The notes under the pieces were generated by a model. It was not told the DNA's origin and made no database searches. It worked only from the letters and a program-made list of their open reading frames with translations. Below are positions 1-64,000 of a stretch of 64,000 nucleotides of DNA, piece after piece. The translations under genes and the position numbers were made by a program. The stretch comes from Tillus elongatus. Its lineage: Eukaryota; Arthropoda; Insecta; Coleoptera; Cleridae. The stretch is from the NCBI GenBank assembly GCA_964006375.1, contig OZ023266.1:69960891-70024890 (forward strand). Reading direction: 5' to 3'. The stretch's first letter is position 1. Every line of letters starts with the position of its first letter.

Positions 1-979
1 TGACATTAATTTACATTTACGTCTATCGGCCGGTCCGATAATCGGAGTATCGGCTATCGGCCATCTTCCGTTCAGCATGGACATGCGCTCTATGCCTAAA
101 GAAGGGAGGTGCATAAATATGCAATTTTCGGAAGTGTTTAACAGAGTCTAACATGCAAAATAGTTACTATTATAATTCTCACCACTATATCGTAATCATC
201 ATATAGATATATTTTCATTAAATTTTAAAGTTATATAATATAAGGGCATCTCAAGCACAGTCTGAGTGAATATTCTGAATAATGATCTATTCAAATATTC
301 TCAGTATATAGTAGAAGAAATTTCTTAAAATGTGATTGAATGAATGTACTCAGAATATTCAAGATGCAGTTTGAAATTCCATAAATGTTATTAGAACATT
401 TCCAAACAAATATTCTGAAAAAAGAATGTTGCCACATTGTGAGAACATTCTGAGAATATTGTGCTCTATAGTATGTGTACGACTCTGTGCAACTGGTTTT
501 CACAAAATCAAAATACGTGGAATTAATATTTCAATTTAACTTACCTCAAAAAATAACTCGTATACAGTCCGTGCCATATCTGTTGAGATATAATTCTCAG
601 AAAATAATAAGCTAATAAACAATTTTAAAGTTTTTTATTTACTTATTCTATTTCACGAAAATTGCTTTGACTAATATGGAAAAATTGCTGCTTGAAATGT
701 ATTTTAGTTTTATATTTTGCGCTTTTGGTAGGTTTAGATATTACTTTATTCTGCTCTTAGATCTACAATATTTAGTGTACAAACAATATAATCACAGCAA
801 TGTAGGTATATGCTATTATACGTTTTAGGTATTTGTTATTAACATCCATATTCATGCTATGTGTGACTATGATCACGCTGTTTAGTCACTGATATTAAAA
901 AGTCTGAAGTCACGACTGATATCGAAAAATAACGGTATTGCCTATCACTATTGTAATTTTACTAACCACAATGAACTTT
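1..979. other. AT-rich sequence without recognised gene
   Basis: No reading frame here resembles a protein I know. The 70-codon frame at 291-503 (minus) is low-complexity AT-rich translation. The first 70 bases repeat the short word CTATCGGCC with variants, which suggests the edge of an unidentified repeat. The right edge is the SINE target duplication. Confidence 0.5.
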
Positions 980-990
980 TATTGGTAGTT

Positions 991-1298
991 ATTCCGAAGG
1001 GCACTGGGTTCGATTCCCAGGGTTTCCCTTTCACTGTTTCAACACATACCTACTGTAAAATTAACATCAAACGAGGTTGTGGCATTGTATTTGAGCAAGT
1101 TGAATGTCTGCACGTTCGCCTTTCGGATGGGGCGTAAAGCCGTATGTTCCGCGTCGATGCGATGTTACCCTCCTTACAGAAAGGCAGGGGTTCGGCTAAA
1201 TTTCCAGGATAGTAAGGTGAAACTGCCCCCCTGCCGTCGATGATTGGCAGTAGTCGCGGAAATAAACCGACCTTAAAGAAACAAAAAAAACATACATA
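991..1298 (+). mobile_element. tRNA-derived SINE, copy 1, 5'-truncated
   Basis: It begins inside a tRNA-like head: the B-box stretch GGGTTCGATTCCC sits near 1006. The body is shared with the copies at 13432 and 43288 and contains GCAAGTTGAATGTCTGCACG, GCGTAAAGCCGT and AGAAAGGCAGGGGTTCGGC. It ends in CCTTAAAGAAACAAAAAAAA. An 11-bp direct repeat TATTGGTAGTT flanks it at 980-990 and 1299-1309, the expected duplication from LINE-driven insertion. The 122-codon frame on the other strand is a by-product of the SINE body. Confidence 0.85.
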
Positions 1299-1309
1299 TA
1301 TTGGTAGTT

Positions 1310-1875
1310 GGGTATTTAATGTATCGGTGGATATTTCAAGAAAATCTGTCGATTTTTTTTTTGTAGATTTATGTAAAATAAAAACTATGCTATAAAATTT
1401 GCTTGTATTTCTAAGCATTGACTAAATGTCATTGTTAAAGGTTGTTAAATGATCGACCATTGACTAACCCAAACTACAAATGACTTATGGTTTCAGCACC
1501 AAGGTTGAAAATTGACTGCATGGGCACGACGGTAAATGATCTGTTGTCTGCACGTGTTAAAGTCTCTTTTTATTGTTTGTGGTATAAATTTGTATCTCCT
1601 ATGTAAATAAAAATAGTTTCCCAATATCTCTGTATTAATAACGGCTTAAAGTGAGATGATCATCAAGACATTAAAATTATTCATATTATATGACATTTTT
1701 TTTCACTATTTCTATTAATTAGTCTATGTAATTTTCACAAAACTCTATTAACAATTTGACAGTTTTTTCCAAACAGGTTATGAATATTTCCTAGCCCTGA
1801 GATCTGTGACTGTAAATTAACTCCTGCCTGCTAGAACTTTCTGGCTATCTATATTTTCCCGAAGGCAGTAAATGA
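1310..1875. other. Unrecognised AT-rich spacer
   Basis: Nothing coding or structured was recognised between the SINE and the foldback array. Confidence 0.4.
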
Positions 1876-2935
1876 GGAGTCCCGCTCAAAATTGAATTTT
1901 AAAAACTACGTCAGCTAATGCTGCAGAAACAGGAAATAACATTTTCGAAAGAAATGTTTCTTGCTAAGCACTCGTTGACAGTGAAATCTGCCGCCGAATG
2001 TTCGGGGAGGAAATTTTCACACCACGGTGTTTTAAAAAACCAGGTTATCTGATACTGTAGGAACAGGAGATAACATTTTCAAGGGAAATTTTTCCTGCTA
2101 TGCATTCGTTGGCGGTGAAATATGCCGCCGAAAGTTGGGGGCGGAAATTACCACACTATTGGCAAGAAATCTGCCTCCGATGGTTGGGGACAAAAATTTC
2201 CAGGCTGTGGTGAAAAAAAATTCGCCCCCAATTTTCAGCAGCAGATTTCACCGCCAACGAGTGCATAGCAAGAAAAATGTTTTACCAAAATGTTATATTA
2301 TGTTACTACGGGATCAGATGACATGGTTTTTAAAAACACTGTGGTGTGAAAATTTCCGCCCTGAACTTTCGGCGGCAGATTTTACGGCCAACGATTGCAT
2401 AGCAAGAAAAATGTTGCAGGAAAATGTTATTTGCTGTTTCTAGAGTATCAGATGACGTGATTTTCAAAAACAGTTGTAGTGTGAAAATTTTCGCCCCCAA
2501 CCTTCGGCGTCAGATTTCACCTCCAACGAGTGAATAGCAAGAAAAATTTGTTTAGAAAATCTTGTCTCCTGCTTTTACAGTATCAGATTGCCTAGTTTTT
2601 AAAAACACTGTAGTGTGACAATTTCCGCCTCGAACTTTTTGCGGCAGATTTTACACCCAACAAGTGCATAGCAAGAAAAATTACTTCGAAAGGTGTTATG
2701 TTCTACTTCAACAACAGTATTGGACGAGTTGGTTTTTACAGATAATGTAACGTGAAAAATCCCCCACCCCCCAGCAATTGGCGGCTGACTTCACAGACGA
2801 CAAGAATTTTTTTCTAGACATCTTCTATTGCAGCAGTATCGGGCGAGTTCATTTTTAAAAACACTCTGCTCTGTGTAAATTTTTGACCCTGACGTCTTGT
2901 GTCTGGCGCCAGCTTTCACCGCCCATAGTTTGATT
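1876..2935. repeat. Foldback array of ~135-bp units in two orientations
   Basis: Units recur about every 134-135 bp. On the left the words TTCTTGCTAAGCACTCGTTG (about 1958) and its variant near 2092 read forward. From about 2219 the reverse complement CAACGAGTGCATAGCAAG recurs near 2260, 2397, 2532 and 2666. The phrase GCCGCCGAA plus a G-rich stretch and TTTCACACCAC marks each unit. Two to three forward units therefore face about five reverse units, with the switch near 2190-2220. This is the plan of foldback (FB-type) or subterminal-repeat DNA transposons. No transposase lies between the arms, and the 102-codon frame at 2135-2443 only translates the repeat. The outer termini were not pinned down. 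Confidence 0.7.
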
Positions 2936-3289
2936 TAAAAATGTTTCGCAATGATATAACAAGCCTAGAAATGTACAATCTTTTAGAATAATTTAAATTT
3001 ACGCTTTTACCATCATAGTATCAGGCCCTATGTACATTAATTAAACAAAACACATGTAAACATCATTTTTGAAAGGCACTGTTAACTATGTCTTATAGCA
3101 TTTAATATCGCATTGCCTATTTACCCCAAAAATAGTCCCTTACATTGCTGTTAATAGGTATAATTAAATATACCATTTAAATGTCCTCTCGACTCGCCCT
3201 TATAATACCAAGCCGCGTGCCATCTAGTGTTATGTAAGTCTATGATGCGATCGGAAATAGTCGGAATTTTTCCGGCTGGGATTTATCCG
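2936..3289. other. Unrecognised spacer
   Basis: AT-rich, with no recognisable frame or repeat. It leads into the tail of the Penelope-like element. Confidence 0.4.
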
Positions 3290-3354
3290 GACCTGTGATG
3301 ATCACCGATCAGCACACTTTGAGAAATCGAATTCACCACAACGCATCTTTTAAA

Positions 3355-3394
3355 GACCTAATTATCGTTTCACTAACAAAATTAGCGTCATCAG
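3355..3394 (-). ncRNA. Hammerhead-like motif in PLE tail (degenerate)
   Basis: The minus strand reads CTGATGA, one extra C, GCTAA-TTTTG-TTAGT as helix II, then GAAAC and GATAATTAGGTC. CCT before the first box can pair with AGG after the cleavage region (helix I). Helix III is weakened, with A where the intact relatives have CG. The order of boxes is that of a type I hammerhead ribozyme. The single base between CTGATGA and helix II is shared with every other PLE copy here. Confidence 0.55.
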
Positions 3395-3582
3395 AGGATA
3401 GAAAATGCTAAACTACTTAACTACTACAAATAATTGTATTTATATTACGTGTTAGGTAAAAGACCGATTCCTTAGAGATGAGAGAATTGAGGCAGCTTTC
3501 TGCGTTTATATTTCAATTCCCGGAAGTCGCTTTAAAATACCGTTATAACTGTTCCTAACCAAGTCTTGGAATACGTTTTATA

Positions 3583-3872
3583 TCAAAGAGGCATTGCGAA
3601 CACCGGACTATTTATCAGTGGCGGTGCTTGGTTCGGGAAAATTTTGCTGTTTGTGGCTTTAGAGCTATAAATACTCTCATAGGCGTCTAATTGCATCGGT
3701 TGTCTAACATTTTTGATATGCTTCAGGTTTTCTTCATCTATGTGGTGATTACTATCCCAAATATGTTGAACCACGCATGACTTGTCTATACTATCGTATC
3801 TCAGTTGTCCCAAATGTTCCTTAAATCTGCTTTCAATGGTTCTTTTTGTTTGCCCAACCTATTTAAGATTAC
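3583..3872 (-). pseudogene. PLE GIY-YIG endonuclease C-terminal fragment
   Basis: The minus-strand translation reads CNLK, then a stop, then VGQTKRTIESRFKEHLGQLR, and continues through VVQHIWDSNHHID and a KNVRQPMQLDAYES segment to the stop at 3583. The G-Q-T-K-R...R-F-K-E-H core is the typical middle of a GIY-YIG domain, and H-x-W-D-S-N-H-H is the usual following helix. One in-frame stop (TAG) and the absence of RT mark it as dead. The same protein segment occurs twice, facing itself, at 27.8-28.1 kb. Confidence 0.75.
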
Positions 3873-3880
3873 ATAGATAG

Positions 3881-4277
3881 CTGACATTTCAGTGACTTTA
3901 TCCTTGTCTTTTGTGTAACCTAACAAATTTTTTAAATTATTTTTTTGTCGAAAAAGTTAGCTGCCAAATCAGCTTTCTTAAAAATGCTGGGGGTCTCGAG
4001 AGCAGCAGAGAGTGTTGCAAATTACACTTATATCACACTTTCCGTTATCAGTTTTTAGTAAATTTTCGGAGAATTTTTTTACAATTTAAAGAGGTCATTT
4101 TGAAGTTTTTAAAATTGTTACTTATTCTCATAAAAGACTGAATTATTTTTATTTCCTCAACCTATATAGTAAATATATATAAAATTGAATTTGAAATTTA
4201 AATTAAAAAATTGTATATAAAATAACTGACAGTTAAGTAAATACATAAACACTACTGTAAGTAACTACAGAGTTAGC
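3881..4277. other. Spacer between PLE tail and hAT element
   Basis: No supported gene. It may be decayed PLE sequence, since the element's RT should lie on this side, but I could not recognise RT motifs. GAGTTAGC at 4270-4277 is the left target duplication of the hAT element. Confidence 0.4.
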
Positions 4278-7200
4278 CAGTGGCGTAACTATACTCACTA
4301 ATAATTGTCACGTTGTAATTTAATTTTAATAAATCACTTAACTAGTTACTCAACAGTATTACTAATATTGTGTGCATTTTAGTTAAATAGTTAAATATCT
4401 AATACATCTTATTTTCAAAAGCATAGGTATTATATAATTTTAATGAAATAACAATTTTGTATTAACAATATATTTATTAATAAAATTCTTTTCTCCAAGC
4501 TTTCTGTTCCGCAAAAGTATCAAAGTTTAAAGATTGGGCCATAGAATTTTCAATAGACAGAATAGCCAAGTTACGTAGCCTGTCTTGTCCCATAGAGTTT
4601 CTTAAATATGTTTGTATTAATTTTAGTTTCGAAAATGATCTTTCAGCACTAGCTGTAGTCATAGGAGTTGCAACAAACAACATTAATGCAGTACATACTT
4701 CAGGAAAGCTGCACGACATAAAATGATTCTTTATTAATAATAAATCAGCAAGTTCTCTAATACACGAAGACTTTTCTATTTCGTCTCTGAAGTTAGACCG
4801 AAAAGAGAATTTCCCTGGAAAATGATTCAAATATGTCTTTTTTATATATATCAACAAATTCTGGAGCTTTTTTTAATAGTACAGTGTCATCTAAATTTTG
4901 CAAAGTGGCAGGTTGCAAAACACTGAAATTGGAAACAATTTCATCCATTGGAAGGAAACGGAATTTCAGTTGATTGATGTCTAATACTCGATAAAATGTT
5001 CACTTTGAGCAAACTTTCCGGGTCTTGGAGACGCCCATCTTCGCAAAGTTCGTCTTCCTCTGACGAGTTTTAAAAAATTCAGGGTTGATGGACCATTTCT
5101 CTGCTACACTATTTGCTTCCTTTTTTAAATTTTCAAATTCATGTCGATACCTTTTCAATTCTTCGAGACAAATTTTCAAATGTTTTAAGGCATTTAAAAA
5201 ATCGGTGGCTCTAGACTGAAGTGCTTTAGAGGCTGCACCGATTGTTTGTAGAATTCTGCAATGGAAAACCAACAACATAATAAAATTGTGATTCTCGATC
5301 TTCTTGAGTGAAATAGCTTCATTTCTTTCATCTGATTTGCAATTTAACAGAATTGTTTTCGTTGGGGCTTTTTGGACTTGAACAATCCGAACTTTTAAAG
5401 CAAAAATAGCATCATAATATCCTACCCATCTGGTACGGTTCAATGCTTTTAATGTTATCGAAGTTGAAGACTCCCTTTCTTTATCAGTTATAAAATTTGG
5501 TAAGATATTCCATCTTTTGATACTATGCCCAAAAAAATGATACATTTGTTGAACTGTTTCAAAAAAATGTTGTAAATCAATTCTTGTCTTACTGCATTAT
5601 TAAATACCAGATTTAAGTTATGAGCAGCACAGTAAACATATTCCGCATTTGGCTCAATATCTTTTATGAGTTTTTGAACTCCACCATAAGTGCCTTTCAG
5701 TGTGTTAGCACCATCATATCCTTCTCCTCGATACTTATTTAGAGGAATATGATAGAGTAAAATGGTGCGGCATTTATTTCATTTATGAGTGCATTTTGTA
5801 TTTTTAGAACCAGAACAGAAATGAGCTTATTTTTTATTTTTTGACTTAAGTATTTTATCTGGCCCTTTGGTTTATTCTTGTAAAATTGGATCGTACTTTG
5901 CTAATAACTCAACAATACTCAAAAAGTTTCCTCGAGAACTTGTATTATTGCTATCTGGCTTTTCTCTGTGCACACGGAAGGCTAACTTACACGTTGAAAG
6001 TGTCAGATTAACATCACGGAGTCTAGAGAGTACTTGGAGCCAAAAAGATTTTTCTTTCTTGATCATGGACTCTTGCTCTTCATCTAGTGTTCCATCTAGC
6101 CCCATTGTTGATACGTAAGACAAAAATCCAGGTAAATTTTCGATGTCTCTTGTCTTTCTATGGCGTCTACAATATGTTTTTAGTCGTCATAGCCTTCCAT
6201 CCAAACATTTTGTATTTTTTTTAGATGCACGATTGGTGAATAACCAACATGATTCACAACACGCCTTCTGAAGTGTTAAGGAATAGGATATACATGTACA
6301 TTCAAGTTTCACGCCAGACTAGGAAACAATATAGTAATGTTTTTTCTAGGAAAGATCTATTGTCACCGTCTTTTAAGAGAGGACCCGTAGGTTTACAATG
6401 CCCGTTTTCGATAACGAACCATTTCACTTGATCATTTTGTTCTGTAAAATTACCCTTATCAGTAATAATAGATGGTGAAGATGCAATATTGTTCACACTA
6501 AAATATGATTCACTTTGATTTTTGCTTGTAGCTTGTTGTGGTTGTTCAGGATCTGGATATACACTGGTGTCGGGTGCTGCATCTGATATACTGTTACTTT
6601 TTGTTACGTCCAATTCTTCACTTTCGGAGGACTGTTCACTCGCCTTTTCATTAATAAAGTCATAACTCTTAAAGTACTGACTAATTTTAGGTAACTTTTA
6701 TTTTTTCTTCAGGCCCCTTCTTTCGCTTTCGTTCTCCGCTCCCACTTAGATCTTTTCTAGAACTAGACGTGTTGAATTGTTGATATCTAACTTTCAAAAT
6801 TAACTTAACTTTGCCTCTACTAGTATATTTGGATATTGGATAAAACAAAAACTACAAAAAATCAAAGATACAAATGACCAATTGTCATAACAATCAAATA
6901 ATGCGTAGTAGAGCCCTCCGTACTTAAAAAAATAGAAATCCTGGATTATCCTAACATCGTGCGTCGCTAGCCCGTCAGCGCCATGAAAAAGGTACTTGCT
7001 TCGTTAACAAAATGCGGGAATTCCCAGAGCATTACTAGCTCCTCCGCGCCACCAAAGTACCGCGAGAAAAAATGAAACAACCAATGGATGCGTTCTAAAC
7101 TTGATCGTCATCCTATTCTCATGAACACGTTTAAATCTTAATAATTTATTCGAATTGGTATATGGTCTTTAGTTGTGTCTAACTTTAATTGATTTTAAAT

Positions 7201-7295
7201 ATGTACTTATGTAAAATTTATAATTTTTACTAAATTTTTTTAAAACCGGGGGTCGGGGGCCCATGGCATTTTTCCACCCTATAGTTACGCCACTG
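4278..7295 (-). mobile_element. hAT DNA transposon, decayed, TIRs and 8-bp duplication
   Basis: The left end CAGTGGCGTAACTATA and the right end TATAGTTACGCCACTG are inverted repeats and fit the hAT terminal rule YARNG. The flanking octamers GAGTTAGC (4270-4277) and CAGTTAAC (7296-7303) agree at 6 of 8 positions, as expected for an old 8-bp target duplication. Length is about 3.0 kb. The transposase lies on the minus strand and is broken into several frames. The (TA)n arrays found elsewhere are absent inside it. Confidence 0.88.
4477..6613 (-). pseudogene. hAT transposase (zinc finger / DUF4371 / dimerisation type), frameshifted
   Basis: Reading from 6613 down: a Ser/Asn-rich start, then VKWFVIENGHCKPTGPLL, the start of the TTF-type zinc-finger segment of this subfamily. 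Near 6123-5872 comes a segment with SFWLQVLSRLRDVNLTLS, resembling DUF4371. Around 5700 a region reads GEGYDGANTLKGTYGGVQ and CAAHNLNLVFNNAVRQ, the second catalytic Asp and C-x2-H region. The end (4857-4477) is the hAT dimerisation region: FPEVCTALMLFVATPMTT, then ASAERSFSKLKLI. Stops and frameshifts between segments show it cannot encode an active enzyme. Confidence 0.85.
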
Positions 7296-7303
7296 CAGTT
7301 AAC

Positions 7304-7758
7304 AAAAAGGATATAAGAAATGGGTATACTTGTTAGTTGATATTCACATCACTACACTACACATTATAATTTCTTGAACGCAAATTTTGACATAGAGTTT
7401 GTGGTATCAGCTTGTTGATATTTTTAATATAGGTTATACAGTTTTCTGTACTTCCTTTCTGTTATAAAAGGTTTAGAGGAAATACTCCAAAATAATGACT
7501 TGAGAGTTGTTTATAAAGTTGATAATTTAAAGAGCCTTTGGGTCCTGGATCAAAGGGTACTGTTACATCCTTCTCTATGAGGGTTAAGTTTATGCACTCG
7601 TAGATCATATTACATTTCAATGTATTACCTCTATGGTCACAGGCAATTTGTAGAGTGTGTTAATATTAGCAGACGCTCTGGAATTATATTTCTAGAAGGA
7701 ACCAGAAATGACAGGTCTAGATTCTGTATCGACGCCATCTAGGTGCTGAACCAAGTAG
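7304..7758. other. Spacer with one short open minus-strand frame
   Basis: A minus-strand frame of about 60 codons runs from roughly 7645 down to the stop near 7468 and includes VPFDPGPKGSLNYQLYKQL. I do not recognise it. It could be part of a retroelement ORF or chance. The rest is AT-rich. Confidence 0.3.
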
Positions 7759-7964
7759 TACATTGTCCCAGTATTAGGGAAGAAAATGGGCCAGGGCGGA
7801 CAATTTACAAAAATTTTTAGTTGGTTGTACACAGTCTATTTATAACATTTTGTGTTAATTGGAGCTGTCGTGACAACATATTACCTAGTTCCGCACCGAG
7901 ATGGCACCCTATCGTACATATTACAATGTTCTAGGAAGCTGGCTGCCTTAGCCGTATTACTTTA

Positions 7965-8059
7965 TAGATATATTCTCGCTGTAATCCGTATAGCATACTG
8001 ATGAGCTCTAATTAGAGCGAAACCGGTCTGCGTTTCTAATTATGGTGAGAATATATCTA
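7965..8059 (+). ncRNA. Type I hammerhead ribozyme, array copy 1, all core bases intact
   Basis: Core at 7998-8028: CTGATGA (7998-8004), helix II GCTCT-AATT-AGAGC (8005-8018), GAAAC (8019-8023), then CGGTC with predicted cleavage after C8028. Helix III is the minimal self-complementary ACCGGT. Helix I is long: TAGATATATTCTC (7965-7977) pairs perfectly with GAGAATATATCTA (8047-8059), and GCTGTAAT (7978-7985) pairs with ATTATGGT (8039-8046) through Watson-Crick and G-U pairs, 21 bp in all. Near the core A7997-T8029, T7996-G8030, C7994-G8032 and A7992-T8034 can pair around an internal loop. The helix I internal loop could provide the tertiary contact typical of natural hammerheads. Confidence 0.9.
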
Positions 8060-8276
8060 GCCTCACATACATTGTCATGGTATTAGGGAAGAAAATGGGT
8101 CAGATCTCACAATTCACAAAAATTGTTGGTTGATTGTACACAGTCTCTATTTATAAAATTCTGTGTTAATTGGAGCTGTCGTGGCAAGATACTACCTAGT
8201 TCCACACCGAGATGGCGACCCTGTCGTACATCTCACAATGTTCTAGGAGGCTGGCTGCCTTAGCCGTATTACTTTA

Positions 8277-8371
8277 TAGGTGTGTTCTCGCTGTAATTCG
8301 TATAGCATACTGATGAGCTCTGATTAGAGCGAAAGCGGTCTGCGTTTGTAATTATGGTGAAAATATATCTA
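8277..8371 (+). ncRNA. Hammerhead motif, array copy 2, helix III mutated
   Basis: CTGATGA lies at 8310-8316 and helix II is GCTCT-GATT-AGAGC at 8317-8330. The second box reads GAAAG instead of GAAAC, so the base pair C15.2-G16.2 is lost, although GGTC remains at 8337-8340. Outer helix I TAGGTGTGTTCTC / GAAAATATATCTA still pairs, using three G-U wobbles and one mismatch. Activity is probably reduced or absent. Confidence 0.8.
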
Positions 8372-8579
8372 GCCTTGCATACATTGTCCCGGTATTAGTG
8401 AAGAAAATGGGCCAGTGCTGACAATTTACAAAAATGTTGGTTGGTTGTACACAGTCTCTATTTATATAAGATTTGTGTTAATTTGAGCTGTCGTGACAAC
8501 ATACTACCTGGTTCCGCACCGAGATGGCGTACATTTCACAATGTTCTAGGAGGCGGGCTGCCTTAGCCGTATTACTTTA

Positions 8580-8674
8580 TAGGTGTGTTCTCGCTGTAAT
8601 TTGTATAGCGCAATGACGGGATCTAGTTAGAGCCAAACCGGTCAGCGTTTCTAATTTTGGTGAGTATACATATA
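8580..8674 (+). ncRNA. Hammerhead relic, array copy 3, inactivated
   Basis: The first box has decayed (AATGACGG in place of CTGATGA) and the second reads CAAAC, replacing the essential G12. ACCGGTC is retained at 8637-8643. Helix I arms are partly preserved. This copy should not self-cleave. Confidence 0.7.
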
Positions 8675-9160
8675 GCCTTACATACATTGTCCCAGTATTA
8701 GCGAAGAAAATGGGCTAGGGTTGACAATTTACAAAAATTGTTGGTTGGTTGTACACAGCCTCCATTTATAACATTTTGTGTTAATTGCAGCTGCCGTGAC
8801 AACATATTACCCGGCTCCGCACCAAGATGGCGACCATGTCGTACATGTCACAATGTTGAAGATATTTGCTAAATTACGGTTGCAATTTACTGTTATTTGT
8901 TGTCCATTTTCTTAAATTCATATTCGTCGTCGCTAATATATCAACAGCTTTCCTGTGTAACTTCTTTACAGTTTTATAGTATTAATTTTTACAATGAAAA
9001 CATTTTTTTAAATTGTTTTTTACAACGTTAGAATGTTTTCTTAGAACTGCTGCTTGTTAAAACGGATGTACTCCAAATGTAACATGGTTCATTTTACATA
9101 ACAAACTATGTAAGCACACTTGGAGAAACCCAATCACCACAACACATATTTTAAAGACAT

Positions 9161-9195
9161 AACGATCGTTTCGCTAACAACGTTAGCTTCATCAG
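9161..9195 (-). ncRNA. Hammerhead-like motif in PLE palindrome, left arm
   Basis: The minus strand reads CTGATGA, one extra A, helix II GCTAAC-GTT-GTTAGC, GAAAC and GATCGTT. Helix II is a perfect 6-bp stem. Helix III is the short palindrome ACGATCGT, with U as the base at the predicted cleavage site. Helix I next to the core is poor in this copy (CCA against ATG). Confidence 0.6.
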
Positions 9196-9394
9196 TGGAT
9201 GAAAAATTCTAAAATAATTTTTTGCTACAACCTATATTTATATACATTGTTAGGTAGACGAACGAAACCGAAGGTAAGATTTTAGTCGAAGCGCATCTTT
9301 CGACTAAAATTTTTCCTTCGGTGTCGTTCGTCTACCTAAGAATTTATATAAATATAGGTTGTAGCAGAAACTTAGTTTAGTATTTTTTCATCCT

Positions 9395-9429
9395 CTGATG
9401 AAGCTAAAGTTCTTAGCGAAACGATCGTT
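9395..9429 (+). ncRNA. Hammerhead-like motif in PLE palindrome, right arm
   Basis: CTGATGA, one extra A, GCTAA-AGTTC-TTAGC, GAAAC and GATCGTT in order. CCT just before the first box and AGG just after the cleavage region can form helix I, and CATC / GATG further out extend it. The extra nucleotide sits in the same place as in the other PLE copies. Confidence 0.62.
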
Positions 9430-9476
9430 AGGTCTTTAGAAGATGTGTTGTGGTGATTGGGTTTCTCCAAGTGTGC

Positions 9477-10259
9477 CTATAAGTGCTCATCACAGGTTCC
9501 AACCTTCGCTTAGTAGTAATAAGGAACTCTGATTAGCCCTCTCCTTTTCAGCTAAAGCAATCTGTAAGAAAGCCTTTCTTCGTTATCTGGTATAGGTAAT
9601 TACACTGGCAAATAGTTCAATAACATCAGAATTAGGTCAAAAACCATATTTTCACCAGGGTTTAATGGATGATGCAATGACCCGTGACCCTCGTAAGCCG
9701 AACACCGGCACTACCATCAAATACCACAGGTTGTTGTTTTTGTTGTTTTTTTTTGTTCATTCCATAAACGGCTGGAAGATTAAAAAAATCTGGAAGGTCG
9801 TTATTTTTTCCATAATTGTTTCTTTTATATTCAGGAATGACTTCATCATATTTAAGGAGTTTTTCAGTTGCTTGTAATAATTTTGTTAATGTCTGAACTC
9901 TATAGTGTCATTAGTATAGTTAGAGAGACATATTCTTAAATTATTGTCCAATGTTTAAACTGCATCATATCTCTGACAGTTAAATACAATATTGATTTTT
10001 ATAAACTGGTTTTCTTTGTTCACAAAAATTACCTGCTTCTGTTTGTTTCGTACTTATAAATCCCAGTTCCCAGAAATTACTCTACTTCTGGTGTTGTAAC
10101 ACTGTTGCCAGATTTGCGTGACATGTAAAGTCCAACAAACCAGTGTATGAACGCGTTAAGGAATCAAAATACGTAAACTATCTCTGGATACAATTCGCCA
10201 GTAATTATATGATCTAAGATTGATTCCTGATATAGGCTGTATTCCACAGACTCATACAC
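9477..10259. other. Spacer without recognised gene
   Basis: The first 40 bases continue the PLE tail (GTGCTCATCACAGGTTCC). The 70-codon frame at 9665-9877 has no recognisable homology. The rest is AT-rich. Confidence 0.4.
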
Positions 10260-11165
10260 TTTTTTTTAATTTCAACAACACACCACGAGCGCTTACAGCC
10301 TAAATACTATCGTACCGTGGGTGTTGACAAGGAGGAAAGAGGCAGCTTGTTAATTCTGGACTTGGAGGTTTGGAGGTTCAGAGGAGAAGGAAAAACATGT
10401 GCCGGCATGGAATTCCACAACTTGGAAGTCCTCGGGACAAAAGAGCCGGCATAACAAGATGTTCTATGTCTGGTGACCTGGACAGTAAAAGGGTGCATTC
10501 GCTCTGTTCCCCTGGTAGATCTGTTGGGGGCAGCAGGTGGAGAAACTATGGAGGAAAGCTCCTCTGAGCAGTGCCCGTGCAGATATCTATAAAAGAGAGA
10601 GAAAGGTCACCAACGGCACGTCGGTGGGCAAGCGATGGCAGCCTTTGGGTGACGGTAGGGTCACTGATGAGACGTATAGCTCTCTTTTGAATGGAGTCCA
10701 GGATAGCGAGTGTAGAAGCGGCAGCGGCACCCCAGATGTGGGAGCAGTATTCGAGGTTTGGCCTTATTTGTGAAGTATATAAGGTATAGAGATTAGCTGG
10801 TGAAAAGTATTTGCGAGTCCGGAAGAGGAAACCTAATTTCTTAGCAGCCGCTTCTGCAATTGATGTGACATGTTGGTGCCAATTAAGATATCGATCCCCA
10901 GAAATGCCAACAAGAGAAAAGGACTCATTACTTTGAATAACTTGGTTGTTCATTGTGATGGGTCTAGGGCTGGTGTATCTCTTGTGAGAAAGAAAGCAAG
11001 ACTTAGTTTTGGTGGGGTTGAATTGTAGAAGATATCTACTTCCCCACTCTAATATTTTTTGGAGATCCACGGAGATAGAACCCTCCATGAGTCTGCGATC
11101 CTCATCTAATTGGGCTAAAGAGACAGGCTTAGAATATTGTATATTTGAATGGAGGGTGCTGTGTG
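10260..11165 (-). pseudogene. LINE (Jockey/CR1-like) 3' fragment: RT C-terminal region
   Basis: The minus strand reads from 11165 down. A frame ending at 10546 contains ISVDLQKILEWGSRYLLQFN, KTKSCFLSHK, SLVGISGDRYLNWHQHV, AAAKKLGFLFRTRKYF and SQIRPNLEYCSHIWG, the thumb and connector region of non-LTR reverse transcriptases. A shifted frame (10498-10307) continues with SFVPRTSKLWNSMPAHVFP, the usual C-terminus of this clade. On the plus strand the element ends in an A/T-rich run TTTTTTTTAATTTC, its poly(A)-like tail. It is a 5'-truncated relative of the long copy at 18.5-21.6 kb, with which it shares both the protein end and the tail. Confidence 0.85.
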
Positions 11166-11362
11166 TTGTAATTGAGGCCCTTTACAGGCAGTTCTTGATC
11201 CGAGGGCACACGCACATTATCGAGACATCTTTCTGCTATTTCCACAGCTTGAATTTCTATCATCTCATTGCTGTATTGACTTCCTAATTTAATTAAAAAT
11301 TTATTACACATTTTGGACAGGACACATTTAGAAGATCCAAAAGTAACAACAATTGATATCAT
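11166..11362 (-). pseudogene. Retroelement ORF fragment, possibly Penelope-like N-terminal part
   Basis: Sequence shared with the LINE stops near 11165. The same minus frame extends upstream into an unrelated stretch: MISIVVTFGSSKCVLSK, then IEIQAVEIAERCLDNVRVP and ELPVKGLNYNTQ. A K-G-L-N-(F/Y) motif occurs in the N-terminal region of PLE reverse transcriptases, so this may be the host element interrupted by the LINE, but the match is short. Confidence 0.3.
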
Positions 11363-11399
11363 GTGTCCCGATTACATTAAGATTTAGCTTTTTAACGGA

Positions 11400-12030
11400 C
11401 TTCAAAATATTTTTTATGTATGTGTTCACCGATATTTTTGTTAATTGCGGACCAATTAAAACAAATCTGTTTTTGTTTTAAAGGGTATAACTACTATACC
11501 TAACCCTGAGGTGGTCCGATTTTCACCAAATCAGGATATGTGATGGGATCTAAAGGAAATCGAGGAAAATCCTCAAAAATCATTTTTTATGTATGTTTAC
11601 CAATATCTTCGTCAATTGTGGACCAATTAAAAAAACGTTTGAAAGGGTATACTGCTGAGGTGGTCTCATTTTCACGAAGTCAGAATCTGATGATGGGATC
11701 TCGGGGAAATCGAGGGAAATCCTCAAAAAATATTTTTTTATGTATGTTCACCAATATTTTCGTCAATTGTGGACCAATTTAAAATAATTTTTTGTTTGTT
11801 TGAAGGGAATCTCATGACGGGAAATCGAGGAAAATCCTCCAAAAAAAATATGTATGTTCACCAATATTTTTGTCAATTGTTGACCAATTTGAAGAAATTT
11901 TTGTTTGTTTGAAAGGGTATACTTCTAAGGTGCTTCCAATTGCACCAAGTCAGGATCTGATGAGGAGATCTTAGGAAAATCGAAGAAAATCCCCAAAAAA
12001 TATTTTTTATGTATGGCCACCGATTATATT
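11400..12030. repeat. Degenerate tandem repeat, units of ~115-175 bp
   Basis: The phrase TTTTTTATGTATG then TTCACC and AATATTT starts units near 11407, 11582, 11730, 11844 and 12001. Each unit also carries AATTGTGGACCAATT, an AAAGGGTATA stretch and GGGATCT followed by AAATCGAGGAAAATCC. Spacing is uneven because units have internal deletions. The 80-codon frame at 11540-11782 only translates the repeat. Confidence 0.75.
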
Positions 12031-12104
12031 ATAGCAGTTTTTTAACACAGTACTCACTGCATACGTAAATACGAAAACAGAAAAATAAACAAACTAAAAA
12101 AGAT

Positions 12105-12565
12105 AAACTGACTTCAAAATTGGTACTAGAAAGCGAATAATAGCTAGATTAGAGGTTTAATTCAAAAGGTAAAAAATAGTTTAAATGAAATATAATTATA
12201 TGCGCTACCTACTTATCTGTTTGAAGCCGGTGGCAAGCCCGAAATACAATAATACTTAAAGCTATAAACAGCTTAGTTAATAACGAATTATAATTCTAAC
12301 AAAATTCCTAAATCTGTTGTTAATGATCAAAAACTAACCCACGCTCACGCACTCGGTCGCGTGCGTGGAGAACCTTGCGATGTGGCGGGAGTGGACCTAC
12401 CCTATCTACCTACTGCCTAATTGGCTCGGCACAGACTTCAAAGAGATAAGTAGGTAGCGCATCTAATGTTTCATTTAAATTAATCTTCATCTTTTGAAAT
12501 AGACCTGTAATCCAGTTATTTTTCGCTTTCTAGTGCCTATTTTGATGTCGGATTTTTTTAAGTTT
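12105..12565. mobile_element. Foldback / MITE-like element with ~120-bp inverted arms
   Basis: The left arm (12105-12226) contains GACTTCAAAATTGG, ACTAGAAAGCGAA, TCAAAAGGT and GCGCTACCTACTTATCT. The right arm (12436-12565) contains their reverse complements AGATAAGTAGGTAGCGC, ATCTTTTGA, TTCGCTTTCTAGTGCC and TTTTGATGTCGG. Arm identity looks to be roughly 75-80 percent. The ~210-bp centre is GC-richer and has no ORF. It could be a non-autonomous DNA transposon. No target duplication was identified. Confidence 0.7.
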
Positions 12566-13419
12566 GCCTATTAGATATATTTTCTTTTAGAGTAACACTT
12601 CCACCATCCATGACTAGTCTCATAAGCCACGGTCGCTCTCAGATGCAACGAATGTACAGGCGGTCTGTAAGAAAACCTGCCGTACAGGACACCCACAGGC
12701 TGTCGAGTCATGCAAACTGCTTTGACAACTGGTTGTTTTTCCTAAGCTAGTTAGTTATCTATATCCTGAGTGACACATGAAAATATCGTGTCTTTCCTTG
12801 CAGATCTGGCATTTAACATTTTTTATTCGACAGTTATGATTGCTTTTTGTACATCTGAAACACCTTTAGAGTAAAATTTGATCAGGAAAAATTAATGAAT
12901 ATGTATAGAAAAGACCGATATATCAAAACACAATCTTATCAACCAAATGACTTCAGTAATTTAATATTTTGTTTTCAATTATTTTTTAATTTTTTAAATA
13001 TTTTTCTGTAAATACGTGGTGAAAATTTAGATATATTTTTTATTTTTATATAAAAGTTTGTAACATACTTTGAATAAATGGTGTATAGTAGAAAAAAGAT
13101 GTGAAATGAAACTTCAAAGTGGGAGATTTAATTACGTTCCTGTTTCTGAGAGCTTGTGACATGAATCTATGGGTATTTTCCGCTTATATTTTCCTTATTT
13201 CCACTGGCTCAGTGTTCCAAGAAAAGTTAAAAAAAAAACAATTTTATATTTTCTTTTTTCCTTTTTTTCAATGTCAATTACATATTAGGTCAGTTTTCGG
13301 ATATATTTTTTGTTTCCGTAAAACTAATTCTGTACATTCTTTGTGTGTGAAATATTGGTAATAAATAGTAAGTGTTTCATGAATTATTGAGAAAAATAAA
13401 TAAATTTGTGAACAAAATT
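12566..13419. other. Unrecognised AT-rich region
   Basis: No protein similarity recognised. The stretch near 13200-13330 partly resembles 13915-14030 (AAGTTAAAAAAAAA followed by TTTTC-rich sequence and ACAT), so a degenerate dispersed or tandem repeat may underlie 13.1-14.1 kb. Confidence 0.35.
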
Positions 13420-13431
13420 CTTTAGCAAATT

Positions 13432-13664
13432 GTATTTGAGCAAGTTGAATGTCTGCACGTTCCACCCTTCGGAGGGGGAGTAAAGCCGTCGGTCCCATGT
13501 CCATGAGATGTTGGGCACGGTAAAGATCCCTACCCTTCTTACAGAAAGGCAGGGGTTCGGCAAAATTTCCAGGATAGTCAGGTGAAACTGCTCCCTGGTG
13601 TCGGTGATTGGCCATAGTCGCGGAAATAGCCCCACGTTAAAGAAACAAAACACACACACACACA
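13432..13664 (+). mobile_element. tRNA-derived SINE, copy 2, body only
   Basis: It starts at GTATTTGAGCAAGTTGAATG and runs through GCACGTTCCACCCTTCGGAG, GTAAAGCCGTCGGTCC, AAAGATCCCTACCC and CCCCACGTTAAAGAAACAAAA to a (CA)n tail. The tRNA-related head is missing. A 12-bp direct repeat CTTTAGCAAATT flanks it at 13420-13431 and 13665-13676. The two minus-strand frames overlapping it are by-products. Confidence 0.88.
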
Positions 13665-13676
13665 CTTTAGCAAATT

Positions 13677-14436
13677 TTGGAAAAAATATAATTTTGGTGT
13701 AACAGACCTACTAAAGACAATTTTTGAAAAAAAAGCGAATTTTTGTGAAAGAGGTTATATGCGAATTTTCAGGTGAATGTTTTTTAAAATTTTTGCAAAC
13801 AAGCTTTTTGTGGATATTTATATCTTGGCAAGTGTGTAAATAACTTAAAAAGGTTCGTTTTTCAGGAAAATCGGACGTGTTTTTCGATAACATTTAAAGT
13901 TTTTCTTTACTACCACTCGTTCAAACTTTCGTGAAAAGTTAAAAAAAAACTTTGTACATTTTCCTTTTTTTCCAATTTTTAAGATTAGGTACATCGAATT
14001 TTATGTACTTTTTCAGCAGATTTTTATGCAAAATATATTTGGTCAAATTATTTAAGTGTTTCCGTGGAAATTTTGAAATCAAAGTATATCGTTGGTCGTC
14101 TCCTTGCAAAATATACACACTTTATATTGGACACCGTTTTGCCAAATCCATATTAATCATATGTGTGTTTTAGCGAATGCTTTTAATTAAGTTTGTAACA
14201 GGGAAAATGCTATACTTAGATAAGAAAACGGCTATATAATAAATATAAAAAATTCTTTGCCCTAACAAAAACAATTTGTCAAAGTAAAAATAAAATGTCA
14301 AGTGTACCTGGAAACGTCCGTGTTAAATACGTGGTATATAGATTTCCTCGCTTAAGAATACTACATTATTTGATTTATTTCACTCTGCAACACTGCTTTA
14401 ATCTTAAAGTGTGGAGGGGGAAGAAATCAGGGGTAG
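13677..14436. other. Unrecognised AT-rich region
   Basis: Short frames only. Runs of T and A dominate. No repeat boundary was recognised. Confidence 0.35.
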
Positions 14437-14552
14437 GTGGACTCAAAGGGAACGGTAAACATATAAGGCACTTTGAGCCCGGACCCAAACTAACCGCTGT
14501 GGACCCAAACTGAACGTTAAATATAATTTTTTGGACTCAAAGTGAACGGTAC
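14437..14552. repeat. Short degenerate repeat of the word GGACCCAAACTGAACGGT
   Basis: Four related words occur: GGACTCAAAGGGAACGGT (14437), GGACCCAAACTAACCGC (about 14480), GGACCCAAACTGAACGTT (about 14500) and GGACTCAAAGTGAACGGT (about 14533). The last abuts the (TA)n array. Confidence 0.65.
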
Positions 14553-14553
14553 A

Positions 14554-14761
<208 letters not shown>

Positions 14762-15149
14762 TTATACTCCTCCAAAATATATACGCGTTTAAAGAACTCG
14801 CCTCCAAAACCGGAGGCGACTACGAAAAATCGGAGGCTAATACGTATCCATGAGTATAACGACTAAACCATGATCTATTCATCAATAAACGGGAATTCTA
14901 AATTTTTGGTCGGAGGCCGTTTGGCAAGGTACACATATACAGTTGCACAAACCAGTTCACGGTACCTTTAACAGGTGGCGTCAGCGTCTAATACACGTAT
15001 ACACTTCGTACGATGGCCTAGTGGGGTTTTCCTCCGAGTATTTTACATACCAATACGCCTCAGAAATATTGCAACAGTGCACGGAGTTCTTTTGTGTACT
15101 AGTAGTATCAGCTTGATACTACTGTATTCAAATATCATTTACTTTCTTT

Positions 15150-15335
15150 TTTCTTTTACTAAGTCTAGCTCGATAAAATCCATGCCATCCCTGGCAAAGA
15201 TACATGAGTCGTCGTGACGCCTGTTGGATCTGGCGTAGCAAAAAGGCATTTTGTGACCAGAAATGTTAACAAAAGGAGCCGCTTCAGTCAACCAGTGCTC
15301 AGTTAACACTAGAACTAGGATTGTGAATATTTTTA
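15150..15335 (-). pseudogene. LINE endonuclease (EEP-type) N-terminal fragment
   Basis: The minus strand translates in one open frame to LVLTEHWLTEAAPFVNISGH followed by KMPFCYARS, then RRHDDSCIFARDGMDFIELD. T-E-H-W-L followed by an I-x-G (Y/H) turn and then a C-I-F-(V/A)-R-D-G strand is the opening of an exonuclease-endonuclease-phosphatase domain of non-LTR elements. The frame is lost on both sides. Flanks 14.8-15.1 kb show no recognised gene. Confidence 0.6.
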
Positions 15336-16257
15336 AAATAATTGTCTATGTCATCCAACTTATTTTTGACACACTGTATATTTTGGTGAATCAAAGTAAA
15401 GCGGGTATCTGCTCTACTTAAATGGTTGTGATTGTTTGTCATCTCACTTCTGCCTGAGGTTTGCTAGCGCGGCTAGACAAAATGCTGATAATAACATTAT
15501 CTGGGCATATAAATGGAGATTGGATGTAAAATGTGAAATGACAACAGTCTTTCTCTAGCCAGATATGTGTATTTAGCACAGCTGGCATTCAAATAAATTG
15601 TAAACTATCTTTGTAATTCGGTTACAGATTTAACAAGCGTGAAAAGAATTTGATACTTTGAAAATTCTTTAATGCGATATTTCCGCTAGGTCCTAATTTA
15701 TATTCCCAGAGCAGCATCCTAACACCATCTGAAATCACGTAATAATACAGACACTAATTAAAACGCTTAAACCACCTTAAAATTCAAGCACGCTTCAACA
15801 GGATTCAACGTAAATTGTTAAATTCACAACGCACAGAAGCCAGAGTATCGTCTCAGGCGACAACGGTGAAATCAAAACGAAAGCAAGAAGGCAAATGAAC
15901 GATTGGAATTTGAGTCGAGAAGAGGAAGACTTAAGATTTATTTCGTAATAAACTAAGTCTCCGGACTGGTCTTTTAAATTGCTTAAAGAAGATTGACAAA
16001 ATTAAAACACAGAAATGTCTTCGGCCGGCTAACTACGTCTCGAGGGAAATTGTTACAGTGATACGTCGTGTATAAGGCCGTCTCAGGGGATTGTGCATTA
16101 GGCTTTCGTTGAGATTCCTAATTCTGGTATAGCGTATGCATTCAGGGTTTTATGGAATTTTAAAATTTAAATTTAGGTACTACGTCATTATTTTTTTGAG
16201 GATTATCAATGTTGTTAAAGTCGAAACATGATTCACCAGTTGAAGACTGGCGTCTGT
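15336..16257. other. Unrecognised spacer
   Basis: No frame or repeat recognised. The region near 15.8-16.1 kb is purine-rich and slightly GC-richer but contains no convincing exon. Confidence 0.35.
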
Positions 16258-16305
16258 GATGTGCACTGATAAGTACACTTGAAAAACATATAAATCACCA
16301 CAACA
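16258..16305 (-). mobile_element. Penelope-like element 3' tail fragment
   Basis: GATGTGCACTGATAAGTAC followed by ACTTG, AAATCACCACAACACA matches the terminal words of the PLE tails at 3.3, 9.1 and 44.3 kb. It breaks off before the hammerhead-like motif. Confidence 0.6.
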
Positions 16306-16516
16306 CATGATAAGAATAATAATAAACACACTTTAGAATTCAATGTCTATAGGAAAGAAACCACGACTATAAGTTACATTCCAAATGACTCAAATCATAC
16401 GTACGCACAAAAATGTTTAGTTTAAAAGAATTAGAATTAGGGTTTATTAAGAACGTAACCGAATATAACGGATACACTACTTGCTTAGTAAAGAAATTAA
16501 TTAACGAACAGAAAAA

Positions 16517-16841
16517 AAAAACTCTGGACGCAGCAAGTGCGTTATGGTAGTGAATTTTCATTAAAATGTTTTTAATAACAAATATGTGTGTTTTTTTTAA
16601 GAAATAATAATCAAATTTGGTTACCAGTATAACCTATATAGTAAAAACAATGTGCCATGTTTCATCAAAATAACTTTATTGTGTGAAAATGTACAAAAAT
16701 TTCCAAAAGTAAACTTAAAGTGTTCCCGAAAAAACACGTTTCTTGGTCAACCTTATAGGTTAATAGCAAATTGAGCTGTTCAAATATGAAACATTTGATC
16801 AAAATTCGCTACCATAACGCACTTGCTGCGTCCAGAATTTC
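16517..16841. repeat. 325-bp inverted-repeat module within MIME
   Basis: GGACGCAGCAAGTGCGTTAT with TAGTGAATTTT at the left is mirrored by AAAATTCGCTACC and ATAACGCACTTGCTGCGTCC at the right. The same module is present at 23600-23905 and 35325-35640. It may be a MITE that inserted into, or gave rise to, the end of the larger repeat. Confidence 0.7.
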
Positions 16842-17635
16842 TTTTCTTACAAACATGCATTATATTTCGATGGAAAATGCAAAAATGCAATAACATAAGG
16901 CGTGTTTGATTAAAAAGAAAAGGAAATTTGTATCACCAGCGACTTATGGGCTACCCTGTGATTGTAGAAATATTATTTTAAGATGTAGCTCAAGACACCC
17001 CATAATTAATATATACAAATCTTTTTCATATCTTATATAATAACGGATATATTGAGCTTTATTGATTTTTTACGAAAATTCGACAAAAATTATATACCAT
17101 TAAACGATAAACTCTATAGCTAAGGCTACTGCCAAGCATCAGAGAAAGGGTCTATTTGAAATGAATTTTCTGCAAATATTTTAGTGAAATGAAGGACAAT
17201 GACGGTTGAAACTAAGACTTTAGGGTTTGTAAAACATTCTTCTTGAGACATTTTCTTTCCATAGCCCGTATTAGATTCAAGTTATTTGCCTAAATATTGC
17301 CAATTTTGACATTTTAAATCGCCACTTTGACGTTTTGAGGAAAACCCCAATTTATTTTTCTTTAAATGCCTATAACTTTTTTTGTCTTTTGACCTACATA
17401 GCTAAATTTTGGTAGGTGGCTTACCTATAAGAATATAAACCTGCGCAACAAATTTGGTTGCCCTTACTGTGTTAATTCCTGAGATATAATTTTTTTTCGA
17501 AAGAAAACACAAAATTTTCCGGGAAAACCTGGGCAGATTTTCCTGGCTAACGAACTCGTCCAAGCCATTTGCAAAAGGAATTTTTTCACGAAATTTAATC
17601 AAAATCGGCCCATTATTTTTTGAGTTATCGGTGTG

Positions 17636-17809
<174 letters not shown>

Positions 17810-17942
17810 ATATAAAAATTTAAACTGACAACGGATATGTTTTCTGGGGAGCCTAATTAGCGCTAATTTGAAGAAATTTTTTCAAAATTCAAAAGTAGGG
17901 ATCTACTCATAAGTGAATTTTTTTTAAAGAAAATTCACTAAA

Positions 17943-18429
17943 AGATAATGTTAGCAGGAGTAACGACCTATACAAAAAAGGAAGCCGAAAAAACTTTGTT
18001 CCCTACCATTTGAATCGCAAATCACCAGGGGTGATGACATTTTTAAGAAAGCCAATCTGTAACTAAGATTTTCGACAAATAATAATTTAAAAACTTGCTA
18101 TGTTACCCAAATACCGAAAGACAAGGATTGTACCCCTAAAATGTCGCGGATCCACTAAATAGGTTGTAACGATTTTGATCTTAAATACGTCGAGCAAACA
18201 AAAAATCTATTGTAATTAGATTTAAAGAATATTAAATATAATAATAATAAAACGAGAGATACCGATAAAAGAAACGTGGAAATGGTGATAACCGATTTTA
18301 GGTAGAGAGAATTTCCAGTATGCAAGCAGTGAAAGGTTTTTTTTTAACCACCCTCAACCATCGAGGCCGAGTACCTGCACAGAATATAAACACAGTTGTA
18401 GTCGTCAAACATTTAGAATTGCTCATCCG
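17943..18429. other. Spacer ending in PLE-tail sequence
   Basis: No gene recognised. The last ~30 bases (TTTAGAATTGCTCATCC) match the segment before the hammerhead-like motif in PLE tails. Confidence 0.4.
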
Positions 18430-18464
18430 CTGATGACGATAACTTGGCTAGTGGAACGATCGTC
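18430..18464 (+). ncRNA. Hammerhead-like motif in PLE-tail remnant, next to LINE tail
   Basis: CTGATGA, extra C, GATAAC-TTG-GCTAGT, GGAAC (altered from GAAAC) and GATCGTC. The predicted cleavage triplet GTC ends at 18464, and two to three bases later the LINE's T-run begins. The PLE tail does not continue, so the LINE insertion or a deletion removed helix I's 3' strand. Likely inactive because of GGAAC. Confidence 0.5.
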
Positions 18465-19154
18465 AGGTTTTTTTTATTTCAACAACACACGACAAGGGCT
18501 TACAGCCTCAATACTATCGTATCGTGGGTGTTCACAAGGAGGAAAGAGGAAGCTTGTTAATTCTGGACTTGACGGTTTGGAGGTTCGGAGGAGAAGGAAA
18601 AACATGTGCCGGCAAGGAATTCCACAACTTGGAAGTCCTCGGAACAAAAGAGCGGGCATAACAAGATGTTCTAAGTCTGGTGACCTGGACAGTAAAAGCG
18701 TGCATTCGCTCTGTTCCCCTGGTAGATCCGTTGGGGGCAGCAGGTGGGGGAACTATAGAGGGAAGCTTCTCTGAGCAGTGCCCGTGCAGATATCTATAAA
18801 AGAGAGAAAGGTCACTAACGGCACGTCGGTGGGCAAGGGTTGGCAGCCTTTGGGTAAGGGTAAGGTCACCGATGAGACGTATAGCTCTCTTTTAAATGGA
18901 GTCCAGGATAGCGAGTGTAGAAGCGGCAGCTGCACCTCAGATGTGGAAGCAGTATTCGAGGTTTGGCCTTATTTGTGAAGTATATAAGGTATAGAGATTA
19001 GCTGATGAAAAGTATTTGCGAGCCTGGAAGAGGAAACCTAATTTCTTAGCAGCCGCTTCTACAATTGATGTGACCTGTTGGTGCCAATTAAAATTTTGAT
19101 CCACAGAAATGCCAACAAGAGGAAAGGACTCATTACTTTGAATAACTTGGTTGT

Positions 19155-20915
19155 TCATTGTGATGGGTCTAGGGCTGGTGTATCTCTTGTGAGAAAGAAA
19201 GCAAGACTTAGTTTTGGTGGGGTTAAATTGTACAAGATTTCTACTTCCCAGTCTAATATTTTTTGGAGATCCACGGAGACAGAACCCTCCATGAGTCTGC
19301 GATCCTCAGAGACAGGCTTAGAATATTGTATATTTGAATGGAGGGTGCTGCCGTCGACGTAGCTGTGAACTGGGTTGGATGTGCTAGATAGGAGGTCATT
19401 GATGCGGAGATGAAACAAAGTAGGGGCTAAAGCTGAACCTTGAGGAACTCCTGCATTAATTGGATACAGTTTAGAGGAATGGCTATCCACAACAACAGAT
19501 ATGCTCCTGTTGGAGAGGAAATTTGCTGTCCAGGTACAAAGTTTTGGTGGTAGGCCATAGGCCGGTAGTTTATTAAGCAGCGCTGCGTGCCAGACCTGGT
19601 CGAATGCTTTTGATATGTCTAGAGCAACAATCTGGGATTCACCGTGTTGCTCTATAGACTTGTTCCAAGAATGGGTGACAAAGGAAAGGAGGTCGGCAGT
19701 CGATCTGCGCTGACGGAATCCATACTGCCTGTCGTGGATTAGACTGTGTTTTTCAAGAAGTTTTAGAAATTTGGTGTTTATATACTTTTCCATCACTTTA
19801 GAGACGACTGAAAGGAGAGAAATAGGCCTGTAGTTGCTAGGAAGCGCTTTGGATCCTTTCTTGGGGATGGGTTGTACTCGAGCAGTTTTCCAGTTACTAG
19901 GCAATATGCCTTTATTATAAGATACCTGAAACAGACGAGTCAGGACAGGAGCAAGCTCTGGTGCGAATTTTTTGAGAACAATTGCTGGGATCTCGTCACA
20001 GCCAGAGGCTTTCCTGATATTAAGAGAAGAGATCATCTTTCGTACCTTTTTAGTTTTGAAAATGATATCCGTCATTTTATGCGCGACATTGGGGACTGTT
20101 GGTGGTTGAACATTTGGAGGTGGGTTGAGAGTAGAATTGCCGGCGAACAACGAAGCAAAAAGTTCAGCCTTGCCCAGGGCGGTAGAAACAATTTCATCCC
20201 CTGAGACAAGAGGTAGGAACGTGCTTCTGCAGAAATTATTACCAATAGATTTAGCAAGAGTCCAGAAGGGTTTGCCGCCGTTGGAGCTTAAGACGACTTT
20301 CTTTTGGATGTGGTTATTAAACGAGTTTTTTGCCTCAGAAAGAATGCGGACATAGCGGTTTCTTGCGTCGTTAAATGCTTGACGATTTTCGTGACTGGGA
20401 TTGTGTAGAAGCGTTTTGTGAGCTTTGACCTTTTCAAGTCTGGCCTTGTCACAGGATATAGAGAACCAGGGCTTTTGAGTGTCTGAAGAGGTTTTCTGTG
20501 TACGTGGGATAAATAATTCCATGCCAGCTTGGATAATTTCTGTGACGTTTTGTAAGATATCAGAGGAGTCAGGATGAGAGAAGCAGACAGACGCCCATGG
20601 AAATGAGGAAAAGTAATCCCGCATTTCGTCCCAATTTGCGGAGTTGTAGTGCCAAACGATACGTGGGTGTGATGACTGTGTGACCTCGGGTTGCATTGCG
20701 CAGGAAGCAGTGACCATGCCGTGGTCTGAGCGACCAAGGGGGGCGGTGACTGATATCTTATAGCATTCAGGTTGTGTAGTAAGAAGGGATTTGAGCTGTG
20801 TGTTGGGATACGAGGAGAGTAAGTAGGTTGCTGAACCATATTGGCTAAAGAATTGCTGACTGCAAAGGCCTCCGCTGCTCTCCCTTGTGGATCTGTTTTT
20901 GAAGATACTAGCCAT
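19155..20915 (-). pseudogene. LINE reverse transcriptase with mutated YADD box
   Basis: A 586-codon open frame covers the end of the endonuclease and most of the RT. RT blocks seen: RVQPIPKKGSKALPSNYRPI, then YGFRQRRSTADLLS, motif A ALDISKAFDQVWH, motif B GVPQGSALAPTLF, motif C YVDGSTLH. Family members have Y-A-D-D at motif C; the second Asp is Gly here, which removes a catalytic residue. The thumb and C-terminal part continue in other frames (19158-18937, 18935-18753, 18659-18474). It reads through without a stop for 1.76 kb, so the insertion is not very old. Confidence 0.88.
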
Positions 20916-21455
20916 TCCTTATTATGGACATTGAAGTCACCAAGAATAGTGACCTCGGAGGAAGGATATTCGGAAATCAGATGGTCGGTTTTGTTCAGAA
21001 AGGTAGTCAAAGAGCTGGACAAAGTTGTTGTGAGAAGGTGACCGGTAAATGCAACAGATGAATTTAGTTGCAGCCCTGAGAGAGAGTTTTATCCATAGTA
21101 TGTACTTTCTTTCAGCTTCTAAATTGGGGAGTCTGGTGCAGGGTAGATTGCTACGGACGTATGCGCACACGCCTCCATACAATCTAAAGGAAGTAAGGAG
21201 CTCATACCCCGGGAAATTAAGGTGATTAGTGGCTGTTTTGGCACTGATTTGGGTTTCGCTGAGGAAGAGGAGTTGGGGCCTGTTAGCCTGGAGTAAATGG
21301 TGTACGGAGTTCAGGTTAGAATTTTGGTCACATATATTCGGAAAGGATATGTTAAATCTTGATGTTGGCGCCCCCTGTACATCCCTCTCCCGGAGATCCG
21401 AATGGAGGGGTATTTTGCCTCCGGAATATTTTGCACAAGGAGGAGCCATCATCAT
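20288..21455 (-). pseudogene. LINE apurinic-type endonuclease domain, frameshifted
   Basis: Residues in order, minus strand: SVHHLLQANRPQLLFLSETQ (metal-binding Glu in S-E-T), then GYELLTSFRLYGGVCAYVRS, then CCIYRSPSHNNF in the 21455-20937 frame. TILGDFNVHNKEWLVSS (catalytic D-x-N) follows in the overlapping 21022-20288 frame. The SDH motif (APLGRSDHGMV) appears in the third frame, which continues into RT. These are the hallmarks of the EEP nuclease that nicks target DNA. Two frameshifts separate them. Confidence 0.85.
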
Positions 21456-21590
21456 TTTTGCTTATAAGGGAAACCGACTCATACACCAGAACCGGAAGCG
21501 TGCGTTGGGACTTCACCGACCCCTTGATATATGGGGTGGTACCTCCTCGGGCGTGAAAAAATCCTGTAGTATTACGTAAAGGAAAATTCC

Positions 21591-22534
21591 ACTACCACCT
21601 GCTATAGATTGGATTGGATCAATGTCTACCCCTTTAAAAATAAGATTAATAAAGGGACTATCAATTGTCCAATAGTTATGTTTTTCGACATAGTAGGAGG
21701 ATACAAAATATTATCATTGTGCATCCAAGCCTATTGTCGGTGTTGTCCAAATGCGGATAACACCTATATTTTAATATTGCGTTTTGATATTTTAAATAAC
21801 AGTTATTAGAAATTTGTGTGACTTTGCTCAAAGATTTTCGAATACGATCAGTTACAGATTTATTTTAATGCTTATTTTGTACGAAATAGCAGTGAAATCG
21901 AAACTGTTGTCTTGAAGAAAATATTTAATTTTTTAAGGTGTTGTGTTGTAAACATAACTGCACAGTGAATCAACGGTATTACCAGTTGAACGTTAATTAT
22001 TCAATTTTATATTTAAGAATTAAATCGGTGAATAAATGGATAGATATGTATTTAATTAAAAAATAGGTTATATATACTTAAGACAAGAACTGAATAAATA
22101 ACTTAACCTAAAAAAATTTTTAGTCACCTGGTGGAGTTGCTCGTAGTGTACTAAAGTGCAAAAATAATTCAAAAAAGGCAACGAAATGTTGAGATAAACT
22201 TTCCTCCTTTCTTCTCCCAAAAGAGTAAAAATAAAAGTATTAGGTGAATTTGCAGGTAAGCTTTTGGAGGGTTTTGTCAAAAAAAATTAGGAATATCATT
22301 ATAGGCCCTCTTGGATACATAAGTCACAAGAAAAATTAAAAATTATTGTTCGTCTTTCTGATTTTCTGTATGAAAACGGACATGTCATAAAAAGGTTTTT
22401 ATTTTTTATCGTGTAAACGATCAAGATACGGAGAAATTTCAAGAGCCAAGAAACTTGTAGTTTTAGTTTCTTTATCTCAAAATAATATACAAATCATATT
22501 GCAGTCAGTGGCGTACATTTTTATGTCACTAAAT
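21591..22534. other. Unrecognised AT-rich spacer
   Basis: Only short frames; no known protein or repeat boundaries. It separates the LINE from MIME copy B. Confidence 0.4.
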
Positions 22535-23905
<1,371 letters not shown>

Positions 23906-24434
23906 AATTTTTATTTCTATTTCTAGACCAGGGTAAGTTTGGCTAGGTCGTAATATTTTAATCCCAAGAATCTACTGTCCCTCTCTGTACCACTACTTTT
24001 GGACCATTCTATGCCTAGTTTAACTCACTATATACTTGTGTATGTAGCCACCGGGTGTAATTTATTTGAACCATTGATGCTTATGGCTTAGATGTCAAAC
24101 ACTTTTATTCCAAAAGGGATTTAGAATAGGTTTTCTCTACGGCTTCGATTAACATTACCTGAAGCTCACTTGTTTTGTCCTTTCAACACAATTTCCGTGC
24201 ACATGTATTGATTTATGGCTCACATGTTCTACATCAAATTAATTTTGATTGCATGTGTTTCACTTAAGAATCATAAATAATAGCGTGAGTTGCAACTAAA
24301 GTGGTAACAGTCTGTAGATTCCCCGCTTATACCAAGCATGCAAACATTGATTATTTAGCAGGCAACAACTAACAAGCTAAAGCTTTTCTATGTAAGAAAA
24401 AATAATTAGAAAACTTAATAATTAGAAAACTTTA

Positions 24435-25850
24435 AAAAAGTTCGAGACGCAGCAAGTACATTATTGTAGTGAATTTTCATAAGAATTGTACACTATTAGT
24501 AAGGTATATTATAAAACATTCCTTAAATTTAAATGAATTTTGGAGATTTTGGTTTTAGATTTTGGTTTTAGAGGTCCCAGTGATTCCCAAGCGATTACTT
24601 AAAGAAATTTCTATTTTCTGTGGAACTAGAAAATTAAAATTTGGTACATATATGTAAATACTGCACGTCGCTTAAAAAAATTGTGTGACAAATTTCATTA
24701 AAGTTACAAGAGTTTTCTAAAAAAAAATTAATTATTTACAAACGGAATGCACCTGCCAAGTTATCAATATGGCAGCTATTTTTCCTTGCTTGGCTGGTTT
24801 TGTTTTAGTCAACTCAATCAAACTGGTTTTTGCAAACAAAATAACCAAAAAGGTGTTTTACTATGGCTCAAGAATGAAAAATATAGCTTAATGGGAAAAG
24901 GAATTACCGGATTTAAAATCTTTTTACGAAAATTCTCTACCACAACGTACTTGCTGCACCCAGACCCTCTGTATCGCTTATTTACTGTTGGTGTATGTGA
25001 GACTGACAAACAAGGCAACCGCAATTTAATTTTTTGAAAAATATTTTAAACAAATGAAATGAGGTAACAATTTAAACGTAAATTAAAAATCTTGGTACTC
25101 GGCTTCGTCACGGGGGTTCTCCTCCTTCTTCTACATGCCTACCACTACCCTCAATGCATAAACAAGAACAATATAAACAATAAAAATTTCTTCGAAACAA
25201 CCCCCAAGAAAGTTGCGGGACCTGCATAAGGGTGACCTACACAAGGGTTCTGGGCGAAGCAAACACAATTTTACCGAAATATAGCTGCAGAATGGGTAAA
25301 AGGTAGCTTACAGGGGTCCAACTAAGCCATTTTTTCGAAATTTTCGCTCAAATTTTCTTCTTATCTTCTCCGCCCAGCAACCCTATTCACTCATGGTCCT
25401 ATAACTTCCTTAGAGGCCGTTTGCAAGAAATTTTTCTTGTGGTATGTGCCAACAGAAAGGGTTATAAGCATATTTCTTAATTTTTTTTTCTAAAAGTCCC
25501 CAGTGTGCTAAACTGCAAATTTACCAAAAATTAAATTTTTATTTACAAAAGGAATGTACCTGCCAAATTATTAACGTAGCAGGTATTTTTCCTTATTAAT
25601 CGCTTGGATTATCCATTTTATTCAACTCAATCGAACCGGCGCCTGCAAACAAAATAACAAAAAGATTTTTCAAAAGAAATTTGTAGTTATTTTTCAAATC
25701 TAGTACCTACGCTGCCTTTATATGGGTTTTACTATGGATCAAAACTGAAGATTCTAGTTTAATGGGAAATTGATTTATCACTATGTGAAATATTTTTACA
25801 AAAATTCGCTACCATAACGCACTTGCTGCACCTAAACTCTTTTGAATACT
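24435..25850. repeat. Diverged MIME-related ends
   Basis: GAGACGCAGCAAGTACATTA and TAGTGAATTTTCAT at 24440-24483 face CGAAAATTCTCTACCAC and GTACTTGCTGCACCCAG at 24928-24965. A second right end ATTCGCTACCATAACGCACT with TGCTGCACC lies near 25804-25832. Between them are a Phe/Leu-rich frame (24747-25037) and AT-rich sequence. These are older family members lacking the (TA)n core. Confidence 0.6.
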
Positions 25851-26954
25851 TATTTACTACTAGTGGATCCATACTTTTTGAAAATGGAATAAATATAAAC
25901 AATACAAAATTTTTAATTTAAAATTTTAATAATCTACAATGTACATCTGAGTATATATAGAATTTAAACTGCTTTATGATATTATCTAGTTTCCTTTACT
26001 TCAAATGTTCCATAAAGAGTGAAGGCTAAGAGTGAAGAAAACCATAAGTACATAGGTACCCTAGGTATTATACTTATATTAGTTTGCAGCAGGTATATTT
26101 CTTCTTGAAATAATTTTCACTTTAGTAATAAAATACCTACATGCATTAACTAAGAACCTGAATCTGATGCACATAACAAGTTTCTTATTTGTTTGATTGG
26201 ATGCTCGAATCATAATCTACTACAGTCACAGTGGACGGCCAAAGGCATTTGTTAAAGTTATGTTGAAATTAAAAGTTGGGTTATTATTTACCTACTATTT
26301 GTATTTAACCTTAGAATATAGGTATTTGTTTTATACTCTGAGATTCTAAGGTATTAGGGGAGTCGATTTAGAGGTTATGCTCAGAACGTACACGTTTCTC
26401 TCATGATTCCTGTCAGGTAACAAATGACAAATAGTGGTGTTGTCAGATTAAACTTCAGAGATGAAGATGGCTTTTAAATGCCGTGAAAACAGAAAGCTTA
26501 ATATTTATACATAAAAAACGTAGTTCTAGATTTCTTTTTACCAAATTAAATCACTTACATTAAATTTTTTAATTATTTACATTTTTCTGATATCTACAGA
26601 TTCAGATTCACGGTTTTCGTAACTGGCAACCCCGCCGATTGTTTATTGTGACATACTTTCGTAGCCTCTCCATTTAAAACTTAACTTTGAGATTTTGTTT
26701 GCAATGGCAGCGGAAGTCTGATTTATCTGTCTGACCTTGTCTAACATTATAGGCATCCATTTAGAGGTAATTTCAGGTTATATCGTAGAATATTGATTTT
26801 TATTTAGTTAAAACTCAAGATCTACTGAACCAATTGAGTTCAAATTTGGTAGGTAGGACCACTTGTAAAATATCTACGAGCTTGTCAAGTTTTAGTTTAA
26901 TATTTTTAATAATTAAAAAGACATTGCGTTTTCAAGCAGTTTTCTGCATTTTTT
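25851..26954. other. Unrecognised AT-rich spacer
   Basis: No gene, known domain or clear repeat recognised. Confidence 0.4.
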
Positions 26955-27070
26955 TCTAAAACTATTTGATTGTCAAAACTGGCTAACGAACTCATCCAAG
27001 CTATTAACAAAATGAAGCGAACTGCCAAATTTGGTTTGGCAAGTGAAGTATTTTTCGAGTTATCGGTTGG

Positions 27071-27166
<96 letters not shown>

Positions 27167-27270
27167 TTTTTGACTGACCTTGGATTTGGGTTCTAGGGGC
27201 CCTAATTCGTCATCTGAAGAAATTTTCCAAAAGTCTCACCATCGATAACTCTCTATTAGTGAATTTTCTT
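26955..27270 (-). mobile_element. MIME repeat, partial copy around a (TA)n core
   Basis: On the plus strand GGCTAACGAACTCATCCAAG leads into the (TA)n tract at 27073-27165, then CCTTGGATTTGGGTTC, CCCTAATTCGTC and a hairpin TAGTGAATTTTCTT / ACATTCACAAAA. This is the reverse orientation of copies B and C. The distal half is missing or diverged. Confidence 0.65.
27073..27165. repeat. (TA)n microsatellite, ~93 bp
   Basis: Pure alternation inside the partial MIME copy. Confidence 0.95.
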
Positions 27271-27397
27271 AATGAACATTCACAAAAAATACGGTGCTTG
27301 TATTTAATTTTAAAAACTTATAGTAGTTTCTATACCTACATAAGAGATAATTATAATTTGGAGAACCCAATTCATTACGATACAGCATTTAGACCGC

Positions 27398-27430
27398 ACG
27401 ATCGTTTCGCTAACGAAGTTATCGTCTCAG
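27398..27430 (-). ncRNA. Hammerhead-like motif, PLE palindrome left arm (decayed)
   Basis: The minus strand reads CTGAGA-C-GATAAC-TTC-GTTAGC-GAAAC-GATCGTG. The first box has lost bases (CTGAGA), while helix II, GAAAC and the short helix III ACGATCGT persist. Confidence 0.5.
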
Positions 27431-27717
27431 AGTGATGAATAAACTAAGTGAATAAAGACTAGAACTACTATTTATATGTTAGTTGCCAAGCAGTTGCTAA
27501 CAGCGTCCTCTAGAAAGGTATACAGATAGACCCCCACTGCTGAGGCTTAAATATCCCTGTAATTTAAATTGCATACCTACCGTTGCAATACTGTGTGTCG
27601 GTATAAAATATTCCTTCTAAGAAGGACACTCTCGTTATTAAGATAATAGTTCGAACAATGGTCTACATAGAACCGGACATACTCTATTCACCGCAACATT
27701 TTTGTTCAAATTTATAA

Positions 27718-27720
<3 letters not shown>

Positions 27721-27808
<88 letters not shown>
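27721..27808. repeat. (TA)n microsatellite, 88 bp
   Basis: Left-arm array of the PLE palindrome, mirror partner of 28104-28205. Confidence 0.95.
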
Positions 27809-27809
<1 letters not shown>

Positions 27810-27953
27810 TTTCGTAAGCATCTAGCTGACGCGACTGTCTAACATTTTTGATTAGCTTATCCCAAATATGCTGAGCAATACATTATTTATCAATAGTGCC
27901 ATATTTCAATTGCGCTAAATGTTCTTTAAACCTAGTTTCATTGGTTCTTTTAG
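27809..27953 (-). pseudogene. PLE GIY-YIG C-terminus, left arm
   Basis: The minus strand gives TKRTNETRFKEHLAQLKYGT, IDK, stop, [20 protein letters not shown] and DAYES, and then runs into (TA)n. It is homologous to the fragment at 3583-3872. The H-I-W-D-(S)-N-H-H turn has been shortened. Confidence 0.72.
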
Positions 27954-27961
27954 TTTTTAGT

Positions 27962-28105
27962 ATTTAGCGCAACTGAGATATGGCACTATTGATAAATCAA
28001 TAATTGCTCAGCATATTTAGGATAATAATCATCATGGAAATAAAGAAAATTAAGAAAGTTAGTAAAAATGTCAGACAGTCGCGTCAGCTAGATGCTTCCG
28101 AGAAT
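27962..28105 (+). pseudogene. PLE GIY-YIG C-terminus, right arm
   Basis: The plus strand repeats the same segment in the opposite direction: RNLRYGTIDKS-like, ...QHI, and [18 protein letters not shown] leading into (TA)n. The two arms differ by small indels, so they have evolved separately for some time. Confidence 0.65.
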
Positions 28106-28111
28106 ATATAC

Positions 28112-28205
<94 letters not shown>
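28104..28205. repeat. (TA)n microsatellite, ~100 bp
   Basis: Right-arm array of the PLE palindrome. The frame 28004-28219 ends in its Ile-Tyr artefact. Confidence 0.95.
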
Positions 28206-28207
<2 letters not shown>

Positions 28208-28486
28208 TTAGAAATTTGAACAAACATGTTTCGCTGAATAGAGTAGGTCCAGTTCTATGTGGTCTATTGTTTGAAATGTTATCTCGATAACCAGCGTGCC
28301 CTTCTTAGAAGGAATATTTGATAACCACACAGTATTAAAAAGGCAGGTATGCAGTTTTAATTACAAGGATTTAAGACACAATGGGGGTCTGTCTGGATAT
28401 TATCCTAGAGGACGCTGCTAAAACTGATTGGCAACTAACATATAAATAGTAATTCTAGTCTTTATTCACTTAGTTTATTCATTTCT

Positions 28487-28521
28487 CTGATTACGCTAAC
28501 TTTGTTAGCGAAACGATCGTC
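28487..28521 (+). ncRNA. Hammerhead-like motif, PLE palindrome right arm
   Basis: CTGATTA-C-GCTAAC-TTT-GTTAGC-GAAAC-GATCGTC. Helix II is a perfect 6-bp stem and the cleavage triplet is GTC. The first box has one change (G8 to T), expected to abolish activity. Confidence 0.55.
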
Positions 28522-28590
28522 AAGTGAAAAACTGTATTGTGATGAATTAGGTTCTCCAAATTCGGCTTATCAGTGCTCATTACAGCTTCC

Positions 28591-29149
28591 AATCTTTACG
28601 CATTGACATTGACAGGTTTTTAGAAATAGTGATGGAAACAAACTCGTTTAAATATATGTGAATGAAAAAAGTATAAAGAACGAAAAACTTGCAAATATTA
28701 AGTAATAAGACGCTAGGCTTAGATTTCGATTGCTCTACTTACCCTGTATATGAATAGGGGTAATCAGACAAAGTGCAACTTATGCAAGTCTGAGTACGCT
28801 GGATTTCTCTTTTTTATGCATAGGCACATTATTGAGGAGGTGAGTTATAAGTCTGGGCTTTTATAAGTATGTAATTAGAAAACTTCGAATAGGTTTCTGC
28901 ATGGAAGAAACTCTGTAATTGTAAGTGCCAGCGTATGCATATTGTAGAAAGTGAACCTCAGAGGAATATAGTATACACTACTATACCGTCAATTTCCCCG
29001 GAGAAGACTACTAGTAGACTCGGGATATTGTATTATTGTACTGAAGCCCTGTAGGTTATCTAATAGATTATTATTTAGACAAGAACGGAAACTGGCAAAA
29101 ATACTAAAATTATGGCAAAATTAAAAATACTCGGGACAAAGTATATGCA
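28591..29149. other. Unrecognised spacer
   Basis: No gene recognised. A weak MIME-like end (GCACTATGGTGGCGAAATTT) lies at its right edge. Confidence 0.35.
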
Positions 29150-29229
29150 CTATGGTGGCGAAATTTCATACGTTTTGTAATACATCTTACAGACACTTTT
29201 TTTATCTGCTGAGATTTTTAAAAATTACG

Positions 29230-30793
29230 AATCCTGTATTATTTTACATCATAGAGTTAAATTTATTAAGAATTACTGATCCGGTTGCTCCGCAAACTTT
29301 TTTACAATCAGACTCAAATTGATTTATCAAAGCAACTGACTCTGCTAAAGAGACACATGTATTTTCTAATTTTTATAATGTGAAAAATACAAAAGAATAA
29401 TTGGTGTTTATACATATTAAATTTTTCTTTAAGGCTGGATTTTTAAGAATATTTTTTGAGTTTATGGGAGCAGTGGAAGAAGAGTCGTTCAGAGCGTTAA
29501 TGACGCTTTCAATTACATCGTTATTGTCAGCATAAAATACAGCTGCATCAAGCCATGCACCCCAACGAGATATAACAGGTTGTGGAGGCAAAGGAAGATT
29601 TGGAGCGTGCTCTTCGTAAAATTGAATGCGTATTGGAGCTTTAAAAAATAATGTTTTTAATATAGTTCATAAGATCATTTACTAAAGAAAACTGCTCTCT
29701 TATACACTCTGCTAATCTATTAATGCCACGAGCCAAACAAGTTACATGTAATACGTTGGAATAAAACATTTTAATTTTTTTCCGGCTTTAAGCATGTGAG
29801 GTGCGGCATCGGATAAAAGTAAGATGAATTTTTCTGAAGGAACAACATCAGGCAAGAAAAAATTTGTCGGAGTGTCTGAAACAAATCTGGTTATAGTTAA
29901 ATTATTGTCTCTTTCCAGTTTTTTGACGCAAAAAGATAGGATCTGCCTGGACTCTCTTCTCCTAACACGCCAATTAATGCATGGGCGATATATCCACTGC
30001 ACGAATCTGTACTTTCATCTACCACAACATACAAATAATTTGGATTGATAGCATTTCTTATATTCAGTAATGTTTCTTTAAAAATGGTGTCGACGCATCC
30101 TTTACGCAAGGTTGACTCGTCAGGGATATTATGATTGCAGTACTTTCCTAGAAATTGCTTTAGCTTTGGATAATTTAATGTTTTCAGAGGTAAATTGCTG
30201 CCAATCATCGCCTTGTCTGGTCGGTTTGTTTTGGTTTCTGTTGAAGGCAAGTTTTTAAGATTTGCTGTGATGTTGCACCTTCTTCAATTTTCCATTGAGA
30301 ATATGCTTTGCGATTTTGATATGCTGACCCACAACGAATTTCTGTCGGAATGAACGTGTCGTGACCAAAAAAAAACAACAAAAATTTAAAATTTCTTTTT
30401 TGAAATTTTTTTTAAAAGAAAGATATGGTTACGCTGGGCAAAAATTAGAAGCATTCAAACCTCAAATCACAGCAATGGACAAACAGCGATACAAATAAAA
30501 TTTCGCATTTGAAATGGAGGACAGTTAAAAGCCGAATATCTGAAAAATTTGTTTGATACTTTATTGTGAAAATTAAAATTTTATTATTGGTGTAACTATC
30601 AAATTTTATTTTTGGTGTTTGTGGTATATAAATTTTATGCATGCGTTTGCTTTCAAATAAATAAAAAACATATGTAGTAAAAAAAACAAGTACTTACAAT
30701 TTTTGAACACAGAGTACAAAAAAGTTGGTCTCCATCCCATGTACATTCTAGGTAATTCTTTATCCATAACGTATTAAATTTTGTCTTCGGCAT
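29230..30793 (-). pseudogene. BED-finger hAT-type transposase-derived gene, with apparent intron, broken
   Basis: Exon-like start at 30793-30698 (96 nt): MPKTKFNTLWIKNYLECTWD, then GDQLFCTLCSKI, a BED-like zinc finger beginning with a CxxC pair. It ends exactly at a consensus donor GTAAGT. The frame resumes near 30350 with CGSAYQNRKAYSQWKIEEGA. Then follow LNYPKLKQFLGKYCN, YLYVVVDESTDSCSGYIA (catalytic Asp), VVPSEKFILLLSDAAPHM (second Asp), LHVTCLARGINRLAECIR, PPQPVISRWGAWLDAAVFYA and NPALKKNLICINTNYSF. The order matches the CGGBP1-like/hAT-related proteins common in aphids and other insects. Several frameshifts and stops, and no AG at the expected acceptor, indicate a pseudogene. TIRs were not found. 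Confidence 0.72.
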
Positions 30794-31288
30794 TTTAATT
30801 GACAACACTTTTTTTCACTTTCGCCACTTCCAAAAATATGTTGCGCCCGAGAATTTTTAGCGCTCTTGCTAAGATGAACTGAGTGGTACTAAATAATATG
30901 TACTAAACTGCCAGTCATTCTGGCATTTGGAACTCAATCTTTCTTATTTTTATCTCGAATCATGGTAATTAATTAGAATCACCTGGGTTTTTTCGATTCC
31001 AGTTACTTAATATAATAAGCTATTTACCATCGTCTACGATTCTACGAATTAAGTGTTAAGATGCATGAACTGCACTGGCCGTCTTTATATTTTCTGGTCT
31101 AAGTAAATATAATAAACCAGACATTATAGCTTTATATCCTTTGGGTTTGACATGAATTGAAAATTTGTGAGAAAAAATGCAAAACTTGCTGCTTGATTGA
31201 CAAAAATACATGTTCTACGAAAAATGCAAAAAATGCAAGAAAAAGCAAATTGCATTTTTTCCGTGCCTTAATAATAAGAGAAGGTGAT
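30794..31288. other. Unrecognised spacer upstream of the BED-type pseudogene
   Basis: No supported gene. GTTGCGCCCGAGAATTTTTA and a CCAG...CTGG dyad near 30912-30927 could be remnants of a transposon end, but no matching left end was seen. Confidence 0.35.
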
Positions 31289-31401
31289 GCGCTAGATACG
31301 TATCTCGACAGCGAAGTTGTCTTTATTTGTAGCCGTTGCTAAAATGTTCAGCGACAGCCATTGATGAAGACAACTTCGTTGTTGATATATGTATCTAGCG
31401 C
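31289..31401. repeat. 113-bp imperfect inverted repeat
   Basis: GCGCTAGATACGTATCTC at the left is mirrored by ATATATGTATCTAGCGC at the right, and CGAAGTTGTCTTTAT by GAAGACAACTTCGTTG. The loop of roughly 35 bp contains GCCGTTGCTAAAATGTTCAG. Confidence 0.7.
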
Positions 31402-31925
31402 ATAACTCCCTGTTATTATTTTTGTGTTTTTTTGGGGTGATTCTGCTTTTTGTTCCAACTGTAATGCTATGGTTCAGTTTTATAATTGTTTCCACCCTGT
31501 AGGTGCGGTCTATTTTAGTTTTAATCTGGTTAGCTTGGAAGAAGTACATAATGTTCCTTTTAATTTGTCTAGTACTGGTGGCGATATTGGCATGTTGCGA
31601 TTGTCTGGGTTCTTTCATAGTCAAGTAAACAACACATCTATCAAGTCCTTGTCTTAAAAGTACCGATTTTTTCCCATTTGTAACATAACTTTTTATTGGA
31701 ATACCAGGCGGCCTCCGAAGCAGGTACAATACTGCTTATGTTTTGAAAAATATATTAGACGACGTGGCGAAATATATTGATAACAAGGGAATAGTTGTCC
31801 TAATTTTATTAGAGAATCTTAGGTAATTGATATTATTCATCATGAACTTATAGGTTTTCAATGTCATCTCTAAGTTTGATAGGGACATACTGGAATGGTA
31901 TATTTCAAAGTTGTTGTTGACAACA
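31402..31925 (-). other. Open minus-strand frame of unknown origin
   Basis: A 145-codon frame (31292-31729, minus) with KSVLLRQGLDRCVVYLTMKE and a basic middle part is open but matches no family I recognise. Part of it runs through the inverted repeat. It may be retroelement-derived; I make no function call. Confidence 0.25.
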
Positions 31926-31929
31926 TTAT

Positions 31930-32215
31930 ATCATTATGCCAACCTGCTCCTGAAGGTGTCCCTCAAGAATCAATATACTTAGTCCCCTTTTGTTCACTTT
32001 TGTTCATCGTGTGAAACCTCTTGCGTCTGTTCAACACTGTTCCATTTGATGTTATGCTGATGTCGCTTAGTTCTATTTAAACTTAACACTATGAATTGCT
32101 GAATATCTTAATAATGCAGATCTTAGATGAGTATGCTTTGGTCTCAGCAGCATCATAAATTAAATGCTAGAAGGTCGTTCGTGCTTTGTTTTCTTGTAGA
32201 TTAGCAGACTTAATT
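31930..32215 (+). pseudogene. LINE reverse transcriptase scrap (motifs B and C)
   Basis: With frameshifts the plus strand gives PAPEGVPQES (motif B), a LSPLLFTF-like stretch, then CYADVA, stop, FYLNL (degenerate Y-A-D-D) and WSQQHHKLNARRSFVLCF (the L-N-x-x-K-S region). Spacing fits a non-LTR RT palm. It is too decayed to assign to a clade. It ends just before a (TA)n array. Confidence 0.6.
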
Positions 32216-32278
32216 ATAACCCAGATTTACAAGCGGATGACGTAAAATAACCTCCTGCAAAACCGCAAAGAGCTTTGA

Positions 32279-32939
<661 letters not shown>

Positions 32940-33990
32940 CGGACTTTCAGAGCTTTTTTAAACCCGAGCAATGAGCCACTGAACATATCGATGGCCGAGA
33001 ACTCATTACCCACTCTCAACATTCTTGACAGAGGTGAATTTAGAGCAGCGTAAGTTCTGCTAAAGGGCAAGGAAAAAGGTTCAGCCGCCCGAGAACTCAT
33101 TACCCACTCTCAACATTCTTGACAGAGGAGAATTAAGAGCAGCGTAAGTTCTGCTAAAGGGCAAGGAAAAAGGTTCAGCCACCCTGAGAAGTCGGTTTGG
33201 AACATTAAAACCTATCTGGCTAAGAAGTTCTAGAGAGTCTATTAAACCGTTTACTATTTTAAAAAGGAAACGGCAATCTGAGACAAGCCGTCCTTCTTCC
33301 AATAATAGAATTTCAAAAAAGCGTCGCATAATTTTGTAATTATTATTAAAATCTAACTTAAGTTTGAAGCACAAAAATCTTAAAAATCTATTGTGTTTCT
33401 TTTCTAGGCGCTCCTTATAAATAAGATACTGGAAATTCCACACAGAAGACGCAAATTTTAATTTTCTGGCAACATACGCGTTGCATATTGAGATAGAACA
33501 TGTTTTATTGTGAAAAACTGCACCTTGCGCATGATAAGCCTCAGCATCCGATAACTGTCAGTAGCAAAATTGTCAACATGTCTGCAGAAGAGTAGCTTGC
33601 TGTCAAAGGTAACGCCTAGATCTTCTACGTAAGTGACCCATGTCATAATATTATTATCTAAGAGATACGGAAACTCTTGCCATAGTTACCCACGAGTAAA
33701 AGTTATAACACTACACTTATCTAAACTAAGGTAAAGCTGATTTGTACTACAATAATTAGTCAAGTTGTTAAGGTCGGCCTGTAAACGCAAACAGTCTTGT
33801 TTACAATTAATAGGAATAAATAATTTGAGGTCAGCGGCATACATACAAAATTTACAGAATTGAAAACAAGGATTTATATCATTAATTTATACCAGAAATA
33901 ATATTGGCGCAAGATAGGATCCTTAAGGTACACCTGATGGTAATTCATAAGGGATAGATTCATAACCTAATACGGATATAAACTGATATC
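32940..33990 (-). pseudogene. LINE reverse transcriptase, C-terminal half, inactive
   Basis: Minus strand: PSGVP, stop, GSYLAPILF (motif B), CKFCMYAADLKLFIPIN (motif C, Y-A-A-D where relatives have Y-A-D-D), LYLSLDKCSVITFTRG, YVEDLGVTFDSKLLFCRHVD, NRFLRFLCFKLKL, LLLEEGRLVSDCRFLFKIVN and GFNVPNRLLRVAEPFSLPFS, ending SRMLRVGNEFSGG. This is the common arthropod Jockey-like C-terminal region. Stops, and Ala for the first catalytic Asp of motif C, make it inactive. Upstream endonuclease is not present on the 34-kb side. Confidence 0.8.
32996..33183. repeat. 94-bp tandem duplication inside the LINE
   Basis: CGAGAACTCATTACCCACTC begins at 32996 and again at 33090. The two 94-bp units differ at a few positions (GGTGAATTTAGAGC versus GGAGAATTAAGAGC). 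The duplication falls at the C-terminus of the RT frame. Confidence 0.9.
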
Positions 33991-34194
33991 TATTTCTTAT
34001 ATACGACCAATAATATGATTATTTATCGTCAATTTAAAAAAGTAGACAGTCGTATATTGCTGTCTTCACACATAATGTGACTCTGTGTTCCACACCAACG
34101 TACCTTGGAAATAAGTTAGTAAGAAACGTTTCGCACACAGTGTTAAGCTAAGACATTCTAGAACAATCGCGATTCCCAGGCACTTGTCACCTTT
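33991..34194. other. Spacer
   Basis: No gene recognised between the LINE fragment and MIME copy C. Confidence 0.35.
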
Positions 34195-35642
<1,448 letters not shown>

Positions 35643-35885
35643 GTTTTTTAGAGACATTTTACTTGTAGCGCTGTGAAATTGTACAATTATTTGTAACTCT
35701 GATAAAGGCCTTGAGTCTTGAGCTATTTAGATATCAATTTGTTACCGCAATCTAACATTTTACCAACTTATACTTTCTGGATTGAGTGCGCTAGATTGTT
35801 TTTGTTATTACATTGTCCATGGTGTTTATTCAGCCAAGCATCTAAACCGACTGGCCTTGGTTGTTTATACATTTACAGGCTGAGT
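35643..35885. other. Spacer between two MIME copies
   Basis: The 61-codon frame at 35718-35903 resembles nothing I know. Confidence 0.35.
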
Positions 35886-36015
35886 GTTAGTGAATTTTCT
35901 TAGAAAAAATTCACTAATGAGGAGATCTCGACTTTTAAATTTTGAAAAAATTTCTTCAAATGAGCGCGATCTAGGACCCCTAGAACCCATATCCGGGGTC
36001 AGTTTCAATTTTTAT

Positions 36016-38247
<2,232 letters not shown>

Positions 38248-38340
<93 letters not shown>
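38248..38340. repeat. (TA)n then (TG)n microsatellite, right of the nested insertion
   Basis: Right half of the MIME copy D core; the last 14 bases are GT repeats. Confidence 0.93.
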
Positions 38341-38342
<2 letters not shown>

Positions 38343-38344
38343 CA

Positions 38345-38790
38345 CACCGATAACTCAAAAAATAATGGGCCGATTTTGATAAAATTTGGCATGTACCTTT
38401 CTTTTGTAAATGGCTTGGATAAGTTCGTTAGTCAGGAAAATCGGACGAGGTTTTCCGGGAAAATTTTGAGTTTTCATTCGAAAAAAATTCTTATCTCAAA
38501 AAGTAATAAGCCGATTTTAATAAAATTTGGCACGTACCTTTCTATTTGAAATGGCTTTGACAAGTTTGTTAGTCAAGAAAATCGAACAAGGTTTTCCGGG
38601 AAAATTTTGAGTTTTCATTTGAAAAAAATTTTTATCTCAAAGAATAATAGGCCGATTTTGATAAAATTTGCCACGTACCTTCCTTTTGTAAATGGCTTTG
38701 ACAAGTTCGTTAATCAGAAAAATTGGACGAGGTTTTCCGGGAAAATTTTGAGTTTTCATTTGAAAAAAAATTTTATCTTAAAAAATAAAA
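38345..38790. repeat. Three ~145-bp internal tandem units of MIME copy D
   Basis: Each unit reads CTCAAAAAATAATGGGCCG-like, TTTTGATAAAATTTGGCA, TACCTTTCTTTTG, AATGGCTTGGATAAGTTCG, TTAGTCAGGAAAATCGGAC and TTTTCCGGGAAAATTTTGAG, and then restarts (about 38346, 38490 and 38636). Shorter versions occur in the copies at 46.1 and 54.7 kb, so tandem growth is part of this family's variation. Confidence 0.8.
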
Positions 38791-39090
38791 AATCTATGAT
38801 AACCAAATTTGGTAGGTAGGTTTACGATATAAAAAGTAAACTATACACCAAAATTTAGATTTCTATGTTACAAGAAAAAAAAGTTATAATAAAATATTTT
38901 GTGCCAGATCATTTCTATGAAAATTCACTACCATAACGCACTTGCTGCGTCCAGGCTTTTTATATATTGGCTACAATCTGCTTAAAATTTGATTTGGCTC
39001 TCGAGTGCTTTTGCTGTCGACACCAACGTTCACAGTGAGAGCAGCAATCGGCTAAACTCCGTCATTGGCTGGACGGTTACATTATTTACC

Positions 39091-39168
39091 TCGTACATCT
39101 TAGATATTGTCCAATATGTACCACTTCTTTATGTGTTTATATCCTTGCGTCTTGCTAGTTAGCTGTGT
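39091..39168. repeat. ~80-bp direct repeat, left copy, outside the hAT-like element
   Basis: It includes CCAATATGTACCACTTCTTT, TTGCGTCTTGCTAG and TTAGCTGTG. A related copy in the same direction lies at 41949-42027 (ACAATATGTACCACTTCTTT, TGTGTCTTACGAG, TTAGCTATG). The transposon seems to have inserted in or next to a two-unit tandem repeat. Confidence 0.65.
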
Positions 39169-39176
39169 GTAGAGAG

Positions 39177-41928
39177 TAAGGTGAAGTGAATATCCGTTTT
39201 TTTCGATTTCGCTAACGGCAGGTGTGCGAAAAGTTGCGGGTCCTAAATGTAAGACGGTGTACAAAAATGATATTTTTTCGAACGACTCCTTCAGGCGCCC
39301 CCACGTTTTCAATATTTTTTTCTCTTTTTGCTTTTTTTTTGCAGTGTATTTAATTGCTTTTTATTAGTGTAGAAAACAAGTGTTCCAAAATTTAGGTCTC
39401 TAGAATTACGTTTTCATGTGGCCCAAACCAATTATTTTTTTAATTAATTCTTTTTACAGTAAAACGTCATAATTTTTATATTTCGTTTATCCCTATATAG
39501 TTAGATAACCAATGACCTATAAACCATGAGTTTAATAGGTCAAAAAACGAGCTGTCTAATATTTGTTAATCCATCACGGCTTCCAGAAACAATTCTTCCG
39601 ACCAACGGTGATATAGCTAAAAATTATTAAAATGCTCGGCACAAAAATGCTACAGCAAACAAAAAGGAACCATCTGCTTTAGAAGTATCACAGGAAATGA
39701 TCAAAAAATAAACTTCTCCGTAAAAAGGCGTCTATTCCAGCAATTACCTCAAATCAAATCTTTAAAAAAATACGTTTGCTTCATGACTCATACAAAAGTG
39801 TTCTAAAACCTTATAATGATAGAAAAAATGAAGAAGAATTTCAAAGGAAACTACAGGAGGTTAGGGGAAATACTGTAATTACTCTGCTGGACAATGCGGT
39901 TGCAAATATGTTAATTTTAGCAATTGCTGCTGCAAAGAAAATAAAAAGTACCCATAAATGAAATAATGGGTCTAACAGATCAGCGGACTATAATAAAAAT
40001 GATTATTGGTGGAATTGACCTTAAAAAAGGTAAGCATATGGAAGCTAGAGAACAGCAAAAATCCAGGTTGTTAAATCCAGATGTGACAAATCAAGTAGCA
40101 CAGATACAAGTACAAGTAAACCAAGCACATCTACCTCTGACTAATTCGCTCGATTCAAGTTTCTCAAAAATTCAGATACAAACAAACCTTCCCATGCTAG
40201 CAAGAGAATTCGGTCCTCATGGAGTGTCTGAGAGATGCGCCGCATCTATTGCAACGGCAGTGTTAGAAGATCTGGGAATCCTATATCAAAACGACTGCAC
40301 CAAAGTAATCGATAGAAGCAAGATTCGAAGAGAAAGGGAAAAACTGAGAAAAAGGTTGAAAGCCGAGCACACAGATGATTTAACTGCATTGTTTTTTGAT
40401 GGCAGAAAATACAAAGCTAGTACAATACTTAGAAAGAAAACAAGTTCTAGTCGAGCACTGTGACCAAAGAGCATGTTGTCTTGGTAGAGGAGCTAGGGTC
40501 AGAGTACTTGGGTCATAGTCCTGTATCTTCCGGCTCTATAATAAATATTACAACGCAAATACTTACATTTTTTAGAAGCAAAACGATATCAACTGATACC
40601 ATAGCTGAAATTAGAAGTGATGGTACTAACGTAAATAACGGTGTCAATGGCGGAATCATCCGACTATTGGAGGTTGAGTTAAATGGGCCATTGCAATGGC
40701 TTGTATGTTTATTACATTTTAATCAGCTTCCCTTTAGACACCTTCTCCAAGGACTGAACATTGAAATCCGTAGACCAAACAAATCTTTAGGCGATATTGA
40801 CAAGTCTATTCAAGGTTGTGAAGTATTACCTGTGATCGACTTTTGAAAATTGACGGCAATACTATCCCTGATTTATACATAATTGTATTAAGCACTGGTC
40901 AGTTCAGAAATATAGCTGTCTCCTCTAAAAATCTTACCGATAACTAAATACATTTAGCAACCCATATTATGAAAGTTTACGGGCCTCTTTGGTTCCATAT
41001 TAAACCAAAATCCCTCTGCCTTGAAGATTCTCGCCATTTACACAGATTGATTTGTTTCTCAAGATACCTACCCCTTAAGCACAGAGAAGTGGTGGATGGT
41101 GTGGTTTAAAAAATTATTTCTTTACCCACAATAAAAACTTAATTCTTTGCATGATAGCTGACGAAAGAATTCATATCCGCAACTTAGCTTACCAAAGAAT
41201 TGTATCTGCAAAAAGTGTCCGAACCTTCCGAAGTCCTGAAATTAACTTCTACGCGAAAGACTATACTGACCTGATATGATCCCGAAGTCTTCAGAAAAAT
41301 TCCTGCCTGTGTTTTTATGAACTTGCTCGAGCAACACAACCCTGAAGAAGACCTTCAACTACTTAAATATCCATGTCATACACAAGGAACCAAAAGATGC
41401 AACCGCCTGGTCACCAATGCATCAGTTTAAGTTATTGGACAAGAAAGCAGATATGTGATCATTAAAGCGAGAACTCAACGCATACCTACTTTTAAATAAT
41501 ACAAACTCGGAATATAAAACAAAATAATTTTTTATAACGACCAAGACACTAATACTATTAGTAGTAAGAATTTGCCACAATTTTGTGTTAAGCTTCTATT
41601 AGTATTTCGTTTATTTTATATTTATTTTTCATCTTAAAGATTTTTGATGAAAACGTTTGTCCTTATTTTGACAAAAAATATACACGTCCATTGGGACATC
41701 TGAAAACATAATCCTAGAAACCTGAACTTTGGAACACTTATTTTCTACACCAATAAGAAGTCACTAAGTACAATGCCGGAAAAAAAATGTTTTATGGAGT
41801 GAGGGCACCTGAAGTGGTTGTTAAAAAAAGTTCCGTTTTTGTACATCGTCTTACATTTAGGACCTGCAACTTTTGGCGTTACCTGCTGTTAGCGAAGTCC
41901 AAAAAAACCAATTTTTCACTCCACCTTA
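39177..41928 (+). mobile_element. hAT-like transposon of an unnamed family, ~250-bp TIRs, perfect 8-bp duplication
   Basis: Left end TAAGGTGAAGTGAA and right end TTCACTCCACCTTA are inverted repeats, beginning TAAGG as the hAT rule YARNG allows. GTAGAGAG flanks both sides at 39169-39176 and 41929-41936, an exact 8-bp target duplication. Inverted similarity continues about 250 bp inward (left 39177-39425, right 41683-41928): TTTCGCTAACGGCAGGT against ACCTGCTGTTAGCGAAG, GTCCTAAATGTAAGACG against CGTCTTACATTTAGGAC, and AACAAGTGTTCCAAAATTTAGG against its complement. Inside lies a decayed ORF on the plus strand. Length 2752 bp. Confidence 0.85.
39570..41480 (+). pseudogene. Unnamed transposase-like protein of the 39-42 kb TIR element, degenerate
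   Basis: Segments in order: SRLPETILPTNGDIAK; ASIPAITSNQIFKKI with HDSYKSVLKPYNDR; EFGPHGVSERCAASIATAVL with EDLG and VIDRSKIRREREKLRKRL; ALFFDGRKYK; EHVVLVEELGSEYLGHSP, SSGSI; AEIRSDGTNVNNGVNGGIIR with LLEVELNGPLQWLVCLLHFN; KVYGPLWFHIKPKS, CLEDSRHLHRLICFSRYLPL with REVVDGV; ADERIHIRNLAYQRI. FFDGR, SDGTNVN and C-x2-H-x-N look like the first Asp, second Asp and C-x2-H sites of an RNase H-like (hAT-type) transposase. That is my inference. I have seen this protein type as uncharacterised arthropod proteins but know no Pfam name. At least four stops or frameshifts kill it. Confidence 0.7.
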
Positions 41929-41948
41929 GTAGAGAGTACCATTATTGA

Positions 41949-42027
41949 ACTCGCATATCTTATATTTGTACAATATGTACCACTTCTTTATTTGGATTTT
42001 TTGTGTCTTACGAGTTAGCTATGACGT
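41949..42027. repeat. ~80-bp direct repeat, right copy
   Basis: Partner of 39091-39168, in the same orientation, starting about 12 bases beyond the right target duplication. Confidence 0.62.
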
Positions 42028-42914
42028 ATTAAATAAAAATGTTTATTATTCTTCATTGGAGAATGTAAAAAAAGCGCAACTAAATGCCAACTACAACTTC
42101 AAAATCACCTTCTACTCCAGACACAACGTTGGATGTATTGGCGGAGTCTCACCTCGTTCGTAACTATAAACTATGTTCTCTCAATAGCTCGAGTAAATAT
42201 TAGCATACAAAGGCTTACACCGACCGGGGACATGGTTCACAGGGGATGTATTTCACGCTAAAGTTAGTAATTTTTGTCCAAATTAAAAGGTCGCAATTAT
42301 CTCAATAGCGAATTTTTTCACGAAAATTGGCTATCGGTTAAGTGGCTAAAACTTTAGATGATCACCTGTATATACAAGCGTGAAAAAATAAATAAGCGAC
42401 AAAACTGCTGAAATAAATTTCACTTTTTTGTTTTTGGATTATTTTATAATCAAGTTAAGCCATATCCATGAACATATAAAAAATTCCACAGTATTCCAAA
42501 AGGAAGTTTTAATATATTAGATTAATTGCGCCTGCTAAACCAGTACGTAATTTAAAGTTATGACGTTAATAATAAAAAGCTACCCCCAGAGGTAGACAAA
42601 ATTGCCAGGTATTTAGACAACAAAAAACTGGGCGACATATAAATCAAGATATACGAATCTACTTACACAGAGTCACTGTGCCCGACCATAAAACATCCTC
42701 AGTCCTTTTTCTAGATTACAAAACTTGTATTCGCAGTTGTGTCTCGCACTGCCAGAAAGAGGACTAGGCCAAAACTGTGCTTTTTATAGATATAAATGCA
42801 TGTCTACCCTCCAGGGGATCATCATACGGGTCAACGACATTCCTCTGCAGATGTGTTTTAACTCACATCATGAGCATGCTAAGCTGCAGGGGAGTAATTT
42901 ATGTGGTAGTAAAT
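42028..42914. other. Unrecognised spacer
   Basis: Short open stretches such as KLPPEVDKIARYLDNKKLGD near 42580 and the 81-codon frame at 42725-42970 match nothing I can name. Confidence 0.35.
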
Positions 42915-43260
<346 letters not shown>

Positions 43261-43287
43261 TTCACATAAGTATTAGAGTACCTGGAA

Positions 43288-43646
43288 TTGTGTGTGTGTT
43301 TTGTTTCTTTAACGTCGGCCTATTTTCGCGACTATGGCCAATCACCGACGCCAGGGAGCAGTTTCACCTCACCATCCTGGAAATTTTGCCACACCCCTTC
43401 CTTTCTGTAAGGAGGGTAGGGATCTTTAACGTGCCCAACATCGTATGGACACAGGACTGACGGCTTTACGCCCCCTCCGAAGGGCGGAACGTGCAGACAT
43501 TCAACTTGCTCAGATACAATATCAGAACCTCGGTTGATATTATTGTTACAGTTTGCACTAAAAAAGTGAAAGGATAACCCTGGGATCGAACCCAGTATCC
43601 TTCAGTTCAGAGGCACACGTTCTTACCTCTGAACCACCGAGGCTCA
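43288..43646 (-). mobile_element. tRNA-derived SINE, copy 3, near full length with 11-bp target duplication
   Basis: On the minus strand the element starts GAGCCTCGGTGGTTCAGAGG and continues TAAGAACG, TGCCTCTGAACTGAAGGA and CTGGGTTCGATCCCAGGG: a tRNA-like head with A box (TGGTTCAGAGG) and B box (GGTTCGATCC) for RNA polymerase III. A linker with AACCGAGGTTCTGATA follows, then the body shared with copies 1 and 2 and a tail GTTAAAGAAACAAAA(CA)n. AGTACCTGGAA occurs at 43277-43287 and 43647-43657, an exact 11-bp duplication. This is the reference copy for the family here, 359 bp. Confidence 0.92.
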
Positions 43647-43914
43647 AGTACCTGGAACTGGACTTTACATGTGGCTACAAATGGTGTAAATAAACCCATC
43701 TTGTGAATTTTAAGTAACTTGGTTCACAATATTTAGAGTTTTTCCCAAATTTAAAATAAAATCTGAAAGACATGAGTTGAAACGACTTAGAGATTAAAGT
43801 CAAATGCCTGACAGACAAAGTAGTTGTAGCTGTAATTAATTGTTACGTGTAATTTTAATGTAATATATCCCGGGCATGAAGCCCCCGCCGAGTAAAATGT
43901 AAACAAAACGAAGG

Positions 43915-43990
43915 TTAACGTATCCTTAGATAGCTCAGTGGTAGAGTATTTGTTTTCTACGCAGAATTTTACGTGATCGATTCCGGCTCG
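43915..43990 (+). pseudogene. tRNA-like sequence, degenerate (SINE head or tRNA relic)
   Basis: TCCTTAGATAGCTCAGTGGT followed by AGAG is a good A box and D arm. TGATCGATTCCGG is a weakened B box. An anticodon-like arm TTTGT-TTTCTAC-GCAGA can form with wobbles, but the acceptor stem and T stem do not pair. The most likely source is the head of another tRNA-derived SINE without a recognisable body. Confidence 0.5.
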
Positions 43991-44316
43991 ATAAATGTAT
44001 GGTTTCTTTTTGTTTTATTTTTACATTTGGAGAAGCAATTGTGTATAAATTTCATACGTTTTGAACAAGATCTCATTTTTGTTCAAGACTCCCTATCAAC
44101 TTTACCTTTGAGTCTGAAACTCTAGTTTTCAGCAGATATTTTGTTATTGTTGATATTAAAAAACCGGTTTAATTAGGATGAGTAAATCAAAATCATTCAG
44201 GTGATTAATAAGGAAAAAATAACGGCTTCGTTTATAATTTAGCAGATACTTTACTTTTCTGAATATGAATAAAGTCTCCTTCTGGAAAGCTTTTGTAACT
44301 TTCACTAAGTGAATAT
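43991..44316. other. Unrecognised spacer
   Basis: No gene recognised. Confidence 0.35.
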
Positions 44317-44389
44317 TGGAAGCTCTGATGAGCACTGATAAGCACAGTTGGAGAACCCAAATCACCACAACACATTTTGAAAAAAAACT

Positions 44390-44424
44390 GAAGTACGTTT
44401 CACTAATAAAGTTAGCCTCATCAG
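44390..44424 (-). ncRNA. Hammerhead-like motif, PLE palindrome left arm
   Basis: The minus strand reads CTGATGA-G-GCTAAC-TTT-ATTAGT-GAAAC-GTACTTC. The first box and GAAAC are intact, helix II has a mismatch and wobble, and the short helix III is ACGTACTT-like rather than ACGATCGT. Confidence 0.55.
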
Positions 44425-44452
44425 AATATGAAAAATTCTAAATCCACATCCT

Positions 44453-44487
44453 CTGATGACGCTAACTTTGTTAGTAAAACGTTCTTC
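44453..44487 (+). ncRNA. Hammerhead-like motif, PLE palindrome right arm
   Basis: CTGATGA-C-GCTAAC-TTT-GTTAGT-AAAAC-GTTCTTC. The first box is intact. The second box reads AAAAC (G12 lost), so it is probably inactive. The extra C before helix II is present. Confidence 0.52.
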
Positions 44488-44535
44488 AGATCTTTTTAAA
44501 ATGTATTGTGGTGATTTGAGTTCTCCATGTGTGCT

Positions 44536-46017
44536 TATTTTTTGTAACCTTAATTAAATTTGTAGTACAAGTTTCTTTTAAAGAGACTTACACTGTCTAT
44601 AGATCTATCAAAATAAATTTTTTTGGCTTCATAAAAATTCAGTTCTGTGCATTTTTCTCCAAAGGGGTTAAAACGCAAGATTTTTTTGATAAGAGGGAGA
44701 TATCGGTGGTAACACTTTCGAAAGAATTCCTCAAATGTGCGCGTACTAGGACTTCTAAAATCGATCTCCAAGGTCTATGCAAGTTTAAAGCATTAATTTT
44801 TGTAATATTCCGTATAATAATAGTGTACAATCCTTATGAAAATTTACTCCCATAATGCACTTACTGCGCCTCGAATTTTTTTATTTTCGGTTTGTTTCGC
44901 GAAATAAGTGAGAAGTAAAAGATCTGTGCCTCAAACTAGCTAAAAATTAAAGCAGAAGTCCTAATGTAGCATGTGCGTTTTGGTGGAGATTTTGTATTTA
45001 TAAAAATCGACATAATTAAAAAAGTGGAGCCATCTAGTTAATCTAAATAAAAGCAATAAATCAAAATTATCTACAGACTGGCCCAAAAGTAGAAAGGAGG
45101 AGTAATAAATTCCCGGCATGATAATATTACGATTTAGTCAAGCTACCTCAGCCAAAACGAGAAATAGGGTGGAAAATTAAATTTCGATTTTTCTTGACAT
45201 CTTAAATGTATGAATTTCGGAACGTCACAACGTCTGGGTTACAAATATTTCCAAGGTAAAACAGAACAGAGCAAGGCTATACTCCAGACTGAATTTATTT
45301 TGTAAAAGCCCTACGCGTTTCGGCCCATCTTTCTGGCCATCTCCAGGGGCTTCCTGAAACATTACAAAAGGTGGTTGTGTCAGAAAAAAGTTTCTGGTAG
45401 GTCGGCAAGTATCACACGATACCCGCTGTTACAGAATTCTAAACAGTCTTACAAGCAAAGTCTAAAAACACAAACTATGGTCAAAACTAACATTCTCTAC
45501 AACAGCTACATTTATAAAATCAAAGCTAAAAGTTAAAAATTGAGAAGTTAAAAACATCAAAATGTCCAAAGATTGGTCGAGGCACCCCCAAGCAGCAAAA
45601 AGAACAATGCGAAAGCAGTAAAATTGTAAAAAACGGGTAGGAACCCGTGTAAACTATGTTTAAAAGTGCACTTAAATGTAGTTGACGTATTATCTTGAAA
45701 ATTGGTACACATGGGTTTTCCATGATGATAAAAATAAATAGTTCTCAATATGGCTCTAGCGGTCAAATATATATGCTTGAGGTACTATTCAAATTTTAAA
45801 AATACTTACACATTTAAGTTAAAATCTCTAGAATCTTTTGGGAAGAAAATATTATCACCTTGTATTTTCTTAACACTAAAATGACGCTAAAATCATCATT
45901 TTCAAATGTTTGGAATGTCAAATTATCTACGAAGTATTAATTATACATTGCAAAATTCAGTGCCTCAATTATTGTGCATATTTATTAACATCTCGAGCGC
46001 AGTATTAGATTAAAAAG
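44536..46017. other. Spacer with a faint MIME relic
   Basis: 44690-44875 keeps diverged MIME words (TGCGCGTACTAGGACTTC, then ATTTACTCCCATAATGCAC and TTACTGCGCC). A phrase CCTACGCGTTTCGGCCC with CTGGCCATCTCCAGGGG near 45313-45350 looks like a retroelement-type repeat I cannot place. No coding sequence is supported. Confidence 0.4.
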
Positions 46018-46660
<643 letters not shown>

Positions 46661-46992
46661 TAGAGACTTGTGATACCTTATTTCAAAAACCTTTTCATTC
46701 CCTATTTAAGAATGTTATAGCTTTAAAATTTATTGCAAAAATTAATCTTAAAAAAATAAGTTTATCTGATTGACAAACTTCGCTACAAGGCAGTAAAAAA
46801 TTAACAACTAATCGCGTTTCATTCTTGATAATGAGAAAGCAAGCAAAAACAGTTTCGGTGTCAGTTAAAAGGAAGACAAAATTTTATCAACATTTTTCAT
46901 GGTTGGAAATGTTACTTTTGGCTAAACCGCCTTAGCGACTTGCTGTGTGTTTGTAACCGCATGTCACTAGTTATTAACTGAAATTTAGAAAC

Positions 46993-47330
46993 ATGGTTTA
47001 TCTAACAGAAATTATAAAATAACAATTCTACAGATGATTGGTTACGGAAATAAAACAGGATCACAGGTAGAAGTTGCTCGTCTATTTTAAGAAAAATTTC
47101 CCTTTCTGTCGCCTATATCACAAGGGACATTTAGTTAAATTGAAAAGCAGTTTTGCGCGCTTGGACATGTGAGAAATATAAAAAAACGTACGATACTGAG
47201 TAGTGATACCAATATGGATGTAATACTTGGGTTTGAGAAAAACCAACATACTTCGAGTCAACAATCAGCCACAAGATTGGATGTTAGCCATGCATCGATT
47301 ATTTGAATACCAACAGAAAATAACTTTTAC
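46993..47330 (+). pseudogene. DDE_3-superfamily transposase, N-terminal fragment
   Basis: It begins MVYLTEIIK. After frame changes it gives TILQMIGYGNKTGSQVEVAR, then LF, stop, EKFPFLSPISQGTFS, IEKQFCALGHVRNIKKRTI, NMDVILGFEKNQHTSSQQSA and TRLDVSHASI. This is the helix-turn-helix DNA-binding part that precedes the DDE domain in the mariner-like family represented at 52.8-53.6 and 56.6 kb. At least three frame breaks. The catalytic part is absent at this site. Confidence 0.68.
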
Positions 47331-47559
47331 GCTATTAGACATCTTCTTCTGGGGATGTGGTATACAAAACTAACCTTCGTCTGCATGACAGGGTACCTGG
47401 GTACACATTCTGTTTTAAAAGTGGTGTTTTTATATTTATGCCTAAGATGTTGTGACGTCTGAGAATTCATTATAAAAAACCATTTTTTGCCAATGTAGTA
47501 TTTTTTATAACTTTTGAATATCATATAATCGACATTGAAATTTTTGATACTCATTCCTC

Positions 47560-49940
47560 ACATCAGGGGTACCCCGGTACCTACTAAAATTAAAACTTAT
47601 TTTGTTCCAAATTTTTAACTTTGGGGCACAGTAATAAAAAATTAACACTCTTTATTTGAAAAAGTATATTAATTTTGTAATATTTTTTATTACAATAATT
47701 CTTTTACAGTTTGCAATTGTAACACTTATTTATTTTCTCACAATGTTCGTCGCATATTGGGCGACTACAAACGTCACACGATTTTCTGGTTTTTCTCTGT
47801 CTTTTTGTAGCAGCTCGACACACGTAACATTTACCTGTTACTTAAAGGCGTCTGGTTTTATCTCTGGGATGATTCTTTTCTACAACCGGCGGTGGCAGTT
47901 GGTATGCTAATAGACCTCCTAACATGCACTAAATTCTCGATTTTGTACTAAAATGTTGTGACACCTTTGGCGATTTGGCACTCAATTCTATGCTTGGTCT
48001 AGATAATTGCTTTCCAAGTTCTTGAAGAAATTTTCGACCATAATTTTTTTTCTTCTAAAGAGGGTTATTTTCAGTATAAATAATATATGCTGCTAATCCT
48101 GCTATATCAAGCATGTTATAAAACATTGCAAGAGGCCAACGGTTTGTTCGACGTTTGACATAGTAGTGCGACACCATCTTATCCACATTATCAACACCAC
48201 CTTTACCTGAATTGTAATAATGGATTATTTCAGGTTTTTTCTTTGAACCAGATACATTTGCAGTGTCGTGCATTGTGAATAAGAGTATTACAGCTTTTCG
48301 CTGTTTTCGTACGTATGAAACCAGTGTGATATTATTCTCAGAAAATCCAAACGTAGAAGAATGTTCTTCCCTACTTTTATTTGGCAACATCTCTGGCGAT
48401 ATATAAGGTGTATTTTTTTAGCGTACCCACAACAGAAAGATTCTATGACATTAGAAACCGAGCTAAGAGAAGTGTGGTGAAAAAATTATCCATCACAACA
48501 TTTCTCCCACTATTTTTATAATGAATGCATAAATCTTTTACCACACGCTCACCTTGATTTTGTTCGCGACCTTGCGATGATTTCCCTGTATAAATTTGCC
48601 CCACAAGAGGGTAAGAATTAGCTGAACCGCACACCCATCAAATTTTTACACCATATTTGGAAGGTTTGGCTGGCATATACTGCGTGAACCTGGTCCTGCC
48701 TCTATACGGAAATAGTTTTTCGTCTACCGTTAGGCATTCAGACGGTGTATAATTCAATTTCAAATTTTGCATCAATAGAAGCCAAAGTTCTGAGATAGCA
48801 GCTGCTTTATCAGTTTTCAATCTATCGGTTCTGGTATTCATATTGTCAAAACGTACACATCTTTGGATGGAATAAAATCTGTTGACTGACATTGTCGCAC
48901 GGTATAATAGGTAAGCATCACTTTTCACAAGTCACTCAAATTTTCTTTCTTAGAGTGTCGCACTCCAGCAGTAATCAGTATCCCGAGATAACCATCAAAT
49001 TCTTCTTGTATGAGAGGTTTCCAAATTTTTGGTGGTTTGTTGGAATGCTGTTTATTTCTCTCCGCGTGGATGGTTTTGGCTTTGCGGTTTGTTTCTCGAA
49101 TTATAATGTTGCACATTTCTGGAGTAAAAATGCGTGCGAAAGTTTCCCGAACTGAGAGGGAATTTGTTGTCTTCAAAGGTCTACATTTTTTTCGCAAAAT
49201 GTTTTGACAGCGTTTGACGAGCAGGCATTGGTGGACTGGCTTGCCAGATAGTTCAGTTTTTAGAACGCAAAACTAGGTCATCACAATTATCAACCTCGAA
49301 CTCTAGCTGCTCATCTTCAGAATTGTGTTTCTCGGCAATTTTAATTTCATTCTCAGTGTCAAGCAAAACATCTTCTATGTCTGATTCTTCTGCTTGGTTA
49401 TTTGTTGATGACAACAAAGGCGGTAAATATTCGTCTTCTGATTCAGAGTCTTCAGTTTGTTCATTGTCGTTATCACTCTCTGAATCAGATTCCATAGCAT
49501 TTAATTCCTGAAAATAACTTACTTGCTGTTCATAACTCATTCTGTAAATAATCAGATACTTAGGAAAAATGTCCAAAATTACAAGAAAAATTAAGTTTTT
49601 TTTATCATTTATCACTTGTATAATCTACGTACCGTTTGAATTCAGAACTCGAAACTTCCCTAAATTTTTCTGCCATTCCGAAAACTGACTAATCGCAGTA
49701 CAATTTCCAATCGAAAATAATATCGGATCACGAAAACAATTCTCCGAAATGCAGAATCCGTTGTTGTCAACAAAACACTGACCGGAAGTATGTAAGCCGA
49801 AACGGCTCAAAAAACTTTTCTCGGAACATCAGATGTGACATTATAACTATAACTATTTATAAGAATTAGAAAACTAATGATTTCTAGAATGGTAGGACAA
49901 TAATTATTGCAGGTACCCGGATACCCTTGAGGTGTATTAT
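47560..49940 (-). mobile_element. piggyBac-like transposon, decayed
   Basis: A broken piggyBac transposase on the minus strand lies between two GGTACC-rich ends: GGGGTACCCCGGTACCTAC at 47566 on the left and GGTACCCGGATACCCTTGAG at 49913 on the right, inverted to each other over about 16 bp. A further GGGTACCTGGGTAC lies at 47392. TTAA is present just beyond the right end (GCGTTAAAAT), but the exact duplication could not be fixed. Confidence 0.75.
47640..49615 (-). pseudogene. piggyBac transposase (DDD), frameshifted
   Basis: An acidic N-terminus (MESDSESDNDNEQTEDSESE) is typical. Then RETFARIFTPEMCNIIIRET; KPLIQEEFDGYLGILITAGV; LTVDEKLFPYRGRTRFTQYM with AKPSKYGVKI (first catalytic Asp in V-D-E); NVVMDNFFTTLLLARFL (second Asp); GKGGVDNVDKMVSHY with RRTNRWPLAMFYNMLDIAG (third Asp). 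A Cys-rich tail (CYVC, KSCDVC, CDEHCEK) follows near 47820-47700. All three Asp remain, but the frame changes at least five times and stops interrupt it. Confidence 0.88.
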
Positions 49941-50180
49941 GCGTTAAAATTTTATTCGTGAAGGCGACGGCTAAACAACCAAAGAGATAAATAAGGTACA
50001 CCAAGCAAGAGATTTTCCACAGCCACAGGACATTGTGTTGTCACAACATCAAAACTTAAGGAGTTGGCATAACACAAGAAAAAAAGAGAGACACCAGAAA
50101 TCAACAAGAGAGAAAAATCAGATAGAAAGGTTTGAAAATAAGGTATTTTTTATTAGAATTTCCTGATATAAAAATAAAAT

Positions 50181-50390
50181 AGAAATGATCAATCCATACC
50201 GACGCGTCCGTCTAGTCTTTTAAGCCTTACAAGACACTACCAATTACAAGGAAAAACAGATTTAGAAAATTTCAATGACCGTTTGGTTTGTTACATAGAC
50301 AGGGTCAGATATTGTAGAAGAAGGAAGTTAACACAAGTTCAAAATAATGAAATAAGGCACGCTGAACAATTACCACCAGTGAAAAAGTAG
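50181..50390 (+). pseudogene. Nuclear lamin-like fragment (head and coil 1A)
   Basis: A 70-codon open stretch reads ...[56 protein letters not shown], stop. LQ-x-K-x-(D/E)-L-x-N-x-N-D-R-L-x-x-Y-I-D-R-V-R is the coil 1A signature of lamins and intermediate filament proteins. The preceding S/P-rich S-P-T-R-type stretch matches a lamin head with the CDK-type S-P motif altered (S-L-T-R). No start codon, no downstream rod and a stop soon after suggest a processed or partial pseudogene. It could alternatively be a diverged exon. Confidence 0.62.
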
Positions 50391-50667
50391 TGTGGTTGAT
50401 AAAAAAACCCGTATCATTTGTGCATTTTGATAATACCAGGAAAGTTTGATAATTTTTATTTCAATTTCGCGGTTACATATATTGGATATAATATTTCATT
50501 GTGATACATTAAACTTCTGTTTCGAAGTAACAATTTGGTCGCTTATATAACCCAGTCCTTATTGTTTGTTCGTTTTTTGTATAAGTCAAAACCACCCTGT
50601 AGAAAAGAGAAAAAAAAGAGAAAGTGGACAACTACATATATAAAATGTATTAAAAGTATATTGTTAC

Positions 50668-50669
<2 letters not shown>
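50391..50669. other. Spacer after the lamin-like fragment
   Basis: No continuation of a coiled-coil rod was recognised in any frame. Confidence 0.4.

Positions 50670-50712
<43 letters not shown>
50670..50712. repeat. (TA)n microsatellite, ~43 bp
   Basis: Short pure TA tract; its MIME-type flanks are not evident. Confidence 0.9.
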
Positions 50713-50718
<6 letters not shown>

Positions 50719-51794
50719 CTGTGATGTAAGTCAATATGTGCACAACATTTCTGAGTCTTAGCATAGCATAAATTGGTGACCTAAGTAACATATTTAGCGT
50801 AAAATACGCAACTCCAGGAAAAATTTAAAGATTGGGCATATATTTTATACTTACATGCAGGTATACGCAATACGTATTAGATTAGGATTTTTTTCTGTTT
50901 TTTCAATTTTGTTTCCCGCTTCCTTTGAGATGTAATAACTCACAAGGCAGCGCGTGCGTCGATTAATATTTAAAACATATGCATCGTCTTTTTATGATTA
51001 CTTTATATACAGAGACTTCCTTAGGTTCTAAAATATTGTTAAGTCTACCTCCTCCTACCTTTCACTTTGAGCAGGGTGGGTCAACGATTGAACAAAGTAA
51101 GTTTGTGCTTTATGTACAAACTTCTTTGATAAGATGTATATATTTTACATGGTTACTAAGTGTGCGCATTTTAAAGTTATTTTGGACTGTATAGAGTGTG
51201 TTTAGAAGCAGGGCAGTACAAATTTGGTATTTCTTATATAGAATCCAATGTATATTATTCGATTTTTGAATTCTACTTGAAAATCGAAAAGATTCTTATT
51301 ATAGCTGTGAAAAATTTATGGTTCTTTAAATAATTGGTATTTTATGCCAAAAAGGACAGTTATTTTGTTAGGTAAACTATTTAAAAAGAATTAAAAACCC
51401 GATAACAGTGATACTGCATATTAGGGGCCATTTAGTTTGAAATAAACCAACTGCTGATTCATGAAGTTTACTACCTTATATGCACTTTAATACTATTTTT
51501 ATGTTGTGAAAATTTGGTAAAGACGTTGCCTATACAGGGGCTATAGCAGGTGTCCAATTTGAAGTTTACAACTTCAGGAATGTCGAGTTATGTGAATTTA
51601 AAAAATGTTTGTTCGGGAAAAAGAGAAGCATACCGGGACAGAACGGCCAATATAATAGGCTTTGGAAATTTTATTTAGTATAGGATGCTAAATGGTATTA
51701 TATTGAAAAATATTTGACCTAGATATGGTGATAATATAATGTGGAGCTGGGTTAGCAAGGTCGTGTAACGATACAGTTATAATAACATTCTTGT
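50713..51794. other. Unrecognised AT-rich spacer
   Basis: Only short frames; nothing recognised. Confidence 0.4.
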
Positions 51795-51925
51795 GTTAGT
51801 GAATTTTCATTACAAAAATAATAGAGAGGTAACGATGGTGAGATTTTCGAATTTTTTTTTTCAGTTGAGCGCGAATTAGGGCCACTAGGGCCGATATCCA
51901 AAGTCCGTTTGAATTTTTATATGAA
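51795..51925 (+). mobile_element. MIME repeat, opening segment only
   Basis: TTAGTGAATTTTCATTAC, AGAGAGGTAACGATGGTGAG, TGAGCGCGAATTAGGGCC and TTTGAATTTTTATATG match the left end of other copies up to the point where (TA)n would start. The array is absent (ATATGAAACCC follows), so this may be a pre-expansion or contracted allele of the same unit. Confidence 0.68.
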
Positions 51926-52599
51926 ACCCATGTGGAAGTTATGACTCAATTTGCATCACTATTTTATATTAGGCTCAGATAATGTGCTTCTGTCTCCGAC
52001 CATTCTCGACGACTGTGAAATATATTGAATAATGGTTCATCATAATGGACGTGAACATAATATATGCTCATCGATAATAGTTATAGGACAGAAACGCTGT
52101 GTCTGCGCTTAATTAAGTATATTCTCTAAAGCTTTGCAGAGTGTGTGTCATTTTCAACATATACAAAATGTTTCACCAAGAGCCAAACGGAAAATCATTT
52201 CCTCCTCCTATCGGTAGGGTTGACACGATGCGTTTAACAAGTGAACTTATGCAAAGAGATTCTTCTAGTATATCTGGTATAAATCAATGCTGTAGCGGTA
52301 TACACTGTATCTGTAAAGTAACGCATAAATTCAATAAAATTGAAAGTGGCTATTATTAAGGAAAATTCAAAAAGAAGTCAATTTTAATTTTCAAAAACTA
52401 ACTTTTTAATTTAAAAATCTCACACATATCGTTATACCCATCAAGGCGTAGCTACTCTTTCGAAATGTTGATATTGGATGGTGGGTAGTGTGATATATTT
52501 AAAGCTAATCCCATTCTCTATTCAGCAACCCCCTTTTTTTTTGTAGGAATAAAATAAAGTGAGTAATAACATTGTTATTATATTTCACACCTAACAGAA
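51926..52599. other. Unrecognised spacer with one 72-codon frame
   Basis: The frame at 52141-52359 (plus) contains FHQEPNGKSFPPPIGRVDTM and RLTSELMQRDSS. It is open and of normal composition, but I recognise no family. It may be a short exon of unknown origin. Confidence 0.3.
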
Positions 52600-53590
52600 G
52601 TGAAGCCTATAAAGAATTACAGAGTTTAGTATTATCTAATCAGATGTTCAAAATGCCCGCCTTCTTGTGCCTGACAATATCCCAAACGGCCAACAAATTC
52701 TTGTTGGACTCTATTTATAATCTCTGGAAAAATGTTGGTACATTCAGTTCTAATTCTTGTTTTTAATTCGTCGATAGTATCTGGTTTATTTTTTAATACA
52801 TTCTTCAAATGACCTCACAAAAATCTAAGTGAGTTAGGTCAGGCGATCTTGCTGGCCACTCGATTGCACCACGCCTGCCAGTCCATCTGTTGGGAAGTTT
52901 TTGATCCAGATACTGTCGAAAATTAACGTCATAATGCTCAGGGGCACCATCTTGTTGATACCACAAGTTATGGCTTACCATACCAGCATTTTGTCCAACA
53001 GGAAATAAGTTCAATAACCTCGGACTGAGAGATTTCAGTAAAAATTATAGGTACTGTGGTCCATTTATATTTGCATCAAAAAAGCAGAAACCAATACTCC
53101 TACTCCTAACAATTCCCGCCCAAACATCTACCTTTTGTTAATATTGTGTGTGATTTTGTCGCATCCATCTTGGATTTTCACTTGACCAATATCTGCAGTT
53201 TTGACGGTTAACTTCTCTATGTAGTGTAAAAGTAGATACGTCCGAAAACATAATATTCGGTACTTGTAGAGTTATCATTACCTTTAGCCATTTGCTCAAA
53301 ACTGCCTCCTTCGATGTGGATCGTTATCGGATAACTCAATTGTTTTTAGATTGTGGGAAACTGTTGTTGCCGAGCTGGTGACATTATTATTTCATCACTG
53401 GTCACAAACGGCGAATTTAAACCAAGATGTTTATATATTTTTTTTGTTAATAGCATGTTTTTTTATTACTTGTCGTCTCTAACCGGATTCAATGATTTTG
53501 TTGTTAAGAATACCACACCAGAAATTTATAGACCAATGGTTTTCGCCCTGCATAGTAAATGTGATGACGATTTGCAGCACCATTACTTTT
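52600..53590 (-). pseudogene. DDE_3-type (mariner-like) transposase, broken
   Basis: Minus strand: SDNDPHRRRQFEQMA near 53340, a degraded DDE strand (EVNRQNCRYWSSENPRW-like), VDVWAGIVRSRSIGF-like near 53110, NLWYQQDGAPEHYDVNFRQY, LDQKLPNRWTGRRGAIEWPA with RSPDLTHLDF (52805-53014), then DELKTRIRTECTNIFPEII and QAQEGGHFEHLI near 52640. W-x-Q-Q-D-G-A-P-x-H and W-P-x-R-S-P-D-L-T-x-L-D-F are hallmarks of the DDE_3 transposase family; the final D/E is not preserved. A second variant strand NFWCGILNNKII near 53500 suggests a rearranged or second copy. Confidence 0.8.
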
Positions 53591-54436
53591 AAACGCAGCA
53601 TTGTCAGAAAACACAACACAACATAAGAGTTTGCATCAACTCTTAGTTGAGCTTTGGATTGGCTGTTGATTATGACGTTTCAAATGATATTGCTCTCTGA
53701 CAACTATTGAGTTGCGATTTTTTTTTATTACGAAACAAAATCTAATTCCGTTTCTTGATTAGTGACATTTCTATTTAGCACAGTACTCATTCAACACTAC
53801 CAGTAGACTCTCCGTTCCAGTTTCACAACTGAGCAAAGTGGGTGGGGGTCAATCGGGATATTTAACTCTATATAACGTTTCTGCTAGAAGACAATTCTTT
53901 TAGGTATCTTCTATCACGCAAACCAATTAATTCGTTTTTAGAGTAATTGATTATTTAGCTAATAAACATACACAACTCTTCAACAAACTTGAGTAGGCAA
54001 CAAAATTCAACAATAACCATAACTTATTATGACAGTTCATAAACTTTTCATGTGGGTAATTGTTCCCATAGCCTCTACGGATAATAACAAGAAATATCAT
54101 TAATATATTGAATAAAATAGATAAATCACAAGAACTCAAAAAGAATAAGAAATAGGTATAGGTTGTACCAAAGAAAAGTTTGGCTTCTCTTTAACATAAC
54201 ATAAAAATAAATAGGGTGTTCCAACAGAAAAACGTGATAAGTTTAAGACACCTAGGCTTTAACATATATATTAAACATCATTCAGCTTTTTATTTCAAAT
54301 TTCGATACCATAAGGTATGTGCGTACCCAAAAAAATTAAAGTTAAATGCGTATTTAAAACATAAACAGAACCAAACAATTGGTACAAGAAAGCCATTACA
54401 TCTAGTATATCCAACCAATTTTGGCGTTTCTCTCAC
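53591..54436. other. Unrecognised spacer
   Basis: No gene recognised. AT-rich with short frames. Confidence 0.4.
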
Positions 54437-54570
54437 CTTTTAGTGAATTTTTATTAAAAAAAATTCACTACTAGAGAGGCATCGATGGTGAGACTTTGCA
54501 AAATTTTTTCAAATGAGCGCGAACTTGGACCCCTGGAACTCATATCCGGGGTCAGTTTCAATTTTTATAT

Positions 54571-54604
<34 letters not shown>

Positions 54605-55066
54605 ATCTAATAACTAAAAAATAATTTACATTTCAATAAAACTCGGCAAGTGCTTTTCTTTTATTAATGTCTTGGATGAATTCGTTAGCCAGGAAAATCG
54701 GACGGGGTTTTCCGGGAAAATTTTGAGCTTTCTTTCAAAAAAAAATTTTCCCCAAAAATAACAAAGATGTTTTGATGAAATTTACTGTATATATTGCCCT
54801 GTGAGAGGCCTTACTAGGTACCAAAATTAAACTTTCTGAGTTTATATAAAATTGAGTTATTCAAATTTTAAATTTTCTTTAAAAAAAATTTTTTTCTCCG
54901 AAAATTACAAAGTTATTTTAATGAAGTTTGGCTGATATCTTGCCCTAGAAAATGCTTTACCACGTACCAAAAATAAACTTCCTAAGTTTATAGAAAATTC
55001 AGTTATTCAAATTTGAAGCATTTAATAAAAATTCACTACCGTAACGCACTTGCTGCGTCCAGAGCT
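54437..55066 (+). mobile_element. MIME repeat, copy F, compact
   Basis: TTTTAGTGAATTTTTATT / AAAAAATTCACTACTAG hairpin, GGCATCGATGGTGAGAC, GAGCGCGAACTTGGACCCC, ATATCCGGGGTCAGTTTC, a short (TA)n at 54572-54602, ATCCATCTAATAACT, two ~150-bp sub-units, and the end ATTCACTACCGTAACGCACT TGCTGCGTCC. At 630 bp it shows the whole plan without the long body of copies A-C and is the best copy for defining both ends. Confidence 0.8.
54572..54602. repeat. (TA)n microsatellite, 31 bp
   Basis: Shortest array in a complete MIME copy. Confidence 0.92.
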
Positions 55067-55149
55067 TTTTTTATAATACTTTTATTTGCCTACCAGCGTT
55101 CCTTGCTTTATAATTTATTTCTGCAACAAATATAAGACCACGTATTATA

Positions 55150-58100
55150 CAGGGTGTTTACGGAAATCGGGAACAATAGCTATCTTCGTTATTATTTGAG
55201 CTACAAAGTCGGTTAAATGGGCAAAGTTGACCAACTGGACACCCCGCTTCTGAATATGTCACCGATATCTAGATTGCATAACAACTGTCAAATATGTTGA
55301 CATAACCTCCATTTTTTTAAATGGAACGATACGAATATTTTGCATTCAATCTACTCAGGGCAAGCCATTCTATACGTACGTATAATAGTCTTTCCATCCC
55401 ATTTAAATATTCCGAAGATAACTTGATCCCAAATGTTGCCAATTGTAGGTGTTTACGGAAATCGGGAACAATAGCTATCTTCGTTATTATTTGAGCTACC
55501 AAGTCGGTTAAATGGACAAAGTTGACCAACTGGACACCCCGCTTCAGAATATGTCACAGATATCTAGATTGCATAACAACTGTCAAATCTGTTGACATAA
55601 CCTCACTTTTTTTAAATAGAACGATATGAATATTTTGTGTTCAATCAACTCAGGGCAAGCCATTTTATATGCACACATAATAGTTTTCCATCCCAATAGA
55701 ATATTCCGAAGATAACTTGATCACAAATGTTGCCAATTGTAGGTGTTTACGGAAATCGGGAACAATAGCTATCTTCGTTATTATTTGAGCTACGAAGTCG
55801 GTTAAATAGGCAAAGTTGACCAACTGGACACCCCGCTTCCGAATATGTCACGTATATCTAGATTGCACAACAACTGTCAAATCTGTTGACATAACCTCAA
55901 TTTTTTTAAATGGAATGATACAAATATTTTGCGTTCAATCGACTCAGGGCAAGCCATTCTATACGTACACATAATATTCTTTCCATCCCAGTACAATATT
56001 CCGTAGATAACTTGATCCCAAACGTTGCCAATTGTAGGTGTTTACCGAAATCGGGAACAATAGCTATCTTCGTTATTATTTGAGCTACAAAGTCGGTTAA
56101 ATAGGCAAGGTTGACCAACTGGATACCCCCCTTGTAAATATGTCACGGATATCTAGATTGCACAACAACTATCAAATCTGTTGACATAACCTCAATTTTC
56201 TTAAATGGAACGATACGAATATTTTGCGTTGAATCTACTCAGGGCAAGCCATTCTATATGTACACATAATAGTATTTCCATCCCAATAGAATATTCCAAA
56301 GATAACTTGATCACAAATGTTGCCAATTGTAGGTGTTTACGGAAATCGGGAACAATAGCTATCTTCGTTATTATTTGAGCTAACAAGTCGGTTAAATTGA
56401 CAAAGTTGACCAACTGGACACCCCGCTTCTGAATATGTCACGGATATCTACATTTCACAACAACTGTTAAATCTGTTGACATAACCTCAATCTTTTAAAA
56501 TGTAACGATATGAATATTTTGCATTCAATCGACTCAGGGCAAGCCATTCTATACGTACACATAATAGTCTTTTCATCCTGGTACAATATTCCGAAGATAA
56601 CTTGATCACAAACGTTGCCAATTGTAGGTGTTTACGGAAATCGGATTGGCCATGGAGGTACAGTTGAATGGTCGCCAAGATCGCCCGATTTGACCCCATT
56701 GGACTCTTCAATATGGGGTACAATAAAGGACGATGTTTACGCATCAAGAGTGGATAGTCTGGACGAATTGAAGTTAAAAATCAGGAATTCAGTCAACAGA
56801 ATTTCTGTACAGACCCTTCAAAGAATACAGTCCAATATATTGAAGAGAGCAATATTATGCCTGAATCATAACGGTGGGCATTTTGAGCAATATTTGTAAT
56901 TATTTATTCGTTTTTAGGAAATAAAATTTAGTTTTAAATATACATGTGTATTTGTACAGTGGCTCGCCCTGAGTCGATTAAACGCAAAATATTCATATCG
57001 TTCTATTTAAAAAATGAGGTTATGTCAACAGAATTGACAGTTGTTGTGCAATCTAGATATCCGTGACATATTCAGAAGAGGGGTGTCCAGTTGGCCAACA
57101 TTGCCCATTTAACTGACTTTATAGCTCAAATAATAACGAAGATAACTATTCTTCCCGATTTCCGTAAACACCTACAATTGGCAACGTTTGGGATCAAGTT
57201 ATCTTCGGAATATTCTACTGGGATAGAAAGACTATTATGTGTACGTATAGAATGGCTTGCTCTGAGTCGATTGAACGCAAAATATTCATATCAATCCATT
57301 TAAAAAAATTGAGGTTATGTCAACAGATTTGACAGTTGTTGTGCAATCTAGATTTCCGTGACATATTCAGAATCGGGGTATCCAGTTAGTCAACTTAGCC
57401 TATTTAACCGACTTTATAGCTCAAATAATGACGTAGATAGCTATTGTTCCCGATTTCGGTAAACACCTACAATTGGCAACGTTTGGGATCAAGTTATCTA
57501 CGGAATAATGTACTGGGATATAAAGACTATTATGTGTACGTATAGAATGGCTCGCCCTGAGTCGATTAAACGCAAAATATTCATATCGTTCTATTTAAAA
57601 AATGAGGTTATGTCAACAGAATTGACAGTTGTTGTGCAATCTAGATATCCGTGACATATTCAGAAGAGGGGTGTCCAGTTGGCCAACATTGCCCATTTAA
57701 CTGACTTTATAGCTCAAATAATAACGAAGATATCTATTGTTCCCGATTTCGGTAAACACCTACAATTGGCAACGTTTGGGATCAAGTTATCTACGGAATA
57801 TTGTACTGGGATGGAAAGACTATTATGTGTACTTATAGAATGGCTTGCCCTGAGTCGATTGAATGCAAAATATTCATATCGTTCCATTTAAAAAAAATCA
57901 GGTTATGTCAACAGATTTGACAGTTGTTGTGCAATCTAGATATCCGTGACATATTCAGAAGCGGGGTGTCCAGTTGGTCAAATTTTTCTATTTAACCGAC
58001 TTCGTAGCTCAAATAATAACGAAGATAGCTATTGTACCCGATTTCCGTAAACACCTAGAATTGGCAACGTTTGGGATCAAGTTATCTTTGGAATATTGTA

Positions 58101-58352
58101 CTGGGATGGAAAGACTATATGTGTAAGTATAAAATGGCTTGCCCTGAGTCGATTGAACACAAAATATTCATATCGTTCCATTTAAAAAAATTGAGGTTAT
58201 GTCAACATATTTGACAGTTGTTATGCAATCTAGATATTCGTGACATATTCAGAAGCGGGGTGTCCAGTTGGTCAACTTTGGTTATTTAACCGACTTTGTA
58301 GCTCAAATAATAACGAAGATAGTTATTGTTCCCGATTTCCGTAAACACCCTG
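55150..58352. mobile_element. DDE_3-type transposon with inverted arrays of ~294-bp units, TA duplication
   Basis: Ends CAGGGTGTTTACGGAAATCG and CGATTTCCGTAAACACCCTG are inverted, each next to TA (55148-55149 and 58353-58354). The left arm has GTTTACGGAAATCGGGAAC at about 55155, 55450, 55743, 56037 and 56336, with the next at 56629 joined to transposase sequence. The right arm has the reverse words near 57148, 57450, 57742, 58037 and 58337. The centre (56644-56950) is the end of a transposase gene and its 3' flank with AATAAA (56921). The parent was probably a normal transposon whose subterminal unit amplified in both arms. Confidence 0.88.
56641..56899 (+). pseudogene. DDE_3-type transposase C-terminus
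   Basis: RIGHGGTVEWSPRSPDLTPL with DSSIWGTIKDDVY, DELKLKIRNSVNRI, ILKRAILCLNHNGGHFEQYL, stop. The W-x-P-R-S-P-D-L-T-P-L-D motif and the G-G-H-F-E-x-x-L end are shared with the minus-strand relic at 52.6-53.6 kb. Only the last ~85 codons remain, open to the natural stop, and the upstream part is replaced by repeat units. Confidence 0.85.
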
Positions 58353-59699
58353 TATAACTAACAAAGTACAAATTGTAAATCCTACGTACGACGTATCCTA
58401 ACTCATCCTGAGATATGTTATAAGTAAGTCATGTTATTGAATATTTATGCCTTTTTGTCGAGAGGACATAAAATCAAGTATAGACAATAAAGTGAATAAC
58501 GCTTTACAATTACATTATAAATAGGTAATGTATTAGAAGGCCATGCCTCTATTCTAAAAGGAATTCAGTTCAAAATAAATTCTGCACTGAGTCAGCGAAT
58601 TAATATATTTTCTGTTCTCTTTTGTCTTTTTGTTATCCTTTTTAACAATACCGCACCTGCTGTATTTTTAGTTTTTCTTCTCCAAGCTTAATATATACTA
58701 AACTAGTATGCAGCAATCATCTTACAGGATTTAGCTAATTAGCAGAGATGTTTTATTTTAAACAAATAAAAAGAATATATAATAAAAGCACCACAAGTTC
58801 ATCTGCAAAGTAAAATTCCTAATACCCTTCATTGGCCTTTTCATCTTGCTTCTTTTGCTTGTAATTAAGGAATGCCAACTCTCGTCGCTAATACTAGAGT
58901 ATCAACATTCCCTGGGGTACAGAGCATTGTCGAACGTATAGTTTTTTGCTAATTACAAAAGGAAAAAAAACGAACCACACACCGAAAGCCAACCAGTGTA
59001 AACACTGTAATTTTGTCAGCAGAACGCGTTTTGCTAACTGAATGGATTTGGATTCATTCTATCCTCACTAAAGCATGGCTATTATTTACGAACCCTATAA
59101 TTAGCTATAGCCTAGTTAATAGAGCATTAAAAAAAATGACTCTTTACCATACAGGTACACAATAAAGTATGGCTAAGAATGTTTCACTTATTTGTAGTTG
59201 GCGTCTTAATATTGTATTTATAGCCTTCTAAACTGATCTAACATTTTCGGCTCCAAGGGCACTCTTCTGTTATTCGTCGTAGCGTCAGTTGACAAAAAGG
59301 TAACTTATAAAGAGTAAGACAATCTAACGTAAACCATGGCAAGAGCAGTGTGTTAGTTAAAATATGCCCGATATTAGTGAAATGTGCAATGTACGTTAAT
59401 ATAGCTTGATAAAGGGTAAATTGCTCACTGGATTCATTGCCGTTTATTTATGGTACATGTCACCATTTGTTTAATTATAAACTAGAGAGTAATTTTATTA
59501 TGTATTTGGTTATTAATGGGGCTTTAAGTAATTATTTGATAATTAGCTTATATTAAAGAAAATGTAGCTCAAAGTTTAGTCAACCATTTATTTTTGGTAT
59601 TTATACGAGGTTAAGTTAATATTAATAAAGTAGGCAATTGTTAAATTATGTCAGTTTGCAGAAAGTACATCAGTCTAAAGTAAAGTTTATTTGGAAGTA
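58353..59699. other. Unrecognised AT-rich region
   Basis: No frame, repeat boundary or RNA gene recognised. Confidence 0.4.
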
Positions 59700-59712
59700 A
59701 ATTAATGATAGT

Positions 59713-60240
59713 TTGGAAGGTGTGTGGGACACCTTCGCTGTTTTTACCAGCCAGCAGAGCGTCATGTTGGTGATATTGGGCATCTGCCCCGGGTTACGTA
59801 ACCAGGATACGATTGTTAGGGTTGCATCGGTCTTACAGGGGTACAGTGAGCCTGCTCCCTGTACCCATTGCACCTGCCCGTGGCTGTGCGCGGATATTGG
59901 AGAGGGCACAGTTCAGGCCTTTGTGTTCATTGCACTTCTCAGTATTCAGGTGTGTGAACAGTTGTTCTATTTTAGAGCCGGCGCTAGTAGTTGGGCCAGA
60001 GACATAGATGCGTTTAGCCCTTTGTCTCATTGCACGTATTGCACGTGTCAGTGCCAGCGCAAGGGGTATTTCGAGAAAGGCACATCCCAAGCTCAACCAT
60101 TTGTGCCTGTTGCACCTCTCGTTATTCCACGTGGGCGGTCGCGAGCACTCTAGATGAGGCACCGCCAGTTCAGCCCTTTGCATCGTTGCACACCTGGAAG
60201 TCGGCACAGACTTAGTGTCGGAAACAGTGACCCAATTAAG
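59713..60240. repeat. GC-richer region with degenerate ~190-bp repeat
   Basis: Base composition shifts clearly upward. CATTGCACCTGCCCGTGG, GAGAGGGCACAGTTCAGGCC and TTCATTGCACTTCTCAGTAT recur as CATTGCACGTGTCAGTGCC, GAGAAAGGCACATCCC and TGTTGCACCTCTCGTTAT about 190 bp later. A third partial unit (AGGCACCGCCAGTTCAGCC with CGTTGCACACC) follows. A 146-codon frame spans it (plus, 59713-60153) but its repeats follow the DNA unit and I see no domain. It could be an untranslated exon, promoter-proximal island or unknown repeat. Confidence 0.55.
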
Positions 60241-60299
60241 CACACAAGTTTAACTATCGTTTGAGTACATATAGTCATTGTTCGAACCTAGTTTGGAGG

Positions 60300-60555
60300 C
60301 ACTGGCGTGTGTTGTCTCTAGTTTAGAATGCTACTCTGTGGATTGATCAGTAACTGCCGTTAATGTTAAAAAGCTCAGTGGAGCGTTGAGTAGTATCTAC
60401 TGTTGATGTTAATGTTGCTCAATTTGAGTAGTAACTGCTGTTAGTGTTGAAGTTGCTCAGTGTAGCATTAGGTAGAAACTACTCATAATGTTAGCTTGCT
60501 CAGTGGAGCTTTGAGGATAAATAGTCATTGATGTTGAGTCGCTCAGTGGAGTGTG
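60300..60555. repeat. Degenerate minisatellite, ~60-bp units
   Basis: Words GCTCAGTGGAGCGTTGAGTA, GTAACTGCTGTTAGTGTTGA, GCTCAGTGTAGCATTAGGTA and GCTCAGTGGAGCTTTGAGGA alternate with ...ACTACTGATGTTAATGTT-type stretches. About four to five units. Confidence 0.7.
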
Positions 60556-61083
60556 TAATTGGTAAGCGTTTGATAAACCAATATTTGAATGACCCTCGTA
60601 TATATTAGGTTGTACTTTATATGAACGATGGTGTGTTCAGGTATATTTTAATTTACAGTTTAGCGATGTTCTTACTGGACACTTCTGGCACCCGCTCGCC
60701 CGACTCATTACACCCGTACGTTAAGGATTCTCCGTTATTCTGATATGTAATAAACCTTTAACATGATTACTCTTAGGTAGATAACAAAACTTCTAAATGG
60801 TATATCGACTGGTGATTGGCTGCTGAGCTATTTAATTATGTTATGTGACTGTTAGTCAATTTTCATTAGTATAATAAGTTACTCATATTGTTTATTAAGA
60901 GGGTTTTCATTATGTACTTATGTCATCGAAGGGTTGCATTCAATATATTTAAAGAAACGGGCTCTTACAAAATATAGGTTACTAAAAACGAATAAGTTAC
61001 ATAGCGACCCGGGGTGTTACTTAGTAACGTGCATTTATTTGCTAGTTTACAGAGTTCCGTAGTATAACTGTATAAACTTATTT
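60556..61083. other. Spacer
   Basis: Nothing recognised. Confidence 0.35.
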
Positions 61084-61248
61084 CAAATACTATATAATGA
61101 CAATACAGGACCCTCCGGCTGATTTCGTGTTTCAAGAATATCAGCGCCCCTAGCGGATAGTACTGATGTTACGTCGTTCGAGAACGCGTAACACTAGCAA
61201 TTGCTGGTGTTTAACTGTGTATAATTAAGTTTGAGCTGTGTTTTTACA

Positions 61249-61353
61249 TTGAATTTTAGTGGTTGGGTGTGTGCAATCTATAATTGTTCGAATTATAACG
61301 TGCTAAATCTATCAAAGACATTTCATAGGTTTCCAAAGGATGGCGAAACCTGA
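61249..61353 (+). pseudogene. THAP-domain N-terminal fragment, copy 1
   Basis: The open frame reads GWVCAIYNCSNYNVLNLSKT FHRFPKDGET, stop. C-x4-C followed by (S/T)-F-H-R-F-P is the start of a C2CH THAP DNA-binding zinc finger. Both Cys of the first pair are present. The start codon is lost (ATTG instead of ATG) and the domain stops after the F-P-K-D turn, before the second zinc pair. Confidence 0.68.
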
Positions 61354-61560
61354 CTATGATTTGAAGCAGAAGACAAATTCAGAATCACTTTTATCAAATA
61401 CTATATAATGACAATACAGGACACTCCGGCTGATTTCGTGTTTCAAGAATATCAGCGCCCCTAGCGGATAGTACTGATGTTACGTCGTTCGAGAACGTGT
61501 AACACTAGCAATTGCTGGTGTTTAACTGTGTATAATTAAGTTTGAGCTGTGTTTTTTACA

Positions 61561-61665
61561 ATGAATGTTAGTGGTTGGGTGTATGCAATCTATAATTGTT
61601 CGAATTATAACGTGCTAAATCTATCAAAGACATTTCATAGGTTTCCAAAGGATGGTGAAACGTGA
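61561..61665 (+). pseudogene. THAP-domain N-terminal fragment, copy 2
   Basis: It has an ATG: MNVSGWVYAIYNCSNYNVLN followed by LSKTFHRFPKDGET, stop (34 codons). The first zinc-binding Cys is Tyr, so no finger could form. Copy 1 has the reverse pattern: Cys kept, ATG lost. Confidence 0.68.
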
Positions 61666-61705
61666 ATATGATTTGAAGCAGAAGACAAATTCAGAATCAC
61701 TTTTA

Positions 61706-63140
61706 TGCCAATATGTACAGTTCACAGAAGATAATTTATTGTGTAATATTTACCATCATGTACCTATTTATAGCTAAACTTCGTAAACTGGTGGTTGGAA
61801 GGCTTTAATCATAACTTGTCTTCCAGTGCATCAAAAAAAAAAAGAAATATGAAGTCAAAAAGTTTTTCATTATTAATAAATGTTATAAGAAAACTATATT
61901 CTACTGTGTCCTTTTTTATTTTAGTATGGCATAAATTGTCAAATTTTTTCACATTTAAAATTATTTAACTTGGTAAAGGCTTTTAATTATCTTCCCAAGA
62001 CAAGTTTTTAAAGAGACAAGTAGAAATAGCAGATTCAGCCCTATAATAGATTTATTCACGGAAGTAAGAGTTGGTCTCACCTTGCATCTGCACAATTTCC
62101 TAATTATGTACTAAGTATATCAGTTACATATTTTAAAATATTAGATTAATAAGACAGTTTACATGTAGAGATATAGCAAATTGAGTACTGAAACAATTAT
62201 TTATAGGTAGGTACACATTGTAACTTAATATCCTCAGAAACAGCTTTCAGTATATTCCTATACCTACCCTTGAAATAGTAGTTTAACGACGGTTTCAAGG
62301 TGATACTGTAAATTATTATGAAATAAGATTATGGGTAAGAGAAATTTGCAGAATTATTCATGCTGAATTCATTTAGGTTTCAAGCTTATTGTTGATACAA
62401 ATTCTATTTGTAACTATATAATCAGAAACTTGTCACTGTTTTGTCATGTACAAGTTTGTATATTCATCTATAATAAACCATTTGTCTAAATTAAGAACAT
62501 GCAGGTAAATATACAATTCAAATTACCCGGTCAGTTTCAGTACTTCACGCGTGTAGGCGCTAGTGTACTTGTCACAAAAATCACCAATGCTAAAGCATAG
62601 GAGTGTCCCGTATTGCTATTATATTGTATTGGCTTATTTTTTCTGGAGGGCGAGCGAGCAATACAAGCTGATCATCCATTTCTGGCCGTAAGAGAAACAA
62701 GTGTTAAGCAAAGAAATGGCATTTCAAAAGGCGCGGCAAGAAATTTAACCGTCCAGCTGTATTTAATAAATTAACAATACATAATTTCCAAATATTCAAG
62801 AATTTTTTATCTATGTTGGTGACCATCCAGGGCACAAAAAGTACATACCTATGATATATATGCTTTCTCCTTAACAATACCTCAGATAATATTCACCATA
62901 TGGAATTAATATTTCCGTTTCTAAGCATTGTTGAACGCCACCAGACCGTGTTATTAATATTTATTAAAAAAAATTAAGAATAATGAAAATTAATGAACAT
63001 TTTGAGCCACGTGAATAGAGCTGTCCAGAACACGTGATTTAAATACCACCAATATGGCCGCTTGTAGGCACACAAACGCAAACAAACTCATGTTCCGTGG
63101 ATGTTATAACTTTTGAAATTGTGCATTGCGTGTGTTTAAA
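61706..63140. other. Spacer; possible promoter-like stretch at right
   Basis: No gene recognised. The region 63000-63100 (GAGCCACGTGAATAGAGC, AACACGTGATTT, CACCAATATGGCCGC) has two CACGTG boxes and is GC-richer, lying just upstream of the next ORF fragment. Confidence 0.35.
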
Positions 63141-63425
63141 ATGGCTTGTGTTGACAAGAGTGAATATCTATTATCACTGGAAAATTAAAATGAAGACGTT
63201 GCTAGAACATATCGAGAGAAAATTCGTATTATTGAAGGAACTGATCCCTATACTCTGACGACGGGCCCAATGCCTCCTTGTGAAGAACTATATAGTTTCC
63301 CACCAGTTGATGCTTTCGATATGGTTAACTATTTAGTGCTTACCCACAGTTTATACACTAATCGACAAATGAAAGCCCATAAAAGTCTCTCTGCTTACAC
63401 TGAAATAATGTTATGTTTTCATTAG
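63141..63425 (+). pseudogene. Fragment of a THAP/YqaJ-associated uncharacterised protein family, one early stop
   Basis: MACVDKSEYLLSLEN, stop (TAA 63186-63188), then in the same frame NEDVARTYREKIRIIEGTDP, YTLTTGPMPPCEELYSFPPV and DAFDMVNYLVLTHSLYTNRQ, MKAHKSLSAY. The V-N-Y-L-V-L-T-H-S-x-Y-T-x-x-Q-x-K-A-x-K-S-L-x-A-Y block is, as I recall, conserved in large invertebrate proteins that join SWIM and YqaJ-like domains and sometimes THAP. One nonsense codon and loss of similarity after S-A-Y suggest a recent pseudogene or an exon end. Confidence 0.5.
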
Positions 63426-64000
63426 CATTTGGCTAGTAGTATTGATTTTATTTATATTTATGTACTATTTTGTGGATATGTATCTACCTTATCATATAAA
63501 GTTTCAATTTATAATCCATACTTTACACTAATAATAATTATTATATTAATATCGAATTTTTTACTTAGCTTTAGGTCTCATGAAATATGTTATGAACTTT
63601 GAACAAGATGTATAATTTTTAAATTACTCCAATTCAATTGAAAGGACTCTAGTAATAAATATAATATTTATTTTTATGTTCATACCTATTTGAAAAATAT
63701 ACATATATACCTGAATTCTTTTGTGCTCAAAAATAATTTACTTGCATATTAGGTAATAAACTTGATTTGCAAATGTGGCTTGATTAAAATTTACTGACTT
63801 ACTTTTTTTATATTGCTTTAAGAAGTGAAGTTAATTAGCATTAATACATAAAAAGAATGAAGTTGTACCTGTGATAAAATGCTTACTGCATACTCTGCTA
63901 TACTTGAGTGTAAATTCTGTTATATATTTTCTTTTAATTGCGTGTATCCACCTTAATCTCCGGATTTTGGAGAGCTCATTTAACTCTGGTTTATGTGGAA
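63426..64000. other. Unrecognised AT-rich end of window
   Basis: No further part of the preceding family was recognised in any frame. Confidence 0.4.

Follow-up and report, generated by a model that had tools for sequence, protein, structure and literature searches.

A hammerhead-bearing tandem array in the beetle Tillus elongatus with features of a metazoan non-LTR retrozyme

The tandem array and its hammerhead motifs

The window analysed here, a 64-kb stretch of the Tillus elongatus genome, contains an array that TRF resolves as one array of 3.6 copies with a period of 312, at 7759–8857; a second TRF row, with a period of 303, describes the same array. Divided at TACATTGTC, it falls into units of 309, 312 and 303 bp, followed by a partial fourth unit of 175 bp.

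7759..8067, plus strand: unit 1, 309 bp (TRF, alignment, nhmmer)
8068..8379, plus strand: unit 2, 312 bp (TRF, alignment, nhmmer)
8380..8682, plus strand: unit 3, 303 bp (TRF, alignment, nhmmer)
8683..8857, plus strand: unit 4, partial, first 175 bp, without a hammerhead (nhmmer)

The initial annotation had described three tandem units of about 310 bp with a type I hammerhead in every one, and the TRF analysis bore the units out at the lengths listed. The tandem array was located as proposed, while the feature as a whole reaches further left, to 7732. The array has a GC content of 0.41, and its longest open stretch in six frames over 1099 bp is 58 codons, in agreement with the earlier description of the unit as non-coding. 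When the units were used as nhmmer queries against the 64-kb window, no further copy with E <0.1 was found outside 7713–8880, and the BLAST matches of the array in the window (query 6500–11000) were confined to the array itself. Pairwise identity between units, counted over shared columns, is 84–90%, which describes the decay state of the locus. The majority consensus differs from units 1–4 at 11/309, 21/311, 25/302 and 13/174 positions, a series in which the claimed growth of decay along the array appears only weakly.

The hammerhead is recognisable in all three full units, and its core is complete in two of them.

7998..8028, plus strand: complete type I hammerhead core of copy 1, with predicted cleavage after 8028 (Rfam HH9, descriptor scan)
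7965..7985, plus strand: 5' strand of outer helix I, copy 1, partner 8039–8059
8039..8059, plus strand: 3' strand of outer helix I, copy 1, partner 7965–7985
8310..8340, plus strand: hammerhead core of copy 2, in which the catalytic bases are intact and helix III, AGCGGT, is no longer palindromic
8613..8643, plus strand: hammerhead remnant of copy 3, with substitutions at C3, A9 and G12 and a helix III that is still palindromic

In copy 1, the core runs in the order CTGATGA, stem II (5 pairs, loop AATT), GAAA, ACCGGT and C, and helix III consists of one A-U pair closing the palindromic CCGG. The core bases, the ACCGGT sequence of a minimal helix III and the 21-bp outer helix I claimed for this copy were all confirmed. 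Five of the six pairs of inner helix I are formed, and the third pair from the cleavage site is an A.C mismatch, at which copy 3 has G and C in the alignment. The description of copy 1 as intact therefore holds for the catalytic core, which is complete, but not for helix I, which carries this mismatch. The inner and outer helices are separated by an internal loop with 6 nt on one side and 4 nt on the other, and a helix I internal loop of this type is the layout of canonical type I hammerheads.

The conserved core CUGANGA / GAAA / UH is present in copies 1 and 2 and absent in copy 3. Two of 31 positions set copy 2 apart from copy 1: one lies in loop II, the other is position 2 of helix III. The core damage previously read in copy 2 (GAAAG) was not found; copy 2 retains GAAA, and the base that changes from C to G belongs to helix III. 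Copy 3 had rightly been called decayed, as its core is destroyed, but the core region carries 6 differences from copy 1 in 31 positions, not one, and three of them affect essential bases (C3, A9 and G12). Because of these core differences, copy 1 is formally complete, copy 2 is impaired in helix III and copy 3 is dead. Standard pairs occupy 21/21 positions of outer helix I in copy 1, 20/21 in copy 2 and 18/21 in copy 3. Three of the 21 pairs vary among the copies yet stay paired, one of them occurring as A-U, G-U and G-C, a variation that rests on three related copies, too few for a covariation test; four pairs are broken, each in one copy (copy 2 or 3).

At the gathering threshold, no Rfam family matched anywhere in the window. 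The best Rfam match of copy 1 was Hammerhead_HH9 (RF02275), at 24.9 bits and E 0.0015 in a 1201-base search. Since the gathering score of this family is 52, we did not assign copy 1 to RF02275, and the covariance match anticipated for this copy was obtained in E-value but stayed below the family's gathering score. In the same search, copy 2 matched HH9 at 18.1 bits (E 0.22) and copy 3 was absent from the matches. A descriptor combining core and helices, run on both strands of the window, retrieved copies 1 and 2 only, as compared to a mean of 0.15 matches per Markov-simulated window (60 simulations); copy 2 satisfies the descriptor only through a non-canonical register of helix III. The fold z-scores of copies 1, 2 and 3 were -6.5, -5.4 and -1.5, with 0, 0 and 16 of 200 shuffles each being as stable.

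Predicted folding and relation to known retrozymes

The best predicted fold of copy 1 (95 nt, -39.1 kcal/mol) is not a hammerhead. The hammerhead fold reaches -28.6 kcal/mol without helix III and -22.9 kcal/mol with the single helix III pair. A lone RNA can hardly form helix III, because only an A-U pair closes CCGG. Between two molecules, the helix III duplex ACCGGU/ACCGGU is predicted at -8.3 kcal/mol, whereas the duplex between copies 1 and 2 of the present array is predicted at only -4.7 kcal/mol. For the predicted circular monomer (8029–8340, 312 nt), the folding energy was -96.0 kcal/mol as compared to a shuffle mean of -73.2 kcal/mol (z -4.4, n=150). Its pairing, 67% versus 63% in the shuffles, is hardly higher, and the predicted circular fold also lacks the hammerhead.

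A similar arrangement has been described for HHR_Amex1 of the axolotl, in which a one-pair helix III carries a palindromic tetraloop; its monomer self-cleaves to 6% per hour, and dimers cleave far better (PMC7229834). Copy 1 shares the one-pair helix III and the palindromic tetraloop, while HHR_Amex1 belongs to another host group and another unit (PMC7229834); the likeness drawn here is one of description. By analogy, a transcript of tandem units would be cut, and a monomer circle, once released, would not be reopened.

Metazoan non-LTR retrozymes are described as non-coding tandem units of about 150–450 bp with GC <45% and a type I hammerhead in every unit. They lack LTRs, a PBS and a PPT, are scattered over the genome and give rise to linear and circular monomer RNAs; a TSD, when present, is >4 bp, and its absence is allowed (PMC7229834). 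The array agrees with this description in its unit sizes of 309, 312 and 303 bp, its tandem plan, its non-coding sequence, its GC of 0.41, the type I hammerhead of each full unit and its stable predicted circle, and the retrozyme-like interpretation of the initial annotation is supported on these grounds. The array differs in that its unit has no gathering-level Rfam match and in that the left end of this locus carries an inverted fragment; the word "inverted" does not occur in the searched text of PMC7229834. Given that such repeats are reported to occur in insects among others and to be species-specific in sequence (PMC7229834), a new unit sequence was to be expected. The pDo500 satellite of Dolichopoda cave crickets is likewise an insect satellite with hammerhead ribozymes, likened here by description (PMC2837043, PMC2808323). 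Among five listed papers that mention both the hammerhead ribozyme and Coleoptera, no title pointed to a beetle retrozyme.

We consider that a non-autonomous metazoan non-LTR retrozyme, of a new family within a known class, probably inserted here long ago and has since been decaying. Against this assignment speak the single locus found in 64 kb, the missing gathering-level Rfam match and TSD, the predicted monomer and circular folds without the hammerhead, and the mismatched or broken pairs of helix I. The presence of one short array in the window would also fit an ordinary satellite or tandem duplication, grown at the DNA level by unequal crossing-over, in which the hammerhead would be an inert fossil of an older element. 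The 10–16% divergence of the units and the dead core of one unit fit such a satellite as well, while the unit size and composition match those of retrozymes (PMC7229834).

Ends of the array

The two ends of the array carry inverted sequences of different kinds.

7732..7758, minus strand: inverted 27-bp copy of the unit interior, head-to-head with the left end of the array
7760..7766, plus strand: left terminal inverted repeat ACATTGT, exact reverse complement of 8850–8856
8850..8856, plus strand: right terminal inverted repeat ACAATGT, pairing with 7760–7766
8833..8857, plus strand: 25-bp right-end extension, missing from the inverted left piece (compare the "tail" of Penelope-like elements, PLEs)

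The segment 7732–7758 matches the reverse complement of 8504–8530 at 24 of 27 positions. Its local alignment score of 39 exceeds the maximum of 29 in 3000 simulated flanks, the maximum of 32 among 1044 60-mers from the window outside the locus, and the maximum of 33 among 80-mers elsewhere in the window on either strand. A longer left inverted repeat, tried by gapped alignment, was rejected, as the match takes many gaps past 7732. The inverted left piece halts at a point equal to 25 bp before the right end of the array.

The array starts with T-ACATTGT (TACATTGT) and finishes with ACAATGT-T. Of the possible start/end pairs, 32 of 97,344 drawn on unit 2 and 210 of 95,481 drawn on unit 1 have a 7-bp inverted match lying no more than 2 bp from either end. 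Seven Watson-Crick and two wobble pairs can join the end of a minus-strand cDNA, GACAATGTA, to TATGTTGTC on the same strand, a pairing from which the inverted piece would be copied. The terminal tests, including those on the inverted left piece, were devised post hoc, after the sequence had been seen, and applied to one locus. No TSD was found at the two ends; the best common run, AAAT, was matched by 909 of 1000 random pairs, and the only 6-mer common to both ends lies inside the element.

These ends bear on the alternatives. Growth by unequal crossing-over does not predict ends matched by an inverted repeat together with an inverted left fragment, and although no TSD was found, as would suit a satellite, we regard that origin as improbable. 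Terminal inverted repeats around internal tandem repeats would also be the plan of a foldback or MITE-type DNA transposon, for which the ACATTGT/ACAATGT pair, the inverted left piece and the self-pairing of the 175-bp module (-40.0 to -45.7 kcal/mol in its four copies) could be cited. However, the right-hand counterpart of the inverted left piece sits 25 bp inside the right end, the TSD is missing here too, and hammerheads with a kept outer helix would be unexpected in such an element, so that this origin appears very remote.

Penelope-like features in the window and a proposed route of insertion

About 250 bp to the right of the array, and not part of it, lies a head-to-head palindrome with a second hammerhead-like motif on each strand.

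9111..9479, no strand assigned: head-to-head palindrome with second-family motifs at 9195 (minus) and 9395 (plus); self-BLAST 88.8% over 374 columns
9195 (minus), 9395 (plus), 3394 (minus), 18430 (plus), 28487 (plus), 44453 (plus), 44424 (minus), 27431 (minus): copies of the second-family motif (motif scan)
3586..3858, minus strand: open frame just upstream of the second-family motif at 3394 (minus)

Counting the 9195 copy itself, eight copies in the window match it at 25 or more of 36 positions, as compared to at most 23/36 for 20 shuffled motifs. CTGATGA is present in six of the eight, GAAA in six and both in four, and the motif has an additional base ahead of stem II. In the 9195 copy, the stretch past GAA is palindromic, ACGATCGT, with a predicted energy of -10.0 kcal/mol as a duplex, and this feature is seen in the best copies. 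As a hammerhead, the second motif gave nothing at the gathering level in Rfam over the whole window, and in a permissive search of 9050–9550, which covers two of the eight motifs, no hammerhead appeared up to E 10. That search returned 18 matches (miRNA, sRNA, snoRNA and others) with E values down to 8e-11, all below gathering; we attribute the strongest of them to the long hairpin of the palindrome.

The minus-strand frame at 3586–3858 is taken by us, by eye, to resemble the C-terminal GIY-YIG endonuclease of PLEs. Support for GIY-YIG in this frame was found neither in Pfam, nor in the PDB (one match, E 0.48), nor in the protein database with length-limited candidates. A stretch at 27858–27956, between two more motif copies, is related to the frame (75.8% over 99 bp). 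The second family is perhaps derived from a PLE, and its repeat at 9111–9479 is possibly of a kind that could act as a helper.

A PLE-like family within the window also favors reading the array itself as a deletion derivative of a PLE or a pLTR array, with the 175-bp module as the pLTR and the hammerhead module of about 135 bp as a shrunken body. Its order I-II-I-II-I-II-I plus the inverted left fragment mirrors pLTR-body-pLTR with an inverted pLTR (PMC3846280), and the hammerheads of PLEs typically have a minimal helix III (PMC7761336). On the other hand, the unit holds no coding remnant, its longest open stretch being 58 codons. The array is also dissimilar to the PLE-like repeats of the window, as its only BLAST matches are to itself, and nhmmer agrees. 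The 6/4-nt internal loop of helix I, which we take as the canonical type I layout, likewise argues against a PLE derivative, and we consider this origin unlikely.

A retrozyme mobilized by a PLE is distinct from such a derivative. In retrozyme studies, the repeats are described as lacking a conserved motif that would reveal their helper (PMC7761336), and PLEs are regarded as strong helper candidates because the two kinds of element co-occur and both have hammerheads and tandem copies (PMC7229834). As PLEs are the proposed candidate for the helper, the anatomy of the junctions is the part of interest at this locus. PLE insertions share with the array a tandem plan, a 5' inverted fragment overlapping the direct repeat, a one-sided extension and a palindromic junction, and they occur at times without a TSD (PMC3846280, PMC11167929). 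The array carries short versions of these marks, with an overlap of 9 bp, a tail of 25 bp and an inverted piece of 27 bp; its direct and inverted terminal repeats with a tail are a short form, seen at a single locus. A PLE protein has been reported to initiate reverse transcription internally at two places, the distance between which is the tail of 30–40 bp (PMC11167929), and we infer the comparison of that tail with the 25-bp extension here (PMC11167929, PMC3846280). In contrast, the inverted pLTR of PLEs is near-complete as compared to 27 bp here (PMC3846280), the putative pLTR module does not include the hammerhead, and no ORF with RT and GIY-YIG domains, as expected of a PLE, was found in the array. 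In the only PLE examined in vitro, ribozyme mutants left insertion unimpaired, which speaks against the proposed reading of the array, and the ribozyme needed the protein to cut (PMC11167929).

We propose that a multimeric read-through transcript would fold, that two hammerheads would cut once paired via their palindromic helix III, ACCGGU, and that the monomers of about 312 nt would be ligated into circles. A monomer circle should resist re-cutting, because its lone helix III amounts to an A-U pair with a CCGG loop. A reverse transcriptase would then circle the RNA, producing a multimeric cDNA from ...ACAATGT to TACATTGTC, about 3.56 units on. The 3' end of this cDNA, GACAATGTA, could loop back onto the site derived from GACAACATA in the same molecule, form nine pairs (seven Watson-Crick and two wobble) and serve as primer for the 27-nt inverted piece, after which the cDNA would join the target. 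A PLE is the most likely source of the reverse transcriptase, an attribution to which we give nearly an even chance. More tentatively, animal retrozymes in general may be inserted by Penelope-type machinery, with a fixed start and end of reverse transcription flanking the stem of the circular RNA, a self-primed inverted end and a one-sided tail, although we would lean slightly against this wider claim. The PLE link is suspected from one locus. If it is true, a Penelope-type insertion would have left its direct footprint in the array. Which autonomous element moves animal retrozymes can be tested on insertion junctions, and if the fixed ends and the inverted fragment recur at other loci of the array's family, genome sequence could settle the identity of the helper.

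Several sequences outside the window were compared with the array. The stem II core pattern gave 0 matches in viral contigs, and a looser hammerhead pattern retrieved two viral stretches (L001 and L002), which we judged to lie close to the chance level. Two viral stretches (L003 and L004) and one stretch in genome contigs (L005) contain a 20-mer conserved in the unit. BLAST of 7732–8860 against L001–L005 yielded 17 rows, the longest of 32 bp. Because these matches sit at the pattern sites or span 12–15 bp elsewhere, all five stretches were set aside as chance and not kept as relatives of the array. The viral segment L001:53–82 is 87.5% identical over 32 bp to the copy 1 core, on which the pattern had been built, and could be chance or a phage hammerhead.

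The window contains further repeats. A 295-bp tandem repeat occupies two loci, 36166–38244 and 55153–58349, each with opposed arrays that are about 88–95% identical, and the first locus is bordered by TA microsatellites at 36013–36164 and 38248–38330. On the minus strand, 4480–4872 encodes a dimerisation piece of a hAT transposase (Pfam Dimer_Tnp_hAT, E 2.1e-10), to which the minus-strand frames up to 6697 may belong; those scanned gave no significant Pfam match. A transposase fragment, DDE_Tnp_1_7 (E 7.2e-17), which we presume to be of the piggyBac family, lies at 48641–48931 (minus). Two LINE stretches, 10261–11161 and 18468–19350, are 92.7% identical over 901 columns, and the latter adjoins a jockey-like RT frame at 19155–20915 (minus). 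This RT is 55% identical over 89% of the query to a sequence of the seed beetle Callosobruchus chinensis, the best named relative among the 120 listed of 1617 matches, with five closer ones above it.
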